NCBI GenBank assembly: GCA_030446805.1
Contig: JAUJMO010000002.1
Location: forward strand, 1 to 64,000
Origin: Caulobacteraceae bacterium
GTDB taxonomy: Bacteria; Pseudomonadota; Alphaproteobacteria; Caulobacterales; Caulobacteraceae
DNA length: 64,000 nt
Direction: 5' to 3'
Part shown: positions 1-64,000 of the stretch, in pieces
Layout: each line of letters opens with the position of its first letter
Numbering within the stretch: position 1 is the stretch's first letter
The notes under the pieces: model-generated
The model's database searches: none
The model's input: the letters and a program-made list of their open reading frames with translations, nothing else
Told to the model about the DNA's origin: nothing
Translations under genes and position numbers: made by a program

Positions 1-345
1 CGAACGACAGCGGCTTGGGCATGCGGGCCGGCCTCCCTCGCCAGCCCCGACCCTGGATCAGATCAAACCGCCCTCGGGAAATCCCGCGCGATTCCACCCG
101 CGTGAAAACCGCTCTAGAGCGTGATGGGGGCGTGGGCCGGAGGCCGACCAGGCTCTACTCGGGGCTGACGCCGCTCCCCGAGCCGCGGGTCGGCCTCTGG
201 GCCGTTCGGTGACCATCCTTCGCGCTGGCGCGCCCCGGGCAGGCGTCCACCCCGGCGCGATTCGCCGCTTCCCGCCGCCTCGCTCGCGCAACCCGCGCTC
301 GTCCGTTCGGCGCGGCGCTCTCGCCGACCTGCAATCGCGGGTGAT

Positions 346-480
346 CTAGGATCGGCGCACAAAATCCTCTTCGCTCAGCGTCAACGCTGAGGCGAGTCGG
401 GCAAGTACGTTCAACGTGATGTTCCGCCGGCCGTTCTCGAGCCGATGCTCGGGCGCGAGGTGCGGGGGATTATACGCGGC
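346..480 (-). pseudogene. C-terminal remnant of an XRE-type helix-turn-helix regulator
   Basis: Reading the minus strand towards the TAG at 346-348 gives an open frame containing RLENGRRNITLNVLARLA followed by SALTLSEED and a short tail. This is the classic second half of a Cro/C1-type helix-turn-helix, with the recognition-helix end, the NGRRN turn and helices 4-5. The frame stays open to about 576, but upstream of 440 the residues are low-complexity Ala/Pro and the first helices cannot be recognised, and no start codon with a Shine-Dalgarno fits. I read it as a decayed regulator whose 5' half has been lost. It lies in an otherwise gene-free stretch (1-724) where I see nothing else that codes. 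Its position beside a tRNA-flanked unknown gene suggests leftovers of an integrated element. Confidence 0.6.
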
Positions 481-576
481 GGCGGAGGCATCGAGTGACA
501 GATCGGCCGCTCGCGGGGGATAGGCCGCTGACAGGCTTGGCGGAGGAGGAGAGGGGACCGGACCGGAGCCGGCCCC

Positions 577-627
577 TCAAGGACGGCTTCGCCGCCGCTC
601 CGCGGTGCGCCTGCGGCGCATCCTTGA
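577..627. repeat. Imperfect palindrome
   Basis: The outer arms TCAAGGA (577-583) and TCCTTGA (621-627) are complementary, and the inner parts are G+C-rich and partly complementary (cgccgc / gcggcg type). It lies in non-coding DNA between the regulator remnant and the large unknown gene. It could be a REP-like element or a terminator; no T-tract follows on either strand. Confidence 0.4.
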
Positions 628-724
628 CCGACCGTCTCCGGCCCGGAAGCGGGCCTCCATGCGCCTAAGCCGGATCAGGAGCGGAGCGCTTCTCTAGGAA
701 GCTTTCGAGGGCCATCGGCTGGAA

Positions 725-752
725 GGGACCCCGGCAGTGCCGCCGGGGTCCC
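725..752 (-). terminator. Hairpin after the large unknown gene
   Basis: A perfect 11-bp stem (725-735 paired with 742-752, arm GGGACCCCGGC) has a 6-nt loop and sits 8 nt beyond the TAA of the minus-strand gene ending at 760. The downstream bases on the minus strand are TTCC, so there is no strong U-tract, but the position fits an intrinsic-like terminator. Confidence 0.55.
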
Positions 753-759
753 CTGCCGT

Positions 760-2793
760 TTACTCGGCCGCGTGCAAGACCTCCTCATCATCATCGGCGA
801 GATCATCGGCCTCGGCATCCTCCGCTTCGGCCATCGCGGGAGCAGGCCGAGCGGTATCGACTCCGTGGACGCGCCGGAACGTGCGGGACCAGACCACGAA
901 CTCCTCGTCCATTTGAGCGATGAGATCGCGCCATGCCTTGCAGTCGCGGGAATCAAGGCCCTTGACCTCGACCGATGGCCGTCCGTCGTCGCCCGCCACT
1001 TTGCCAAGCGCTTCGAACGCCGCCGCGACCCCGTCCATCGCCGTCGCCAGCGCGGCGGTGGCGTTGTGGAAGCGATCGGCCGGGGTGTCGCCCGAACGGT
1101 GCGCCTTCGACTTACCAGGAGGCGGGAACTCGCCTCGGAGATAGATGTCGTTGACGATCCGCTCGCCGCCCTCCTCGTCAACGACAACATCGCCAGCCTC
1201 GTCGACCATTCGGATCGCCCGGCCGGCGGCATGGTCGCGCAGCGCTTGGCCGAGCTGCTGCACGCCTTGCGGCGTCTGGCGCATGGCCTCGATCACTTCG
1301 CCCGGCAAGCGCCGATCCGGTTGGAGGTTGTTCGCCGTGCCGCGATCCCCGCTAAGCCGCCCGTCGATGACGAGCGGCAGGGCCGACCGGACCGCGAGTT
1401 CGAGCGTCGAGGGGCCGGGCTCCTCGGCGCCCCCGGCCACGGTGGCGGCACGAAGCTCGTCCAAGGCGTCGGACACGAGCTTGTCCGTATGCCGACCGGT
1501 TGGAGCCCAGCCGCCGGCATGCACAGCCTTCCCGAACGCCTTGCGCAGATAGCGCCGGGCCTGGTCAAGGCGGCCCGGGTCGTCCGCCACCGCGCGCAGG
1601 ATGAGCGCTGTCGCTAGGGCGTTCAGCAGGCCCTGGCCGATGTTCTTGCGGGTGGACTGGCTGGTGACCGCGACCCGAATCGCCTCGCGTACATGCGGGT
1701 CGGGATTGGTCAACGAGCGCACGATCTCAACCGCCCGTCGTGCGGGGTCGTCCGAGAGGTGAGCCGCGCGAGCTTCGCCCTTAGTCAAGCTCCCTGCATA
1801 GTAGGCGGCCTGCGTTGAAGTAATAAGGCGACGACGCTCCAGCTCGTCCAACACCTCGTCGGCGAGCGACTCGTTCTCCGGGCCTTCGCCCCAGGGTGTC
1901 GGCGGGTCCACGTGACGCAAGGCCACGAGCGACTTCAACGCCGTCGGGAAGCCGGTCGGGAAGTCCGAAGTGCCGACGCCGTAAGGCTCGAAGCCGACGA
2001 TAACCAGCGCGGGAACGCGTTCGCAGCGCAGGACAGCCTGGTCGTCGCCGTCCGCCGCGCCCGACTGCAGCGTGTCGTTCAGCCGCCGAATGTGTGCCCG
2101 GAACTTGGCGTCACCCTCGTCATAAGGCACGTCGGCCGAACGGACACCGAGGATCGCGTGAGCCGCCGTGAGCCGCGACGAGCCTTCGGCCGTGGTCAGC
2201 ACGGTGACGGGCTCCGTATCGTCAGCATGACGGTAGGTGGTTGCCACCAGCCACACCGCTTCCATCACGCCCTGAGCGCGGATCGAGTCGCTCCAGTCGT
2301 TGTTCGCCAGCACGTAAGCCTTTGCCTGCTCCGCGGCCCAGGTCAGGTGATGGCGGTTTTCGATCTCGACGGCGAGCTCGGCCGTCGTAGGCGATGCCCC
2401 TTTAGGCGTGCGAGGCTCGGGCAAAGGACGGAATTTGGAGTCTTCCTTACCAGCACCAGGATCGACCGCGAATGGATGCTTGCGAGCCGGCAGAGTGCGC
2501 GGGTTCCGAGCATCCGGCACAGCTTTGCGGGCCCATACAGTCGTCCGGATTCCGAGCAGCACGCCGCCGGGCACGGCAATGTGTTCGGCGTTAGGGTCGC
2601 TAGGCTCCCCAATGCTCTTACGAACTGCGGCGGGGTCCACTACCCCGTCGGCGATGGCCATAGCGGCCCCGCGCGAGAGCCCAAAAGCTTCGACGAGCTT
2701 GTCGCCTAGCGTTTTTCGGGCCGCGGCGTGGGCGTACTCGGGGAGCGCCTCCACGGGACGCGGGAGGACGGGAGTGTCGTTGAGTCTGGGCAT
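760..2793 (-). CDS. Large protein of unknown function beside tRNA-Thr (677 aa)
   Basis: I do not recognise a characterised family. The frame stays open further upstream (to 2922), but I place the start at the ATG at 2791-2793 because AAGGA lies 8 nt upstream, whereas the ATG at 2809-2811 has no Shine-Dalgarno. The protein is soluble, with no signal peptide or membrane segment. Visible features are a conserved-looking stretch TTAEGSSRLTAAHAILG near residues 200-215, reminiscent of the DGxxR-xxAA region of ParB-like domains (weak, not sufficient to call), alpha-helical blocks, and a strongly acidic C-terminus rich in Asp, Glu and Ala. It stands alone between a regulator remnant and tRNA-Thr, with a terminator hairpin directly behind it. 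Location on the 3' side of a tRNA gene suggests cargo of an integrated element. Coding status is likely; function is unknown. Confidence 0.65.
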   Translation of the reverse strand: MPRLNDTPVLPRPVEALPEYAHAAARKTLGDKLVEAFGLSRGAAMAIADGVVDPAAVRKSIGEPSDPNAEHIAVPGGVLLGIRTTVWARKAVPDARNPRTLPARKHPFAVDPGAGKEDSKFRPLPEPRTPKGASPTTAELAVEIENRHHLTWAAEQAKAYVLANNDWSDSIRAQGVMEAVWLVATTYRHADDTEPVTVLTTAEGSSRLTAAHAILGVRSADVPYDEGDAKFRAHIRRLNDTLQSGAADGDDQAVLRCERVPALVIVGFEPYGVGTSDFPTGFPTALKSLVALRHVDPPTPWGEGPENESLADEVLDELERRRLITSTQAAYYAGSLTKGEARAAHLSDDPARRAVEIVRSLTNPDPHVREAIRVAVTSQSTRKNIGQGLLNALATALILRAVADDPGRLDQARRYLRKAFGKAVHAGGWAPTGRHTDKLVSDALDELRAATVAGGAEEPGPSTLELAVRSALPLVIDGRLSGDRGTANNLQPDRRLPGEVIEAMRQTPQGVQQLGQALRDHAAGRAIRMVDEAGDVVVDEEGGERIVNDIYLRGEFPPPGKSKAHRSGDTPADRFHNATAALATAMDGVAAAFEALGKVAGDDGRPSVEVKGLDSRDCKAWRDLIAQMDEEFVVWSRTFRRVHGVDTARPAPAMAEAEDAEADDLADDDEEVLHAAE

Positions 2794-3248
2794 GTCATAG
2801 TTCCTTGGCATGCGCGACCGGGCCAGAGCCTGGTAGGGCCTCGATCGCGACGGGTTGACGTCGATCCGAGGTGCCAAGGACCGTGTGGGTCCGTGCGCTT
2901 CCTCCTTCCGCTTACCGGGCAATTCCCGGCGTCACCGAAGGCGGCGTTAGCGGAGCGAGACCTTATCGAGGCGTACGGGACGAGAGGCAAAAGAGCCGAT
3001 GTTCCGCGTAACCGCCCCTGGCGCGGAAGAGCGCAAGGGTTAGGGGTCCCACGAAGCTACGTCGCGGTATCAGCAACGTAGAGCCTCAGGCACCGGCAAG
3101 TCAATGCGGTGGGGCCTCAGGACGCTAGAACCCAGCCCCGACTGTGTGGAATCGCAGCAAGTGCCGGGAGCGCGGCAAAGCCGCTCGCCGCGCACTTACG
3201 CCCGCTGCGACAATCTGTCCGAAAGCTCGCTTTCGGCTGCTTCCCCCT

Positions 3249-3284
3249 TGCTTCCCCGGAGGTGCCCACTGGGGCGGGGAAGCA
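3249..3284 (-). terminator. Hairpin downstream of tRNA-Thr
   Basis: Arms TGCTTCCCC (3249-3257) and GGGGAAGCA (3276-3284) are perfectly complementary with an 18-nt loop, 30 nt past the CCA end of the minus-strand tRNA. There is no U-tract. Apart from this hairpin, the gap 2794-3313 shows no gene that I can support. Confidence 0.35.
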
Positions 3285-3313
3285 GGTTTCAGAGCGCTAA
3301 ACTATTGAAAAGA

Positions 3314-3389
3314 TGGTGCCGCCTAGGTGACTCGAACACCTGACCTACGCATTACGAATGCGCCGCTCTACCGGCTGAGCTAAGGCGGC
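3314..3389 (-). tRNA. tRNA-Thr (anticodon CGT)
   Basis: The minus strand folds into a full cloverleaf. The acceptor stem is GCCGCCT / AGGCGGC, the D-arm is GCTC...GAGC, the anticodon loop is TTCGTAA with anticodon CGT reading ACG, and the T-arm AGGTG-TTCGAGT-CACCT is intact. The discriminator is A and the CCA end is encoded (complement of 3314-3316). The 3' end points to the left, towards the unknown gene and the XRE remnant, which is the side on which tRNA-targeting integrases deposit elements. Confidence 0.97.
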
Positions 3390-3469
3390 CCTGGACCTCG
3401 CCATGGAGCGGGCGCGGACGGGGCGGTGTTTAGCCCGGCTGGCCGGGCTTGCCAACCCGGTGTCCGGGT

Positions 3470-4480
3470 TCAGCACATATGAGACGGCGGGGTCTCTTCG
3501 GCCTGGAGCTTGGCGAGGTGGCGGGCCGGGGTCATTCCGTCAAGCGCGCCGTGGGGTCGGTGGTGGTTGTAGAGGTGCTGGAAGCTGTCCAGCAGCGGGT
3601 TGAGGGCCTCGATGCAGCTCGGCATGTCGTAGACGCCGTAGAATTCGTATCGCCAGGCGCCGTTGCAGCGCTCCACGGCTCCGTTCAGCTGGGGTCGTTT
3701 GGGCGGAAGTTCGTAGAGGACCAAGCCCTTGGCGGCGCAGGCGTCCTCGAATTCGGCTTTGAATTCCGATCCCCCGTCCACCTGGATGGCCCTGACGGGG
3801 AAGGGCATTTCGGCCAGCACCTTGTCCAGGAAGAGGCTGGCGGCGCGGGCGGTGGCGGCGCGTGAGGCCTTGGCCACCGTCCATTTGGCCACCGGATCGT
3901 AAGCGGTGAAGTGCTTGATGGGCTTGCCGGGCGCGAGGGTGACGAACACGGTGTCGATCTGCACCACGGCGCCGGGCCGGTCGGGTTTGAGGCCTTTGGG
4001 CAGGCGCACGGCGTGACGTCGCCTGCAGCTGCGGCGAACGGCGGGGCTCTTGCGCAGGCGGGCGACCGGCTGGACCCGGCCCCGCTGCATCAGGCTCTGG
4101 AGGATGCGGCCCACGGTGGAGTCGGAGACCTCGAACCCCTCTTCCCGGAGCAGCGGCCCCAGCTTGGCCTTGCCCCACATGGGAAAGTCGTCCCGCAGCC
4201 GCTCCACCGCCCGGATCAGGGCGCTGCTCCAGGTCTTGGGCCGCACCCGGAGCGGCCGACGGCTCTTGGGCTCCAGCCGCTCGGACCAACGGTGCAGGCT
4301 GGCCCGGCTCGCCCCCACGGCGCGGGCCGCCTGCTCCGCGCTCAGTCCATCCCGGCGGGCCCGCTCAAACCGGCCACGGGCGTCACGCCTGGCCGCTCCG
4401 ATGTCCGAGGTCTGCGCGCCCAGGCGTGACGCCCAGCTCGCGCCGCGATAGATCGATCCTTGTAGGCCAAAAACCTGCAC
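3470..4480 (-). CDS. Transposase, integrase (rve) catalytic core
   Basis: The protein of about 336 aa has an N-terminal helix-turn-helix (GLSAEQAARAVGASRASLHR) followed by a second winged-helix-like segment and an integrase core. The acidic triad is visible as VVQIDTVFV (first Asp), IQVDGGSEF (second Asp) and NGAVERCN (Glu), with the NHHRPHGALDG C-terminal signature typical of IS481/IS3-type enzymes. I chose the GTG at 4478-4480 because AGGAGAC lies 7 nt upstream; the frame is open to a TTG at 4537. The stop codon falls inside the left terminal repeat. It looks intact and so potentially active. Assignment between IS481 and IS3 groups is not certain. Confidence 0.88.
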   Translation of the reverse strand: MQVFGLQGSIYRGASWASRLGAQTSDIGAARRDARGRFERARRDGLSAEQAARAVGASRASLHRWSERLEPKSRRPLRVRPKTWSSALIRAVERLRDDFPMWGKAKLGPLLREEGFEVSDSTVGRILQSLMQRGRVQPVARLRKSPAVRRSCRRRHAVRLPKGLKPDRPGAVVQIDTVFVTLAPGKPIKHFTAYDPVAKWTVAKASRAATARAASLFLDKVLAEMPFPVRAIQVDGGSEFKAEFEDACAAKGLVLYELPPKRPQLNGAVERCNGAWRYEFYGVYDMPSCIEALNPLLDSFQHLYNHHRPHGALDGMTPARHLAKLQAEETPPSHMC

Positions 4481-4560
4481 GGGGGTCTCCTGTCCCTTGA
4501 GTCGGCAAACCCAAGCTTCAGGGACCCCCACCCTCAATCAAGAGGGCCGTCTCACATCTG
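3474..4560 (-). mobile_element. Insertion sequence with rve/DDE transposase (IS481/IS3-like)
   Basis: One transposase gene fills the element. The outermost matching ends are CACATATGAGACGGC at 3474-3488 and, as reverse complement, CAGATGTGAGACGGC at 4546-4560, identical at 13 of 15 positions and sharing TGAGACGGC. I could not identify a target-site duplication, so the exact boundaries are approximate. It is inserted between tRNA-Thr and the P1 peptidase gene and does not interrupt either. Confidence 0.75.
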
Positions 4561-4577
4561 TCTGAGCGCGGTCAGCC

Positions 4578-4600
4578 GGTTCAGGGCTGAAGCCTGAACC
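4578..4600 (-). terminator. Hairpin after the P1 peptidase gene
   Basis: GGTTCAGG (4578-4585) pairs perfectly with CCTGAACC (4593-4600) around a 7-nt loop, 25 nt beyond the stop of the minus-strand peptidase gene. It probably ends that transcript. Confidence 0.45.
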
Positions 4601-4624
4601 CCGGGCCCGGATACCGGCCCCAAC

Positions 4625-5638
4625 TCAGGCGAGGTCCCGCCAGCGACGAACCCCGCTGCCCGGCCAGCCTTCGGCCTCATAGGCGGCGCGGGCGACGGCG
4701 CGGGCCAGGGTGTCGGCGGCGAGGGCGCCCAGGCGGGTCAGGCTCCAGGGGGCGGGGGCGGGCAGGGGGCGGCGCGCGGTGGACAGGGCGAACACCACGT
4801 CGCCGTCGAAGTGGGTGTGGACCGGGCGGATGGCGCGGGCCAGGCCGGTCTGGGCCATCACGGCCACGCGCCGGGCCTCGGCCGGGGTCAGCGCCAGGTC
4901 GGTGGCCACCACGGCCAGGGTGGTGTTGGCGCGCGCCAGCGCGTCGCGCTTGGCCAGCCCCCAGTCGTCGGCGGCCACGCGGGCGGCGGGCGGGCCCAGG
5001 CCGCCGAACTCCGCGCCCACCTCATAGGCGCCGGCCCAAAAGGCGCGGCCGCCAGGGGCCACGACGGAGCCGAAGCTGTTGACCGCGGCCAGCGCGCCCA
5101 CGGTCCAGCCGTCCTCGGTCAGGACCGAGGCCGAGCCCACCCCGCCGTGCAGGGCGCCGGCCCGGGCGCCATAGCCCGCCCCCGCCGTGCCCAGCGCGAA
5201 CCGCGCGTCCGCCGCGGCCAGGGCCGCGCGGCCGAGCCGGAGGTAGGGCGGCTGTTCGCCCCAGGCCTTGTCTCCGCCATGGGCCAGGTCGAACAGGATG
5301 GCGCCCGGCACGATGGGCGCGGGTACGTCCGTCGAGCGGAAGGTGAAGCCCCGCCCCTGCGCCCCCAGCGCCGCCACCACCCCGTCCGCCGCCGCCAGGC
5401 CGTAGACGGAGCCGCCGGACAGCACCAGGGCGTCCACCCGCTCGACCAGGGTGTCGGGCGCCAGCAGGTCCGTTTCGCTCGTGCCCGGCCCGCCGCCGCG
5501 CACGTCCACGGCCGCCACCGCGGGTTCGTCGGGAAGGACCACGGTCACGCCCGTGCGGACTTGCGTGTCCTCCGCCTGGCCGACGCGCAGGCCCGGTACA
5601 TCGGTGAGGAGGTTGCGCGGTCCGGGCCGAGCCGTCAT
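4625..5638 (-). CDS. P1 family peptidase (DmpA / NylC type N-terminal nucleophile hydrolase)
   Basis: The 337-aa protein starts with the family hallmark NLLTDVPGLRVGQAED and contains ALVLSGGSVYGLAAADGV (residues 69-87), the conserved glycine-rich segment of P1 peptidases. Members are made as a single chain that cleaves itself before a Ser or Thr, which then serves as the N-terminal nucleophile. Here ARANTTLAVVATD offers Asn238-Thr239, the same Asn-Thr arrangement as in the nylon oligomer hydrolase NylC, so self-cleavage at that bond is likely (inference). Relatives are aminopeptidases with D-esterase or beta-peptide activity; the substrate cannot be read from sequence. The gene is divergent from a gamma-glutamyltransferase, with only 48 bp between the starts, so the two share one control region. 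Confidence 0.88.
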   Translation of the reverse strand: MTARPGPRNLLTDVPGLRVGQAEDTQVRTGVTVVLPDEPAVAAVDVRGGGPGTSETDLLAPDTLVERVDALVLSGGSVYGLAAADGVVAALGAQGRGFTFRSTDVPAPIVPGAILFDLAHGGDKAWGEQPPYLRLGRAALAAADARFALGTAGAGYGARAGALHGGVGSASVLTEDGWTVGALAAVNSFGSVVAPGGRAFWAGAYEVGAEFGGLGPPAARVAADDWGLAKRDALARANTTLAVVATDLALTPAEARRVAVMAQTGLARAIRPVHTHFDGDVVFALSTARRPLPAPAPWSLTRLGALAADTLARAVARAAYEAEGWPGSGVRRWRDLA

Positions 5639-5686
5639 GCAGTTGCGCCCATCTGTTTCTGCCGACCTCCTGCTGGAGCCCGCGCC

Positions 5687-7435
5687 TTGCGTCGAGCCTT
5701 TTCCCTCCGCGCCCTAGTGGTCGCGGCTCTGCTGTCCGCCTGCGCGCCCACGACGCCCGCGGGGCCCGGGCCCTCCCCCGGGGTCGCCTCCGCGGCTCCG
5801 CCCGCCGCCACCGCCGGCGGCGGCGGCGGCGAGGCCATGGTGTCCGCCGCCAACCCGCTGGCGGTCGAGGCCGGGCTGCAGGTGCTGCGCGCGGGGGGCT
5901 CGGCGGTGGACGCCGCCGTGGCGGTTCAGGGCGTGCTGGGCCTGGTGGAGCCGCAGAGCTCGGGCCTGGGCGGGGGCGCCTTTCTGATGCACTACGACGC
6001 GCGCACCGGGAAGGTGACCGCCTATGACGGCCGCGAGACGGCGCCGGCTTCGGCGACGCCCGACCGCTTTCTGCGCCCGGACGGCACGCCCCTGCCGCTG
6101 CGCGAAGCCATCCTGAGCGGGCGGTCCACCGGCGCGCCGGGGGCGATCGCCATGCTGGGCCTGGCGCACCGGGCGCACGGCCGCCGGCCCTGGGCCTCGC
6201 TCTGGACCGAGCCCGCGCGCCTGGCCGAGACCGGCTTCGTCGTCAGCCCCCGGCTGGCCGGCATGATCAACGGCGGCGCGCCCCAGTCCAAGACCCCGGA
6301 CGCCACGCGCTATTTCTCCAAGCCGGACGGGACGCGGCTCCAGGCCGGCGAGACGCTGCGCAACCCCGCCTATGCGGCCACCGTCCGGCGCATCGCCGCC
6401 GAGGGTCCGCGGGCGCTGCTGGAGGGCCCGCTCGCCGCCCAGATCGCGGCCAAGACGGCCGAAGCGCCCCTGCCGGGCGGGCTCACCGCCGCGGACCTGG
6501 CGCGCTACCAGCCCCGCGCGGCCGAGCCGCTGTGCCGCCCTTGGCGCCTGTATCGGGTCTGCGTGCCGCCGCCGCCCTCCAGCGGCGTGTCCCTGCTGCA
6601 GGTCTTGCTGATGCTGGAGCGCACGGACATCGCGCGGCGCGGCCCCGCCGATCCCCAGGGCTGGTACCTGTTCGCCGAGGGGAGCCGGCTGATGTACGCC
6701 GACCGCGACCGCTACATCGGCGACCCGGCTTTTGTGCAAGTGCCTGTGCAGGGCCTGCTCGACCCCGCCTATGTGTCCCGCCGCGCCGCCCTGATCGGCC
6801 GGCGCGCGGCCGCAACGGTCAGCGCGGGCGCGCCGCCGGGAGCCCCCGCCCGCGCCGCCGACCGCACGCGGGAGCCCGCCGGCACCAGCCACTTCGTGGT
6901 GGTCGACCGCGAGGGCAATGTGGTCTCCATGACCACCACGGTGGAGAGCCTGTTCGGCTCCGGCCGCATGGTGGGCGGCTTCTTCCTCAACAACCAGCTG
7001 ACGGACTTCAACTTTCAGCCGCGCGACCCGGACGGCACGCCCGCGGCCAATGCGGCAGCGCCCGGCAAACGCCCGCGCTCCTCCATGAGCCCGGTGATCG
7101 TGCTGGACCGGAGCGGCCGGTTCGTGGCGGCCCTGGGCTCGCCCGGCGGCTCCTCCATCCTGGCCTATAACGCCAAGGCCCTGGTGGGCGCCTTTGACTG
7201 GGGGCTGCCGCTGCAGTCCGCCTTTGCCCTGCCCAACCTGGTCGCGCGGGGCAACAGCTACAGCGCGGAGACCAACCTGTTCGCGCCCGGCGTGGTGGAA
7301 GGCCTGCGCGCGCGAGGAATCCCGCTGGGTGAACCGCGCAGCGAGAACAGCGGGCTGCACGGGGTGCGCCGCACCCCGCGGGGCCTGGAGGGCGCGGCCG
7401 ATCCCCGGCGCGAGGGCGTGGCGCGGGGCCTGTGA
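5687..7435 (+). CDS. ggt: Gamma-glutamyltransferase, predicted lipoprotein
   Basis: This enzyme cleaves or transfers gamma-glutamyl groups, such as those of glutathione, outside the cytoplasm. I place the start at the TTG at 5687 (582 aa) because it gives a clean lipoprotein signal (RRAFSLRALVVAALLSAC, lipobox LSAC) preceded by a CTGGAG ribosome site. The open frame continues upstream but only as an antisense shadow of the peptidase gene. Family signatures are QSSGLGGGAF near the N-terminus, the precursor-cleavage and nucleophile site AGTSHFVVVD (Thr400), GKRPRSSMSP and LGSPGGSSI. The catalytic Thr and oxyanion residues are therefore present and the precursor should mature into two subunits. 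Short Ala/Gly-rich linker after the lipobox. Divergent from the P1 peptidase, suggesting linked peptide catabolism. Confidence 0.93.
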   Translation: MRRAFSLRALVVAALLSACAPTTPAGPGPSPGVASAAPPAATAGGGGGEAMVSAANPLAVEAGLQVLRAGGSAVDAAVAVQGVLGLVEPQSSGLGGGAFLMHYDARTGKVTAYDGRETAPASATPDRFLRPDGTPLPLREAILSGRSTGAPGAIAMLGLAHRAHGRRPWASLWTEPARLAETGFVVSPRLAGMINGGAPQSKTPDATRYFSKPDGTRLQAGETLRNPAYAATVRRIAAEGPRALLEGPLAAQIAAKTAEAPLPGGLTAADLARYQPRAAEPLCRPWRLYRVCVPPPPSSGVSLLQVLLMLERTDIARRGPADPQGWYLFAEGSRLMYADRDRYIGDPAFVQVPVQGLLDPAYVSRRAALIGRRAAATVSAGAPPGAPARAADRTREPAGTSHFVVVDREGNVVSMTTTVESLFGSGRMVGGFFLNNQLTDFNFQPRDPDGTPAANAAAPGKRPRSSMSPVIVLDRSGRFVAALGSPGGSSILAYNAKALVGAFDWGLPLQSAFALPNLVARGNSYSAETNLFAPGVVEGLRARGIPLGEPRSENSGLHGVRRTPRGLEGAADPRREGVARGL

Positions 7436-7503
7436 GCCGCCCGGCGGTTCGGCCGCTGGGCGTGTCGGCCGCGAGACCGCCGCGCGGATAAGCGGCGCCG
7501 CCG

Positions 7504-8427
7504 CTAAGCGGCTCCGCCCGCGACCGGACGACCGCGCCGCAGCAGGCCGGCGCCCAGCCGGCCGTCGCTGATCAAGAGGCCCACGCCGATCAGGGCCATG
7601 CCGGCCAGCTGCCCGCCTTCGATCCGCTCGCCCAGGAAGATCGCGCCCAGCAGGATGGCGCTGACCGGGACCAGCAGGGTCACCAGCGAGGTGTTGGACG
7701 CCCCGGCCGTGGCCACCAGGCGGAACAGGAGCACATAGGCCAGGGCGGTGGAGAAGGCGGCGATGCTGATCACGGCGCCCCAGGCCTGGAGGCTGATCGG
7801 GGGCAGGGTCCAGGGGTGGTCCACCGCCAGCGCCAGCGGAACCAGCAAGACCGCGGCGCAGAGCACCTGGCCGGTGGCGGCGGCCAGCGGGGCCACGCCC
7901 AGCGCCGCGTAACGGCGGCTGAGCACGGCCGCTCCGGCGTAGGAGACGGCGGCCAGCACGATGGCCGCCTGGGAGACGAAGTCCCGGGTCAGCCCGCCCA
8001 GGGCGTCCGGTCCGATCATCACCGCCACCCCCACCAGGCCGAACAGCACGCCCGCGATCTTGCCCCCCGTGAGCTTCTCGTCGTGCGTCAGGGCGTGGGC
8101 CAGGAGCACGGTGAAGAGCGGCGTGCAGGCCTGCAGCGTGGACGCCGCGCCGGCGGGGACGCGGATCTGGCCCCAGCTGATCAGGGTCCAGGGCAGGGCG
8201 GCGTTCAGCACGCCCATGCCGAAGGCCACGGCCCAGACCGCGCGCGAGCGGGGAAAGGGCAGGCGCCGCACGCGCATGGCCAAGAGCAGCAGCGCCCCGG
8301 CCAGGACCACGCGCAGCGCCACAAAGGTCAGCGGCGGCAGCTCGCGCATGGCGACGCTGTTGAAGAAGAAGGACCCGCCCCACAGCCCGCCCAGGATCAG
8401 CAAAAGGGCCCATTCGGAACGGTTCAT
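7504..8427 (-). CDS. EamA/DMT family transporter
   Basis: The protein (307 aa from the ATG at 8425-8427; an alternative ATG lies at 8443-8445) has about ten hydrophobic segments arranged as two EamA repeats. It begins MNRSEWALLLILGGLWGGSF and has typical repeat landmarks ALRVVLAGALLLL and LGERIEGGQLAGMALIGVGLL. It belongs to the drug/metabolite exporter superfamily of inner-membrane permeases; the substrate is unknown. It is convergent with ggt, and a short palindrome (AGCGGC-GCC-GCCGCT, 7491-7505) overlaps its stop and may end both transcripts. A second EamA gene at 15.3 kb is only distantly similar. Confidence 0.85.
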   Translation of the reverse strand: MNRSEWALLLILGGLWGGSFFFNSVAMRELPPLTFVALRVVLAGALLLLAMRVRRLPFPRSRAVWAVAFGMGVLNAALPWTLISWGQIRVPAGAASTLQACTPLFTVLLAHALTHDEKLTGGKIAGVLFGLVGVAVMIGPDALGGLTRDFVSQAAIVLAAVSYAGAAVLSRRYAALGVAPLAAATGQVLCAAVLLVPLALAVDHPWTLPPISLQAWGAVISIAAFSTALAYVLLFRLVATAGASNTSLVTLLVPVSAILLGAIFLGERIEGGQLAGMALIGVGLLISDGRLGAGLLRRGRPVAGGAA

Positions 8428-8512
8428 GGCGTGAGCGGCGGGCATGGCGGGCTCCGGAGGGCCGCGGGAGTTAGCGCACCCGGCGGCCGCGCGCACTCCG
8501 CTTCTTGCGCGC

Positions 8513-9946
8513 CTATCCGGCCGGCAGCTTCAATTCAAAGGTGGTCCCCTCCGGCCCGGTGGAGGCCAGTTGCAGATCCCCGCCGTTGGCCTGGGCCAGC
8601 TCGCGCGAAATGGCCAGGCCCAGGCCCGCGCCCTCCTGCCGGGTGGTGGCCGAGAAGGGCTGGAACAGCCGCGCCTGCGCGCGGGGCGGCAGGCCCGGGC
8701 CATCGTCCACCAGCCGCACGGTGACCACCCCGCCCACGCGCGAGGCGCTGGCGCGCACCCGCCCGTCGCTGCGGCCCGAGGCCTCCACCGCCTCGCGGGC
8801 GTTGCGCAAGAGGTTCACCAGGATGCGGTGCATGTGCTCCGGGTCCACGCGCACCGGCAGGCGTTCGGGCGCCGCCACCTCCAGCCGCACGCCCTCGGGC
8901 GAGAGCCCGGCGTCCTCGCCCGCCGCCTCCAGCGCCGGCCGCAACGTCAGCGCGCGCGGCTGGGGCGGCGGCTCCTCGCTGCGTCCGTAGGCCAGGGTGT
9001 TCTGGGCCAGGTTCACCGCCCGCTGCAGCGCGCGCTCCAGGCGCGGCATGGCCTGGGCCACCGCGGGGTCGCCGCTGGCCGACAGCCGGTCGCTGGCGAT
9101 CTGGGCGGCGGTGAGCATGTTGCGGAGGTCGTGGTTGATCTTGGCCACCGCCTCGCCCAGCGCCGCCAGCCGCGCGCGGGCGTGCAGGGCCGCGCGCAGG
9201 TCGGTCTGCATGCGCGACAGCGCCGCCTCCGCGCGGCCGATCTCGTCGCCGCGGCCGGACAAGGGCACGCGCGCCTCCGGATCGTCCGGGTCGGCGCGGA
9301 ACCGCTCCATGGAGCCGGTGATCCCCTGCATGGGCCGCACCAGCACCAGGTTCAGCGTGAGATAGACCAGGGTTCCGGCGATCAGGCCGATGAAGACGGT
9401 GCTGGCGCCGATGCTGAGCAGGTAATCCAGCAAACCGGCGCGGAGCGGGCCCTCCTGCACCACGATCTCGACGAAGTCGCCCTCGCGGAAGCGCGGCGAG
9501 TCCACCACGCGCAGAAAGCCGCCGTCCGGCCGCGCCAGGGTCTCGAAGGGTCCGGCCAGCCGCCGCAGCCCGCTCGAGCGGCGCAGGTCGATGGTCCGAG
9601 GCCGCACCTGCAGCCGGGGCGCGGCCAGCAGCAGGCTGCGCACCCCCTGGTCGCGAACGGCCACCGAGACCACGCCCGCCCCTTCCAGCAGCGTGCCCGC
9701 CAGTTCGTCCGTGACGATCTGCGCCGGGGCGGCGTCCACGGCCAGCGAGGCCAGTTCAGCCGCGCGCACGCGGTCGTTCAGCCACTGCTCCTGGAAGGCC
9801 GCCAGGGACGGCGCCAGGATCAGCAACTGCGCCGTCACCACGAACAGCACGGTCAGAAAGAGCAGGCGGCCCGACAGCCCGCCCGGCCACCAGGGGATGA
9901 ACCTCCGGCGCCGGGGGCGTTGCGGGCCCGCCTCGGCTACAGGCAT
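8513..9946 (-). CDS. Membrane-bound sensor histidine kinase
   Basis: The 477-aa protein has two membrane helices (about residues 27-48 and 178-203) enclosing a periplasmic sensor region, then a HAMP segment, a dimerisation helix with the phospho-accepting His272 in KINHDLRNMLTA, and an HATPase_c domain with N-box HRILVNLLRNAREAVE, G1 DDGPGLP and G2 GAGLGLAIS. All catalytic motifs are intact. The ligand of the periplasmic region cannot be told. No response regulator gene is nearby, so it is an orphan. It lies 28 bp downstream of the FAD-disulfide oxidoreductase gene on the same strand and may be cotranscribed with it and the TVP38 gene. Confidence 0.9.
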   Translation of the reverse strand: MPVAEAGPQRPRRRRFIPWWPGGLSGRLLFLTVLFVVTAQLLILAPSLAAFQEQWLNDRVRAAELASLAVDAAPAQIVTDELAGTLLEGAGVVSVAVRDQGVRSLLLAAPRLQVRPRTIDLRRSSGLRRLAGPFETLARPDGGFLRVVDSPRFREGDFVEIVVQEGPLRAGLLDYLLSIGASTVFIGLIAGTLVYLTLNLVLVRPMQGITGSMERFRADPDDPEARVPLSGRGDEIGRAEAALSRMQTDLRAALHARARLAALGEAVAKINHDLRNMLTAAQIASDRLSASGDPAVAQAMPRLERALQRAVNLAQNTLAYGRSEEPPPQPRALTLRPALEAAGEDAGLSPEGVRLEVAAPERLPVRVDPEHMHRILVNLLRNAREAVEASGRSDGRVRASASRVGGVVTVRLVDDGPGLPPRAQARLFQPFSATTRQEGAGLGLAISRELAQANGGDLQLASTGPEGTTFELKLPAG

Positions 9947-9974
9947 GGCGCCTCGAGACAGGGGAGCCCGTGGT

Positions 9975-11393
9975 CTAGCCGAACAACCTCAACAACGAAA
10001 CCAGACGCCGCGTGCGAGGCGAGAACAGCACGGGCGCATACCAGGCCGAGGCCAGGGCGCGGTTCACGTCGCCGCGGGTGGGGTAGGGCGGGACCCAGCC
10101 CGCCATGGCCCTGAGCTTCACCCCGTTGGCCAGGGCCAGCACCCAGGGCGCCAGCAGTTCGTCCACGCCTTCGCCCACCATGCCCACGCCCAGCACCCGG
10201 CCCTTGCCGTCGGTGACCAGCTTGGCGAAGCCGGTCGTCTCGCCCTCTGTGATGGCGCGGTCGTTCTTGTCGAAGGGGACGGTGACGACCTTGACCGCCT
10301 CCCCGTGCGTTTCGCGCGCCTGCGGTTCGGTCAGCCCCACGGCCGCAACCGCCGGGTGGGTGTAGGTCACCCGCGGGATGACCAGCTTCTCGACATTCAC
10401 CCGCTGGGCGAACAGCAGTGTCTTGATCAAGAGCGAGGCATGGGCGCCGGCCGCATGGGTGAAGGCCGGCCGGCCGGTCACGTCGCCGGCGGCGTAGACC
10501 GCGCGGTTGCTGGTGCGCAGCCGGTGATCCACGGTGATCCCGCGCTTGTCATAGGCGATCCCCGCCGCCTCCAGGCCCAGCTCCTCCACGTTCGGCGCCC
10601 GGCCGGCCGCGACCAGCAGGTGCGTGCCTTCGATCCTGCCTCCGCCGAGCAGGTGCAGCGCCACCCCGCCCGGGGTGGGCTCAACCCGGACCACGCCCGC
10701 GCCGGTGTGCAGCTCGACCCCGTCCGCGCGCAGGCCATCGATCACGGCCGCCGACAGCTCGGGATCCTCGCGCCCCAGCAGGGTCGCGGCCTCGACGATG
10801 ACCACCTGCGAGCCCAGCCGCGCGAAGCTCTGCCCCAGCTCGCAGCCGATCGGCCCGCCGCCCAGGATCACCAGCCGCCCTGGCCGCTCCTGCAGCCCGA
10901 AGACCGTCTCGTGGGTGTGGAAAGGCGTGTCCTTCAGCCCGTCGATCGGCGGGGCGGTGGGGCGTGAGCCCGTGGCCAGGATCGCGCGGCGGAAGCGCAC
11001 CCGCGTGCTGTCGCTTTCCAGCGTGCGCCCGTCGGTGAACACGGCGTGCTCGCGCACGACCTGGACGCCCAGGCCCTCGAACCGCGCCTGGGAGTCGTGC
11101 GGCGCGATCGCGGCGATGGCCCCGTGCACGTGGCTCATCACCGCGCCGAAATCGATTTCCGGCTGGGCGGCGTTCACGCCGAACCGCCCGGCCCCCTGCA
11201 CCGCCTTGGCCACGGCGGCCGCCGCGATCAGGGCCTTGGACGGCACGCAGCCCGTGTTGAGGCAGTCGCCGCCCATGTCGGCTTGTTCGAACAGCGCCAC
11301 GGACTGGCCGAGCTGCGCGGCGCCGGCCGCAAAGCTCAGCCCCGCGGAGCCCGCGCCCACCACGGCGAAGTCGACGGTGAGTTCACGCTTCAT
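9975..11393 (-). CDS. FAD-dependent pyridine nucleotide-disulfide oxidoreductase (mercuric-reductase-like)
   Basis: The protein (472 aa) starts at the ATG at 11391-11393, which overlaps the TVP38 stop by 4 bases. It has the FAD-binding GAGSAGLSFAAGAAQLG at residues 13-29, the redox-active disulfide GGDCLNTGCVPSKAL (Cys44, Cys49), an NAD(P) Rossmann segment LVILGGGPIGCELGQSFA and the second FAD motif VYAAGDVTGRPAFTHAA. A C-terminal dimerisation domain is present, but the C-terminal vicinal cysteines of true MerA are absent, so mercury reduction is unlikely. Association with a TVP38/TMEM64 membrane protein is recurrent in proteobacteria. The physiological substrate is unknown; dihydrolipoamide dehydrogenase activity is possible but no 2-oxoacid dehydrogenase genes are near. 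Confidence 0.88.
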   Translation of the reverse strand: MKRELTVDFAVVGAGSAGLSFAAGAAQLGQSVALFEQADMGGDCLNTGCVPSKALIAAAAVAKAVQGAGRFGVNAAQPEIDFGAVMSHVHGAIAAIAPHDSQARFEGLGVQVVREHAVFTDGRTLESDSTRVRFRRAILATGSRPTAPPIDGLKDTPFHTHETVFGLQERPGRLVILGGGPIGCELGQSFARLGSQVVIVEAATLLGREDPELSAAVIDGLRADGVELHTGAGVVRVEPTPGGVALHLLGGGRIEGTHLLVAAGRAPNVEELGLEAAGIAYDKRGITVDHRLRTSNRAVYAAGDVTGRPAFTHAAGAHASLLIKTLLFAQRVNVEKLVIPRVTYTHPAVAAVGLTEPQARETHGEAVKVVTVPFDKNDRAITEGETTGFAKLVTDGKGRVLGVGMVGEGVDELLAPWVLALANGVKLRAMAGWVPPYPTRGDVNRALASAWYAPVLFSPRTRRLVSLLRLFG

Positions 11394-12139
11394 AACGGCC
11401 GCCTCCGCACCCGTTTCCAGATCACAGGCACAAGCGACAGGGCGGCCAGGGCGGCCAGTGGGATCAGGATCTGCGGCTCGAAGATCAGGCCGGCGTCCAA
11501 CTCGCGGCCGCCTTCGAAGACCGAACCCAGGCCGGCGCCCAGCCCGGCGTAGATCAGGCTTCCGGGCAGGATGCCCAGTAAGGTCGAAAGCACATAGGTC
11601 CGCAGCGGTATGTCCACGAAACCCGCCGCCAGGTTGAGCACCGCAAACGGCACGATCGGCAGGAGCCGCAGGGTCAGCAGGTAGGAAAAGGCGTCGGTGC
11701 GTACGCCTTCCGCGATCCGGCTCACCGTGGGCCCGGCCCGGGTGCGCAAGACGTCGCCAAAGGCGGTTCGCGCCGCCACGAACAGGGCCGCCGCCCCGGC
11801 TGTGGCCCCGATCACCGCCGCCCCGCCGCCCAGCCAGGTCCCGAACAGAAAGCCGCCCGTCAGCGTCATGACCAGCCCGCCGGGAAGGGAGAACGCCACC
11901 ACCAGGAAGTAGGCCAAGATGTAGAGCCCGAGGCTCAGCACCGGGTGGTCGGCGACATAGGCCTGCAAGGCCTCGCGGCGGTCCTGCAGCGCCTCCAGGG
12001 ACAGATAGTCTGTGACCCCAAAGGCCAGGGCCAGCCCCAGCCCCAGGGCCACCGCCGCCAGCGGCAGAAAGCGGGTCCAGCCCCGGCGGCGCTTGGCGCC
12101 CGGCGCCGGTGTCGTATGCGGCGGCTGTATCGTTGACAC
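11390..12139 (-). CDS. TVP38/TMEM64 family inner-membrane protein (VTT domain)
   Basis: The protein (249 aa) has a cytoplasmic basic N-terminus (KRRRGW) and about six hydrophobic segments. The VTT/SNARE-associated core is visible as [19 protein letters not shown] and the later [18 protein letters not shown] with [22 protein letters not shown] proteins are now linked to lipid scrambling or transport; the role here is not established. I chose the GTG at 12137-12139 because GAAAGG lies about 8 nt upstream; longer frames would run antisense through rpmH and rnpA. It overlaps the following oxidoreductase by ATGA, so the two are translationally coupled. Its start region overlaps the divergent rpmH promoter. 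Confidence 0.87.
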
Positions 12140-12161
12140 CCGGGCCGCCTTTCTGTAACCA
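12133..12161 (+). promoter_or_regulatory. Probable sigma-70 promoter of rpmH-rnpA
   Basis: TTGACA (12133-12138) and TAACCA (12156-12161) are separated by exactly 17 bp, and the rpmH start lies 65 nt further on. The -35 hexamer is a perfect consensus and the -10 is weaker, as often in G+C-rich alphaproteobacteria. Confidence 0.5.
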
Positions 12162-12225
12162 CCCCGGCCTTCCCGCGGCGGTCCCGGAGACCCCGCGCGC
12201 AAGCTGTTGTTCCGGAGTTGACGTT

Positions 12226-12360
12226 GTGAAGCGCACCTATCAGCCGAGCCAACTCGTGCGCAAGCGCCGCCACGGCTACCGCCTGCGCATGAGCACCAAG
12301 AACGGCCGCCAGATCGTTCAACGCCGCCGCGCCCGCGGCCGCAAGAAGCTGACCGCCTAA
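12226..12360 (+). CDS. rpmH: 50S ribosomal protein L34
   Basis: The 44-aa protein is highly basic and starts with GTG, preceded by CCGGAG. It shows the L34 signatures [18 protein letters not shown] near the N-terminus and [12 protein letters not shown] at the C-terminus. L34 is part of the large ribosomal subunit. The gene is followed 23 bp later by rnpA, the near-universal bacterial arrangement, and length matches the family exactly. Confidence 0.98.
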
Positions 12361-12383
12361 TCACCTCGTCCACAGCGAGGGTT

Positions 12384-12779
12384 GTGGAGCGGCTCCGCCG
12401 CCGCCCCGACTTCCTCCAGGCCGCCCGCGCGCCGTCCAAGGCCCAGGGCGGGGTCGTGGTGCAGATGCGTCCCCGCCACGACGACCATCCGCTTATTCGC
12501 GTGGGCTTCACCGCCACTAAGAAGATCGGCGGCGCCGTTGTCCGCAACCGCGCCAAGCGGCGACTCCGCGAGGCGGCCCGTGCGCTGATCCCCGAGCTCG
12601 GCCGTCCCGGTTGCGACTATGTTCTGATCGCCCGCGGCGGCACGGCGACGCGTGCCTGGCCGCGCTTGATTGACGATGTCCGGAGCGCGCTGATAAGCCT
12701 CGCCGCCGCGCACGACCGGCTTCCCCCGGCTTCGCCCCTCTCCGGCGACGAGCCTCGCGCCGCCCCCTCGAGTTCCTGA
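12384..12779 (+). CDS. rnpA: Ribonuclease P protein component
   Basis: RnpA is the protein subunit of RNase P and helps the RNA subunit remove 5' leaders from precursor tRNAs. The protein (131 aa, GTG start) carries the RNR box as [19 protein letters not shown], preceded by RVGFTATKK, and an N-terminal RRRPDFLQ segment. Its C-terminal Pro/Ser-rich tail extends slightly beyond the usual family length. The TGA stop shares a base with the ATG of yidC (TGATG), so the two genes are coupled. Confidence 0.96.
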
Positions 12780-14596
12780 TGCAGCCCGCCCAAGACAACG
12801 CCCGCAACACGATCATCTTCGTCGTCTGCGCCGTGGCCATCTTCCTGATCTACGACCTGCTGGTGCTGCGTCCCAACCAGCTGCGCCGCGAGGCCGAGCA
12901 GCGCAGCGCCCAGGTGGCGGCCGAGGCCCAGACGCCCGGGCAGGTCACACCCCCGGCCGCCGGTCCCGCGCCCGCGGCCGTGGTCCCGGTGGAGCAGGCC
13001 CTGGCCCAAAGCCCGCGCGTGCCGATCGAAACGCCGTACGTGCGGGGCTCCCTGTCACTCACGGGCGCCCGCATCGACCACCTGCTGCTGCGCCGGTACA
13101 AGGAGACTCTCGAAGAGGGCTCGCCCAACGTCGAGCTGCTGCGTCCCGAGGGTTCGGGCGCCGCCTTTTTCGCCGATTTCGGCTGGGTGGGCGCCAACCT
13201 CCCCAATCTGCCGGGCCCGTCCACGCCGTGGCGCCTGGCCCAGGGCCGGGTGCTGACCCCGTCGACGCCCATCGTGCTGACCCACGACAACGGCGCGGGC
13301 CTGCTGTTCACCCGCCGCATCGCGGTCGACGACCGTTACATGTTCACCGTCACCGACACCGTGGCGAACCGTTCGGGCTCAGCCGCGACCCTGCGGCCCT
13401 ACGGCTCCGTCCAGCACCAGGGCGTTCCGCCCGACTTCCTGAACAACCAGATCATCCACGAAGGCGCCATCGGCGTGCTGGACGGCAAGCTGGACCAGAT
13501 CAAGTGGAACCGCTGGCGCAAGCGCGACGAGCCGCTGGTGAGCCAATCCACCGGCGGCTGGCTGGGCATCACCAACAAATACTGGCTGGCCGCCATCGTC
13601 CCCGACCAGCAGGCGCCGATCGAGGGCGCCTTCCGCCGCACGCCGGCGGGCGCCGTCAACGTCTTCGACGCGGCCTTTACGGGCGCCCCGCGCACCCTGC
13701 CCCCCGGCGCCCAGCTCACCGCCGCCAGCCGGCTGTTCGCCGGCGCCAAGAGCGTGGACGTGCTGAACCACTATGAGCGCCAGCTGGGCATCCCCAATTT
13801 CGACGGCGCTGTGGACTGGGGCAATTTCTGGTTCCTGACCCGCCCGCTGTTCAGCCTGCTGCACTTCTTTCAGGGCCTGGTGGGCAACTTCGGCGTGGCC
13901 ATCATGCTGCTGACCGTGACGGTCAAGCTGCTCTTCTTCCCACTGGCCAACAAGAGCTTCGAGAGCATGTCAAAGCTGAAGAAGCTCCAGCCGCGCATGG
14001 AGGAGATCAAGGCCAAGCACGGCAAGGATCCCGCCAAGCAGCAGCAGGAGATCATGGCCATGTACCAGAAGGAGAAGATCAATCCGGTCATGGGCTGCGT
14101 GCCCGTGCTGATCCAGATTCCCGTCTGGTACGCGCTCTACAAGGTTTTGTCCGTGACGCTGGAGATGCGCCACGCGCCCTTCTTCGGTTACATGAAGGAC
14201 CTCTCCGCCCGCGACCCGACGACCTTCGTCAATCTGTTCGGCCTGCTGCCCTTCAACCCCGCCGACGCTCCCGGCTTCATCGGCGGCCTGCTGGACGGCC
14301 CGCTGCACATCGGCCTGCTGCCTTTGTTCTACGGGGTGACCATGTGGCTGCAGCAGTCGATGCAGCCCATGTCCGCCGACCCGATCCAGCGGCAGATCTT
14401 CAAGTTCTTCCCCGTGGTCTTCACCTTCATCATGGCGCCCTTCGCGGTGGGCCTGCTGGTCTACTGGACCTGGTCCAACCTGCTGACCATCCTGCAGCAG
14501 TGGCTGATCATGCGCCGCTACAAGGTGGAGAACCCCATCGACGGCCTTATCGCGCGTGTAACCGGGCGGACGCCGCCCGCCGCCGCTGCCGGGTGA
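12779..14596 (+). CDS. yidC: Membrane protein insertase YidC
   Basis: YidC inserts and folds inner-membrane proteins, alone or with SecYEG. The 605-aa chain has an N-terminal membrane helix ([19 protein letters not shown]), an Ala/Pro linker, a large periplasmic P1 beta domain (about residues 90-330) and the conserved five-helix core beginning near [18 protein letters not shown]. The cytoplasmic hairpin [20 protein letters not shown] and the [19 protein letters not shown] signature are intact. It is the Gram-negative long form. It follows rnpA directly and overlaps engB by 4 bases (GTGA). Confidence 0.98.
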
Positions 14597-15264
14597 GTGC
14601 GCCAGACCCGGACGCCGGGCAGGCCGAGGCGCTGGAAGCCGCGCGCGTGCTGTTCGCGCGCGAGGCGCGCTTCGTCATGGGATGCGCCAAGATCGAGCAG
14701 CTCCCCGCGCCCGACCTGCCCGAAGTGGCCTTTGCGGGCCGTTCCAATGTGGGCAAGTCCAGCCTGATCAATGCCGTGGTCGGCCGCCCCGGCCTGGCCC
14801 GCGCCTCCACCGAGCCCGGCCGCACCCGCGAGGTCAACTTCTTCCTCCTCGACGAGCGTCTGCGCCTGGTGGACCTTCCCGGCTACGGCTTCGCCAAGGT
14901 CAGCCGCTCCACCGCGCGGGACTTCCAGAACCTTGGCCGCGCCTACCTCCGCGGCCGCGTGAACCTGGCCCGGGTCTACCTCCTCATCGACGCCCGCCAC
15001 GGCCTCAAGCCCCCCGACGCCGAGGCGCTGGACGCGCTGGACCAGGCCGCCGTGTCCTACCAGATCGTCCTCACCAAGGCCGACAAGCTCCGCCCCGCCT
15101 CCTTGGTGTCCGAGGTCCTGGCCGCCACCGCGGCGGCCGTGCGCAAACGGCCAGCCGCCTTTCCCGAGGTGCTGGCCACCTCGTCCAGCAACGGCGCCGG
15201 CCTGCCCGAACTCCGGCTGGCCATCGGGCAGGCCGCCGGCCTGATCGCGCCCGCCCAGACCTGA
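14593..15264 (+). CDS. engB: Ribosome biogenesis GTP-binding protein EngB/YihA
   Basis: EngB is a small Ras-like GTPase needed for assembly of the 50S subunit. The chain is 223 aa from the GTG at 14593, which overlaps the yidC stop. G motifs are clear: G1 [10 protein letters not shown] (residues 48-57), G3 [12 protein letters not shown]4 LTKADKL and a G5-like TSSSNGAG. The switch region [14 protein letters not shown] is typical. It completes the rpmH-rnpA-yidC-engB block found in many alphaproteobacteria. Confidence 0.96.
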
Positions 15265-15267
15265 CCG

Positions 15268-16143
15268 GTGGCGGTGGGCTTCGGCCTCCTGGCGGCCCTG
15301 CTCTGGGGCGTGGCCGACCTCCTGATCCGCTTCACTACGCGCCGGCTGGGCGTGGCGCGGGCCATGGTCTACGGCCAGGTCCCGATCCTGCTGATCATGA
15401 GCGCCGTCCTGCTCGGGGCCGAGCCCGTCCGCGCCGGCCTCCTCGCCGCGCCGCCGTCCGGCTGGGGCTTCGGCCTGCTTTCCGCCGCCTGCAGCCTGCT
15501 GGGAAGCGTTTGTCTCTACCAGGCGCTCAGCCGGGGTGTGCTGGCCCTGGTGGCCTCCATCGTGGCCAGCTACGCCGCCGTCACCACCGCCTTGTCCCTG
15601 CTCACCGGCGCTGAACGCCTCTCCGCCACCGTGGGCGCCGGCCTGGCGATCTGCCTGGCCGGAGTGGCCCTGGCCTCCTGGAGCCGACCGGCTCCCGCCG
15701 CACCCTCCGGGCCGGCGCCTCCGCCCAGCTCCGTCGGCTGGGCGCTGGGCTCCGCCCTGGGCTACGGCGTATCCTTCTGGATCCAGGGCGCCTTCGTGGT
15801 CTCACGACTGGGGCCGTTCGCACCCGTCTGGTTGAACGCCGCCGTGAGCGCGGTCTGCGTCGCCGCGGCGGCTCTGGTGACGCGGCGCTCGCTGGCCGTG
15901 CCGACGGGCGGGGCGGCCTGGCTGGTGGCCGCCACCGGCACGATCGGAAGCCTGGCCTTTATGGCCTATCTGGTTGGGCTGACCACGGGCCAGGTCGCGG
16001 TGGTGACGGTGCTGAGCTCCCTGGCCGGCGCCGTGACCGTGCTGCTGGGCCTCATGGTCCTGGGGGACCGGCTTTCGGCGCAGCAGTGGGCGGGGGTGGT
16101 CGCGGCCCTGACCGGCGTGGTCCTGCTCAACGCCGCAGCCTAG
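15268..16143 (+). CDS. EamA/DMT family transporter
   Basis: The protein (291 aa, GTG start 3 bases after the engB stop) has about ten hydrophobic segments in two halves: LLAALLWGVADLLIRF opens the first repeat and WALGSALGYGVSFWIQGAF the second. The ends GLMVLGDRLSAQQWAGVVAA and LTGVVLLNAA are characteristic of EamA repeats. It is an inner-membrane metabolite transporter of unknown substrate. Tight spacing suggests read-through from engB. Its stop overlaps that of the convergent zinc-ribbon gene by two bases. Confidence 0.85.
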   Translation: MAVGFGLLAALLWGVADLLIRFTTRRLGVARAMVYGQVPILLIMSAVLLGAEPVRAGLLAAPPSGWGFGLLSAACSLLGSVCLYQALSRGVLALVASIVASYAAVTTALSLLTGAERLSATVGAGLAICLAGVALASWSRPAPAAPSGPAPPPSSVGWALGSALGYGVSFWIQGAFVVSRLGPFAPVWLNAAVSAVCVAAAALVTRRSLAVPTGGAAWLVAATGTIGSLAFMAYLVGLTTGQVAVVTVLSSLAGAVTVLLGLMVLGDRLSAQQWAGVVAALTGVVLLNAAA

Positions 16144-16313
16144 CCGCCGCCCATCCCTTCCTCCACCACGCCCGTGCCGCCGCAGGTCTGGCATTGCGCG
16201 CCGCCCTCCAGACGACCCGTGCCCCGGCACACGCGGCAGGTGTTCTCTCCGACGCCGGGCGTTCCTTCCGCCGCGTCGTCCCCGGGGTTGAGGACCGGCT
16301 CTTGATCCGTCAT
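16140..16313 (-). CDS. Small zinc-ribbon-like protein (57 aa, two CxxCxGxG motifs)
   Basis: This short gene has an AAAGGAGCTC ribosome site 4 nt before its ATG at 16311-16313. The acidic N-terminal half is followed by CRVCRGTG (residues 26-33) and CQTCGGTG (41-48), two repeats of the CxxCxGxG unit that coordinates zinc in DnaJ and related proteins, and a Gly-rich C-terminus. Two such repeats are enough for one zinc site. The rest of DnaJ is absent, so it is not a J-protein. The function is unknown; a role as a metal-binding or chaperone-accessory protein is speculative. It is divergent from the thioesterase gene and convergent with the EamA gene. Confidence 0.85.
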   Translation of the reverse strand: MTDQEPVLNPGDDAAEGTPGVGENTCRVCRGTGRLEGGAQCQTCGGTGVVEEGMGGG

Positions 16314-16384
16314 GACGAGCTCCTTTCCACCTGAACCGTTCGCAGCCGCCTTGGTTTCCTGGCGGGCGCCCGCGAGGATCCCTC

Positions 16385-16786
16385 ATGCCCCCACAACCCC
16401 CCGAGGTCCCCGGCGGCCCCCACCTGCGAACGGTGGCCATGCCGGGCGACGCCAATCCCAGCGGCGTCATGTTCGGCGGCTGGACCCTGGGCCAGATGGA
16501 CCTCGCGGGCGCCACCTTCGCGGCCGAGCGCGCCCGCGGCCGCGTGGCCACGGTCGGCATCGAGGCCATGAAGTTCCTGCGGCCCATCCCCATCGGCGAC
16601 GAAGTGAGCTGCTATTGCAGCCTGGATCACCTGGGCCGCACCTCCATCGCCGTCCACATAGAGACCTGGACGCGAGGCCGGGGCGGCGAGCCGGCGGAAA
16701 AGGTCACCGACGGCGTCTTCACCTTCGTGGCGCTGGGCGACGACAATCATCCGCGCGAAATCCAGGGCGGGGAGGACAGAGCTTGA
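16385..16786 (+). CDS. Acyl-CoA thioesterase, hotdog fold (YciA-like)
   Basis: The protein (133 aa) is a single hotdog domain. It shows the N-terminal substrate loop AMPGDANPSGVMFGGW, in which the Asp-Ala-Asn-Pro-x-Gly segment carries the catalytic Asp/Asn region of YciA and acyl-CoA thioester hydrolases, followed by the central helix and GIEAMKFLRPIPIGDEVS. Such enzymes hydrolyse acyl-CoA thioesters in the cytoplasm as hexamers; chain-length preference is unknown. It overlaps the following HAD gene by TTGA. Confidence 0.88.
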   Translation: MPPQPPEVPGGPHLRTVAMPGDANPSGVMFGGWTLGQMDLAGATFAAERARGRVATVGIEAMKFLRPIPIGDEVSCYCSLDHLGRTSIAVHIETWTRGRGGEPAEKVTDGVFTFVALGDDNHPREIQGGEDRA

Positions 16787-17466
16787 ACGCCCCTGACGCG
16801 CGCCCCGACCTGCGCCAGATCGACACCTGGATCTTCGACCTCGACAACACCCTGTACCCTGCGGAATGCGAGCTGCTGGCGCTTTGCGACGAGCGCATGA
16901 CCGACTTCACCGCTCAGCAGACGGGCCTCGGCCGCGAGGAGGCCCGCGCGCTCCAGCGCCGCTATCTGCATGAGCACGGCACCACCCTGGCGGGGCTGAT
17001 GGCCAATCACGGCGTGGACCCGCACGAGTTCCTGGACCACGCCCATGACATCCCTCTGGATCGGCTGATCCCCGACCCGCGTCTGGCGGACGGCCTGGCC
17101 CGCCTGCCCGGGCGCCGCCTGGTCTTCACCAACGGCTCCCAGAAACACGCCGCCCGCGTGCTGGACGCGCTGGGCATAGCCGGGCTGTTCGAGGGCGTGT
17201 TCGCCGTGGACACCGCGCCCGGCTTCATCCCCAAGCCGCAAGCCCCGGCCTTTGCGAACATGACGCAGGCCCACGCCGTGTCGCCGCGCTCCTCCGCCTT
17301 TTTCGAGGACACCGAGCGCAACCTGGGTCCCGCGGCCGAGCTGGGCATGACCACCGTGCTGGTGGGCGCCACCCTGGCCGCGCCGCCGGCCGACTTCGTC
17401 CATCACCACGCGGCCAGCCTCCCCGACTTCCTCCTGTCCGCCCGCGTCCTGGAGCAGGCGGCATGA
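16783..17466 (+). CDS. HAD-superfamily pyrimidine 5'-nucleotidase
   Basis: The chain (227 aa) starts at a TTG that overlaps the thioesterase stop and follows GGGGAGGA. It has the HAD nucleophile motif [10 protein letters not shown] (Asp19, Asp21), an all-helical cap region, motif [11 protein letters not shown], the motif III Lys in [10 protein letters not shown] and the acidic motif [11 protein letters not shown]. The [10 protein letters not shown] signature plus this cap is typical of the Sdt1/Phm8-like pyrimidine 5'-nucleotidase group that dephosphorylates UMP or CMP. It precedes dapD with an ATGA overlap, a linkage also seen in relatives. Confidence 0.88.
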
Positions 17467-18290
17467 GCGATCTGCAACGCATCGTCGACGGCGCCTGGGA
17501 GGCCCGCGACAGCATCGGCCCCGACACGCGCGGCGCCATGCGCGAGGCCGTGGAGGCCGCCGTCCAGGCTCTGGACCGCGGCGAGATCCGGGTGGCCGAG
17601 AAGGTGGACGGCGCCTGGATCACGCATCAGTGGACCAAAAAGGCGGTGCTGCTCTCCTTCCGCCTGCACCCCAACCGCCTGATGCCCACCGGTGAAGGAC
17701 CGGGCCTGGGCCCCGCCTGGGACAAGGTCCCGAACAAGTTCGAGGGTTGGGACGCCGCACGGTTCGAGCGCGCCGGCTTCCGCGCCGTCCCGGGCGCCAT
17801 CGTGCGCTACGGGTCGCACATCTCCCGCAATGCGGTGCTGATGCCCTCCTTCGTCAACATCGGGGCCCATGTGGGCGAAGGCGCCATGGTCGACACCTGG
17901 GCCACCGTCGGCTCCTGCGCCCAGATCGGCCGCAACGTCCACCTGTCCGGCGGCGCCGGGATCGGCGGGGTGCTGGAGCCATTGCAGGCCAACCCCACCA
18001 TCATCGAGGACGGCTGCTTCATCGGCGCCCGCTCCGAAGTGGCCGAAGGCGTGATCGTGGGCGAGGGCGCCGTGCTCTCGATGGGCGTGTACCTGTCCGC
18101 CTCCACCAAGATCGTGAACCGCGCCACCGGCGAGGTCCACCGCGGGGCCGTCCCCCCGTACAGCGTCGTCGTCCCGGGCGCCCTTCCCGATCCCAAGGGC
18201 GGGCCCAGCCTCTACTGCGCGGTCATCGTCAAGACGGTGGACGCCCAGACCCGCGCCAAGACCGGCGTAAACGAACTGCTGCGGGATTAG
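17463..18290 (+). CDS. dapD: 2,3,4,5-tetrahydropyridine-2,6-dicarboxylate N-succinyltransferase
   Basis: DapD transfers succinate from succinyl-CoA to tetrahydrodipicolinate in the lysine and meso-diaminopimelate pathway, thus feeding peptidoglycan synthesis. The 275-aa protein has the N-terminal helical domain with [18 protein letters not shown], then a left-handed beta helix with hexapeptide repeats and the signature [20 protein letters not shown], and the C-terminal [20 protein letters not shown]. Length and motifs match the family throughout. Translationally coupled to the preceding HAD gene. Confidence 0.97.
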
Positions 18291-18424
18291 GCCAGCTCGA
18301 TCCCTGTCCCGCAGAGGACGGGGGAGGGGACTACCAGGTGCTGGAGGGCGGGCGCCCACGCCCCTCCACCGCTTCGTGGCGAGGACCAACGGAACCGCCG
18401 CCCTACCCTGCGGCTTCTGACCGC

Positions 18425-19627
18425 ATGACCTTCTTCTCCCTGCTGCGCGGCTTCTTCGGCCTGCTCTCCTGGCTGATCCTTGCCCTGTCCGGCTATCTGC
18501 TGTGGTCCGGTTATGAGCGCTCGGACGAGGATGCTCCCGATGTCCGCCCTGGCCTCATCGAGGAGGGCGACGAGTGGCGCATGTGGGTGGGCTGGGCCCT
18601 GCTCTTCCTGTCGCTGTTCGGCCGGTTCATCTGGCCGCTGATCCTGGCCAAGGGGAACGGCCGCAACGACCCGCCCATCCAGCGGGGTGAAGGACGCACG
18701 ATCCAGGGCGCGGACGGCTCCCAGATCCGCTTGGAGCAGTTCGGCCGCGCGGACGGCCCCGCCATCGTGCTAACGCACGGCTGGGGCCTGGACAGCACCG
18801 TCTGGCGCTACGCCCGCAAGGACCTGGGCGAGCGCTTCAAGCTCCTGGTCTGGGACCTGCCGGGGCTGGGCCGGAGCGGTCAGCCCGGGGACGGCCGCTA
18901 CACTCTGGAGCGCTTCGGCGACGACCTGCACACGGTGGCCGACGCGGCGGGCGGGCCCGTGGTGCTGGTCGGCCATTCCATCGGAGGCATGACCTCCCAG
19001 ACCCTGGCGGGGCTCCGGCCCGAGGTGCTGGGCGATAAGGTCAAGGGGATCGTGCTGGTCAACACCACGCATCTGCGGCCATCCAAGACGACCTTCATGA
19101 GCGGCCTGGTGGACGGGCTCTATCCGCTCGCGAGCATCTTCCTGCGCCTGCAGATCCCGCTGGCGCCCCTGGCCTGGCTCGTCAAATGGCAGAGCTACAT
19201 GTCCGGTCAGGCGCACATCGCCACGCGCATCGGCGGCTTTGGCAAGCACGTCACCCGCGGCCAGCTGGAGCACATCACCCGTCTGTCCACCAAGGCCAAC
19301 CCCGCCGTGGAGGCCAAGGGCGTCTTCGCCATGCAGGGATGGGACATCACGCCCAAGCTGCCGGGCGTGAACGTGCCGGTGCTCGTGCTGGCCGGCGACA
19401 AGGACCTGATCACCAAGCACGAGGCCGGCGAGACCATCGCGCGCACCATCCCGGGCGCTCGCCTCAAGACCATGCCCGGCTGCGGCCACATGGGCTTCTA
19501 CGAGCTGCCGAGCGAGTACAACCGCGAGATCGGCGCTTTCGCGGACGAGGTGCTGGGCGGGCAAGCGGGCGGCCAGGCCCGGGCGCAGCCGCCCGTCGGC
19601 ACGGCCTCCATCACACCCGTGCGTTAG
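18425..19627 (+). CDS. Alpha/beta hydrolase with N-terminal membrane anchor
   Basis: The protein (400 aa) starts with two membrane helices (about residues 8-26 and 52-74), then an alpha/beta hydrolase domain. HGWGLDSTVW gives the oxyanion region, VGHSIGGM the nucleophile elbow, a late Asp in VLAGDKDLITK and the His in GCGHMGFYE complete the triad. It is probably anchored in the inner membrane with the catalytic domain on one face; the substrate is unknown. No Shine-Dalgarno is obvious before the ATG. The preceding gap 18291-18424 holds no gene, only a G+C-rich segment resembling the palindromic repeats near 60 kb. Confidence 0.88.
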   Translation: MTFFSLLRGFFGLLSWLILALSGYLLWSGYERSDEDAPDVRPGLIEEGDEWRMWVGWALLFLSLFGRFIWPLILAKGNGRNDPPIQRGEGRTIQGADGSQIRLEQFGRADGPAIVLTHGWGLDSTVWRYARKDLGERFKLLVWDLPGLGRSGQPGDGRYTLERFGDDLHTVADAAGGPVVLVGHSIGGMTSQTLAGLRPEVLGDKVKGIVLVNTTHLRPSKTTFMSGLVDGLYPLASIFLRLQIPLAPLAWLVKWQSYMSGQAHIATRIGGFGKHVTRGQLEHITRLSTKANPAVEAKGVFAMQGWDITPKLPGVNVPVLVLAGDKDLITKHEAGETIARTIPGARLKTMPGCGHMGFYELPSEYNREIGAFADEVLGGQAGGQARAQPPVGTASITPVR

Positions 19628-19646
19628 CTGGCGAGAGCCGGGGCGG

Positions 19647-20506
19647 TCAGGGCGCGCCGCTTGTAAAGGCGAGCAGGGCCCCGAGCATCCGCGCCCGGCC
19701 TCCCGCCTCCCAGGTCTGCACGTGGCCGCAGCGCGGCAGGAGCATCAGCGTCCGAGGGCCCGGCGTCCGGGAATGCAGGCGACGCGCCTCCGACAGCGGG
19801 ATCAACCGGTCGTCTTCGCAGTGCGCGATCAGCACCGGTTCCCGCACCCTGCGGATGCGCGCCTCGCTGTTGTAGCGATCCGAAGCCAGCCAGCGACGGG
19901 CAGGAAGGGGTAGAGCCGCGCCGCCGTGCGCTCGACGGAGGCGTAGGCGCTGTCCAGCACCAGCCCGCCCACTTGGCGCTCGGCGGCCAGCGCCAGGGCC
20001 ACCCCGCTTCCCAGGCTTTCGCCGAACACCGCCGTGCGCCCCGCCGGCGCCCGCGCGCCCAGCCAGTCCAGCGCGGCCTCGGCGTCCGCGATCAGCGCGC
20101 GTTCGGATGGCGTGCCCGTGGACCCGTTGTAGCCGCGATAGCTGACCGCCAGCACGCCCAGGCCCGCCTCGGCCATGTCTTCGAACCGGTCACGGCGCTG
20201 GACCAGCGAGCCCCCGTTGCCGTGGTAGTAGAGAACCGCGCCCGCCCCGGCCGGCGGCGGTCGCCACCAGCCGACCAGGGTCTCGCCGTCCCCTGTGGGC
20301 AGGGTGACCTCGACCAAACCTTCCAGTCCCGCCGCTCCTGGGGCCGTTCGGGTGCTGGTGCGCGGATAAAGGAAGCTACGTTGGTTGAGGTGGAAGACGG
20401 CGACCACCGCCAGGTAGAGCCCGAAAACCAGCAGCCCCAGGAGGGCCGCCGGCTTCCAGGCGCGTCGGCGCCCGGCCAGAGGTGCGCGTTCAGGCTCCCG
20501 GCTCAC
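19647..20506 (-). pseudogene. Alpha/beta hydrolase (YqkD/BAHD-like) broken by a frameshift
   Basis: Two minus-strand frames together encode one hydrolase. From the GTG at 20506, which overlaps the nrdB stop by GTGA, the first frame gives an N-terminal membrane helix, YYHGNGGS (oxyanion region) and GESLGSG with the nucleophile Ser. Around 19,893-19,897 the reading frame is lost. The other frame continues the fold as SDRYNSEARIRRVREPVLIAH, with the triad Asp in HCEDDRLIP and the His in RCGHVQTW, ending at 19647. Restoring one base near that position (GTC-GCT to GTC-xGC-TGG) reconnects the two halves. The Ser lies in one frame and Asp and His in the other, so the gene as given cannot make an active enzyme. 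A sequencing error is the alternative explanation. Confidence 0.82.
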
Positions 20507-21555
20507 TCCGCCGGGAGCACATTGCCCATGTCGCGCCGGGCCATCATGCGGTCGAACTCGCCCCAGACGCCGTCCGCCCCGTGCCAGGCGCCGGTGGTGG
20601 CCGCCTTGGAGTACTCGGTGGCGCGCGCCTCGAAGAAGTTGGCGTGCTCGACGCCCGACAGCAGCGACTGCAGCCAGGGCAGGGGGTTCTGCTTCACGCC
20701 GTAGAGCTCCGGCAGCTCCAGCTGGCGCAGCCGCCAGTCGGCGATGAAGCGGATGTACTGCTTGATGTCCTCGGGCGTCATGCCCTCCACCTCGCCGGCC
20801 TCAAAGGCCAGGTCGATGAACTTGTCCTCCATCTTCACCACGGTGCGGCAGTTCTCGACGATGTCCTCGCCCACCGACTTGGTGACGGCGCCCGTCTCCT
20901 TGTTGAAGGCGTGGTAGAGCTTGATCATGCCCTCGCAGTGCAGGCTTTCGTCCCGCACGCTCCAGCTCACGATCTGGCCCATCCCCTTCATCTTGTTGAA
21001 ACGGGGGAAGTTCAGCAGCATGGCGAAGCTGGCGAACAGCTGCAGCCCCTCGGTAAAGGCGCCGAACATGGCCAGGGTTCGCGCGATGTCGGCGTGGGTC
21101 TCCACCCCAAAGCTCTGCATGTAATCGTGCTTGTCCTTCATCGCCTCGTATTCGAGGAAGGCCGAGAACTCCGTCTCCGGCATGCCGATGGTCTCCAGCA
21201 AGAGCGCATAGGCGGCGATGTGGATGGTCTCGATATTCGAAAAGGCCGACAGCATCATCTTCACCTCTGTCGGTTTGAAGACGCGCGCGTACCGCTCCAT
21301 GTAGTTGTCATTCACCTCCACGTCGGACTGCGTGAAGAAGCGGAAGATCTGCGTCAGCAGGTTGCGCTCGCGGTCGTTGAGGTTGGCCGCCCAGTCCTTG
21401 CAGTCCTCGCCAAGAGGAACCTCCTCCGGCATCCAGTGCACCTGCTGCTGCCGCTTCCAGAACTCGTGCGCCCAGGGGTAACGGAAGGGCTTGTACGCGT
21501 GCGAGGGCGTCAGCAGGCCGGGGGTTTGGGGAAAGCTGATGATCGAGGCGGACAC
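20503..21555 (-). CDS. nrdB: Ribonucleoside-diphosphate reductase, beta subunit (class I)
   Basis: NrdB carries the di-metal/tyrosyl radical cofactor that drives reduction of ribonucleotides by NrdA. I chose the GTG at 21553-21555 (350 aa) because CGGAGCC lies just upstream; the frame also opens at a TTG at 21585. Metal-ligand segments are visible: SNIETIHIAAYA (Glu...His) and VRDESLHCEGM (Glu...His), with an acidic residue in FTQSDVEVNDNYM. The C-terminal tail that docks to NrdA is present. nrdA is not in the window. Upstream lies a pair of NrdR-like palindromes. The frameshifted hydrolase gene overlaps the 3' end. Confidence 0.95.
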   Translation of the reverse strand: MSASIISFPQTPGLLTPSHAYKPFRYPWAHEFWKRQQQVHWMPEEVPLGEDCKDWAANLNDRERNLLTQIFRFFTQSDVEVNDNYMERYARVFKPTEVKMMLSAFSNIETIHIAAYALLLETIGMPETEFSAFLEYEAMKDKHDYMQSFGVETHADIARTLAMFGAFTEGLQLFASFAMLLNFPRFNKMKGMGQIVSWSVRDESLHCEGMIKLYHAFNKETGAVTKSVGEDIVENCRTVVKMEDKFIDLAFEAGEVEGMTPEDIKQYIRFIADWRLRQLELPELYGVKQNPLPWLQSLLSGVEHANFFEARATEYSKAATTGAWHGADGVWGEFDRMMARRDMGNVLPAE

Positions 21556-21589
21556 GGGCGGGCTCCGACGTTGGTGATCGCACAATGGG

Positions 21590-21633
21590 CCACAGCTTGT
21601 GGTCCGTCCAGCCTTTCGGCCTACATCTTGTGG
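21590..21633 (-). promoter_or_regulatory. Pair of NrdR-like operator boxes upstream of nrdB
   Basis: CCACAGCTTGTGG (21590-21602) is a perfect palindrome and CTACATCTTGTGG (21621-21633) a near copy; their centres are exactly 31 bp, or three helical turns, apart. NrdR, the Zn/ATP-cone repressor of ribonucleotide reductase genes, binds tandem palindromic boxes with that spacing. TGTGGACGG also occurs at 21629-21637 and 21651-21659, which might be weak DnaA sites. Assignment rests on spacing, symmetry and location. Confidence 0.6.
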
Positions 21634-21723
21634 ACGGATCGCCGCGCGCCTGTGGACGGTCGCAACCGTCTCGACGGCCGCCGGTCATGGCCCTAGACAG
21701 GCTCCAAGCCCCCCGGAGTCTTC

Positions 21724-22998
21724 ATGCGCTCTTTCCTCGCCGTCGTCACCGCCCTGGTTGCGGCCGCCGGCCCGGCCGCGGCCGACACGGCCGTGGTCAC
21801 CGCCGACCGCATGCTGGACGTGGCGTCCGGCCGATACCTGGAGCGCCCCGCCATCACCGTCACCGACGGTCGCATCACCGCCGTGGGGCGCCAGGGCGCG
21901 CCCGTTCCCGCCGGCGCGCGGACGATCGACCTCCCGGGCCTGACCCTGTTGCCCGGCCTGATCGACATGCACGTCCACCTGGACAGCTCTCCCCTGTACG
22001 GCGGCTACACCGGCCTGCAGTTCAACGATCGATTCTGGTCGGCCATCCAGGTCACCCACGCGCGGCGTACGCTCGACGCCGGTTTCACCACCGTGCGCAA
22101 CCTGGGCTCGGAGGCCTGGAACGACGTGGGCCTGCGCCAGGCGATCGAGGCGGGCCATGTGGCCGGCCCTCGCGTGATCAGCGCCGCCTACAGCTTCGGC
22201 GCCACCGGCGGCCACTGCGACAGCACCTACTTCCCGCCCTCTATGGCCGAAGCCAACCCTTACAACATCAACTCTCCCGCCGACGCCCGCCGCTCCGTTC
22301 GCGAAGTGCGAAAATACGGCGCCCAGGTGATCAAGATCTGCGCGACCGGCGGCGTGTTCTCGCGCAACACCGAACCCGGCGCGCAGCAACTCTCGCTAGA
22401 GGAGATGACGGCCGTAGCCGGGGAGGCCCACCTCCAGGGCCTTCAGGTCGCCGCACACGCGCACGGGGCGTCCGGCATCAAGGACGCCATCCGCGCCGGC
22501 GTGGACACCATCGAGCACGCCTCGCTCATCGACGAGGAAGGCGTTCGCCTGGCCAAGGCCCGTGGCGCCTGGCTGTCCATGGACATCTACAACACCGACT
22601 ACACCCAGGCCGAAGGCAAGAAGAACGGGGTTCTCGAGGACAATCTGCGCAAGGACCGCGACATCGGCGAGGCTCAGCGGCAGAACTTCGCCCGCGCCCA
22701 CCGCGCCGGGGTCAGGCACGTCTACGGGACGGACGCCGGCGTCTATCCACACGGCGACAACGCCCGGCAATTCGCCGTCATGGTGCGCTACGGCATGACT
22801 CCCCTCGAGGCGATCCGGACGGCCACGGTCAACGCCGCGGAGGCGCTGGGAACCCAGGGGCGCGATCTGGGCGCGCTCGCGGTCGGCAAACAGGCGGACA
22901 TGGTCGCGGTCCGGGGCGACCCCCTGGCGGACGTCCGCGTGCTGGAGACCGTGCCCGTGGTGATCAAGGCAGGCGTGGTCGCCAAGGATGCACGCTGA
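21724..22998 (+). CDS. Exported metal-dependent amidohydrolase
   Basis: The protein (424 aa) has a Sec signal peptide (MRSFLAVVTALVAAAGPAAAD) and an amidohydrolase-superfamily TIM barrel. LLPGLIDMHVHLD supplies the HxH metal pair, QVIKICATGG the bridging Lys region, AAHAHGASG and DTIEHAS further His ligands, and YGTDAGVYPHGDN the catalytic Asp. It resembles the imidazolonepropionase-like and Xaa-Pro dipeptidase subgroup often seen in Caulobacterales and Sphingomonadales. It probably acts in the periplasm on a peptide or amide; the substrate is not evident. It is divergent from nrdB. Confidence 0.9.
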   Translation: MRSFLAVVTALVAAAGPAAADTAVVTADRMLDVASGRYLERPAITVTDGRITAVGRQGAPVPAGARTIDLPGLTLLPGLIDMHVHLDSSPLYGGYTGLQFNDRFWSAIQVTHARRTLDAGFTTVRNLGSEAWNDVGLRQAIEAGHVAGPRVISAAYSFGATGGHCDSTYFPPSMAEANPYNINSPADARRSVREVRKYGAQVIKICATGGVFSRNTEPGAQQLSLEEMTAVAGEAHLQGLQVAAHAHGASGIKDAIRAGVDTIEHASLIDEEGVRLAKARGAWLSMDIYNTDYTQAEGKKNGVLEDNLRKDRDIGEAQRQNFARAHRAGVRHVYGTDAGVYPHGDNARQFAVMVRYGMTPLEAIRTATVNAAEALGTQGRDLGALAVGKQADMVAVRGDPLADVRVLETVPVVIKAGVVAKDAR

Positions 22999-23098
22999 GG
23001 CCGGCCGGCCCGGCGGCTCGCAGTTCGCCTGCGCCGCAAAAGGATGACGCGCCGGCCGCGCCCCGCTAAGACCGCCTCCAACTCAAGGAGGCGCGCCC

Positions 23099-24289
23099 GT
23101 GTCCGGACATCTGCTCGGCGTCTATAACCGCGCTCCGCTGGCCTTTGACCGTGGGGAGGGCGCCCGGCTCTTCACCGCCGACGGCCAGGCCTATCTCGAC
23201 TGCGTGGGCGGCATCGCCACCACCGGGCTGGGCCACGCCCATCCCAGGCTGGTCGAGGCTTTGACGAACCAAGCCCGCAAGCTCTGGCACGTGTCCAACA
23301 TCTTTCAGATCCCGGGCCAGGAGGCGCTGGCCGACAGGCTCACCGCCGCCTCCTTCGCCGATCGCGTCTTCTTCACCAACTCCGGGACCGAAGCCGTGGA
23401 GTGCGCGCTCAAGATGGCCCGCCGCTTCCATCACGCCCGCGGGAACCCCGAGCGCATCGATGTGATCGGCTTCACCGGCGCCTTTCACGGCCGCACCTAC
23501 GCCGCCGTGAATGCGGCCGCCAACCCCAGCTATGTCGAAGGCTTCGGCCCCCCGCTCCCCGGCTACGTCTCCGTCCCCTTCGGCGACCACGAGGCCATGC
23601 GCGCCGCGGTGGGCCCCACCACCGCCGCCATCCTGGTCGAGCCCGTGCAGGGGGAAGGCGGCGCCCGCGCCCTGCCGGACGTCTGCCTGCGCGGCCTGCG
23701 CACCCTTTGCGACGAGGAAGGCCTCCTGCTGATCTATGACGAGGTCCAGTCCGGCATGGGCCGAACGGGGCGCCTGTGGGCCCACGAGTGGGCGGGCGGC
23801 GCCGGCCAGCCGGACATCATGGCGGTGGCCAAGGCGCTGGGCGGCGGCTTCCCCGTAGGCGCCTGTCTGGCCACCGAGGCGGGGTCCGAAGGCATGACCG
23901 TGGGCGCCCACGGCTCGACCTTCGGCGGTAATCCGCTCGCCATGGCTGTGGGCCTGGCCGCCTTTGACGAGATCAGCCGCCCGGAGACGCTGGAGAACGT
24001 GATCTCCATCGCCGGCTACCTCGGCCAGCAGCTTCATGGACTGAAGGACCGCTTCCCCGACGTGGTCTCCGACATCCGCGGCAAGGGCCTGCTGATCGGG
24101 GTGCAGCTGATCCCCAACAACCGCGAGGTCATGGCGGTGGCCCGCGACCACGGGCTCCTCGTCGCCGGCGGCGGCGACAACTGCATCCGCCTGCTGCCCC
24201 CGCTCAACATGACGCTGGAGGAGGCGCGCGAAGCGGTGGAGAAGCTGGAGCGGACCTTCGAAGCCGCCCGCAGCAAGGCCGCGGCGTGA
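23099..24289 (+). CDS. argD: Acetylornithine / succinyldiaminopimelate aminotransferase
   Basis: This PLP enzyme converts N-acetylglutamate semialdehyde to N-acetylornithine in arginine synthesis and can act in the lysine branch. The chain (396 aa) has a GTG start behind a strong AAGGAGG. Class-III aminotransferase landmarks are FFTNSGTEAVECALKMAR, the substrate/PLP segment FHGRTYAAVNA, LLIYDEVQSGMGRTG and the Schiff-base Lys in VAKALGGGFPVGA. It overlaps argF by GTGA, forming an operon with argF and probably hslO. Confidence 0.95.
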   Translation: MSGHLLGVYNRAPLAFDRGEGARLFTADGQAYLDCVGGIATTGLGHAHPRLVEALTNQARKLWHVSNIFQIPGQEALADRLTAASFADRVFFTNSGTEAVECALKMARRFHHARGNPERIDVIGFTGAFHGRTYAAVNAAANPSYVEGFGPPLPGYVSVPFGDHEAMRAAVGPTTAAILVEPVQGEGGARALPDVCLRGLRTLCDEEGLLLIYDEVQSGMGRTGRLWAHEWAGGAGQPDIMAVAKALGGGFPVGACLATEAGSEGMTVGAHGSTFGGNPLAMAVGLAAFDEISRPETLENVISIAGYLGQQLHGLKDRFPDVVSDIRGKGLLIGVQLIPNNREVMAVARDHGLLVAGGGDNCIRLLPPLNMTLEEAREAVEKLERTFEAARSKAAA

Positions 24290-25218
24290 CGCCCCGGCAC
24301 TTCCTCGACCTGTTCAAGCTCGAGCCGGTCCAGCTCCGCGCGATCGTAGACGAAGCCCGGCGTCGCAAAGCCGCCCGCGGCGCCCGCCCCACCGGCGCCC
24401 CGGACGACGACGCCCCCGCCGCCGGCCGCACCCTGGCCATGGTGTTCCAGCGGCGCTCCACCCGCACCCGCCTGTCCTTCGACGCCGCCGTGCGCCAACT
24501 CGGCGGCCAGGCCCATATCGTCGACGCCGATGAGCTGCAGATGGGGCGGGGCGAAACGGCCGAGGATACCGCGCGCACACTGTCCCGCCTTGTGGACGCG
24601 GTGCTGGTCCGGGCGGAAAGCCACGACGAACTCAAGATGTTCGCCTACGCCGCCTCCGTTCCGGTGATCAACGGCCTGACCGATCGAAGCCACCCCTGCC
24701 AGGTCTTGTCCGACGTGCTGACCTTTGAGGAGCGCGTGGCCCCGATCTTCGGCCGCACCCTGGCCTGGGTTGGGGACGGCAACAATGTCTGCGCCAGCTG
24801 GATTCACGCCGCCGCCCTGTTCGGCTTCACCCTGCGCATCGCCTGCCCGCCCCAGTACCACCCGGACCTGATGGACCTGGCCAAGGCGGCCGAGCGCGGC
24901 GGCCGCATCGAGATGATGGCCGATCCCGGCGCAGCCGTCGCCAACGCCGATGCGGTGATCACCGACACCTGGGTCTCCATGGGCGACGAGGACTACGACC
25001 GCCGCGTCGCCGTATTCGAACCCTACCAGGTCGACGCCGCCCTGATGGCGCAAGCGGCGCCGGAGGCCGTGTTCATGCACAACCTCCCCGCCCATCGAGG
25101 CGAGGAGGTGGACGACGAGGTCATCGACGGCCCACGCTCCCTTGTCTGGGATCAGGTCGCCAACCGCATCCACGCCCAGAAGGCGATCCTCCTGTGGTGC
25201 TGGGGCCTGCTGGACTGA
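24286..25218 (+). CDS. argF: Ornithine carbamoyltransferase with atypical HNLP motif
   Basis: ArgF makes citrulline from ornithine and carbamoyl phosphate. The 310-aa protein has the carbamoyl-phosphate motif STRTR (residues 58-62), HPCQ (136-139), the ornithine-closing loop DTWVSMGDED and the C-terminal RIHAQKAILLW. The otherwise invariant HCLP motif reads HNLP (Asn266, codon AAC at 25081-25083). The missing Cys normally contacts the ornithine side chain, so either the substrate or the kinetics may differ; a Cys to Asn change needs two base substitutions and is not a simple read error. It follows argD with a GTGA overlap, and the context supports a role in arginine synthesis. The start codon is GTG. 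Confidence 0.92.
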   Translation: MTPRHFLDLFKLEPVQLRAIVDEARRRKAARGARPTGAPDDDAPAAGRTLAMVFQRRSTRTRLSFDAAVRQLGGQAHIVDADELQMGRGETAEDTARTLSRLVDAVLVRAESHDELKMFAYAASVPVINGLTDRSHPCQVLSDVLTFEERVAPIFGRTLAWVGDGNNVCASWIHAAALFGFTLRIACPPQYHPDLMDLAKAAERGGRIEMMADPGAAVANADAVITDTWVSMGDEDYDRRVAVFEPYQVDAALMAQAAPEAVFMHNLPAHRGEEVDDEVIDGPRSLVWDQVANRIHAQKAILLWCWGLLD

Positions 25219-25348
25219 CGGCGGTCCTGCCGGCCCCGTGAGGACCCGCGGTGGAATGGCGCCCTGCCGGTTCTCTCCCTACATCCCCTTCCGACCCCCT
25301 TCAGCCTCATCGGGACGGACCGCTTCGCCGCGGGGCCGCAGTGCGCTT

Positions 25349-26257
25349 TTGACCGACACCGCCTCCATTCCCACCGACGACCTGGTCGCCGGCTTCCAGA
25401 TCGAAAACCAGCAGGTCCGCGGCCGGGTCGTTCGGCTGGGCGCCGCCGTGGACACCATCCTGGCCGCCCACGACTACCCCGAGCCAGTCGCCAACCTGCT
25501 GGGCGAGGCCTGCGCGCTGGCCGCCCTGGTCGGCTCCGCGCTCAAGTTCGAGGGCAAGCTCATCATCCAGGCCCAGGGCGACGGTCCCGTGGCCTATGTC
25601 GTGGCCGACTACGACACCTCAGGGTCGCTGCGGGGCTACTGCCGCTATGACGCCGGCCGGGTGGACCAGGCCTCGCAGGGCTTCGCCCGCCCTGGCGCCC
25701 AGACGCTGCTGGGCAAGGGCGTGTTCATCATGACCATCGATCAGGGGCCCGACCGTGAGCGCCACCAGGGGATCACGGCCGTCGAAGGCGAGACCCTGGC
25801 GCTCTGCGCCGAGCACTATTTCGCCCAGTCCGAGCAGGTGCCCACCCGGGTGCGCTTGGCGGTGGGCGAGCTCACCACCGGCGAGGGGCTGCGCAGCTGG
25901 CGGGCCGGCGGCGCCATGATCCAGAACGTGGCCGAGGACCAGGCCCGCGGCGCCACCGCGGACGCCTGGGAGCGGGCCCAGGCGCTCTTCGCCACCACCG
26001 GCGACGACGAGCTGATCGATCCGGAGGTCGCGACCGACCGCCTGCTCTACCGCCTGTTCCACGAGGACGGCGTCCGCCTGTTCACGCCCAAGCCGCTCCG
26101 CGCCTTTTGCCGCTGCTCGCACGAGCGCATCATGGACGTCCTCCGCTCCTTCCCCGCCGAGGAGCGCGTCGACATGGTCGAAGCCGACACCGGACTGATC
26201 CGGGTGACCTGCGAATACTGCTCCAGCGTCTACCAGGTGGAGCCGGGGAGCGTCTGA
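25349..26257 (+). CDS. hslO: Redox-regulated chaperone Hsp33
   Basis: Hsp33 is a holdase activated by oxidation of its zinc centre. The protein shows the N-terminal core start DDLVAGFQIENQQVRGRVVR, a central QAQGDGPVAYVVADY segment and the C-terminal zinc switch with FCRCSHERI and VTCEYCSSVYQ, giving the CxC...CxxC set. I use the TTG at 25349 (302 aa); an ATG at 25256 would add 31 residues unlike the family, so the start is uncertain. It lies about 130 bp downstream of argF, as in other Caulobacterales. Confidence 0.93.
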   Translation: MTDTASIPTDDLVAGFQIENQQVRGRVVRLGAAVDTILAAHDYPEPVANLLGEACALAALVGSALKFEGKLIIQAQGDGPVAYVVADYDTSGSLRGYCRYDAGRVDQASQGFARPGAQTLLGKGVFIMTIDQGPDRERHQGITAVEGETLALCAEHYFAQSEQVPTRVRLAVGELTTGEGLRSWRAGGAMIQNVAEDQARGATADAWERAQALFATTGDDELIDPEVATDRLLYRLFHEDGVRLFTPKPLRAFCRCSHERIMDVLRSFPAEERVDMVEADTGLIRVTCEYCSSVYQVEPGSV

Positions 26258-26269
26258 CCATGCTCCCCG
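26244..26269. terminator. Hairpin at the end of hslO
   Basis: CGGGGAGC (26244-26251) and GCTCCCCG (26262-26269) are perfect complements that enclose the hslO stop codon in the loop. The element sits between the convergent hslO and apaG genes and could end both transcripts. Confidence 0.4.
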
Positions 26270-26321
26270 CTACGGGGAAGGCCGCCGGAGCCTCCGTGCC
26301 GACGGAGCCGGTCAGCCGCCC

Positions 26322-26723
26322 CTAGTTCACCAGCCGCTCAGCGCCGGGCAGGTGCAGCGAAAAGGCCGGGATGGCCGCCTCGAACCGCTCCCCGGCATCG
26401 GTCACCAGGCCGTAGCTGCCCACCATGGCCCCGCTGTCGGTCGGCAGGGGGCAGCCGGAGGTGTACTGGTAGCTGTCGCCCGGGTGCAGCGTCGGCTGCT
26501 CGCCCACCACGCCCGGTCCTTTGACCTCCTCGACGTGGCCGCGCGCGTCCGTGATGATCCAGCGGCGGTCGACCAGCTGCACGGTCTCGCGCCCGCCGTT
26601 CTCGATCTCCACCGTATAGGCCCACACGAACCGCCGCTCGTCCGGGTCGGAGTGCTCGGGGAGGAAGCTGGGCGCCACGCGCACCCGCACCCCCCGGGTC
26701 TCTGCTTCATACAGTTGCGTCAC
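26322..26723 (-). CDS. apaG: Co2+/Mg2+ efflux-associated protein ApaG
   Basis: ApaG is a small fibronectin-III-like beta protein linked genetically to cobalt resistance and to the ApaH locus; its molecular role is still unclear. The 133-aa chain from the GTG at 26723 (GAGGAG 9 nt upstream; the TTG at 26747 is less likely) has RFVWAYTVEIENGG, RRWIITDARGHVEEV and the glycine-rich GEQPTLHPGDSYQYTSGCPL followed by GAMVGSYGLV, all typical of the family. It is convergent with hslO, a neighbourhood conserved in Caulobacter relatives. Confidence 0.96.
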   Translation of the reverse strand: MTQLYEAETRGVRVRVAPSFLPEHSDPDERRFVWAYTVEIENGGRETVQLVDRRWIITDARGHVEEVKGPGVVGEQPTLHPGDSYQYTSGCPLPTDSGAMVGSYGLVTDAGERFEAAIPAFSLHLPGAERLVN

Positions 26724-26790
26724 GGGGGCCTCCTCACCTATGCCCAACGGCCCGAGCCGCCCGCGGTTCAGAGGTCAGGGTCCAGAGGTC

Positions 26791-27810
26791 ATGAAGACGG
26801 CGCACAGCGCGGGCATCCTCCCATCCCAGAGCATCCAGGCGCTGATCGACGGCGGAGCCGTGACCTCTCTGACGGCCTTCGACCCCGATCAGGTCCAGCC
26901 CGCCAGCCTCGATCTGCGCCTGGGAGAACGCGCCTGGCGGGTGCGCGCGTCCTTCCTGCCCGGCCACGCGCGACGCGTCACCGAGCGGGTGGCCGACGTG
27001 GCCATGCATCAACTCGACCTGACCGGCGGGGCGGTGCTGGAGCGGGGCTGCGTCTACATCGCCGAGCTGCAGGAACGGCTGAAGCTGCCGCCGGGCATCG
27101 CGGGCCGAGCCAATCCGAAGTCCTCCACGGGGCGAGTGGACGTCTTCGTGCGTCTCTTGACTGACCGCGGCCGGGTTTTCGACGACGTGGCCGAGGCTTA
27201 TGACGGTCCGCTGTACATGGAGATCGCGCCCCAGACCTTCTCGATCCTGGTGCGCACGGGCACGCGGCTCAATCAACTCCGGCTCAAGCGCGGCACGCCC
27301 GCCCTGTTGTCCAGCCGCACCGTGGGCGTCGATCTGACCGGCGACCTGGCCGGCTTTCGCGCGCGGCGCCACGCAGGGGTGATCGACATCGACCACGAGG
27401 ACGGCCACGACCCCCGCGACTACTGGGAGCCGCTCGAACCCCGCCGCGGCGAGCTGCTCCTGGATCCGGGCGAATTCTACATCCTGGCGTCCAAGGAGGC
27501 CGTCGAGATCCCCTCTCTGGAGGCCGCGGAGATGACTCCCATCGACCCCTCCGTGGGCGAGTTCCGCGTGCACTACGCCGGATTCTTCGATCCCGGCTTC
27601 GGCACGGAGGAAGCCCAAGGCCAGGGCAGCAAGGGCGTGCTGGAGGTTCGCAGCCACGAAACGCCCTTTCTCCTCGAGGACGGCCAGACGGTGGCCCGCC
27701 TGGTCTACGAGCCCCTGACCGACCGCCCCACCCGCCTCTATGGCGAGGACGGCAGCCATTACCAGCGCCAGGGCCTCAAGCTTTCCAAACACTTCCGCGC
27801 CTGGAGCTGA
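26791..27810 (+). CDS. dcd: 2'-deoxycytidine 5'-triphosphate deaminase, long form
   Basis: The 339-aa protein begins at an ATG preceded by CAGAGG. It contains GILPSQSIQALIDGGAV, PASLDLRLGERAWRVRASF, GRANPKSSTGRVDVFVR with the catalytic-region Ser, and LYMEIAPQTF, all belonging to the dUTPase/Dcd trimer fold. It is about twice the length of E. coli Dcd and appears to hold two related halves, the alphaproteobacterial long form annotated as dCTP deaminase. Activity would deaminate dCTP to dUTP for dTMP synthesis. An upstream in-frame start at 26740 is possible. Divergent from apaG. Confidence 0.88.
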   Translation: MKTAHSAGILPSQSIQALIDGGAVTSLTAFDPDQVQPASLDLRLGERAWRVRASFLPGHARRVTERVADVAMHQLDLTGGAVLERGCVYIAELQERLKLPPGIAGRANPKSSTGRVDVFVRLLTDRGRVFDDVAEAYDGPLYMEIAPQTFSILVRTGTRLNQLRLKRGTPALLSSRTVGVDLTGDLAGFRARRHAGVIDIDHEDGHDPRDYWEPLEPRRGELLLDPGEFYILASKEAVEIPSLEAAEMTPIDPSVGEFRVHYAGFFDPGFGTEEAQGQGSKGVLEVRSHETPFLLEDGQTVARLVYEPLTDRPTRLYGEDGSHYQRQGLKLSKHFRAWS

Positions 27811-27887
27811 CAGCACTTCCCCTGGGACTCGTTCCGCATCACCTGCCTCAACGAGATGAAAGCTCGCAGAAGCTTCAAGGAACCGCC

Positions 27888-28820
27888 ATGATCAAGCTGA
27901 AGACCCTCGCCGCGTTCGGCCTCTCGGCTCTGCTCGCCGCCTGCGCCGACTCTCCCCTGGCCGAGGCGCAAACTACGGCGGCCGCTGTTGCGGCGCCGCC
28001 GCCCGCGGCCGCGGAACCCGCGCTGTGGGTCGTCAGCGACGCGGACTCGACCATCTATCTGTTCGGCACCTTTCACGCGCTGAAGGACGCCACCCAGTGG
28101 CGCACGCCCAAGGTGGAGGCGGCGCTTCGGAGCAGCTCCATCCTCTGGCTGGAGCTGGCCGACATCGGCGCGCCGGGCGCGGACGCCGCCGCCCTGCCCC
28201 TGATCCAGCGTTACGGCCTCGACCCGGCCCGACCGCTGTCGTCGAAGCTGACCGCGGCCGAGAACGCCAAGCTGGCCGCGGCCGCCGCCAAGGCGGGCGT
28301 GGACCCGGCCCAGCTCCAGCCCCTGCGCCCCTGGCTGGCCGCGCTCCAGCTCGCGCTCGTGCCGCTGGCCAAGGCGGGCTACGACCCCCAGCTGGGCGTG
28401 GATACGCTGTTGGCCTCCGCCGCCCGCGCGGAGGGCAAGACCATTCGCGGCTTCGAAACCAGCGAGCAGCAGCTGCGCTTCTTCGCGGATCTGTCGCCGG
28501 AGTTGGAGAAGCAAATGCTCCTGTCCACCCTCGACGAGGTGGAGGAAGGACCCGCCATGATCGACCGCATGAGCGAGGCCTGGTCCCGCGGCGACCTGCG
28601 CACCCTGGAAAGGGAGATGGTGGCCGACATGAAGAACGAGACGCCCGCCTTCTACAAGGTCGTGCTGGCCGACCGCAACGCCGCCTGGGCGCGGGCGCTG
28701 AATGAACACCTGAAGGGATCGGGCACCACCTTCGTGGCCGTGGGCGCCGCCCACCTGATTGGCCCCGACAGCGTCCAGGCCGAACTCGCCGAGTTGGGCG
28801 TGAAGGCCGCCCGGCGCTGA
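27888..28820 (+). CDS. TraB/GumN family lipoprotein
   Basis: The 310-aa protein has a lipoprotein signal ending in SALLAAC. The TraB/GumN domain (PF01963) is seen from ALWVVSDADSTIYLFGTFHA at the start, with the conserved FGTFH segment, through central Ala-rich helices and a Glu-containing helix (TIRGFETSEQQL) to the C-terminal VAVGAAHLIGPDSVQ, which supplies the conserved GxxH. The family is related to Tiki-type metalloproteases, so protease activity is conceivable but unproved for GumN-like members. It is probably attached to a membrane on the periplasmic side. A strong terminator follows. Confidence 0.88.
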   Translation: MIKLKTLAAFGLSALLAACADSPLAEAQTTAAAVAAPPPAAAEPALWVVSDADSTIYLFGTFHALKDATQWRTPKVEAALRSSSILWLELADIGAPGADAAALPLIQRYGLDPARPLSSKLTAAENAKLAAAAAKAGVDPAQLQPLRPWLAALQLALVPLAKAGYDPQLGVDTLLASAARAEGKTIRGFETSEQQLRFFADLSPELEKQMLLSTLDEVEEGPAMIDRMSEAWSRGDLRTLEREMVADMKNETPAFYKVVLADRNAAWARALNEHLKGSGTTFVAVGAAHLIGPDSVQAELAELGVKAARR

Positions 28821-28870
28821 GCCTGATTGCAGGACGGTCCCCGCCTCGCTAGAAGCGGGGGCCGTCAGGC
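28821..28870 (+). terminator. Terminator after the TraB/GumN gene
   Basis: A 12-bp stem (28833-28844 with 28855-28866, one G-U pair) has a 10-nt loop, and overlapping outer arms GCCTGA (28821-28826) and TCAGGC (28865-28870) add to the fold. It starts immediately after the stop codon and ends 4 nt before tRNA-Gly. Confidence 0.6.
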
Positions 28871-28874
28871 CTGA

Positions 28875-28948
28875 GCGGGCGTGATGTAGTGGTAGCCTGA
28901 AAGCTTCCCAAGCTTTTCGTGCGGGTTCGATTCCCGCCGCCCGCTCCA
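28875..28948 (+). tRNA. tRNA-Gly (anticodon CCC)
   Basis: A full cloverleaf is visible: acceptor GCGGGCG / CGCCCGC, anticodon arm AAAGC-TTCCCAA-GCTTT with anticodon CCC reading GGG, T-arm GCGGG-TTCGATT-CCCGC, discriminator T as usual for tRNA-Gly, and encoded CCA at 28946-28948. Confidence 0.97.
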
Positions 28949-28973
28949 ACAGCAAGCCCAATCCCAGGCAGGA

Positions 28974-29957
28974 ATGACCGCCACGCCGAAACCGAGCCGG
29001 GCTGAGACCTTCATCCCCTGCGTCTTCAGCTTCAGCTCCGCCTTCCTGAGGTACGCCCTGGTGGCGATCTCATCGCTCCTGAAGAACGCCGCCGGTCCAT
29101 ACAGGATCTACTGCCTGGTCTTCGACCTGACCCCCTCAGACCAGCGCATCCTGCAAAGGCTGTTCGCCGGGGCCAAGGCTCAGTTCGTTCTCGTTCCCGT
29201 CGACACCGACCGATTCCAGGACTGGGACACCGGGATGGCGCACATCTCGTCAGCCACCTTCAACCGCTTGCTGACGCCCGAGACCGTGCCCGAGCGAAGG
29301 GCGATCTATCTCGACTCCGACGTGCTGGTCACTTGCGACCTGGGCGAACTCTACGACACGGACCTGGGTGGAGCCTGGATTGGGGGATGCGTCGATCGCA
29401 AGGGCGGCCGCATGACGACCGTTCCGCTCCCGGCCGCTGAGCCGTACCTGAACGCCGGCGTGCTGCTGATGGATATCGGGCGGCTCAGAGCCAACAACTT
29501 CTTCGCCCGCTGCAACGCTGTTCGCCGGGAGCATGGCGAGGCCCTCAACTTCGGCGACCAGTGCATCATCAACAAGGTTGCGGAAGGCCGCAAGGTGGTG
29601 GTCGCGCCCCGGTGGAACATCCTGAGCCACGACCTGGAGTTCGGCCAACTCGTGCCTCAGCTCGAAAGCTATGGTGGGGAGGGGATTCTCCACTTCAGCG
29701 GCATCACAAAGCCCTGGTCGGAATGGAGCGACCAACGGGCGGCCGACCTGTGGTTCAGCTATGCGACCGAACTCGGGATCCGGCGCGACAGCGTCCTCAG
29801 AAAGCCCGTCACGATCAACGACCACGTCCTGCTCGCGGCCAAGCACGAGCATGAGCAGGACTGGGAGCAGGCCGCGAAGGTGAGAAAGAAGCTCGTTCGA
29901 ACCCTGATCACCCAGATCAATGAGGAGCGCGCTAAAAAGCTCGAGGTTCGGACGTAG
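28974..29957 (+). CDS. Family 8 glycosyltransferase
   Basis: The 327-aa protein is a GT8-type (galactosyltransferase / glycogenin-like) enzyme. It has RRAIYLDSDVLVTCDLGELY with the DxD metal motif, PYLNAGVLLMDIGRLR, the acceptor loop LNFGDQCIINKV and the late His motif ILHFSGITKPW. It lacks a signal peptide and ends in a basic helix, so it probably works at the cytoplasmic face on a lipid-linked or surface glycan. The base composition appears less G+C-extreme than its neighbours. It starts 26 bp after the CCA end of tRNA-Gly and has no glycan genes around it, which suggests acquisition at the tRNA. Confidence 0.9.
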   Translation: MTATPKPSRAETFIPCVFSFSSAFLRYALVAISSLLKNAAGPYRIYCLVFDLTPSDQRILQRLFAGAKAQFVLVPVDTDRFQDWDTGMAHISSATFNRLLTPETVPERRAIYLDSDVLVTCDLGELYDTDLGGAWIGGCVDRKGGRMTTVPLPAAEPYLNAGVLLMDIGRLRANNFFARCNAVRREHGEALNFGDQCIINKVAEGRKVVVAPRWNILSHDLEFGQLVPQLESYGGEGILHFSGITKPWSEWSDQRAADLWFSYATELGIRRDSVLRKPVTINDHVLLAAKHEHEQDWEQAAKVRKKLVRTLITQINEERAKKLEVRT

Positions 29958-29960
29958 GCT

Positions 29961-29979
29961 CGGGCGCCCCCCGCGCCCG
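29961..29979. terminator. Bidirectional hairpin between GT8 and cupin genes
   Basis: CGGGCGC (29961-29967) pairs with GCGCCCG (29973-29979) around CCCCC. It lies in the 30-bp gap between two convergent genes. Confidence 0.5.
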
Positions 29980-29987
29980 CTTCAGGC

Positions 29988-30365
29988 CTAGCTGCCTTGC
30001 TTCTCGGCCTCCTCGGCCTCGGCCTTGGTCTTGTGCACCGTGTTGGGCTCCTCCTCCGGGGGGGCGTAGATGGTGTAGAGCTTGAGCGGCCTGTCGCCCG
30101 TGTTGACGAAGTTGTGCAGGGTTCCGGCTGGGACGGAGACCAGGCTTCCCGCGTGGATCCTGGAGGTCTTGCTGTTCAGCACGGCGTCCCCCTCGCCGTC
30201 GACGAAGTAGAGGATCTGATCGACCTCGTGCGTCTCCTCGCCGATGTCGTCGCCCGGCTCCACGCTCATGAGCACGACCTGGCTGTGCTTGTTGGTCAGG
30301 ATCACCCGGCGGAAGTCGGTGTTGTCCTGCGCCTGTTGGGCGATGTCCTTGTTGATGGTCGGCAT
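29988..30365 (-). CDS. Cupin domain protein
   Basis: The 125-aa protein is one cupin barrel. Cupin motif 1 is represented by GEETHEVDQILYFVDGEGDA, with metal-ligand candidates His and Glu/Asp, and motif 2 by VPAGTLHNFVN with its His. A charged, Glu/Lys-rich tail follows (KTKAEAEEAEKQGS). Such small cupins bind a metal and may be isomerases, dioxygenases or sensors; no function can be assigned. It lies 20 bp downstream of the SDR gene on the same strand and is probably cotranscribed with it. Confidence 0.88.
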   Translation of the reverse strand: MPTINKDIAQQAQDNTDFRRVILTNKHSQVVLMSVEPGDDIGEETHEVDQILYFVDGEGDAVLNSKTSRIHAGSLVSVPAGTLHNFVNTGDRPLKLYTIYAPPEEEPNTVHKTKAEAEEAEKQGS

Positions 30366-30385
30366 AGGGGTTCCTTCGGATAGGG

Positions 30386-31402
30386 TCAGAGACGGCGGCG
30401 GCTCAGCAGGGCGCCGGCCGCAGCCGCGCCGGCCACCAGAGCCAGCCCGGCCGTGGTGCGCGGATGGGTCTGGGCCGCGGTGTAGGCGCTGAACTTGCGC
30501 ACAAAGCGGTGGTCGCTGCGCTCCTGCCCGTCCGGCTCCGGTTGGTAGAGGTTGCCCTGCCGGTCGATCTCATGGCCGGGTCGGCGGTCTTTCTGCAGCT
30601 CGGAGCCGAAGGCGGCGAACAGGGTGTCCGCCCACTCCGGCAGGTATTCCTGGAACAGCTGCTGGCCACGGCCGCCGAAGCCCACCGTCAGGTCGCGCAC
30701 GTCGTGCTGGCAGGCGTAGAGGATGGCGTCGGCGGCCACGTTGGGCGCGTACACGATGGGCGGGATGCGCGCGGGCTGGTCCATGCGGTTGCGCGCGTGG
30801 TCCTTGTAGGGCGTGTCGATCCCCGAGGGCTTGATCAGGCTGACGGACACGGGCAGCCGCATCTGCCGCATCTCGATCCGCAGCGAGTGGGTGAAACCCT
30901 TCACCGCATGCTTGGACGCCACATAGGGCCCCTGTTCCGGAACGGCGAAGTCGGACAACACGCTGCCCAGATTGATGATCTTGCCGCCGTGGGGGCGGCT
31001 GCGCAGGTGCTCCACCGCTTCGAGCGAGCCGTGCACGATGCCCCAGAAATTGGTGTCGAACACCCGGCGCATGTCTTCGACCGGGGTGTCGACGATCTTG
31101 CCGTAAGTCGCGGCGCCGGCGTCGTTGATCCAGGTGTCGAACCCGCCGAACCGGGTGATCGCCGCCTGGGCTATGCTGCGCACGTCCTCCCGGTCGCCCA
31201 CGTCGGCGGCGACGTATTCGACTTCCGTCCCCAAGGCTTCGAGATCGGCCTTGATCGCGGCCAGCGCCTCGGCGTTGCGGGCGGCGAGCACCAGACGGGC
31301 GCCCTTTTCGGCCGCGCGTCGGGCCGTCGACAGCCCGATCCCCGAGCTGCCCCCCGTGATCACGATGACCTGCTGGTCCAGGGGCTTGAGGCGCGGCTTC
31401 AT
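30386..31402 (-). CDS. SDR family oxidoreductase with C-terminal membrane anchor
   Basis: The 338-aa chain has the classical SDR cofactor motif VIVITGGSSGIGLSTARR, DVGDRED, the NDAG motif (here WINDAGAATYG), a catalytic Ser in NLGSVLSD and the YVASKHA Tyr-Lys pair. Beyond the usual 250-residue SDR core there is an extension ending in a hydrophobic segment, AGLALVAGAAAAGALLSRRR, likely to anchor the enzyme in the membrane. Substrate unknown. It sits 27 bp behind otsA on the same strand, so it may be expressed with the trehalose genes and the cupin. Confidence 0.9.
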   Translation of the reverse strand: MKPRLKPLDQQVIVITGGSSGIGLSTARRAAEKGARLVLAARNAEALAAIKADLEALGTEVEYVAADVGDREDVRSIAQAAITRFGGFDTWINDAGAATYGKIVDTPVEDMRRVFDTNFWGIVHGSLEAVEHLRSRPHGGKIINLGSVLSDFAVPEQGPYVASKHAVKGFTHSLRIEMRQMRLPVSVSLIKPSGIDTPYKDHARNRMDQPARIPPIVYAPNVAADAILYACQHDVRDLTVGFGGRGQQLFQEYLPEWADTLFAAFGSELQKDRRPGHEIDRQGNLYQPEPDGQERSDHRFVRKFSAYTAAQTHPRTTAGLALVAGAAAAGALLSRRRL

Positions 31403-31429
31403 GAGGCGTTCCGGGGAAGAGGGCGCCCG

Positions 31430-32836
<1,407 letters not shown>

Positions 32837-32849
32837 CAGAAAAGCTCCA

Positions 32850-34667
32850 TCAGCGCACGGACGACCACGGTCGACTCAGCAGGACCGCGCAGTTGATCAG
32901 GCCTACCAGCGAGTAGGTCTGGGGGTAGTTCCCCCACAAACGGCTGTCGTCGATGCCGATATCCTCGGAAAGCAGGCCAGCATTGGTCCGCCGGGAGAGC
33001 ATCTCCTCGTACAGGCCGCGGGCCTCGTCCGTGCGGCCGGCCAGGTGCAGGGCCTCGATGAACCAGAAGGTGCAGAAGTTGAACGCCGTTTCCGGCTCGC
33101 CGAAATCGTCCGGGTCGGCGTAGCGCATGAGGTAAGGACCTCGGCGGAGCTCGCCCTCGATCGCCTCGAAGGTCGAGCGGAAGCGCGGGTCGTCCGCCGC
33201 CACGAACCGCAGGTCGACCATCTGCAGCAAGGACGCGTCCAGTTCCGTGCCGTCGAAGCTGGCCGCGAAGCGGCCGTGGGCCTCCGTCCACGCATCCCGC
33301 TCGATCCGGGCCCGGACGGTTTCGGCCCGCTCGCGCCAGTGCCGGGCGCGGTCGCCGAGACCCAGCTTCTCCGCCGCATTGCCCAGCCGGTCGCACGCCG
33401 CCCAGCACATCACGGCGCTGTAGGTGTGCACCCGGGCGATGGTGCGAAACTCCCACAGACCGGCGTCCGGCTGATCGTGAAGCGCGAAAGCGCGCTCGCC
33501 CACGGCCTCAAGGGCGCGGAAGTCGTCGGCGGAGGCCGGGCGAAGCAGGCGTTCGTCGAAGAAGGCCTGGACGTTGGACAGGACCACCTGTCCGTACACG
33601 TCGTGCTGCAGGTGTTCGTGGGCCTGGTTGCCCACCCGCACCGGGCCCATGCCGCGAAAGCCGGGCAGGCCCTCTTCGATCCGCTCGCGCAAGGCGGGCT
33701 CATAGCCCACGCCATAGAGCGGCTGGAGGTGGCCGCCGCCCGCCATGTCGATCAGATTGCGCAGGTAGCCGAGGTAGCCTTCCAGGATGTCGACCGCGCC
33801 CAGCCGGTTCAGCGCCTGCACGACATAATAGGCGTCGCGGAGCCAGCAGTAGCGATAGTCCCAGTTGCGGCCGGACCCTGAGAATTCCGGCAGGGAGGTG
33901 GTGAGCGCCGCCACTATGGCCCCCGTCTCCTCATGGACGCAGAGCTTGAGTGCGATGGCGGCGCGGATCACCGCGGCCTGGTAGTCGAGCGGCACGGCCA
34001 GGGTGCGGACCCAGTCACGCCAATAGGCGGCGGTGAGCTCCGCCATGCCGGCGGCGGTCTCGCGCACGTCGCCCACGAAGGGCTCGTCAGGGCCCAGGAA
34101 CATGGCCAGCGGCTCCTCCAGGCGGAACACGCGCTCGTCCAGGATGTGGCCGATCGGGGCGTTGGTGGTGAGCCGCAGCGTGGCGCCCGTGACCATGTAG
34201 CGAATATGATTGGAGCCGGCCGTGCACTCGGCCGCGCGCGCGCCCCAGTCGGCCGTGGGCCGCATGCGGATGCGGATGCGAGGGCTGCCGGCGATCGGTC
34301 GGATCAGGCGCACAAAGGCCAGTGGGCGGTAGGTCCGGCCGGAGCGGCGATGGCGGGGGCAGAAGTCGAGGATCTCGACCGAGGCGCCGCTTTCGGAGGT
34401 CAGTACGGTTCGCAGCACGGCCGTGTTGCGGAGATAGGCCTGCTCGGAGCGGGCGAACCCCTCGAGGTCCACCGACCACAGCCCACGAGCCTGTTCCGCG
34501 GCGGGGTCCACCCCGCCCAACAGGGCGCTGAACACCGGATCGCCGTCCACCCGCGGCGCGCAGGCCCAGACGTAGGCGCCCCGTCGATCCACGAGAGCGC
34601 TGACGGCGCAATTGCCGATCGGGGCCAGATCCAGGTCGCCCCAGCTTTCGTCGGCGGCCAGGCTCAT
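32850..34667 (-). CDS. Glycoside hydrolase family 15 protein (trehalase/glucoamylase-like)
   Basis: The 605-aa protein, started at the ATG at 34665-34667 that overlaps the otsB stop, has an N-terminal beta-sandwich (LAPIGNCAVSALVDRRGAYV) and an (alpha/alpha)6 barrel. GH15 landmarks are GSGRNWDYRYCWLRDAYYV with the general-acid region, and near the end LLSEDIGIDDSRLWGNYPQ, containing the conserved Ser-Glu before the GNYPQ/GNFPQ turn. Bacterial relatives include acid trehalases and glucoamylase-like enzymes. No signal peptide is seen, so it should act in the cytoplasm. Its place between otsB and otsA suggests control of trehalose or maltodextrin levels; the true substrate is uncertain. Confidence 0.92.
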   Translation of the reverse strand: MSLAADESWGDLDLAPIGNCAVSALVDRRGAYVWACAPRVDGDPVFSALLGGVDPAAEQARGLWSVDLEGFARSEQAYLRNTAVLRTVLTSESGASVEILDFCPRHRRSGRTYRPLAFVRLIRPIAGSPRIRIRMRPTADWGARAAECTAGSNHIRYMVTGATLRLTTNAPIGHILDERVFRLEEPLAMFLGPDEPFVGDVRETAAGMAELTAAYWRDWVRTLAVPLDYQAAVIRAAIALKLCVHEETGAIVAALTTSLPEFSGSGRNWDYRYCWLRDAYYVVQALNRLGAVDILEGYLGYLRNLIDMAGGGHLQPLYGVGYEPALRERIEEGLPGFRGMGPVRVGNQAHEHLQHDVYGQVVLSNVQAFFDERLLRPASADDFRALEAVGERAFALHDQPDAGLWEFRTIARVHTYSAVMCWAACDRLGNAAEKLGLGDRARHWRERAETVRARIERDAWTEAHGRFAASFDGTELDASLLQMVDLRFVAADDPRFRSTFEAIEGELRRGPYLMRYADPDDFGEPETAFNFCTFWFIEALHLAGRTDEARGLYEEMLSRRTNAGLLSEDIGIDDSRLWGNYPQTYSLVGLINCAVLLSRPWSSVR

Positions 34668-35410
34668 GCCGCAACCGTTCCCGCCGCCGACCGCGCCAGC
34701 CACCGCCTGACCGCGGAAACGTCCGGAAGGGCGAAGCGTGCGGCGGTGGGGCGCCGGTCCCCGACGATCACGCCGTATCCGCCGAGCGCCGCTGCGGCTT
34801 CGAAGCCGTGCTCGTCGGTCAGGTCGTCGCCGACGAAGACGGGCAGGGCGCCGGTGAAGGGCGGCTCGGCCAGGTAGGCCCGCAGGGCTTCCCCCTTGCC
34901 CCCTCCAGGCGTGCGCAGCTCGAACATCATGGACCCGGGCTGGGCGGTGAGCGGGAGGCGGGCGGCCAATTCACGGCCCAGCTCCAGCACCTCGGCCTCC
35001 AGCCCTGGGGCGGTGCGGTAGTGCAGGCAGACGCCCAGGCCCTTGTCCTCCAGCACCAGTTCGGTGTGGGCCGCTTGAAAGGCCGTAAAGGCCGCGCGCG
35101 CCTCGTCCAGGGCCGGGTGCACGGGAGCGACATGGGCCAGGCCCTGGGCGTCCCGCCGTTCCAGCCCGTGGCTGCCGGACACCGCGAGAACCTCGCCGGA
35201 GAGGATGCGATCCGCGTCCCGGAGCGAGCGGCCGGTCAGCACGGCCAGGCGGCCGTCCAGCGCGCGCTGGAGGTCGGCAAGAAGAGCGGAGCTTTCTGCG
35301 TCGCCCCAGACCAGTTCGGGGCGGGCCTGCAACGGGAACAGCGTCCCGTCCAGGTCGAGAAAGAGCGCCACGTCTGTCAATGGCAGGGATGGCGGCGCGG
35401 GCGGAGGCAT
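34664..35410 (-). CDS. otsB: Trehalose-phosphatase
   Basis: OtsB removes phosphate from trehalose-6-phosphate. The protein (248 aa from the ATG at 35408-35410) is a HAD phosphatase with the nucleophile motif ALFLDLDGTLFPL, LAVLTGRSLRDADRI, the cap-associated GSHGLERR and the metal-binding LPVFVGDDLTDEHGFEAA. All catalytic Asp residues are present. No clear Shine-Dalgarno precedes the chosen ATG. It is first in an operon with GH15 and otsA and is divergent from the FAD/Rieske gene, with 90 bp between the starts. Confidence 0.94.
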   Translation of the reverse strand: MPPPAPPSLPLTDVALFLDLDGTLFPLQARPELVWGDAESSALLADLQRALDGRLAVLTGRSLRDADRILSGEVLAVSGSHGLERRDAQGLAHVAPVHPALDEARAAFTAFQAAHTELVLEDKGLGVCLHYRTAPGLEAEVLELGRELAARLPLTAQPGSMMFELRTPGGGKGEALRAYLAEPPFTGALPVFVGDDLTDEHGFEAAAALGGYGVIVGDRRPTAARFALPDVSAVRRWLARSAAGTVAA

Positions 35411-35500
35411 GTGCGGGGGTGAACGCGGAACCGTGGAGGGAAGGTCCGGCTTACAGCCGAACCGGACGGCTCCGTCCAGTCGCTCAGATAAGGACCGCCC

Positions 35501-37030
35501 GTGAACGCCGACCAGGAACAGAGCCGCTCCGTCTGGCTCGATGACGCGGAGCCCGCCGCCCGCCCCCCGCTGGCCGGCCCGGTCGAGGCGGAGGTGGTGG
35601 TGATCGGCGCCGGGATCGCCGGGCTCTCGGTCGCCTATGAGCTGCAGCGGAGCGGCCGCAGCGTGGTGGTGCTGGACCGCGCCCGCGTCGGGGGCGGCAT
35701 GACGGCGCGCTCGAGCGGCCACCTCAGTTTCGAGCCCGACGACTTCTACGAGACCCTGGTGCGGCAGCACGGACCGGACGGGGCGCGAGCCTACCGCGCG
35801 AGCCAGTCGGCGGCGCTGGACCGGATCGAGGCCATCGTCCGGGAGGAGGGGATCGACTGCGACTTCGCCCGGGTGGACGGCTACCTAATCTCAGCCTCCG
35901 TGGACGACAACGAGCGCATGGACCGCGAGCACGCGGCCGCACGCGGGGCGGGGCTGCTCGGCGTGGACTTCGTCAACGAAGCTCCGCTGAAGGGGGTCGA
36001 CACCGGGGCGGCGCTCCGCTTCCCGAACCAGGCGCGGTTCCACCCGCTAAGATATGTGCTGGGCTTGGCGACAGCCTTTGAGCGGGCGGGCGGTCGCATC
36101 TTCGGCGACACGGCGGTGACGGAGGTGAGCGCGGCGGCCGGCGGCGGGTTGGAGATCGCGCTGGAGAGCGGGGGGGTGTTGCGGGCCGCTCAGGCGGTCT
36201 CGGCGACCCATGGCCCCGTAGGCGTGGCGCCGGCTTTTCACGGGAGGCAGGTCCCTTACCGCACCTATCTGATCGCCGCCGAGATCGCTCGCGGCGAGGC
36301 CGCGGACGTCCTGCTGTGGGACAGCGCCCGCCCCTACACCTACGTCCGGCTGCAGCCCCGAGGCGACCGCGACCTCCTGATCGTCGGCGGGCAGGATCAT
36401 CGGAGCGGGACGGCCGATCAGGCCGAGACGCGCTTCGAGGCGCTGCATGCCTGGGCGCGCTCGCACTACCCCGAGCTGGGCGGGATGACCCACCGGTGGT
36501 CGGGCCTGGTGTACGAGACGGCCGACTTCGTTCCCCTCATTGGAGCGGCGCCGGGCGTGGAAGGCCTGTTCCTCGTCACCGGAGCCAGCGGCGAGGAGGC
36601 CACCACGGCGGCGGCGGCCGGCCTTATCCTGCCCGACCTGATGAGCGGGCGTGAGCACGGGTGGGCCGCCATCTACGACCCGTCGCGCACCAGCTCGGCG
36701 CCGGCGGCCATGGCGGAGTTCGTGAAGGAGCAGGCCGGCGCGGTTGGCCGCTTCGTGGAGTTGCTGACCCCTGGCGAGGTGAAGACCGCCGACGACATCG
36801 AGCCCGGCGCGGGCGCGGTGGTCCGGGTGGGTCTCTCCAAGGTGGCGGCCTATCGCGACCCCGAAGGAAGGCTGCACCAGCATTCCGCCGCCTGCAGCCT
36901 GGCCGGCTGCCTCGTCCGCTTCAACCCTTGGGAGCGCTGCTGGGACTGCCCCTGCCACGGCTGCCAGTACGGGGTGGACGGCGGGGTGCTGGCCGGACCG
37001 GCGACCAAACCGCTGGAGGCCGTGGATTAG
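35501..37030 (+). CDS. FAD-dependent oxidoreductase with atypical C-terminal Rieske domain
   Basis: The 509-aa protein joins a DAO-type flavin domain (VVVIGAGIAGLSVAYELQ, residues 32-49; FAD-end motif near FLVTGASGEEATT) to a C-terminal Rieske-like domain. In a normal Rieske the 2Fe-2S cluster is held by CxH and CxxH. Here the second motif is intact (Cys483, His486), but the first reads Cys465-Ser-Leu467, so the first His ligand is missing. The disulfide cysteines Cys470 and Cys485 are kept, and two extra cysteines appear at 480 and 488, where Ser is usual. The cluster may therefore be ligated differently or lost. Relatives (YhfW-like, glycine/glucose oxidoreductase-like) are soluble. The substrate is unknown. 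Confidence 0.9.
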   Translation: MNADQEQSRSVWLDDAEPAARPPLAGPVEAEVVVIGAGIAGLSVAYELQRSGRSVVVLDRARVGGGMTARSSGHLSFEPDDFYETLVRQHGPDGARAYRASQSAALDRIEAIVREEGIDCDFARVDGYLISASVDDNERMDREHAAARGAGLLGVDFVNEAPLKGVDTGAALRFPNQARFHPLRYVLGLATAFERAGGRIFGDTAVTEVSAAAGGGLEIALESGGVLRAAQAVSATHGPVGVAPAFHGRQVPYRTYLIAAEIARGEAADVLLWDSARPYTYVRLQPRGDRDLLIVGGQDHRSGTADQAETRFEALHAWARSHYPELGGMTHRWSGLVYETADFVPLIGAAPGVEGLFLVTGASGEEATTAAAAGLILPDLMSGREHGWAAIYDPSRTSSAPAAMAEFVKEQAGAVGRFVELLTPGEVKTADDIEPGAGAVVRVGLSKVAAYRDPEGRLHQHSAACSLAGCLVRFNPWERCWDCPCHGCQYGVDGGVLAGPATKPLEAVD

Positions 37031-37038
37031 GCGGGTCC

Positions 37039-37066
37039 CTCCCCCATGCTCTTCGGCATGGGGGAG
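37039..37066. terminator. Bidirectional terminator
   Basis: A perfect 11-bp stem CTCCCCCATGC / GCATGGGGGAG (37039-37049, 37056-37066) with a 6-nt TCTTCG loop lies in the 45-bp gap between convergent genes. Confidence 0.7.
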
Positions 37067-37075
37067 GAGCGGTGT

Positions 37076-37576
37076 TTAGAGCTGGATCTTCTCGTGCACG
37101 CCCGGATCGGGCGTGGACTGGGTCAGGTTGGCTTTGAGCACGCCCAGTCCGTAGCGGATCAGGCCCTTGTCGTTGATCCACACCTCCGCTTCGCTGGGCG
37201 TGAACTTGAGCATGGTCAGGTCGGGATCATCCTTGCCCTTCTCGAACCAGGCCTTGGCCTGGGCGTCCCAGAACTTGTCGATATGCTCCTGGCTGTGGTT
37301 GCGCGACAACGTGCCCATCACGCAGGCCCAGACCTGCCGGTCCTTGTCCACGAAATGGAACATGGCCGCCTCGCTCTTGCCGTCGGCCAGCGGCCCGGCC
37401 AGCTTGTTGTGGGCGTAGGAGTAGAACCACAGGGTGTGGGTCTCCTCCTCATGATAGGAGTTCATCGGCTGGAAATGGCCGGCGTCCGGTCCGGTCAGGC
37501 CCAGCATGCCGATACGGTCGTCGCCGATGGCCTTCCACATGCGCTCTTCGACCTGGGCGTGATCCATCTCGGCCAT
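37076..37576 (-). CDS. Pyridoxamine 5'-phosphate oxidase family protein (general stress protein 26-like)
   Basis: The protein (166 aa) is placed at the ATG at 37574-37576, which has AACAGGAGC upstream; a longer frame reaches 37618. It is a split-barrel flavin-binding fold: ERMWKAIGDDRIGMLGLTG, then HFQPMNSYHEEETHTLWFYS, DGKSEAAMFHFVDKDRQVW and a C-terminal PSEAEVWIN segment. This pattern is typical of the GSP26-like branch that binds FMN or related flavins, rather than of PdxH. The role is likely in stress response, not in vitamin B6 synthesis. Confidence 0.87.
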   Translation of the reverse strand: MAEMDHAQVEERMWKAIGDDRIGMLGLTGPDAGHFQPMNSYHEEETHTLWFYSYAHNKLAGPLADGKSEAAMFHFVDKDRQVWACVMGTLSRNHSQEHIDKFWDAQAKAWFEKGKDDPDLTMLKFTPSEAEVWINDKGLIRYGLGVLKANLTQSTPDPGVHEKIQL

Positions 37577-37779
37577 CGGGGGCTCCTGTTGTGCGGTTCG
37601 GTGGGGTGAACCCGCCACCCCTGGGGCGGTTCCTCCGGCCCGCGTCCCCGCCCGTTGAAGACCGTCCCACTCTTGAACGGGGGAGGAGCACGGTCACCAG
37701 TTCGCAAGTCTCCCACGCCTGATCGTGGGCCGCGTCGCGGACGAGGGGTTTGGCCTTCGGTCGGCACGGCCCTAAAGAG

Positions 37780-37794
37780 CCGGAACCTTTCCGG
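37780..37794 (+). promoter_or_regulatory. Palindrome next to the ribosome site of the SDR gene
   Basis: CCGGAA (37780-37785) and TTCCGG (37789-37794) form a perfect inverted repeat around CCT. The right arm touches the Shine-Dalgarno GGAGG (37793-37797) of the SDR gene that starts at 37802, so the palindrome could be an operator or a hairpin that limits translation. Apart from this I see nothing in the divergent gap 37577-37801. Confidence 0.3.
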
Positions 37795-37801
37795 AGGCGC
37801 G

Positions 37802-38737
37802 ATGTCTCGTTCGGCGACTTGGACACCAGCCGCCATCCCCTCGCAAGCCGGCCGCCTGGCCGTGGTCACGGGCGCCAACAGCGGCCTGGGCTTTCACACC
37901 ACCCTGGGGCTGGCGCGGGCGGGCGCCGAAGTGGTCCTGGCGGTGCGCGACGTGAACAAGGGACTGGCTGCGGCCGACGCCGTCCGACGGGAGATCCCGC
38001 GGGCACGGTTGTCGGTCGAGCGTCTGGACGTGGCGGTGCTGGACAGCGTGCGCGCCTTCGCCGAGCGCTGGGGCGGGCGGCCGCTGCACCTGCTGGTCGC
38101 GAATGCGGGCGTGATGGCCGTGCCCGTGCGCCGAACCACGCCCGACGGGTTCGAGCTCCAGTTCGCGACCAACTTTCTGGGGCATTTCGCGCTGGGCGCG
38201 CGGATGCTGCCCTGTCTGCGGGCCGCCTCGGGCGGCCGGCTGGTGACGCTGTCCAGCTTGGCCCATCTGAGCGGGCGGATCGCTTTCGGCGACCTGCAGG
38301 CGGAGCGCGGCTATCGGCCGTGGAAGGCCTACGGACAGTCCAAGCTGGCGATGCTGATGTGGGCGCTGGAGCTGGAGCGACGGAGCGCACGCGAGGGCTG
38401 GGGCCTGACCGCGCTCTCCGCCCACCCGGGCTATGCGCGCACCGAGCTGATGAAGACCGGCCCCAACCTCGGAAAGCCCATGCCGACCCTGGCGCGGCGT
38501 GCGGTGCGTTGGATGGAACCGCTGATCAGCCAGTCGGCTGGCGACGGCGCCTTGCCGGTGCTGCGCGCCGCGACCGATCCCACGGCGCAAGGCGGCAGCT
38601 ATTGGGGGCCGGCCGGCTTCATGGAACTGACCGGCCCGCCCGAGCCGGCCAGGATCGCGGCGCATGCGCGTGACGAAGCGGCGGCGCGGCGGCTCTGGGA
38701 CGAGGCCGAACGGCTGGCGGGCGTGCGCTGGGGCTGA
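37802..38737 (+). CDS. SDR family NAD(P)-dependent oxidoreductase (retinol dehydrogenase-like)
   Basis: The 311-aa protein begins at an ATG with a GGAGG ribosome site. It contains RLAVVTGANSGLGFHTTLGL (cofactor site), LVANAGVMAVPVRRT, the catalytic Ser region LVTLSSLAHLSGRI and the active-site pair in AYGQSKLAMLM, and then SAHPGYARTELM. The NANAGVM and HPGYxRT segments are characteristic of the retinol-dehydrogenase / protochlorophyllide-reductase-like branch. Substrate unknown. A relic acyl-CoA dehydrogenase gene runs towards its 3' end. Confidence 0.9.
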   Translation: MSRSATWTPAAIPSQAGRLAVVTGANSGLGFHTTLGLARAGAEVVLAVRDVNKGLAAADAVRREIPRARLSVERLDVAVLDSVRAFAERWGGRPLHLLVANAGVMAVPVRRTTPDGFELQFATNFLGHFALGARMLPCLRAASGGRLVTLSSLAHLSGRIAFGDLQAERGYRPWKAYGQSKLAMLMWALELERRSAREGWGLTALSAHPGYARTELMKTGPNLGKPMPTLARRAVRWMEPLISQSAGDGALPVLRAATDPTAQGGSYWGPAGFMELTGPPEPARIAAHARDEAAARRLWDEAERLAGVRWG

Positions 38738-38744
38738 ACCCTGG

Positions 38745-39215
38745 GTCTGGTTCAGCAGGCCCAGCCCGCGCGCCGACGACACCCAGGTCCTGTGCGCGGG
38801 TCTGTGGGGCCGCCAGTCCGACCCGGCGACGGGCTCGCAACACCCTTGGCGTCACCGGATCAGGCCGCGGGCATCCGGGGCGGAGGGTCCCGTGCCTGTT
38901 CTTCGCGGGCCTATCCCAGCAGCACCGGCCCACATCCACACGCCGCGGCAGACCAGGGCGCACGCCTCCCGGGGAGCACGGTTCGGGCTTCCGCCCGGCT
39001 GAGCCCGCCGCCATAGGCCGGCGGCCGAACAGGCCCGTCCAGCCCCGGCCGGCCATGCGCTCCAGCCAGAGGCGGACCTCGTCTGAGGCGAAGCGCGCTT
39101 TGCGTCCGCGCCAGACGACCTCGCTTCCGCCCGCCGGCATACATGGAGAGACGGGCGGTTCGCCTCCGCCGATCCCGGGCCCCCGGCGGAAGGTCTGGAG
39201 GTCGGACGCGGTCAT
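38745..39215 (-). pseudogene. Relic of an acyl-CoA dehydrogenase gene (N-terminal part, several frameshifts)
   Basis: The minus strand from the ATG at 39213-39215 gives MTASDLQTFR, then after frame changes SEVVWRGRKARFASDEVRLW and LERMAGRGWT, the typical N-terminus of a bacterial acyl-CoA dehydrogenase. A second frame continues with PPAYGGGLSRAEARTVL, matching the conserved YGGGGLS region, and GPVLLG; a third gives AREEQARDPPPRM, matching the EEQKxRxLP segment; another shows RTWVSSARG, matching the GQKTWxS strand. The order is exactly that of the family, but at least four frame changes and a stop break it. Everything beyond about residue 165 is missing where the neighbouring SDR gene ends. 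Confidence 0.78.
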
Positions 39216-39259
39216 GCCTCGAAACATGCGCGCGGGCGGACAGGGGCGGCGAGCCGGTC

Positions 39260-39463
39260 CTAGCGGCCCGTCCGAACCCCCAGCAGATTGACCAGGTGAA
39301 CCAGGAGCAGCATGGCTCCGGCCGCGCTCAGCAGCATCAGGAAACGCCAGGGCGCCAGGCGGGGTCCTCGGTGGAGATCGGGCGGACGGGCGCCCCGCCA
39401 CCCGCAAAAGAGGGTCAGCCCAAGCGTGGCCGCCAAGAGCGACAGCGTCACGACCAGCGACAC
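39260..39463 (-). CDS. Small membrane protein (67 aa)
   Basis: The short protein has two hydrophobic helices (about residues 3-21 and 42-60) joined by a basic loop GWRGARPPDLHRGPRL, and a short cytoplasmic tail. The start is a GTG with GCGAGG upstream. No characterised family is recognised. It is divergent from podJ and shares its upstream region, so the CtrA box just beyond its start could affect both genes. Confidence 0.65.
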   Translation of the reverse strand: MSLVVTLSLLAATLGLTLFCGWRGARPPDLHRGPRLAPWRFLMLLSAAGAMLLLVHLVNLLGVRTGR

Positions 39464-39490
39464 AATGGACCTCGCAACACGGCGTTAACT

Positions 39491-39506
39491 TTAACCTCTC
39501 GTTAAC
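39491..39506. promoter_or_regulatory. Perfect CtrA binding box upstream of podJ
   Basis: TTAAC-N6-TTAAC (39491-39495 and 39502-39506) is an exact match to the CtrA consensus; another TTAA half-site lies at 39485-39488. In Caulobacter, CtrA lowers podJ transcription. The box lies 138 bp before the podJ start and 28 bp before the divergent small membrane gene. Confidence 0.8.
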
Positions 39507-39539
39507 CCTTTCGGCCGACTACGGAAGGAAGGGCCGACT

Positions 39540-39548
39540 TTGTCCACA
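39540..39548 (+). promoter_or_regulatory. DnaA-box-like 9-mer upstream of podJ
   Basis: TTGTCCACA differs from the DnaA-box consensus TTATCCACA at one position. podJ is a known DnaA target in Caulobacter, and the site lies between the CtrA box and the gene. Confidence 0.5.
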
Positions 39549-39599
39549 GAAGATGGGCGACCCGCAATATCTTGGGGTGCGACCTGCTTTTCACCCCAC

Positions 39600-39642
39600 G
39601 AGTCGACGGGTAGCGTCTGAGTAGGACCGGGGAGCATGATTC
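39600..39642. promoter_or_regulatory. Two GANTC (CcrM methylation) sites before podJ
   Basis: GAGTC at 39600-39604 and GATTC at 39638-39642 are CcrM sites; the second ends one base before the start codon. Such sites near promoters usually mark GcrA/CcrM-dependent cell-cycle genes. Confidence 0.55.
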
Positions 39643-39643
39643 G

Positions 39644-42600
39644 ATGAGCGCGAACGCGCCGTGGAGCGTGAAGGGGATCGACCCCCAAGCGCGCGAGATC
39701 GCCAAGGATCTTGCACGACGCTCGGGCCAGACCCTGGGCGAGTGGATCAACTCCATGATCATCGAGGGCGGCAAGGGTGAAGCCCCGCCGCCCGCCGCCC
39801 GCCTCGAGCCTGAGCCGGGCCGCATCTCCGCGCGCGAGGATCGCCGCCCGGAGCGTGAGGCGCCCCGAGATCGGGAATATGCCCGAGAGCCGGCCTACGC
39901 CGACCAGCGCGACGCCTTTTTCGACGAGTACCGGCAGCCGGAGCCGGAGCGCTATGCCGAACCGAGAAGCCGCCGGGCGACCGCGGGGCTGTACCCCGAG
40001 GCGCCCCGGGCGGCGCCCCCGGCCCGCTCGCGCTTCGATTTCGAGGATCTGGGCGTTGACGAGCTGACGCGGTTGGCGCGTGCGGTTGAGCGGTTGGGCT
40101 CGCGGGTCGAGCAGGCCGACGGCCGCACCACCATGGCGGTGACCAGCGTGGACCAGGCCGTGGCCGGGGTGCTCAGCCGGCTGGAGATGGTCGAGCGCGA
40201 CCAGAGCGCGGTGGTCTCCCGTCTCGAGTCTGCGGTCGAGGACCGCCTGCGCCGCCTGGAGGAGAACGAGGGCGGCTCACGTCAACTGGAGGCCGTGCGG
40301 CAGCTGGAGAGCGCGCTGGGCAAGGTGGCCCTGCAGCTTTTCGAGGGGGAGCAGCGGACCTCGGCCGCGGTGGCGGATCTGCGTCATGGTCTCAAGGACG
40401 TGGATTCCCGGATCGAGCGCGTGGCCGGCGAGATCCAGGCCGATGTCCGCGAAAGTCTCAGTGAGAGCGAGGCCCGCGTCCGCGCCGCGCTTAACGAGAT
40501 CCGCGAGGAGGGCAAAAGTGCGGAGCACCGCGCCCGCGCCGCCTTCGCCGTGCTGCGGGAGGAGATCAACGAAGGGGACAACCGCGCCCGCGCCGCGGCC
40601 GAGGCGCTGCAGGTCCAGATCGAGGTCAATGAAACGGGGGCTCGCGCCGCCCTGGAGCAGGTCCGCGCCGAGCTGCACCAGCAGCTGGAGCGTGAGGCGG
40701 CCGGGACGCAGAACACCCTGGGCGAGTTCCGGGGCGAGCTCGGCGAGATCGAGACCCGGACCCGCCGTACGGTGGACGACCTCAAGAACCGGGTGGAGCG
40801 GGCCGAGCAGCGCGCCGCTGCAGCCCCGCTCCTGCCGCCGCGGCCCCAGCCGGAGCCGGGCGTTCTGGTGGAGCAGGTGGTCGCCCGTGTGGCCGAGCGG
40901 CTGGAGCGAGCCGAGGACAAGACGGGCGAAGCCTTGCGCTCGCTCGAAAGCTCCTTCGCCGCCCTGGACCGGCGGCTGCAGGCGGCCGAAGGCCAGCTGG
41001 ATCCCAGGGCCGCCGCCGCTCTGGAGGAGCAGGTCGGCGCCCGCTTTGAAAGCCTCGCCGCCGAGCTGACCAGTCAGATGGAGGCGGCGCGCCATGAGAT
41101 GGCGGACCGTCTGACGGATGTCGCCGACAATCGTCGGCTTGACGAGATGGAAGCCGCGCTTCGCGACCTGCAGCGTCACGCCGAGGCGGCCGAACGGCGC
41201 CAAAGCGACGCTATCGAGCGCATGGGCCGCGAGGTCATGCGCGTCACCGAGGCGCTCAACGCCCGCGTGGCGGGGGTCGAGGTCCAAACGGGCGAAACGG
41301 TGGCCCGCCTCAGCGAGCAGCTCGGCGCCCGTCTGCTGGAAGTGGAGACCGGGACGGACCGCGCCGTGGCCGAAACGGTTCAGAAGCTCGACACCCGCGT
41401 GGGCGCCCTGGAGACCCAGACGGGCGAGATCGTCTCGCGCGCCGCCGAGGCGCTGACCTCGCGGCTGGCCGGCGCCGAGGTCCAGTTCGGGCAGGCCGCC
41501 GAGGCGCTGGGCGCCCGGGTCGCCGCTGTCGAAACCCAGGTCGGCCAGACGGTGACGGAGGCGACCGAGACCCTCGGGTCCCGCGTCGCCGCCGTGGAGG
41601 CCAAGGCCGACGAGGCCGTGGCCCGCGCCGCCGAGGCCCTGACCTCGCGAGTCGCCGGTGTCGAGGCTCAGGTCGAGCAGGTTGCGGAGGCGCTGGGCGC
41701 CCGCGTCGTAGCTGCCGAAACCCAGGTCGGCCAAGCCGTGCTGGAGGCGACCGACCTGCTTGGGTCCCGCGTCGCCGCCGTGGAGTCCAAGGCCGATGAG
41801 GCCGTGGCCCGCGCGTCCGAGGTTCTCACCAGCCGCGTGGCCGAACTGGAGGCCGAGCTGGCCGATCAGGGCCGGCGCACGCTGGAGCAGGTCACGGACG
41901 CCCTGCACGATCGCCTGGCCGGGGCGGAGACCCAGGCGGGCGAGGCTGTGGCGCGCGCCACCGAGGCGCTCACCGCCCGCGTCGAATCCGTCGAGGCCCA
42001 GACCGGCGAAGCCGTGGACCGCGTGATCGGCATCGTCGAAAAGCGCCTGCAGCGCACGGACGAGACCCAGGCCGCCGCCCTAGAGACTCTGGGCGGCGAA
42101 ATGGCCCGCATCTCCGAGCGGCTGGCCGATCGCATCGACAATGCCGAGCGCCGCTCGGCCGAGGCCATCGAAGAGGTCGGGGACAAGGTCGGCGAGGTCA
42201 GCGAGCGGCTGAATCAGCGCTATGAGCGCGCCGCCACCAGCCTGTCCGAGCGCATGCGCGAGAGCGAGGAGCGCCTCGCCCGTGTGCTGGAGGAGACCCG
42301 CGCGCGCCTGGACGCGCGCCTGGCCGAAGCCCAGCGCGGCCTGATGGACACCATCGACCACCGGGTCGGGAGCTCCGAGCGCGGCTTCAGCCAAGCGCTT
42401 GAGTCCCAAGTCGGCGACGTCGCCCAGAGCCTGTCCGGCCGCCTGGACCAGGTCGTCGCCGAGGTCCGCCGCGAGCTCGTCCAGACCGTTGACGCTCGCG
42501 TGGGCGAAACGGAGCGTGGCTTCGTGGAACGGCTGGAGCAGTCGGTCGGAGAAACCCGTCGCGACCTGACCGAGACGCTGGACGCCCGTGTGGGCGAGAC

Positions 42601-44785
42601 CGAGCGCGAACTGGCCGTTCGTTTGGAGCGCACCGCCTGGGAGCAGCGAGGGCTGGTCGAGGCGCTGGACGCCAAGGTCGGCGAAACCGAACGCGGGTTC
42701 GCCGATCGCCTGGAGCAGACGGTGGGGGAGACCCGCCGCGAACTGGAGCAAGTCGTCGGCGCGCGGCTCGGCCAGACGGAGCGCGAGCTGGCCAGTCGGC
42801 TTTCCGAGACGATCGAGCAGACCGAGCGTGACTGGTCCCAGTCGCTGCAAGCCGCCGTGGCGGAGCCTCGCAGCGTCATCGCCGATCTCGAGCAGCGGCT
42901 GGACCAGACGGAGCGCGACGCCTCCGACCGGCTGCAGAGCTCGCTGGCCCAACTCGTCTCGCGGGTGGACCAGGTTTCTGTGGAGGCGCTGGACGAGTTC
43001 AAGTCCGATCCGGCCGACCTGGCCCTGCCGGAGACCGGCCTGCAGGCCCAGGCTGGCGCGGTGGACACCATCCCCGCTGGAGCCGAGGAGGACGACGACC
43101 TCCAACCCTTCTCGGCCTTCGCAACGGCGGACGGGTTCCGTCACGCCCCGCTGGAGCTGGACGATCCCTTCGTTCCGGCGGCCATCGCGCCGGTGGTGAC
43201 CACCGTTCTGGCGGAAGTCGCCGAGCCCGAGCAGCCGGTCGTCTATGCGGCGCCGGCGGTTGAACCAGCTCCGGCTGAACCCGCCCCGGCTGAACCCGCT
43301 CCGGCTGAACCCGCTCCGGTCGAAGCCGCGGCGGCCGACCCGGCCCCCACCCCGGCGAGCCTCATGGACGAGGGTTACGGCGCCGACTTCGACGTGGACG
43401 ACGAGTTCGTGACGGCCACGCCGGCTCCCGCCCTCGCCGCCGCTCCGCCGGTCGAGCTCCCGGTCCAGGGGACGCCCGCGGAGGAGTGGAGCTTCGACGT
43501 CGAGCCCACGCAAGCGGCCGGCCCGGAAGCGGTCGCCTCCGAGCCCGCCGCACCGCAGGGCGAAAGCGCCCCCGTAGAGGCCGCCGCGAGCCTGTCGCCC
43601 ACCCGGCGGCTGATCGAGGAGGCCCGGGCCAAGGCCAAGGCCGCCAGCGACGACGGCAAGCCGGCCCGCAAGGGCAAGGTCTCCGCGCTGGACCTGGGAC
43701 CCCCGCCGCCCATGATCGGGCTGCGCGGCTCGGGCCTGCGCGCGCCCAATGTAGGCGGTTTCCTGGGCCGCCTGGGCAAGAAGAAGGAGGACAAGGACGC
43801 CTCCACCGTGCGCACCACGGCGCTCGTGGCGGGGGTCAGCTTCGCCGCCAGCGCCATGTTCGCAGGCACCTGGCTACTGAACGAGAAGGGCGACGGGGCC
43901 GAAGCGGAGACCTCCGCCAAGGTCGCGGCCGGACCCGCCGCCTCGTCCCAGGGTGCGACGCCCCTGGCCGCCTCCCTGGTGGTGACCAGCCCCAACGCCA
44001 CGGCGGCGGCCGTGGCCCCGCCCACGCCCAACCCGGACGGGCCCCTGCTCTATGCGGGCGCGGTACGCGCCTTTCAGGCCGGCCAGAACGAAGCGGGCCA
44101 GCGCGACCTCCGCATCGCGGCGGAGGGCGGTCATCCGCCCGCCCAGCTCTACCTCGCCACCCTGTACAGCGAAGGCCGGGGCGGGCTGCAACGCGACCCG
44201 GTGCAGGCGCGCCGCTGGACGGCCAGCGCCGCGGCGCTGGGCAATCGGACGGCCATGCACAACCTGGCCATGTCCTTCGTGGAAGGAGAGGGCGGCGCCA
44301 CCGATTACGCAGCGGCGGCCCAGTGGTTCCGGCGTGCGGCCGACCTTGGCCTGACGGACAGCCAGTACAACCTCGGCTACCTGTTCGAGCAGGGCCGGGG
44401 CGTGCCCCCCGACCCGACCGAAGCCTACAAGTGGTATCTGATCGCGGCCCGCCTGGGCGGCGACGCCGAGGCCCGCTCGAGCGCGGAGCGGCTGCGGTCC
44501 ACGCTGACGCCTGTGGCCCAGGCCACGGCCGAACGCACCGCCCTGGCTTTCCGTCCGGCGGCGACGCCGATTCCGGCCGCCGCGCCCGCGACGACGGTGC
44601 AGCCCCAACTGGCGGCGGCGCAGCAAGCGCTGTCACGGTTGGGCTACTATCGCGGTCCGTCGGACGGCGTGCCCTCGCCTGCGCTCAGTCGCGCCATCGC
44701 GGCCTGGCAGAGCAGCGCCGGCCTGGAGCCCACGGGAGCCGTCACGGGCGACACGCTGCAGCGGCTGCAGTCGGCGGCCGGCTAG
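39644..44785 (+). CDS. podJ: PodJ-type cell-pole localisation factor (1713 aa)
   Basis: PodJ marks the new cell pole and recruits polar proteins in Caulobacter. The chain has a short cytoplasmic start SVKGIDPQAREIAKDLARRS, a Pro/Arg-rich linker, about 950 residues of coiled coil (roughly 150-1110) with internal repeats, a Pro/Ala/Glu-rich tract (about 1206-1236), one membrane helix near 1391-1411 (LVAGVSFAASAMFAGTWLL), Sel1 repeats (for example AQLYLATLYSEGRGG and AMHNLAMSFVEGEGG) and a C-terminal peptidoglycan-binding domain (LSRLGYYRGPSDG). That order is diagnostic of PodJ, but Caulobacter PodJ is about 970 residues, so the cytoplasmic coiled coil is greatly extended. GGGGAG precedes the ATG. 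CtrA, DnaA and CcrM sites lie upstream. Confidence 0.9.
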   Translation: MSANAPWSVKGIDPQAREIAKDLARRSGQTLGEWINSMIIEGGKGEAPPPAARLEPEPGRISAREDRRPEREAPRDREYAREPAYADQRDAFFDEYRQPEPERYAEPRSRRATAGLYPEAPRAAPPARSRFDFEDLGVDELTRLARAVERLGSRVEQADGRTTMAVTSVDQAVAGVLSRLEMVERDQSAVVSRLESAVEDRLRRLEENEGGSRQLEAVRQLESALGKVALQLFEGEQRTSAAVADLRHGLKDVDSRIERVAGEIQADVRESLSESEARVRAALNEIREEGKSAEHRARAAFAVLREEINEGDNRARAAAEALQVQIEVNETGARAALEQVRAELHQQLEREAAGTQNTLGEFRGELGEIETRTRRTVDDLKNRVERAEQRAAAAPLLPPRPQPEPGVLVEQVVARVAERLERAEDKTGEALRSLESSFAALDRRLQAAEGQLDPRAAAALEEQVGARFESLAAELTSQMEAARHEMADRLTDVADNRRLDEMEAALRDLQRHAEAAERRQSDAIERMGREVMRVTEALNARVAGVEVQTGETVARLSEQLGARLLEVETGTDRAVAETVQKLDTRVGALETQTGEIVSRAAEALTSRLAGAEVQFGQAAEALGARVAAVETQVGQTVTEATETLGSRVAAVEAKADEAVARAAEALTSRVAGVEAQVEQVAEALGARVVAAETQVGQAVLEATDLLGSRVAAVESKADEAVARASEVLTSRVAELEAELADQGRRTLEQVTDALHDRLAGAETQAGEAVARATEALTARVESVEAQTGEAVDRVIGIVEKRLQRTDETQAAALETLGGEMARISERLADRIDNAERRSAEAIEEVGDKVGEVSERLNQRYERAATSLSERMRESEERLARVLEETRARLDARLAEAQRGLMDTIDHRVGSSERGFSQALESQVGDVAQSLSGRLDQVVAEVRRELVQTVDARVGETERGFVERLEQSVGETRRDLTETLDARVGETERELAVRLERTAWEQRGLVEALDAKVGETERGFADRLEQTVGETRRELEQVVGARLGQTERELASRLSETIEQTERDWSQSLQAAVAEPRSVIADLEQRLDQTERDASDRLQSSLAQLVSRVDQVSVEALDEFKSDPADLALPETGLQAQAGAVDTIPAGAEEDDDLQPFSAFATADGFRHAPLELDDPFVPAAIAPVVTTVLAEVAEPEQPVVYAAPAVEPAPAEPAPAEPAPAEPAPVEAAAADPAPTPASLMDEGYGADFDVDDEFVTATPAPALAAAPPVELPVQGTPAEEWSFDVEPTQAAGPEAVASEPAAPQGESAPVEAAASLSPTRRLIEEARAKAKAASDDGKPARKGKVSALDLGPPPPMIGLRGSGLRAPNVGGFLGRLGKKKEDKDASTVRTTALVAGVSFAASAMFAGTWLLNEKGDGAEAETSAKVAAGPAASSQGATPLAASLVVTSPNATAAAVAPPTPNPDGPLLYAGAVRAFQAGQNEAGQRDLRIAAEGGHPPAQLYLATLYSEGRGGLQRDPVQARRWTASAAALGNRTAMHNLAMSFVEGEGGATDYAAAAQWFRRAADLGLTDSQYNLGYLFEQGRGVPPDPTEAYKWYLIAARLGGDAEARSSAERLRSTLTPVAQATAERTALAFRPAATPIPAAAPATTVQPQLAAAQQALSRLGYYRGPSDGVPSPALSRAIAAWQSSAGLEPTGAVTGDTLQRLQSAAG
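41440..41811 (+). repeat. 186-bp internal tandem repeat in podJ
   Basis: Two consecutive units of 62 codons share most of their sequence; for example GAGGCGCTGGGCGCCCG recurs at 41501 and 41687, exactly 186 bp apart, and both encode EALGAR followed by ETQVGQ and GSRVAAVE. A partial third unit begins at about 41812. Later in the gene (42480-42850) a shorter motif, VGETERG, recurs about every 36 or 72 residues. Confidence 0.8.
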
Positions 44786-44825
44786 GGGTTCCACGCCCGC
44801 CCCGTCCGGGTGCTAAGGACAGGGC

Positions 44826-45746
44826 GTGGACGTCTATCTCCCCATTGCCGAGATTTCAGTCAACGCGCCCCTGCTGGTCGCGTTGGGGGCGGCCGTGGGA
44901 TTCATCTCCGGCCTGTTCGGCATCGGCGGCGGGTTCCTGATGACGCCGGTGCTGGTGCTCATGGGCGTGCCCTCGGCGGTGGCCGTGGCCAGCGAAGCCA
45001 ACCACGTCACCGGCTCCTCGGTCTCCAGCGTGATCGCCTATCGTCGACGGCGGGCGGTCGACTTCCGCATGGGAGGGGTGATGGCCGCCGGAGGCGCGAT
45101 CGGGTCCTTCATCGGGGTGGAGGTGTTTCGCTGGCTGCGCCTGCTGGGCCAGGCCGATCTGGTGGTCTCGCTCTCCTATCTCGTGTTTCTGAGCATCATC
45201 GGCGCCTTGATGCTTTCGGAAAGCCTGGGACAGGTGCTCCGGCGGCGGCGCGGCGAAGCCCTGACCAGGCCCCTACGCGCCCGCCGGCCCGGCTGGCATC
45301 GCCTGCCCTGGCGGATGCGCTTTCCGCGATCGCGGCTCTACATCAGCGTGATCCCCCCCGTGCTGCTGGGCGTTGGCGTGGGCGTGCTGTCCGCCATCAT
45401 GGGCGTGGGCGGCGGGTTCATCCTGGTGCCGGCCATGATCTATCTGCTCCGGATGCCCGCCAGCGTGGTGGTGGGCACCAGCCTGTTCCAGATCGTCATC
45501 ACCACGGCCATCACCAGCGTTCTCCAGGCCGGACGCAATCAGACGGTGGACGTGGTGCTGGCGACCTTGCTGCTCGTGGGCGGAGTGGTCGGCGCCCAGT
45601 TCGGGGCGCGGCTCTCCATGCGTTTCCGCCCCGAGACGCTGCGGGCGGTCCTGGGCCTGATCGTGCTCCTGGTGGGCCTGCGCATGGGGCTCAGTCTGAT
45701 CGTCCGTCCGGAGGACATGTTCCAGCTCGCGCCGGGAGGCTCCTAG
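44826..45746 (+). CDS. TauE/SafE family membrane transporter
   Basis: The protein (306 aa, GTG start) has about eight membrane helices in two homologous halves: LGAAVGFISGLFGIGGGFLM in the first and VLSAIMGVGGGFILVPAM in the second, the signature G-x-GGG repeats of the TauE/SafE family. Members are proposed to export sulfite, sulfonates or other organic anions. It forms a tight run with the TIGR02186 gene (next start directly after its stop), a pairing frequent in alphaproteobacteria. Confidence 0.92.
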   Translation: MDVYLPIAEISVNAPLLVALGAAVGFISGLFGIGGGFLMTPVLVLMGVPSAVAVASEANHVTGSSVSSVIAYRRRRAVDFRMGGVMAAGGAIGSFIGVEVFRWLRLLGQADLVVSLSYLVFLSIIGALMLSESLGQVLRRRRGEALTRPLRARRPGWHRLPWRMRFPRSRLYISVIPPVLLGVGVGVLSAIMGVGGGFILVPAMIYLLRMPASVVVGTSLFQIVITTAITSVLQAGRNQTVDVVLATLLLVGGVVGAQFGARLSMRFRPETLRAVLGLIVLLVGLRMGLSLIVRPEDMFQLAPGGS

Positions 45747-46532
45747 GTGGGCGTCGCGCTTCCGCCTCCACCGCCCGCGCCGGTCGTGCTCGCGCCCCCG
45801 CGCGCCCGGGTCAGCGCGGCCCTGACGGACACACGAATCCAGGTCAGCTCCGACTTCCGCGGCGCGCGCATCGTGCTCTACGGGGCCGTGTTCGACCCCG
45901 AGCGTGCGCGGCACGACGTGGTGGTGGTGGTTCGCGGTCCGGAGGAGCCGGTGCGCATCGTGCGCAAGGTTCGCATCGCCGGCCTGTGGCTGAACACCCC
46001 GCCCGAGGTCTTCCGCGGCGCACCCGGTTATTACATGGCCGCCTCCAACCGGCCCTTGGCGGAGGTGACCGGCTTCGCCTGGAGGCGGCGCCTGAGGTTG
46101 GGGGTGGACAACATCGCCCTGGAGCAGGAGGCGCAGCGCACCGAAACGCTTTACGGCGTCGAGGGCGTGCTCGTGAGCCCTCTGGAGGAGGACTACTTCG
46201 ACTTCCGGCGCGCCGTCGTTCGGCTGAAACAGCGGGAAGGCCTCTACGCCGCCGACAGCGACGCCGTGCGCTTCGTCGACGACGGACTTTTCCGCGCAGA
46301 CATCGCGCTGCCGGCCGTCGCTCCCACGGGGCGCTACGAGGCGGACATCCACCTGTTCCGGGATGGCCGCCCTGTGGCTCTCCGCACCCGGACGCTGACC
46401 GTGGAGAAGGTCGGGCTGGAGCGGTTCCTGTACATTCTCGCCCATGAAAGGCCCTGGACCTATGGCGTCGTCTCCGTCCTCCTCGCCCTCACCGCAGGCT
46501 GGACCGCGTCCGCCGTCTTCCGAAGACGCTGA
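45747..46532 (+). CDS. TIGR02186 family protein (Alph_Pro_TM, PF09608)
   Basis: The 261-aa protein matches the alphaproteobacterial family that accompanies TauE transporters: ALTDTRIQVSSDFRGARIVL and LYGAVFDPERARHDVVVVVR, then a PGYYMAASNRPL segment, a long mixed region and one C-terminal membrane helix, WTYGVVSVLLALTAGWTAS. Relatives are usually exported with the bulk in the periplasm and a C-terminal anchor. Here the GTG start directly follows the previous stop, and the N-terminus is Pro-rich (ALPPPPPAPVVLAPP) without a convincing signal peptide, so the start may lie inside the TauE gene in this frame or export may differ. Function unknown. Confidence 0.85.
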   Translation: MGVALPPPPPAPVVLAPPRARVSAALTDTRIQVSSDFRGARIVLYGAVFDPERARHDVVVVVRGPEEPVRIVRKVRIAGLWLNTPPEVFRGAPGYYMAASNRPLAEVTGFAWRRRLRLGVDNIALEQEAQRTETLYGVEGVLVSPLEEDYFDFRRAVVRLKQREGLYAADSDAVRFVDDGLFRADIALPAVAPTGRYEADIHLFRDGRPVALRTRTLTVEKVGLERFLYILAHERPWTYGVVSVLLALTAGWTASAVFRRR

Positions 46533-46977
46533 ACGCCACTCCCGCGCGGCTTGGCTTTTGGGGCTGGCCGGCCTGATCCCCTTTTGGCTGGCGGCCGGAA
46601 CCTATGCTTTCGGCTCACCGCAACTCGCTGGCCCGGCTCTGCTGTCCCTGCTGGCCTATTCGGCGGCCATCCTGTCGTTCCTGGGCGGCGCCCGTTGGGG
46701 CCTGGAGCTGGCCGCCCGCCGCCCGCCGCGGGCGACCGTGCTGGCCCTGTCCAACCTGCCGCCGCTCGCCGGTTGGCTGCTGCTGGCCGGCGGCGGCGGT
46801 TTCGGCCTCACGGAGGTGCAGGCGCTTGGCGGCTTCCTGCTGGCCTTCGCCGTTCAGGGCGCCTGGGACGTCCGCGCCTCCGCCTCGCCCCCCTGGTACC
46901 GGCGGCTGCGGGGCGTTCTGACCCTGGGCGCCGGCCTGGCTCTAGCGCTGGCGCTCGCGACCACCCTGCGGGCGTGA
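46462..46977 (+). CDS. DUF3429 family membrane protein
   Basis: The protein of 171 aa (ATG at 46462 with AAAGG 10 nt upstream; ATG at 46444 is the alternative) has a Ser/Pro-rich cytoplasmic start and five hydrophobic segments. LLGLAGLIPFWLAAGTYAFG, SAAILSFLGGARWGLEL and FAVQGAWDVRASASPPWYRR match DUF3429, a family of inner-membrane proteins of unknown role found across proteobacteria. It overlaps the 3' end of the TIGR02186 gene by 71 bp in another frame, so both are probably made from one transcript. Confidence 0.82.
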   Translation: MASSPSSSPSPQAGPRPPSSEDAERHSRAAWLLGLAGLIPFWLAAGTYAFGSPQLAGPALLSLLAYSAAILSFLGGARWGLELAARRPPRATVLALSNLPPLAGWLLLAGGGGFGLTEVQALGGFLLAFAVQGAWDVRASASPPWYRRLRGVLTLGAGLALALALATTLRA

Positions 46978-47229
46978 AGGGGCCGGCCGCGCCCGGCTGA
47001 CGTTCCGCTGCACGATCGGCAGGATGGAGCAGCCCCGCTCATCCCGCTTGAGCAGGGCCTGCATGAGATGTGCGTCCGGCAGCTCTCCCAGCTTGCGGCC
47101 TTCGAGCGGGGCGGCGCTCCGGGGCGGCGACACGGACGGGCCCGCGTGCTGGACACCCTCGCGAAGGCAGGGGCGTGGCCCGGGCGCGGCCACAGCCGCC
47201 GTGACCGAGAGAACGAGCAGAACCAACAT
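46942..47229 (-). CDS. Small exported protein (95 aa)
   Basis: The gene has an excellent ribosome site, CAGGAGG, 7 nt before the ATG at 47227-47229. It encodes a signal peptide MLVLLVLSVTAAVA with cleavage expected near APGPRPC, then a short Pro-rich segment and LEGRKLGELPDAHLMQALLK with a later Cys in RGCSILPIVQRN, and a basic tail. The Gly-Glu-Leu-Pro-Asp-Ala-His stretch and the late Cys resemble small periplasmic proteins of Caulobacterales, so a disulfide between the two mature cysteines is possible. I cannot name the family. The 3' end overlaps the convergent DUF3429 gene by 36 bp, and the 5' end lies next to an AsnC stub. Confidence 0.55.
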   Translation of the reverse strand: MLVLLVLSVTAAVAAPGPRPCLREGVQHAGPSVSPPRSAAPLEGRKLGELPDAHLMQALLKRDERGCSILPIVQRNVSRARPAPSRPQGGRERQR

Positions 47230-47284
47230 GGCGAGCCTCCTGGATCGGGCGAAGCTTAGCACATCTGCGGAACCGGTGACACCG

Positions 47285-47362
47285 TCGGCCCAGCTCTTGG
47301 TTGGTGATCCGGGCGTCCGCCTGAAGGACGCGGAGGATGCGTCTGTGGATCTCGTCGAGCAT
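47285..47362 (-). pseudogene. N-terminal stub of an Lrp/AsnC family regulator
   Basis: From the ATG at 47360-47362 the minus strand reads MLDEIHRRILRVLQADARIT followed by NQEL, the hallmark N-terminal helix-turn-helix start of Lrp/AsnC regulators. The following residues do not continue the helix-turn-helix in this frame; a shifted frame gives ADGV and then unrelated sequence running into the small exported protein gene. The ligand-binding RAM domain is absent. I read it as a truncated regulator. Between this stub and the TonB receptor start at 47604 I see no gene. Confidence 0.6.
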
Positions 47363-47603
47363 GAAACCGTCCTTGTGGAGAGCAGGGCCCGTCCATGGGA
47401 CGCCGCGCGCCCAGTCTGGCGCGGAAGAACCTTCTCCCCTCGAAGGTTTCCTCCGAAGGAAGTTCTGCCGGAGCCCGGATAAAGAGATGATACTGCGGCC
47501 GAGGAGGCGCTACGGTCCAAAGCTCTGCGGAGGGCGAACTCTGCGGCGGAAGCCTTGCGGCGAGAGAGCGCCCGGCCTCCGAGTCAGAGAAGGGGAACGG
47601 GGC

Positions 47604-50507
47604 GTGCGAAGACAACTGTTTGGCACAAGCATGCTTGTGGGGCTTTTCGCCGGCGTGCTGGCGCATCCGGCCTGGTCGCAAACTGCAGCCGAGACGCCTG
47701 CTCCTCAGACGGCACCCGCCGCTCCTCAGACGGCGCCCGCCGCCGACGAGGAAGTCGAGGAACTCGAGGAGGTCATCGTCACCGGCTCGCGCATCGTGCG
47801 CAACGGCAATGAAGCTCCGACGCCCACCACCGTATTGTCAGCGGAGGACATTCAGGAGCGCAACCCGACCAACATCGCCGATTATATCACCCAGCTGCCG
47901 TCGATGGGCATAGGCAACACCCCGCGCACGACGACGCTGTTCGCCAACGCCACGGGCGGGGCGAACCTGCTGAGCGCGCGCGGCCTCGGCGTCACCCGGA
48001 CGCTGGTGCTGCTTGACGGCCGCCGCGTCGTAGGCTCCGGCTTGTTGCCGGCGGTGGACATCAACCTGCTGCCGCAGAACCTGGTGCAGCGTGTCGATGT
48101 AGTGACGGGCGGCGCTTCGGCTGCCTATGGGTCTGACGCGGTCGCTGGCGTCGTCAACTTCATCCTGGATACCAGGTTCACCGGCCTCAAGGGCGGGCTC
48201 AACTTCAGTCAGACCGAGTACGGCGACGGCAGGATAGCCTCCGGCGATCTTGCTCATGGCAGGCCGTTCGCGGGCGGCAGGGGCCACCTTTTGCTGAGCG
48301 GCAACTACTACAAGGGGGAGAGGATCGACTTCTTCGAGCATCCCCGCGACTGGTTCCAGCCTGGGCTTCGCCTGCTGAACAATCCGGCCTGGACGGCGAC
48401 CAACGGCCAGCCCGGGCAAATCGTGCGCACCGACGCGGGCTTCAACAGCACCCCTGGCGGCGTCATCGCCACGGGCCCGCTGAGGGGCACGGCCTTCGGT
48501 CCCGGCGGAACGGTCGGCTCGTTCATCTTCGGGCCCATCCAGCAAGGCCAAGTGCAGGCCGGCGGCACAGTGGAGTCCATTCCCATCCGTGGAGCGCTGC
48601 TGCCCGACGACGAGCACTGGAGCGTCTATGGCCGCGCCAGTTACGAGCTCACCGACAATATCACCGCCATCTTCGAAGCGAGCTACGCCGGAAACGACAC
48701 CATCAACTGGTCCGCGGTGTTCAACCGCCAGGGTCCCACCGCGATCACTATCACGCGGGACAACCCCTTCATCCCGGCGGCCACGCAACAGGCGATGGAC
48801 CGGGCCGGCGTCAGGTCGTTCCAGATGAACCGGCTCTTCTATGACGTGATCAACACGCCCGGGACGCACATCGGCGAGGCGGGCTACAACCGGCGTCAGG
48901 ACCGCATCCTGGCGGCGCTGGAAGGCAGCTTCCTCAGCAGCGGCAGGTGGCGGGCCTATTATCAGCGCGGCCATAGCTACGTATATTACACCCGCGACAA
49001 CAATATCATTCCCAGGCGCTTGAACCTGGCCATCGATGTGATCGCCAATCCAGCGACCGGCGGCGTGCCGGGGGTCGCGGCCGGGGCGCCGATCTGCCGC
49101 TCCACGCTCGCCAGTCCGACCAATGGTTGCGTGCCTATGAACCTGTTCGGCGAGGGATCGCTGGGAGCCGCCTCGATCGCCTGGGTCACGGGCCTTAGCG
49201 ACGGGTTGCGGACGCGCCAGGATCTCGATGTCTACCAGGATGTCTGGTCGATCGACGGCCAGTACAGCCCCTTCTCCACATGGGCCGGCCCGGTCTCGGT
49301 CGCCGCCGGTTTGGAATATCGCGAGGAGTCCTTCTCCGCGACCGCCGACGAACTCTCCCTCCAGTCTCTTTGGGCGGTGGGCAACTTCAAGGCCGCGAGC
49401 AACGGCTACAATGTGAAGGAAGCCTTCGGCGAAGTCCTTGTGCCGCTGCTGAGCGATGCGCGCTTGGCGAAGAACCTGGAGTTCAACGGCGCGGTTCGGC
49501 GGACGGAGTATTCGACGAGCGGCCCGGTGACCACGTGGAAGGCGGGTCTGACCTGGGATATCAACGACGACCTGAGGTTGCGCGGCACGCGCTCGCGCGA
49601 CATCCGGGCGCCCAACCTGAATGACCTGTTCGCCCCCAGCAGCCAGTTCGTGAACGCCTTTTTGGATCGGAGCCAGCCGGGCAGCCCGCAGGTGCCCAAC
49701 ATCACCTTGAACGGCGGCAATCCAAACCTGACGCCGGAGATCGCCGACACCTCGACGGCGGGCGGGGTCTATCAGCCCCAGTGGCTGCCGGGTTTCGGCC
49801 TCTCCGTCGACTATTACAAAATCGAAATCAGGGACGCGATCGTCGCCGTCGGCGGGCAGCAGATTATCGACATCTGCTTTGGTTTCGGACGGCCGGCCAA
49901 TCCGGCGGTCTGCGACTCGATCGTCAGGGCGCCGGGCGCCACCAATCTGGTCAACGCCACGATCTTCACCAGCGGCATCAACGCGCAGAATGTGCTCGCC
50001 GAGGGCGTGGATTACGAGGCGAGCTATCGGACCGACCTCGACCGGATCATCGGCGCTGCGCCGGGCTCGATCAACCTGCGGCTGCTGGTCTCGCAGCGGC
50101 TTGCGGACGAGACCAACCTGCCGGGCAGCGCCCAGCCTCCGATCCTGGGCACCATCGGCAGCCTGAAGTGGCGTGGCCTGATGACGGCCACCTATGCCGT
50201 CGGCCCGAGCAGTACGACCCTGACGACGCGCTATATCGGTGGGGGCAAGATCACCAACCAGCCGGAGACCAGCCGCACGGGCATTCCTGAGGAATTCAAC
50301 CGTGTGGACCCGGTGTTGTATTTCGACCTTGCGGAGAATTACGAGGTCACCATCGGCGGCCGCACGGTGACGCTGTTCGGCGTGGTGGAGAACCTGTTCG
50401 ATCGCGATCCCGAACCGGTCCCCAGCAGCGGCACCTCGTTCGGCACGTCGACGATTTATGACCTGCTGGGCCGGTCCTATCGCGCCGGCTTGCGTTTCAG
50501 GTTCTAA
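47604..50507 (+). CDS. TonB-dependent outer-membrane receptor
   Basis: The 967-aa protein starts at a GTG (AAGGGGAACGGGG upstream) and has a signal peptide ending near HPAWSQT, then an Ala/Pro/Thr stretch and a TonB-box-like EEVIVTGSRI. The plug domain follows: LSARGLGVTRTLVLLDGRRV and DVVTGGASAAYGSDAVAGVV are typical. A 22-strand barrel is expected from the many aromatic-ended strands, and the chain ends in RAGLRFRF with the terminal Phe recognised by the BAM complex. It imports a scarce nutrient with energy from TonB-ExbBD; the substrate is not evident. The frame is open from 47337. Codon use looks less G+C-extreme than in surrounding genes. Confidence 0.93.
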   Translation: MRRQLFGTSMLVGLFAGVLAHPAWSQTAAETPAPQTAPAAPQTAPAADEEVEELEEVIVTGSRIVRNGNEAPTPTTVLSAEDIQERNPTNIADYITQLPSMGIGNTPRTTTLFANATGGANLLSARGLGVTRTLVLLDGRRVVGSGLLPAVDINLLPQNLVQRVDVVTGGASAAYGSDAVAGVVNFILDTRFTGLKGGLNFSQTEYGDGRIASGDLAHGRPFAGGRGHLLLSGNYYKGERIDFFEHPRDWFQPGLRLLNNPAWTATNGQPGQIVRTDAGFNSTPGGVIATGPLRGTAFGPGGTVGSFIFGPIQQGQVQAGGTVESIPIRGALLPDDEHWSVYGRASYELTDNITAIFEASYAGNDTINWSAVFNRQGPTAITITRDNPFIPAATQQAMDRAGVRSFQMNRLFYDVINTPGTHIGEAGYNRRQDRILAALEGSFLSSGRWRAYYQRGHSYVYYTRDNNIIPRRLNLAIDVIANPATGGVPGVAAGAPICRSTLASPTNGCVPMNLFGEGSLGAASIAWVTGLSDGLRTRQDLDVYQDVWSIDGQYSPFSTWAGPVSVAAGLEYREESFSATADELSLQSLWAVGNFKAASNGYNVKEAFGEVLVPLLSDARLAKNLEFNGAVRRTEYSTSGPVTTWKAGLTWDINDDLRLRGTRSRDIRAPNLNDLFAPSSQFVNAFLDRSQPGSPQVPNITLNGGNPNLTPEIADTSTAGGVYQPQWLPGFGLSVDYYKIEIRDAIVAVGGQQIIDICFGFGRPANPAVCDSIVRAPGATNLVNATIFTSGINAQNVLAEGVDYEASYRTDLDRIIGAAPGSINLRLLVSQRLADETNLPGSAQPPILGTIGSLKWRGLMTATYAVGPSSTTLTTRYIGGGKITNQPETSRTGIPEEFNRVDPVLYFDLAENYEVTIGGRTVTLFGVVENLFDRDPEPVPSSGTSFGTSTIYDLLGRSYRAGLRFRF

Positions 50508-50522
50508 GGACGTCCACGAACT

Positions 50523-50561
50523 CCTTCTGTCATCCCGGCCTTCGCCGCGGATGACAGAAGG
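50523..50561. terminator. Strong hairpin after the TonB receptor
   Basis: CCTTCTGTCATCC (50523-50535) and GGATGACAGAAGG (50549-50561) form a perfect 13-bp stem with a 13-nt loop, 15 nt after the stop codon. There is no T-tract, so it may be a REP-like element. The rest of the gap (50562-50886) shows no gene that I can support. Confidence 0.6.
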
Positions 50562-50886
50562 CCTGACTGAGGGGGCATTGAGGGAGCGCAGCAACCCTGG
50601 GCGCCGGCGCCTTGTTGTCCCGGTCTGGGCAGACTGAAGCGACTCGAGGCGCTCAACATGATGGCCAGTGCGCCCCCGGGGAACCGCGATCACATGCTGG
50701 CCGTCCTAGGCACTCAGCGGCCAGCCGGGCGCCTGGGCACGGCGGCCAAAAACTCGGATTGGACCTCACGTTAGGCCGGAAACTGCGGGCTAGAACGACC
50801 CAAACCGCCCGCTGCCCACTCATTCTGACCCGGCACCCTTTGCAAGCCGCTCGCAACCCCGAGCCCTTCCGCGCAGTTGGGGCTGC

Positions 50887-51141
50887 ATGGAACGCTCCGA
50901 CATTCACGACCTCATCGCCGAAGCCGCCGCCGGCGCCTGCGCCGCGCTGGCCGTCGCCCTTGTTCTGCAGAAAAGCCCCGCCGTGAAGGAGATCGCGAGC
51001 CGGGTCCCCCGCCTCGGCTGGAAGCCCAACGACCAAGAGGATCCGCCGATCCTGGCGCGCCTGATCGCCGGCGCGCTCAGCACCCTCATCTTCCGTTCGG
51101 TGTTCAGCCTGACCCGCACGGCCGCCCGCCAGGTGCTCTAA
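50887..51141 (+). CDS. Small protein with one hydrophobic segment (84 aa)
   Basis: The protein starts at an ATG with weak upstream purines. It has an Ala-rich hydrophobic helix (AEAAAGACAALAVALVLQ, about residues 11-28), a charged central part with GWKPNDQEDPP and an amphipathic C-terminal segment (ARLIAGALSTLIFRSVFSL). I do not recognise the family. Codon bias at third positions supports coding. Its stop overlaps that of the convergent pdeM gene by 4 bases. Confidence 0.6.
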   Translation: MERSDIHDLIAEAAAGACAALAVALVLQKSPAVKEIASRVPRLGWKPNDQEDPPILARLIAGALSTLIFRSVFSLTRTAARQVL

Positions 51142-51902
51142 TCCGGAACCAGACTGCCCCAACCGACCGCGTGCACCCGGTCCCGACCAAGCGCGCCGGC
51201 CAGCACCGGCCCGCTCCAGAGCCCGTCGAAGGCTGTGTCCCGGCAGTTCAGCCCGCCCGCATAGGCGCCGAACGCCGGCAGGATCATGCGCGAGCCGTCC
51301 GTGAGGAACGCCCGCGTGCGGACTGCGCCCGAGCGGCCCAGCACCCGCGCGCAGGGGTGCAGGTGGCCGGAGATCTCCCCGGACCACGGCCCCGCTTCCG
51401 GCTCGTGCCGCAGCACCAGTCCGTCGACCTCGACGCTCCCGCGTGAAACGCCGGGCAGGCCGGCCGGCGCTTGGGGGTCGTGATTGCCCGTCACCCAGAC
51501 CAGCGTCCGGCCGTGGGCCAGCCATTCCAGCCGCAGTCGATCCTCGCCGTCCAGCCGCTCCACCGCCTGGCGGTCATGGAAGGTGTCGCCGAGCAGGATC
51601 ACCGCTTCGGGCTCGGTCGCGGCCACCTCCGCCGTCAGCTTCTCCAGGGTGGCCCGGGTGTCGTAGGGCGGGAGCAGCTGCCCGCGCACGCCATAGCTCG
51701 ACCCCTTCTCCAGGTGCAGGTCGCCCGCCACCAGCCAACGCCGCGGCTCCAGCCACAGCGCACCCGAGGGCCGCATGCGGACCGCAACGCCCGCAAGCTC
51801 CAGGCAGAGCTCGCCGTCGTCGCCGCAGCTCCAAGCAAAGGTCGGTGGCTCCGGCCTGTCCGCCTTGAGGGCCTGAGCCCGCGCGGCGTAGCGCCAGCTC
51901 AC
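51138..51902 (-). CDS. pdeM: Ligase-associated DNA damage response endonuclease PdeM
   Basis: PdeM is a calcineurin-like metallo-nuclease found with an ATP-dependent ligase, an exonuclease and an Lhr-like helicase in many Gram-negatives. The chain (254 aa) starts at the GTG at 51900-51902 that overlaps the helicase stop. Metallophosphoesterase motifs are complete: LVAGDLHLEKGSSYG, VILLGDTFHDR, VWVTGNHDPQ and GEISGHLHPC. The role in repair is inferred from genome context in the family; direct biochemistry is limited. Confidence 0.93.
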   Translation of the reverse strand: MSWRYAARAQALKADRPEPPTFAWSCGDDGELCLELAGVAVRMRPSGALWLEPRRWLVAGDLHLEKGSSYGVRGQLLPPYDTRATLEKLTAEVAATEPEAVILLGDTFHDRQAVERLDGEDRLRLEWLAHGRTLVWVTGNHDPQAPAGLPGVSRGSVEVDGLVLRHEPEAGPWSGEISGHLHPCARVLGRSGAVRTRAFLTDGSRMILPAFGAYAGGLNCRDTAFDGLWSGPVLAGALGRDRVHAVGWGSLVPD

Positions 51903-54439
51903 GACATCGCGTCCGCGATCAGGTCTTCCTCCGCTTCGGCCAGGATCAGGTCCTGCACCGAGCCCGCGATCCGTTCGCGCCCGATCTCCAGCATCGGCTG
52001 CACCGCGAAGGGCGACACCTTGGGCAGGTGCATCGGCCGAAGCCGACCCTGGGCCCGCGCCAGCAGGACCCCCAGACGGCGGATGTCCAAGGATCCCGTG
52101 GCCGCGTCCGCCCGCGCCGCCTTCAGCAGCAGGTGGTCCGGCTGGTGCCGCCGCAGCACGTCGTAGATGAGATCGGTGGAGAAGGTCACCTGGCGTCCGG
52201 TCTTCTCCGCGCCGGGAAAGCGCCGCTCGATCAGTCCGGAGATGGTCGCACACCCCCGGAAGGCGCGTTTCATCAGATAGCTCTCGTCCAGCCAGGCTTC
52301 GAGGTCGTCGCCCAGCATGTCCTGCTGGAACAGGTCATCCATGTCGAGCGAGTCGAATGGCCGCACAGCCCAGATCGCGAGCGCATAGTCGTTGCACACA
52401 TAGCCCAGTGGCCCCACACCTTCGCGGTCGAGCCGCCGCGCCAGCAGCATGGCCAGGGTGGTATGCGCCAGCCGGCCCTCGAACGGGTAGCAGAGCATGT
52501 AGAACCGCTTCCCCCGGGGATAGGTCTCGATGAGCAGCTCATCCTCACGCGGGATCAGCGAGCGCGCCTTTTGCGCGTGCAGCCATTCCTGCACATCGGC
52601 CGGCAGCCGGATCCAACTGTCCTCGTCGGCGATCATCCGGCGCACCCGGGCGGCCAGATAGGTCGACAGCGCGAACTTGGATCCGCCCCAGCTCAGGATG
52701 CGCGGCTCCTTGTCCTTGGCCGGCGAGACCAGGGCGTCCACGCCCACCACGCCTTCGAACCTCCAAACCTCTCCGGAGAAGAGAAAGGTGTCGCCGACGG
52801 TGATCTGCTCGAAAAAGAACTCCTCCGCTTCGCCGATCTTGCGGCCGCCGCGCCCCCGCCCGATGCTCACCCGGATGTTCAGGGTCGAGGCCGCGTGGAT
52901 GGCGCCCACGTTCATGCGGTGGCGCTGCGCGACCAGCCCGTTGCGCACGCGCCATCTGTCGTCGCCGCCCTTCACGATCCGCCGAAAGCGGTCGTACACC
53001 TTGAGCGCATAGCCGCCGGTGGAGACGAACTCGACCACGCTGTCGAAGTTTTCACGCGAGAGCTGGGCGAAGGGCGCCGCCGTGCGCACCTCCGCATAGA
53101 GCGCATCCGCCTCGAACGGATCGCCGCAGGCCACGCCCATGACGTGCTGCGCCAGCACATCCAAGGCTCCGTTTCGCGCGAGCTCGCCGTCCAGCGCCCC
53201 CTCGCCGACGGCCTCCCGCGCCGCCTGGCATTCGAGCATCTCGAACCGGTTCGCGGGGGTCAGCAGCGCGCGCGAGGGTTCGTCCAGCCGGTGGTTGGCG
53301 CGCCCGATCCGTTGCACCAGCCGCGAAGCCCCCTTGGGCGCTGACAGCTGGATCACCAGGTCCACCGCTCCCCAGTCGATGCCGAGATCGAGGGTGGAGG
53401 TGGCCACCACGGCGCGAAGGTCTCCCCGCGCCATGGCCGCCTCGACCTTCCGACGCTGCTCGGGCGCCAGGCTCCCGTGGTGCAGCGCGATCGGCAGGTT
53501 GTCTTCGTTCAGCCTCCACAGCTCCTGGAAGGCGAACTCCGCCTGCCAGCGCGTGTTGACGAAAACCAGGGTGGTGGTGGCGCGCCGGATCTCCTCATAG
53601 ACCTCGGGCATGGCGTGCTGCGCCGTGATCCCCGACCAGGGCACCCGCTCCTCGGACAGCAGCACCTCAATCGAGGCGGGCGCCCCCGGCTCGCCCATGA
53701 CGAGGTCCACCTCGCCCTCGCCGGTGGAGCGGGAGAAGGGGACGGCCGCGGCCGGTGGCGGGGGCGGGACGGAGCGGACCCCATCGCTTTCTTGTCCGCA
53801 AGTCCATGTCTGGAGGTCGTGCTCGCGGCCGCCCCCTCCCAGCCAGCGCCGCAGCATGTCCGGGTCGTTCACCGTGGCGGACAGGCCGACGCGCCGCATG
53901 GCGGGGGCCAGGGCCTGCAGCCGGGCGACCCCCAGCGTTAACAGATCGCCCCGCTTGGACGGCTGCAGCGCGTGCGCCTCGTCGATCACCAGGCAGCGGA
54001 GGTCCCTGAAGTAGTCCCGGGAGCCCTCCCAGGCGCAGAACAGCGCCAGCTGCTCCGGCGTGGTCAGCAGGATGTCTGGCGGCGCCTGCCGTTGCCGCTG
54101 CCGCTTGGACACGGAAGTGTCGCCGGTCCGGCTTTCGATGGAGACCGCCAGTCCCATTTCCCGCGCCGGGGCTTCCAGGTTGCGCTGCACGTCGACCGCC
54201 AGCGCCTTCAGCGGCGAGATATAAAGCGTGTGGACGCCCACGCCCTCCACCGGCCCCCGCTCGAACAGCTCCACTAGGCTCGGCAGGAAACCCGCCAGGG
54301 TTTTTCCGCCCCCCGTAGGCGCGATCAGCAGCGCATGGCGCCCCAGCCGCGCCTTTCGCACCATCTCCAACTGATGCCGCCGTGGCGCCCAGCCCCGCGA
54401 GGCGAACCAGTCCCGGAACACGGGCGGGAGCTCCTCCAA
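51899..54439 (-). CDS. Ligase-associated DEXH-box DNA helicase (Lhr-like)
   Basis: The protein (about 846 aa) is a superfamily-2 helicase with Q-motif region DWFASRGWAPRRHQLEM, Walker A LLIAPTGGGKTLAG, Ia YISPLKALAVDVQRN, the DEAH-type CLVIDEAHALQ, III VGLSATVNDPD, and motifs IV-VI ending in RLVQRIGRANHRLDEP, followed by the Lhr winged-helix and C-terminal domains. It matches the ligase-associated helicase subgroup. The start is uncertain: a TTG at 54439 (GEELPP context) or a GTG at 54421; the open frame continues upstream only as a shadow. It is translationally coupled to pdeM and is divergent from the DinG-like helicase. It probably unwinds damaged or branched DNA for repair. Confidence 0.93.
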   Translation of the reverse strand: MEELPPVFRDWFASRGWAPRRHQLEMVRKARLGRHALLIAPTGGGKTLAGFLPSLVELFERGPVEGVGVHTLYISPLKALAVDVQRNLEAPAREMGLAVSIESRTGDTSVSKRQRQRQAPPDILLTTPEQLALFCAWEGSRDYFRDLRCLVIDEAHALQPSKRGDLLTLGVARLQALAPAMRRVGLSATVNDPDMLRRWLGGGGREHDLQTWTCGQESDGVRSVPPPPPAAAVPFSRSTGEGEVDLVMGEPGAPASIEVLLSEERVPWSGITAQHAMPEVYEEIRRATTTLVFVNTRWQAEFAFQELWRLNEDNLPIALHHGSLAPEQRRKVEAAMARGDLRAVVATSTLDLGIDWGAVDLVIQLSAPKGASRLVQRIGRANHRLDEPSRALLTPANRFEMLECQAAREAVGEGALDGELARNGALDVLAQHVMGVACGDPFEADALYAEVRTAAPFAQLSRENFDSVVEFVSTGGYALKVYDRFRRIVKGGDDRWRVRNGLVAQRHRMNVGAIHAASTLNIRVSIGRGRGGRKIGEAEEFFFEQITVGDTFLFSGEVWRFEGVVGVDALVSPAKDKEPRILSWGGSKFALSTYLAARVRRMIADEDSWIRLPADVQEWLHAQKARSLIPREDELLIETYPRGKRFYMLCYPFEGRLAHTTLAMLLARRLDREGVGPLGYVCNDYALAIWAVRPFDSLDMDDLFQQDMLGDDLEAWLDESYLMKRAFRGCATISGLIERRFPGAEKTGRQVTFSTDLIYDVLRRHQPDHLLLKAARADAATGSLDIRRLGVLLARAQGRLRPMHLPKVSPFAVQPMLEIGRERIAGSVQDLILAEAEEDLIADAMS

Positions 54440-54600
54440 TTGTTCATCGCCGCCGAGGCGGAGACCCAGGTTCTGTTTCTTCGCTGGCAAGGGTGATGGG
54501 CTCGAAAACGCCTGGGTTCCCGCTGGCTCGGGGATGAGCGAGGGGAAGGAAGCCCTAGCACGTTCTTGCCCTGTTCCAATCCAACGGTCATCTTGCCCCC

Positions 54601-57465
54601 GTGACTCCCGGACAGCAGCTTCCGCCCGCTTTGGTCGTCCTTCCCGGTGGGCGCGCCGCCTGGGCGGAGGGGGAGCGCACGCGTCCGCTCCGCGGGGTCG
54701 AAGCGCGCGAATGGTGGGGCCGCGAGCCGTTGATCGTCTGCCATGCGGCGCTGTCTGCCCGGCGGCTGGACCTGGCTCCGCCCCCGCGCTCGCCCAAGCT
54801 GCTGGACATGCTCGAGCTCTTCGCCTTTGTCCGCCCGGCCCGCTTCGCCGCGCCGTCGGCCACGGGGCTGGCGCTCGCGCTTGGTCTGCCGGAGCCGGGG
54901 ACGCCCACCGCCCAGGCCGAAACCCTGCGGGCGGCCGCCGCCCAACTTCTGGCCGAACTCGCCGAGGCGCCGACGCCCTCCCGCGAGGAAGCGCTCGCCC
55001 AGGCCGAAACCCTGGCCCGCGCCGGCTGGCCCTGGGGGGCTTTCGCCGTCGCCGCCCTGCGCTCCCGCGAGCTCGGTCGTCCTTGGCGCGGCGCCGGCCT
55101 GGACGCCTGGTCGCGCCTGCCCGAGTGGGAGGATGAAGCGCCCGAAGGCCGGCCCGGCGCTCAGTCCGTGCACCCCGACGACGCCCGCCAGCGCCTCGTC
55201 GACCTCCTCGCCCGCGCCGGCCTGGACGAGGCCCGGCCTTCCCAGGCGGAGTTCGCCGCCGAGACGGCCCATGCCTTTGCACCCCGGGCCCGGGAGGGCG
55301 AACCCCGCATGGTCCTGGCCGAGGCCGGTACGGGGGTGGGCAAGACCCTGGGCTACCTGGCCCCCGCCTCGCTCTGGGCCGAGCGCAACGGCGGCTCCGT
55401 TTGGGTGTCCACCTACACCCGCGCGCTGCAGAAGCAGATCGAGCGTGAGTCCCACGCCGTCTATCCCGACCCCGAGCTCCGGCGCACAAAGGCGGTGGTT
55501 CGCAAAGGTCGCGAGAACTATCTCTGCCTGCTGAACTATCAGGAGGCGGCCCACACGGCCCAGCTCGGAAACGGGGACCTGATCGGCACGGTTCTGGTGG
55601 CCCGCTGGCTCCGCGCCACCCGGGACGGGGACATGACCGGCGGCGACTTCCCGGCCTGGCTGCCCACCCTGTTCGCCGTCTCGCCCGCGGCCCAGGCCGG
55701 CCCCGGCAATCTCGTTGACCGCCGCGGTGAGTGCGTCCACGCCGCCTGCTCGCACTACAAGGCCTGCTTCGTCGAACGCACGGTCCGCACCAGCCGGCGC
55801 GCCGAGCTGGTGATCGCCAACCACGCCCTGGTGCTCAGCCAGGCCGCCTTTGACGGCGCCCGGGCCGCCCGCGGCCTGTCCACGGACGTGGAGACCACCA
55901 AGCTTCGCCGCGTCGTCTTCGACGAGGGCCACCACCTGTTCGACGCCGCCGACAGCGCCTTTTCCTCCTGCCTGTCCGGCCAGGAAGCCGCCGAACTCCG
56001 CCGCTGGATCCGCGGCCCCGAGGGCCGGGGCCGGCGGGGTAGGGGACTCGACGCCCGCCTGGGCGACATCGCCGCCGATCGCCAGGACGCCCGCCGCGCC
56101 CTGCAGGACGCGCTCCGGGCGGCCGCCCAGCTTCCCGGCGAAGGCTGGTCCGGGCGGGTCGCCCCACCCTCGGGGGAGGTGAACCCCATCGGTCCTGTTG
56201 AGCGCTTCCTGGCGGCCGCGCTTGAACAGCTGCGCGCCCGCACGCTCGCCTCCGAGAACGATCTGGGGATGGAGTGCCCCATCCGCCCGCTCGAGCCGTC
56301 GGTGCGCGAAGCCGCCGCCCAGGCGGCGGTTGCGCTGGCCGCCGTCGAAGCGCCGCTGCTGGCGCTTGCCCGCGCGCTCGAAGACCTGCTCGATGACGAA
56401 GCCTCCGAACTCCCCACGGGCGACCGCGCCCGCATCGAAGGCGCGCTTCGAGGCCTGGACCGCCGCGCCCGCATGACGCTTCCCGCCTGGCGCTCCATGC
56501 TCCTGGGCCTCCAGGAAGACCCGGAAGGCGAGGGCGATCCCGACTTTGTGGATTGGTTCAGCGCCACCGTCGCCTACGGCCGGGTCATGGACGCCGCCCT
56601 GAGGCGCCACTGGGTCGACCCCACCGCCCCGCTCGCCGCCGCCGTGCTCGCGCCGGCCCATGGCGTGCTGGTCACCAGCGCCACCTTGACCGACCCGGCG
56701 GGCGATGAGCCCTTCGCCCTGGCCGAAGCGCGCACCGGCTCCGCCCGCCTGCCAGAGCCGCCCAAGCTGCTCCGCGTCCAGTCCCCCTTCGACTACGCCG
56801 CCCAGAGCCGGGCCTTTGTGGTCACCGACGTCGGTCGCGACGATCCTCGTCAGGTCGCCGCCGCCATGCGCGAGCTGTTCCTGGCGGCCGGCGGGGGCGC
56901 CCTGGGCCTGTTCACCGCCGTCCGCCGCCTCCGCGCCGTGCACGAACGCCTGGCGCCCGCCCTGGCCGAAGCGGGCCTGGCCCTCCACGCGCAGCACGTC
57001 GATCCCCTCGATCCGGGAACCCTGACCGACATCTTCCGAGCCGAGGAGGACAGCTGCCTGCTGGGAACGGACGCGGTCCGCGACGGCATGGACGTCCCCG
57101 GCCGCGCGCTACGCCTCCTGTGCTTCGACCGCGTCCCCTGGCCTCGGCCCGACATCCTGCACAAGGCCCGCCGCGCTCGCTTCGGCCAACGCACCTATGA
57201 CGACGCCCTGGCGCGCGCGCGCATCAGCCAGGCGTTCGGCCGTCTGATCCGCCGCGCCGACGACCGCGGCGTGTTCGTGCTGCTGGACGCCGCAGCGCCC
57301 ACGCGCTTGTTCAGCAGTTTGCCGGAGGGCGTGCCGCTGGAGCGCGTGGGGCTGGTGGAGGCCATCGAGGCCACCCAGGCCTTTCTCACCTCGCCGCTCA
57401 CCCCCGCGACAGCCGAGGTCCAACCGGCGGCGGACGCTCGCCCAGCCGGAGAGGTCGCGTCCTGA
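54601..57465 (+). CDS. DinG/XPD-type ATP-dependent DNA helicase with Fe-S cysteines
   Basis: The 954-aa protein (GTG start) has an N-terminal region of about 220 residues without a known nuclease motif, then a Rad3-family helicase: Walker A LAEAGTGVGKTLGYL (about 239-253), STYTRALQKQ, four Cys (one in ENYLCLLNY, three in ECVHAACSHYKAC, about 308-387) that should bind a 4Fe-4S cluster, the DEAH-like FDEGHHLFD, VTSATLTD and the motif VI FGRLIRRADDRG. XPD and DinG move 5' to 3' and clear R-loops or damaged DNA. Divergence from the ligase-associated helicase and pdeM, with about 160 bp between them, places several repair helicases together. Confidence 0.93.
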   Translation: MTPGQQLPPALVVLPGGRAAWAEGERTRPLRGVEAREWWGREPLIVCHAALSARRLDLAPPPRSPKLLDMLELFAFVRPARFAAPSATGLALALGLPEPGTPTAQAETLRAAAAQLLAELAEAPTPSREEALAQAETLARAGWPWGAFAVAALRSRELGRPWRGAGLDAWSRLPEWEDEAPEGRPGAQSVHPDDARQRLVDLLARAGLDEARPSQAEFAAETAHAFAPRAREGEPRMVLAEAGTGVGKTLGYLAPASLWAERNGGSVWVSTYTRALQKQIERESHAVYPDPELRRTKAVVRKGRENYLCLLNYQEAAHTAQLGNGDLIGTVLVARWLRATRDGDMTGGDFPAWLPTLFAVSPAAQAGPGNLVDRRGECVHAACSHYKACFVERTVRTSRRAELVIANHALVLSQAAFDGARAARGLSTDVETTKLRRVVFDEGHHLFDAADSAFSSCLSGQEAAELRRWIRGPEGRGRRGRGLDARLGDIAADRQDARRALQDALRAAAQLPGEGWSGRVAPPSGEVNPIGPVERFLAAALEQLRARTLASENDLGMECPIRPLEPSVREAAAQAAVALAAVEAPLLALARALEDLLDDEASELPTGDRARIEGALRGLDRRARMTLPAWRSMLLGLQEDPEGEGDPDFVDWFSATVAYGRVMDAALRRHWVDPTAPLAAAVLAPAHGVLVTSATLTDPAGDEPFALAEARTGSARLPEPPKLLRVQSPFDYAAQSRAFVVTDVGRDDPRQVAAAMRELFLAAGGGALGLFTAVRRLRAVHERLAPALAEAGLALHAQHVDPLDPGTLTDIFRAEEDSCLLGTDAVRDGMDVPGRALRLLCFDRVPWPRPDILHKARRARFGQRTYDDALARARISQAFGRLIRRADDRGVFVLLDAAAPTRLFSSLPEGVPLERVGLVEAIEATQAFLTSPLTPATAEVQPAADARPAGEVAS

Positions 57466-57516
57466 GGCCGTCAGGCCCCGGCTTCCGCCGGAGAACGCGG
57501 GTGTTAAAGGAGCCCC

Positions 57517-58008
57517 ATGCACACTCTCATCCTCCTGCGCCACGCCAAGGCCGAGCCGGAAGCCGACAGCGGGCTGGACTTCGACCGGGCGCTGACCGAG
57601 CGCGGCTGGGCCGAAGCTCGTCTGATCGGCCGCGTTCTCAGCGACGCCGGCTTCCGACCCGATTTGGTGCTGGCCTCCGCCGCCGTTCGCACCGTTCAGA
57701 CCTGGGAAGCCGCCAGCTCCTCCTTCCCGCCCGGAAAAGCCGAAGCCCTGGACAGCCTCTACGAAGCCTCGCCCGAGGCCATTCTGTCCGAAGCCGTCGC
57801 GCGAGGGGCCAAGGCCCGCGTCGTCGCCGTCGTCGGTCACAACCCCGGCATAGCCACCCTGGCGGCCTACCTCGCTCGCGAGTCCGACGCCCCGGAGGCG
57901 GGTCGCATCGGCCGCAGCTTTCCGACCGCAGCGGCGGCCGTGTTCCGCCATGACGGCAAGGCGGTCACGGGCTTTGAAGGCTTTTTCCCGCCCGGCGACA
58001 CCGCGTGA
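57517..58008 (+). CDS. Histidine phosphatase (SixA-like)
   Basis: The 163-aa protein starts after AAAGGAGC. It has the phosphoglycerate-mutase-like RHG motif as LLRHAKAEP with the phospho-accepting His, the conserved Arg in ASAAVRTVQTW, and the second catalytic His in AVVGHNPGIATLA. Size and motifs match SixA, which dephosphorylates phosphohistidine in phosphotransfer proteins, although many alphaproteobacterial members are uncharacterised. It overlaps pyrD by GTGA, a pairing seen in Caulobacter relatives. Confidence 0.9.
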   Translation: MHTLILLRHAKAEPEADSGLDFDRALTERGWAEARLIGRVLSDAGFRPDLVLASAAVRTVQTWEAASSSFPPGKAEALDSLYEASPEAILSEAVARGAKARVVAVVGHNPGIATLAAYLARESDAPEAGRIGRSFPTAAAAVFRHDGKAVTGFEGFFPPGDTA

Positions 58009-59027
58009 GCCTGTCCGCCCTGGGGGCCGCGACGCTTCGACGCTTGGAAGCTGAAACCGCGCACGACCTGACCATCCGCGCTCTGAGCGCCGGCCTCGGT
58101 CCGCGTCAACGCACGCCCGACGATCCCATATTGGCGACCACCGTCGCGGGGCTCAGCCTCCCCAATCCGATCGGCTTGGCCGCCGGCTTCGACAAGAACG
58201 CCGAAGTCCACGCACCCCTGCGCCGGGCCGGCTTCGGCTGGGTGGAATGCGGCACGGTTACGCCCCGGCCCCAGCAGGGCAACCCCCGCCCTCGCCTGTT
58301 CCGTCTCGCGGAGGACGGGGCGGTGATCAATCGCCTCGGCTTCAACAACGCCGGCCTCGACGCCTTTGCGGGCAACCTGTCCCGCGTCTCCGGGGTGGTC
58401 GGCGCCAACCTCGGCGCCAACAAGGACTCCAAGGACCGCGCCGGCGACTATGTGACCGGCCTGCGCCGCCTCGCCGGCGTCCCGGCCTATTTCACCGTCA
58501 ACATCTCCTCTCCCAATACGCCCGGCCTGCGCGGGCTCCAGTCCCGCGACGCCCTCGACGACCTGCTCGGTCGGTTGCGCGAAGCCCGCACCGGCTCCAC
58601 CCCGATCTTCCTGAAGATCGCCCCCGACCTCTCCGAGCCCGAGCTTCGTGACGTGGTGGACAGCGCGGCCGGCCACGCCCTGAACGGCTTGATCGTCTCC
58701 AACACCACCCTGGACCGTCCCGACGGCCTGCGCGGGGCCGAGAGGACGGAGGCTGGCGGGCTGTCGGGCGCGCCCCTGTTCAAGCGCGCCACCCAGGTCC
58801 TGCGCACGGTGGCGGAGATGCAGAGCGGCTTGACGCTGATCGGGGTGGGCGGGATCGCCTCGGGTGCGGACGCCTACGCCAAGCTCCGTGCGGGCGCCTC
58901 CGCCGTCCAGCTCTACACCGCCCTGATCTACGCCGGTCCCGGCCTGGTCGATCGGATCAAGCGCGACCTCTCGGCTCGCCTGCGCGCAGACGGTTTCGGC
59001 AGCGTGGCCGAGGCGGTCGGCCCCTGA
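58005..59027 (+). CDS. pyrD: Dihydroorotate dehydrogenase (quinone)
   Basis: PyrD oxidises dihydroorotate to orotate with a membrane quinone, the fourth step of pyrimidine synthesis. The 340-aa class-2 enzyme has the N-terminal membrane-associated helices, PIGLAAGFDKNAE, VECGTVTPRPQQGNPRPR, RLGFNNAGLDAF, the catalytic Ser in VNISSPNTPGLRGLQ, LIVSNTTLDRP and the phosphate-binding LIGVGGIASGADAYAKL. All FMN and substrate residues are in place. Start codon GTG, coupled to the SixA-like gene. Confidence 0.97.
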   Translation: MSLSALGAATLRRLEAETAHDLTIRALSAGLGPRQRTPDDPILATTVAGLSLPNPIGLAAGFDKNAEVHAPLRRAGFGWVECGTVTPRPQQGNPRPRLFRLAEDGAVINRLGFNNAGLDAFAGNLSRVSGVVGANLGANKDSKDRAGDYVTGLRRLAGVPAYFTVNISSPNTPGLRGLQSRDALDDLLGRLREARTGSTPIFLKIAPDLSEPELRDVVDSAAGHALNGLIVSNTTLDRPDGLRGAERTEAGGLSGAPLFKRATQVLRTVAEMQSGLTLIGVGGIASGADAYAKLRAGASAVQLYTALIYAGPGLVDRIKRDLSARLRADGFGSVAEAVGP

Positions 59028-59054
59028 GCCCCCCAGTTCGCCCCCAATCCGCCC

Positions 59055-59930
59055 TTAGTCCCGCCCCTGGTCCCGCTCCTGGCCCCGAACATAGGTCACC
59101 TGCCGCGGATAGGCGGGGTGAATGCCCGCCGCGGCCAGCGCCTTTTGCGTTTCGACCAGAAAGGCCGATTTCACCGGCCCATAGTCGTTGCGCCCCGCCC
59201 AGGCCCGCAGCGCCAGCTTGGCGCGGCCGTCCGCGATGTCCGTCACTTCCACGATCGGCTCCGGCGTCTTTCGCACCCGCGGGTCGGCGTCCGCCACCGC
59301 CCGCAGCACCTCCATCGCGCGCCCAAGGTCGTCCTCCACGTCCACCGAGACCAGCACGTCCACCCGCCGCTCTCCATGCGCGGTGAAGTTGGTGATCAAC
59401 TCGCCGAACACCTTGCCGTTGGGCGCCGTGATGCGGACGTTGTCCGCGGTGTCGATTTCGGTCGTGAACAGCTTCAGCGATTTCACCTCGCCCTGCCGCC
59501 CGGCGATCTCCACGAAGTCGCCCACCTGATAGGGCCTGAGCACCAGCAGCATCACCCCGGCCGCCACATTGCTCAGAGTGCCTTGCATGGCCAGCCCGAT
59601 GGCCAGCGACGCCGCCCCCACCACGGCGATGATGGAGGTGGTCTCCACCCCCAGCCGGGTCAGCACCGCGATCATGCCCACGATGATCACCGCCCAGCGG
59701 GTCACCGAGGACCCGAAGCTTTGCAGCGTGCGGTCCTCGCGGGTCTTGCTGAACCGCTGCAGCGCCCGGCTCACCAGCCCGCTGGCCCAGCCGGACGCCC
59801 ACAAGGTGATCGCCAGGATGAGCGCGGCGATCACCAGATTGATCGCGAGGTCGCCCAACACGTCGGCGAACTTCCTCGCCACCGCCGCCTGCTCGGCGAA
59901 GCTGCCCTCGACCGTTCTGGCGGGGGTCAT
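59055..59930 (-). CDS. Small-conductance mechanosensitive channel (MscS family)
   Basis: The 291-aa protein has three membrane helices (about residues 27-49, 70-92 and 95-120). The third is the pore-lining VVGAASLAIGLAMQGTLSNVAAG, with the alternating Gly/Ala pattern of MscS and the following VLRPYQVGDFVEIAGRQGEV beta domain. The C-terminal alpha/beta cage and a short Gln/Arg/Asp tail follow. It opens on hypo-osmotic shock to release solutes. Its ATG overlaps the stop of the upstream DUF559 gene, so it is coupled to that gene. Confidence 0.93.
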   Translation of the reverse strand: MTPARTVEGSFAEQAAVARKFADVLGDLAINLVIAALILAITLWASGWASGLVSRALQRFSKTREDRTLQSFGSSVTRWAVIIVGMIAVLTRLGVETTSIIAVVGAASLAIGLAMQGTLSNVAAGVMLLVLRPYQVGDFVEIAGRQGEVKSLKLFTTEIDTADNVRITAPNGKVFGELITNFTAHGERRVDVLVSVDVEDDLGRAMEVLRAVADADPRVRKTPEPIVEVTDIADGRAKLALRAWAGRNDYGPVKSAFLVETQKALAAAGIHPAYPRQVTYVRGQERDQGRD

Positions 59931-60385
59931 CTCTCCTCCCCATTCTTGATGGGGAGGTGGCGCGAGCGCGAAGCGCCTCGTGACGGAGGGGCCTTTTCCG
60001 CGGCTACGGCTTCACAGCGGGACACGATCCAGTCTCTCACCGCCTCGGGCCGATGCAGCAAGGCCTGAGCCGGCGCGCGCAACACCTTCACGCCGGCGCG
60101 CTTGAGGAAGCCGTCACGTCGCTCGTCGTACGCCATCCGCTCTCCGCTCTCGTGCGCGCCGCCGTCGACCTCCACCGCGACCCGCAGCTCGGCGCAGTAG
60201 AAGTCCAAGATGTAGGGTGGGAAGACATGCTCGCGTCGGAAGCGGAACCCGCCGGCTCGGCGGCCCCGCAGGAGCTCCCAAAGCCGGCGGGCCGAGGGCC
60301 GCATCGCCCGGCGCTGCTCGGCGGCGCGGGCGTGCAGCTGAGCCGAGGTCGGCGCCGGCTTCCGCGCAACTGGCCCCTCCGTCAA
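59927..60385 (-). CDS. DUF559 (Vsr-like) endonuclease-domain protein
   Basis: The protein (152 aa from a TTG at 60385; an ATG at 60304 would remove the first helix) belongs to the DUF559 group of PD-(D/E)XK nucleases related to Vsr. HARAAEQRRAMRPSARRLWE precedes the core, FRFRREHVFPPYILDFYC supplies the first acidic residue (Asp of DFYC), and LRVAVEVDGGAHES the Glu-x-Asp pair; the rest, KRAGVKVLRAPAQALL, completes the fold. Its last 20 or so codons and its start region are encoded by inverted copies of a palindromic repeat. It overlaps the mscS start by ATGA. Cellular role unknown. Confidence 0.8.
   Translation of the reverse strand: MTEGPVARKPAPTSAQLHARAAEQRRAMRPSARRLWELLRGRRAGGFRFRREHVFPPYILDFYCAELRVAVEVDGGAHESGERMAYDERRDGFLKRAGVKVLRAPAQALLHRPEAVRDWIVSRCEAVAAEKAPPSRGASRSRHLPIKNGEER
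59934..59993 (+). repeat. Palindromic intergenic-type repeat, left copy
   Basis: The 60-bp element contains a hairpin CTCCCCAT / ATGGGGAG with a short loop, then GGTGGCG and GACGGAGGGGCC. It encodes the C-terminus of the DUF559 protein. Its inverted partner lies at 60372-60432. Elements of this type are dispersed in many alphaproteobacterial genomes. Confidence 0.75.
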
Positions 60386-60432
60386 GCTTCGCTCCGCTCG
60401 CTCGCCACCTCCCCATCGGGAATGGGGAGGAG
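60372..60432 (-). repeat. Palindromic intergenic-type repeat, right copy (inverted)
   Basis: The reverse complement aligns with 59934-59993: the first 13 bases, the block GATGGGGAGGTGGCG and the terminal TGACGGAGGGGCC are identical, with differences only in the centre. The two copies bracket the DUF559 coding region. Confidence 0.75.
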
Positions 60433-60450
60433 AATGATGCCACCATCTCG

Positions 60451-60560
60451 CGACCTGTCCAAAGCTTAACTGGCTCGGCCTGAGGTCCACGCCTAGGCTC
60501 CGCTCCGACCTGTCCAAAGCTTAACTGGCTCGGCCTGAGGTCCACGCCTAGGCTCCGCTC
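60451..60560 (+). repeat. Perfect 55-bp tandem duplication
   Basis: Units 60451-60505 and 60506-60560 are identical base for base, beginning CGACCTGTCCAAAGCTTAAC and ending CTAGGCTCCGCTC. The array lies between the right palindromic repeat and the ABC transporter start at 60581 and does not code on either strand, so far as I can see. Confidence 0.95.
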
Positions 60561-60580
60561 CCAGGCTGGGGAACGCCCTG

Positions 60581-61522
60581 ATGATCGAAGTCACCGACCT
60601 GATCTACGACTACCCCGCCGCTCGTGCGGTGCACGGGATCAGCTTCTCCGTCCGGCCGGGCGCCGTCCTGGCCATGGTCGGCCCCAACGGCGCGGGCAAG
60701 ACGACCCTGCTCCGCTGCATGGCCGCCTTGGACACGCCCACCTCCGGCCGCATCCGCATCGCCGGCCTGGACACCCAGGAGGACCCCCGCGGCGTTCACG
60801 CCCTGCTGGGCTACCTGCCCGACTTCTTCGGGCTCTATGACGAGCTCTCCGTGCGGCGATCGCTGATCTACGCCGCTCGCTCCCGCGGCGTCCCCGCCGC
60901 CCGCGCCGGAGCGGCGGCCGAGGCGGCCGCCCGCCGGGTGGATCTGCACGATCGACTGGAGACCCGCGCGGGCGAACTGTCCCGCGGCCTGCGCCAGCGG
61001 TTGGCCATCGCCTGCACCCTCGTGCACGGCCCCAGAGTCCTGTTGCTGGACGAACCCGCCTCGGGCCTCGACCCCGAAGCCCGCCGGGCCCTCTCCGACC
61101 TGGTCACCAGCCTCAGCGGGGAGGGGATCACCCTGGTCGTCTCCTCCCACATCCTGGCCGAGCTGGAGGACTACTCCACAGACATGCTGATGATCCGCGA
61201 CGGCCGGATCTCGGGAGGCGGCGTGGTCTCCGCCGGTCTCGCAGCCGAGACCGCCCACGCCCACTTCGTGATCGCCCATCCCCGCCCAGACCTCCGGGAG
61301 ACGGTGGCGCGCCTGGGGGTCACGGTTGAACAGGCCACGGACCTCACGGCGACCGTGGCCATCCCCGGCGGCCCCGACCAGGAAGCGGCCGTCCTGGCCC
61401 AATTGATCGGGGCCGGCCTGCCGGTGCGCAGCTTCGCCCCGGCCCGCCGCACGCTGGAACAGACCTACCTCGAAGAAGCCGGCCGCAGCCCCGCCACCCC
61501 GTCCAAGGGAGCCGCCGCATGA
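60581..61522 (+). CDS. ABC transporter ATP-binding protein
   Basis: The 313-aa protein has Walker A MVGPNGAGKTTLLRCM (about residues 33-48), a Q-loop near LGYLPDFFGLYDE, the signature LSRGLRQRLAIA, Walker B VLLLDEPASGLDPEA and the H-loop SSHILAEL. The profile matches the CcmA/NatA-type ABC-2 exporters. The C-terminal 90 residues are an accessory domain typical of that group. It overlaps the permease gene by ATGA. Cargo unknown. A 55-bp duplication lies just upstream and may carry its promoter. Confidence 0.93.
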   Translation: MIEVTDLIYDYPAARAVHGISFSVRPGAVLAMVGPNGAGKTTLLRCMAALDTPTSGRIRIAGLDTQEDPRGVHALLGYLPDFFGLYDELSVRRSLIYAARSRGVPAARAGAAAEAAARRVDLHDRLETRAGELSRGLRQRLAIACTLVHGPRVLLLDEPASGLDPEARRALSDLVTSLSGEGITLVVSSHILAELEDYSTDMLMIRDGRISGGGVVSAGLAAETAHAHFVIAHPRPDLRETVARLGVTVEQATDLTATVAIPGGPDQEAAVLAQLIGAGLPVRSFAPARRTLEQTYLEEAGRSPATPSKGAAA

Positions 61523-62931
61523 ACCCGGAACTGCAACGCAACCTTTGGCTCGAAGCCTCGCCCCGCCGCGCCGCCTGGGCCGCAGTCGCTGTAGCCGGCG
61601 TCTACGCCGCAGTCTACCTGGCGGCCGACGGCTCGGAGCCTGGCGAGCTCGGGCGCGCCTTGGGCGCCGTAGGCGCTTTCATCTTCTTCGCGAGCGCTCT
61701 GGTCTGGGGCGTGCGCCTGGCCGGTCAGTCGGTCGCCTCCGAAATCGGCGAACGCACCTGGGACTTTCAACGCCTGTCCGCGCTGGACCCCTGGAGCATG
61801 ACCTGGGGCAAGCTGTTCGGGGCCACTGCGCTCGCCTGGGCCGTGGGCTTGGCCGGCTTAGTCGTCTCCGTTCTGGCCTACGCCTTCCTGGCGGGTCCCG
61901 GACCGGCGCTTCTGTTCGCCGTGGCGGCTGTGGCCTTGGCCGTGCTGCTGCAGGCCTCCGGCTTTGCGGCGGCCCTGATCGGGGTGCGCAAGGCCCGCGC
62001 CGAGGGCCGGCTCAACACCCTCCGCTCCGCCGCCGGCGGGGTGTTCTCCATTCTCTTCGTGCTCTTCGCCATCGCCGTGGCGAGCGCGATGAGCCGCTTC
62101 TTCTTCGTGGGCGGCGTCACCGACTTCACGCCCTTGCAGGACGCCCAGCCCGTCCGGTTCTGGCGCGCGTCCGTCGACCCCAACCTGTTCACCACCCTGT
62201 CCCTGGTCGCCTTTGCAGGTTGGGCGCTGGTGGCCGCCTGGCGATTGATGCGGCTGGAGCTGCAGAAGCAGAACGGCCCCCTGTACTGGACCGCCTTTCT
62301 CCTGTTCGCCGCCTTCTGGACCGCGGGTCAGGCGAACCCGGATTTCGATGTGGCGCGCGTGAACGGCGCGGAGCTGGATCCCACGGCCCTGGCCCGCTGG
62401 GGCGCGGCCGCAGCGGTTTTCCTGGCCGGAGTCTACGCCGCCGCCTTTGCGGAACCGGCCGACCGCGTCCGCCTGCGGCGCTTCGCCAACCCGGCGTCAG
62501 GCTGGACCGTTCAGGTTCCGGCCGTCGCGCCCGCCCTGGCCTTGACCGTGGTGGCGTTCCTGGGCGTGATCGTGAGCGTACTGGGCCTCCCGGCGGCGGC
62601 CGTGGACGACGAGGACTTCGGCCGCCTGCAGATTGTTCTCTTCGCGGCGGCCGCTCTCGCCTTCGTGCTGCGGGACTTGGCCGTCATCGCCTTTTTCCGC
62701 TTTGGTCCCCGCCCAAAGCGCGGCGACTTCGGCGCGGTGCTGGCCCTGGTCCTGCTCTACGGCCTGGGCGCGCTGATCACCTCCAACCTGGGCGATGCCG
62801 TGGCCCTGGCGCTGCCCAGTCCCGAAGCCCCGCTGATCAGCCTCGTCTCCGCCCTGGTCCAGGCCGCCCTGATCGGCGCCCTGGCCCTTCGCCGCCTCCG
62901 CGGCCCGGAGGGGTCGGTCACGGCGGCGTGA
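61519..62931 (+). CDS. ABC transporter permease
   Basis: The 470-aa protein has about ten to twelve hydrophobic segments, including AAWAAVAVAGVYAAVYLAA, FIFFASALVWGVRLAGQS, the conserved-looking SEIGERTWDFQRLSALDPWS and TWGKLFGATALAWAVGL, and further helices to the C-terminus. The GERTWDxQRLS-Wxx-GK segment is typical of ABC-2 type permeases in Caulobacterales. It forms the membrane half of the exporter with the preceding ATPase. The substrate cannot be deduced; both genes lack a periplasmic partner. Confidence 0.88.
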   Translation: MNPELQRNLWLEASPRRAAWAAVAVAGVYAAVYLAADGSEPGELGRALGAVGAFIFFASALVWGVRLAGQSVASEIGERTWDFQRLSALDPWSMTWGKLFGATALAWAVGLAGLVVSVLAYAFLAGPGPALLFAVAAVALAVLLQASGFAAALIGVRKARAEGRLNTLRSAAGGVFSILFVLFAIAVASAMSRFFFVGGVTDFTPLQDAQPVRFWRASVDPNLFTTLSLVAFAGWALVAAWRLMRLELQKQNGPLYWTAFLLFAAFWTAGQANPDFDVARVNGAELDPTALARWGAAAAVFLAGVYAAAFAEPADRVRLRRFANPASGWTVQVPAVAPALALTVVAFLGVIVSVLGLPAAAVDDEDFGRLQIVLFAAAALAFVLRDLAVIAFFRFGPRPKRGDFGAVLALVLLYGLGALITSNLGDAVALALPSPEAPLISLVSALVQAALIGALALRRLRGPEGSVTAA

Positions 62932-62976
62932 TGGCGGGGGGGATGGTTCGTGGGCTTCCCGAAAACCCGGCCCTCC

Positions 62977-64000
62977 CTAAGCCCGCCCGTGCGTCTCCAT
63001 CCGCTGCAGCAGGCCTTCCAGCGTCTCGAGGGTGTCGGCCTCAGCGGCCGGCTTGTCCCACCGCAGCCGGCTGATCCGCGGAAAGCGCATGGCCACGCCG
63101 GACTTGTGCCGCGTGGAGCGTTGCAGCCCCTCGAACGCCACCTCCAGCACCAGGCCGAAGTCGCGGCCCGCACGCACGGCCCGCACCGGCCCGAACCGCT
63201 CCACCGTGTGGTCGCGCACGAACTTGTCGATCAGCAGCAGCTCAGCGTCCGTGTAGCCGCCATAGGCCTTGCCCACGGGAGTCAGCCTGCCTTCCGCGTC
63301 CCAGACCCCGAAGGTGTAGTCCGAATAGAAGCTCGACCGCTTCCCGTGTCCCCGCTGGGCGTACATCAGCACCGCATCGACGAGATGCGGATCGCGCTTC
63401 CACTTGAACCACGGCCCTTTCGGCCGGCCCGAGACATAGGCGCTGTCCCAACGCTTCAGCATCACGCCCTCGACCGCGCCGGCCTGCGCGCCCAGCGCCG
63501 CCGGGTCGGCCCGCAGCGCGGCGAGGTCCTCCCAGCGTTGGAAGGGCACCAAGGGCGACAGGTCGATGTGACTCGAGTTGCTCCGCGCCACAAAGGCCTC
63601 CAGCCGGGCGCGGCGCTCGCGGAAGGGCAGGGGGCGCGTGTCCGCCCCCCCGTCCGCCAAGATGTCATAGGCCCGGATCGCCGCCGGGTAGGCCGCCAGC
63701 GCCTTGGGCTCCACGCTCTTGCGGTTGAGCCGCTGCTGCAGGTCGGCGAAGGGGGCCACCTCCCCGTTCCGGATGACGAGCAGCTCCCCGTCCACGGCTC
63801 CCTCGAAGTCGAGCGCCTCCAGCACGTCAGGGAAGCTCCGGCTGATGTCCTCCCCGGTTCGGGAATAGAGCCGCCGCACCCCGCCCTCATGCACGGCCTG
63901 CACGCGGATGCCGTCCCACTTCCATTCGGCCGCATAGTGGCTCGGGTCGAGCTTGGCGAAGTCCGCCTCTTCGTCCAGCGCCACGGACAGCATCACCGGC
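62977..64000 (-). CDS. ATP-dependent DNA ligase, repair type (5' end beyond the window)
   Basis: Only the C-terminal 340 residues or so lie in the window; the frame continues past 64000. The adenylation motif EWKWDGIR (motif I KxDG, active-site Lys codon at 63919-63921) is present, with YSRTGEDISRSFPDV, motif III-like FEGAVDGELLVI, motif IV EGVMLKRWDSAY and motif V WFKWKRDP. The OB-fold follows and the protein ends at a stop near 62977. The missing N-terminus should hold the DNA-binding domain of the ligases found with pdeM and the Lhr-like helicase. It probably seals nicks in that repair pathway. The usual exonuclease partner is not in the window and may lie upstream. Confidence 0.93.
   Translation of the reverse strand, partial: PVMLSVALDEEADFAKLDPSHYAAEWKWDGIRVQAVHEGGVRRLYSRTGEDISRSFPDVLEALDFEGAVDGELLVIRNGEVAPFADLQQRLNRKSVEPKALAAYPAAIRAYDILADGGADTRPLPFRERRARLEAFVARSNSSHIDLSPLVPFQRWEDLAALRADPAALGAQAGAVEGVMLKRWDSAYVSGRPKGPWFKWKRDPHLVDAVLMYAQRGHGKRSSFYSDYTFGVWDAEGRLTPVGKAYGGYTDAELLLIDKFVRDHTVERFGPVRAVRAGRDFGLVLEVAFEGLQRSTRHKSGVAMRFPRISRLRWDKPAAEADTLETLEGLLQRMETHGRA

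Follow-up and report, generated by a model that had tools for sequence, protein, structure and literature searches.

A natural YhfW-type flavin-Rieske fusion protein from a Caulobacteraceae bacterium in which the first histidine ligand of the Rieske domain is replaced by leucine

Introduction

YhfW of Bacillus subtilis is a predicted oxidoreductase in which a DAO domain is combined with a C-terminal Rieske domain; its function is given as unknown, and metabolite changes are described for a yhfW mutant (PMC7317962). In this work, B. subtilis YhfW is likened by this described layout. YhfW-type FAD oxidoreductases share the same two-domain layout from end to end with a protein encoded in the window, i.e., the stretch of 64,000 nucleotides from a Caulobacteraceae bacterium (contig JAUJMO010000002.1, positions 1 to 64,000) analyzed here. 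The nearest full-length homologues listed, some of which belong to the host's own bacterial family, are 49-51% identical to it.

Exchanges of cluster ligands have been described for ARF, an archaeal Rieske ferredoxin from Sulfolobus solfataricus. Replacement of His64 by Cys leads to a low-potential 3Cys-1His cluster, cluster insertion or assembly fails after replacement of His44 by Cys, and the triple variant H44I/K45C/H64C holds a mononuclear, rubredoxin-like Fe(Cys)4 site in the Rieske scaffold (PMC2946596). Judged by its order with Cys42, Cys61, and His64, His44 in that text corresponds to the histidine of the first motif. The ligand altered in these His44 variants would thus be the one lost in the window, although ARF is an engineered ferredoxin and its histidine was changed to Cys or, in the triple variant, to Ile and not to Leu.

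Rieske-like domains lacking ligands have already been described for PSB33/LIL8/TEF5 from plants and algae, whose Rieske-like domain is devoid of the ligands (PMC12164590), and for the Rieske-type NirD of Bacillus bataviensis, in which a Cys and a His involved in cluster binding are reported to be substituted (PMC3475470). Both are likened here by description, and both differ from the present case: PSB33/LIL8/TEF5 are chloroplast membrane proteins of another family, whereas the window protein retains three of the four ligands, and NirD is a nitrite reductase protein that has lost two ligands, whereas the window protein has lost one. In a literature search that covered few subscription papers, no report of the variant described below was recognised for a YhfW-type protein.

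Materials and Methods

Homologues were taken from the host's family, class, and phylum, from genome contigs as well as from plasmids, and the survey read the 80 best among 186 genome loci that had been confirmed, together with 12 of 94 plasmid records; at the cut-off of the order-level search, the window was the only match. The main count comprises 65 distinct homologues with a length of 470 amino acyl residues or more. Left out were 55 of the 120 matched loci, i.e., the window's own copy, the duplicates L010 and L036, and 52 loci shorter than 470 residues. Five of these short loci (L037, L039, L041, L069, and L101) have a readable Rieske domain, and in the remaining 47 no Rieske match was convincing. 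The 21 other members that carry a cysteine at position 480, referred to as the clade, served as reference for invariant columns. Only one other genome of the genus was examined (G017), whose contig (L008) has a coverage of 2.98, so that errors there may inflate dN, and ends at residue 379 of the protein, before the Rieske domain.

Results

A DAO-Rieske fusion with three of four cluster ligands

The following features belong to the gene and its product.

35501..37030, plus strand: YhfW-type DAO-Rieske fusion gene, open frame (PF01266, 1.3e-50; PF00355, 4.3e-07)
36584..36613, plus strand: C-terminal FAD-type loop, residues 362-371, altered at 362, 366, 367, and 370
36788..37027, plus strand: predicted Rieske domain, residues about 430-509 (PF00355, AF2, Foldseek)
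36893..36910, plus strand: loop 1, C465-S-L467-A-G-C470, canonical His changed to Leu
36938..36940, plus strand: Cys480, a group feature, Cys in 21/65 homologues
36947..36964, plus strand: loop 2, C483-P-C485-H486-G-C488, Ser488 changed to Cys

Translation of the 509-residue product starts at a GTG (35501) with AAGGA upstream and ends at a TAG (37028-37030). The DAO domain is followed by the Rieske domain, as in YhfW-type proteins, and homology extends over the full length. Residues 427-506 score 30.2 bits with the PF00355 profile, above its curated cut-off of 20.3. AlphaFold2 modeled the Rieske domain alone with a mean pLDDT of 96, and a Foldseek search with this model retrieved Rieske structures, the best being 8hn2 (Chlorobaculum Rieske) with an E value of 5.9e-07. 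For the full-length model (pLDDT 88), the best structural matches were glycine oxidase and related DAO enzymes. From the predicted model we infer a Rieske fold, which says nothing on metal content, as AlphaFold follows the alignment.

The Rieske stretch reads C465-S-L467-A-G-C470 and, twelve residues further on, with C480 among these, C483-P-C485-H486-G-C488. Six cysteines and one histidine thus lie within 24 residues. The first-pass annotation had described C-S-L (Cys465, Leu467) in place of CxH, with the second CxxH (Cys483, His486) and both disulfide cysteines kept, and the codons bear this out: in loop 1, C465 is encoded at 36893-36895, L467 by CTG at 36899-36901, and C470 at 36908-36910, C480 is encoded at 36938-36940, and in loop 2, C483, C485, H486, and C488 are encoded at 36947-36949, 36953-36955, 36956-36958, and 36962-36964, respectively. 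Of the two ligand pairs of Rieske [2Fe-2S] proteins, CxxH is present as C483-P-C-H486 and CxH is absent (C465-S-L467), so that the canonical 2Cys-2His set is incomplete and three of four ligands are left. The other two Rieske matches in the host genome carry CxH...CxxH motifs.

Cluster loops among homologues

Among the loci surveyed, His467 is found in 65/65 homologues of at least 470 residues and Leu in the window alone; likewise, the serine following the second motif, Ser488, is found in 65/65 and Cys in the window alone. Cys465, Cys483, Cys485, and His486 each occur in 65/65 homologues and Cys470 in 64/65, and the five short loci with a readable Rieske domain all show CxH and CHGS. Where read, the codon for His467 is CAT (L009, L026) or CAC (L004, L010). 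As CTG differs from both by two bases, a single base substitution does not account for Leu467. Homologue L023 reads CPHLGG, i.e., its first disulfide cysteine is changed to Gly with all four ligands present.

Cys480 and Cys488 had been viewed at first as replacing usual serines and as possibly gained along with the loss of His467. For Cys488 both parts hold, although the coincidence is seen in one protein. For Cys480 neither does, since the residues found at position 480 are T (28 of the 65 homologues), C (21), S (13), V (2), and G (1), and all 21 Cys480 homologues keep His467, as does the short L101. Cys480 is therefore discarded as a compensating ligand that arose with the histidine loss. 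The Cys480 group (L003-L005, L009, L092-L097, L101, L106-L110, L113, L115, L116, L118-L120) displays the motif CWDCPCHGS, with an extra cysteine three residues ahead of the second cluster cysteine and the four ligands intact. A replacement histidine at 459 or 461 is also discarded, as histidines occur there in homologues with His467 (43/65 and 7/65, respectively).

Because position 488 is presumably the one at which a serine is hydrogen-bonded to the cluster of respiratory Rieske proteins, Cys488 should lie near the cluster site, and it is possible in principle that it could ligate the outer iron. A literature search for hydrogen bonds between serine or tyrosine and the cluster gave no match.

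At 3 of 26 clade-invariant Rieske columns the window departs (H467L, S488C, and F490Y), all of them in or beside the cluster loops, and each other clade member departs at 0-1. F490Y (36968-36970) adjoins loop 2, and Tyr occurs there in 3/65 homologues.

General decay of the Rieske domain finds no support in domain identities. Compared with the 21 Cys480 members, the window shows a mean identity of 0.544 in the Rieske and of 0.448 in the DAO domain, a ratio of 1.21 that falls inside the range of the members (1.16-1.27). When the tree was fixed according to the DAO domain, the terminal branch of the window measures 0.743 for DAO and 0.769 for Rieske; the resulting Rieske/DAO ratio of 1.03, compared with 0.89 for the whole tree, is the 6th highest of 25 usable branches, in the upper part yet no outlier.

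Changes in the flavin domain

At 9 of 66 clade-invariant DAO columns the window departs as well (T71S, N237H, K249R, T275S, H280T, Q336L, D362A, G366E, and G370A), compared with 0-8 in other clade members. Part of these departures is plain divergence, since L120, which is as divergent as the window (mean identity 0.45) and has intact ligands, departs at 8/65 DAO and 0/23 Rieske columns; His at 237 also occurs in 6/65 homologues. The change that stands out is the loss of loop glycines in the segment of residues 362-371, which from the DAO superfamily we take to bind FAD. Here the window reads GASGEEATTA and thus lacks the GDSGxG found in the 21 members of its own clade. Residue 366 is Gly in 65/65 homologues and Glu in the window, and residue 370 is Gly in 62/65. 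Arthrobacter homologues have a loop without GDSG and keep Gly366. The Rossmann-fold motif GAGIAG is preserved in the window, so FAD may still bind.

The sister genome and selection on the gene

Next to the DAO-Rieske gene, the following neighbours are encoded.

31430-32836, minus strand: OtsA, trehalose gene
32850-34703, minus strand: GH15, among the trehalose genes
34664..35440, minus strand: trehalose-phosphatase (OtsB) core (PF02358, 1.2e-20, on ORF 34664-35770)
37076..37618, minus strand: pyridoxamine-phosphate-oxidase-like protein (PF16242)

The orthologue in G017 is open up to the contig end, with no stop or frameshift in its 379 residues, and it shares 237H, 280T, 336L, 362A, 366E, 367A, and 370A with the window; the rest of it, i.e., the Rieske part, was sought in that genome and not found. 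Over 377 aligned codons, window and G017 differ with a dS of 0.120 and a dN of 0.021 (dN/dS 0.18, no stop; Fisher p 2e-9 for synonymous versus nonsynonymous changes), with a 6-base in-frame gap near 36545. The corresponding dN/dS values are 0.09 for GH15 and 0.08 for OtsB, and the single stop counted in each of these two genes is taken to be its own terminal stop. Over residues 1-377, the gene is therefore kept by selection, somewhat looser than on its GH15 and OtsB neighbours.

Discussion

The case described here is a natural loss of one of four Rieske ligands; the domain concerned is conserved in other respects and is fused to a flavoprotein, and Cys488, two residues past the other histidine, offers a thiol that might serve as replacement. 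With this protein one can ask directly whether a natural Rieske scaffold can do without the first histidine, and what activity is left to a YhfW-type protein that has no redox relay.

The first-pass annotation had left a cluster with different ligands, no cluster, or a structural disulfide domain as options. The altered flavin site and the His44 precedent tip the balance towards a domain without a normal cluster, and the interpretation we lean towards is that of a folded Rieske domain devoid of the normal [2Fe-2S] cluster; the flavoprotein that carries it, and that is kept by selection, would have its ancestral chemistry broken or changed. The Rieske fold, both cysteine ligands, the second histidine, and the disulfide cysteines would have been retained and the first histidine lost, so that a normal 2Cys-2His [2Fe-2S] cluster is most likely no longer held. 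In ARF, replacement of His44 by Cys blocked cluster assembly, which makes a normal cluster unlikely here as well (PMC2946596). With conserved residues of the C-terminal flavin loop lost too, the ancestral route from substrate to FAD, Rieske center, and acceptor would probably be broken or strongly altered. Since purifying selection maintains the gene in both genomes, the protein probably has another job, which might consist in binding, a scaffold function, or flavin-only chemistry. Most likely, then, the original electron-transfer chemistry was lost and the protein retained. If the cluster is simply absent, the protein would be a further example of a Rieske fold retained without its cofactor. 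Several points speak against this interpretation: one could expect a clusterless domain to have drifted at a clearly higher rate than that of the window, with its branch ratio of 1.03; Leu467 and Cys488 are known from a single source, the one assembly covering the Rieske domain; and the divergence seen in L120, the occurrence of His237 in other homologues, the Arthrobacter loops without GDSG, the preserved GAGIAG, and a dN/dS above that of the neighbours count on the same side.

Other uses of the remaining ligands are conceivable. In a natural 3Cys-1His [2Fe-2S] cluster, Cys465 and Cys483 would bind the inner iron, and His486 together with Cys488, replacing His467, the outer one. That S488C is seen only in the window among the surveyed homologues, together with H467L, and that the remainder of the Rieske domain is conserved would fit such an arrangement, and the ARF variant H64C shows that a Rieske scaffold can hold such a cluster; however, H44C, at the position lost in the window, assembled none (PMC2946596), and the altered flavin site makes selection for a rewired electron carrier doubtful, so that we regard this cluster as improbable. 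Improbable, too, is its elaborated form, in which the loss of His467 would have been answered by S488C to give a low-potential cluster with loop 2 holding the outer iron, coupled to the changed flavin site. Alternatively, Cys465, Cys470, Cys480, Cys483, Cys485, Cys488, and His486 could make up a mononuclear site for Zn or Fe, or a domain held together by structural disulfides. The crowding of these seven residues within so short a segment is in line with this, as is the mononuclear Fe(Cys)4 site reported for the ARF triple variant (PMC2946596). That variant has a cysteine beside the lost histidine, whereas position 468 of the window is Ala, and Cys480 is present in homologues that keep His467; we consider such a site or domain unlikely.

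A slow decay of a gene without a function of its own would explain why conserved residues are lost in both domains and why dN/dS is about twice that of the two neighbour genes. It is difficult to reconcile with a dN/dS of 0.18 at a Fisher p of 2e-9, with the absence of stops from the window gene and of stops or frameshifts from the 379 residues in G017, and with a Rieske domain conserved outside its loops, and it seems improbable to us. An error of sequencing or assembly at 36899-36901, hiding a histidine, is conceivable in that one assembly alone covers the Rieske domain and that, compared with CATGCC in L009, a deletion and an insertion three bases apart would yield CTGGCC, a combination considered unlikely. 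By substitution, two bases would have to change, the reading frame is undisturbed, Ser488 as a further residue invariant elsewhere is altered too, and the flavin-site oddities recur in the second assembly, G017, all of which makes such an error very unlikely.

With regard to genomic context, a minus-strand run of SDR, OtsA, GH15, and OtsB genes (30386-35770) forms a trehalose synthesis block beside the DAO-Rieske gene, which has two short-chain dehydrogenases among its neighbours. A PF16242 gene lies near the Caulobacter homologue L010 too (L010:8626-9123), and a pyridoxamine-phosphate-oxidase family gene is found in the vicinity of L109. At five of eight annotated plasmid loci (over 11 kb), YhfW-type genes occur near genes for KGG-domain, ferritin-like, or DUF4142 proteins, catalase, universal stress protein, or DNA ligase; a stress setting is only a suggestion, because such neighbours are absent at the other three plasmid loci and at L009. 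No EcfG-type promoter (GGAAC-N15-18-[CGT]GTT) occurs within 35201-35560. The sole EcfG-like match within 32001-40000, counted without a chance control, is at 37609-37633 on the minus strand, where it overlaps the start of the PF16242 gene. Further along the window, 39644-44785 encodes a protein of 1713 residues in which Sel1 repeats are combined with a peptidoglycan-binding domain, and which we take to resemble a PodJ-type polar localisation factor.
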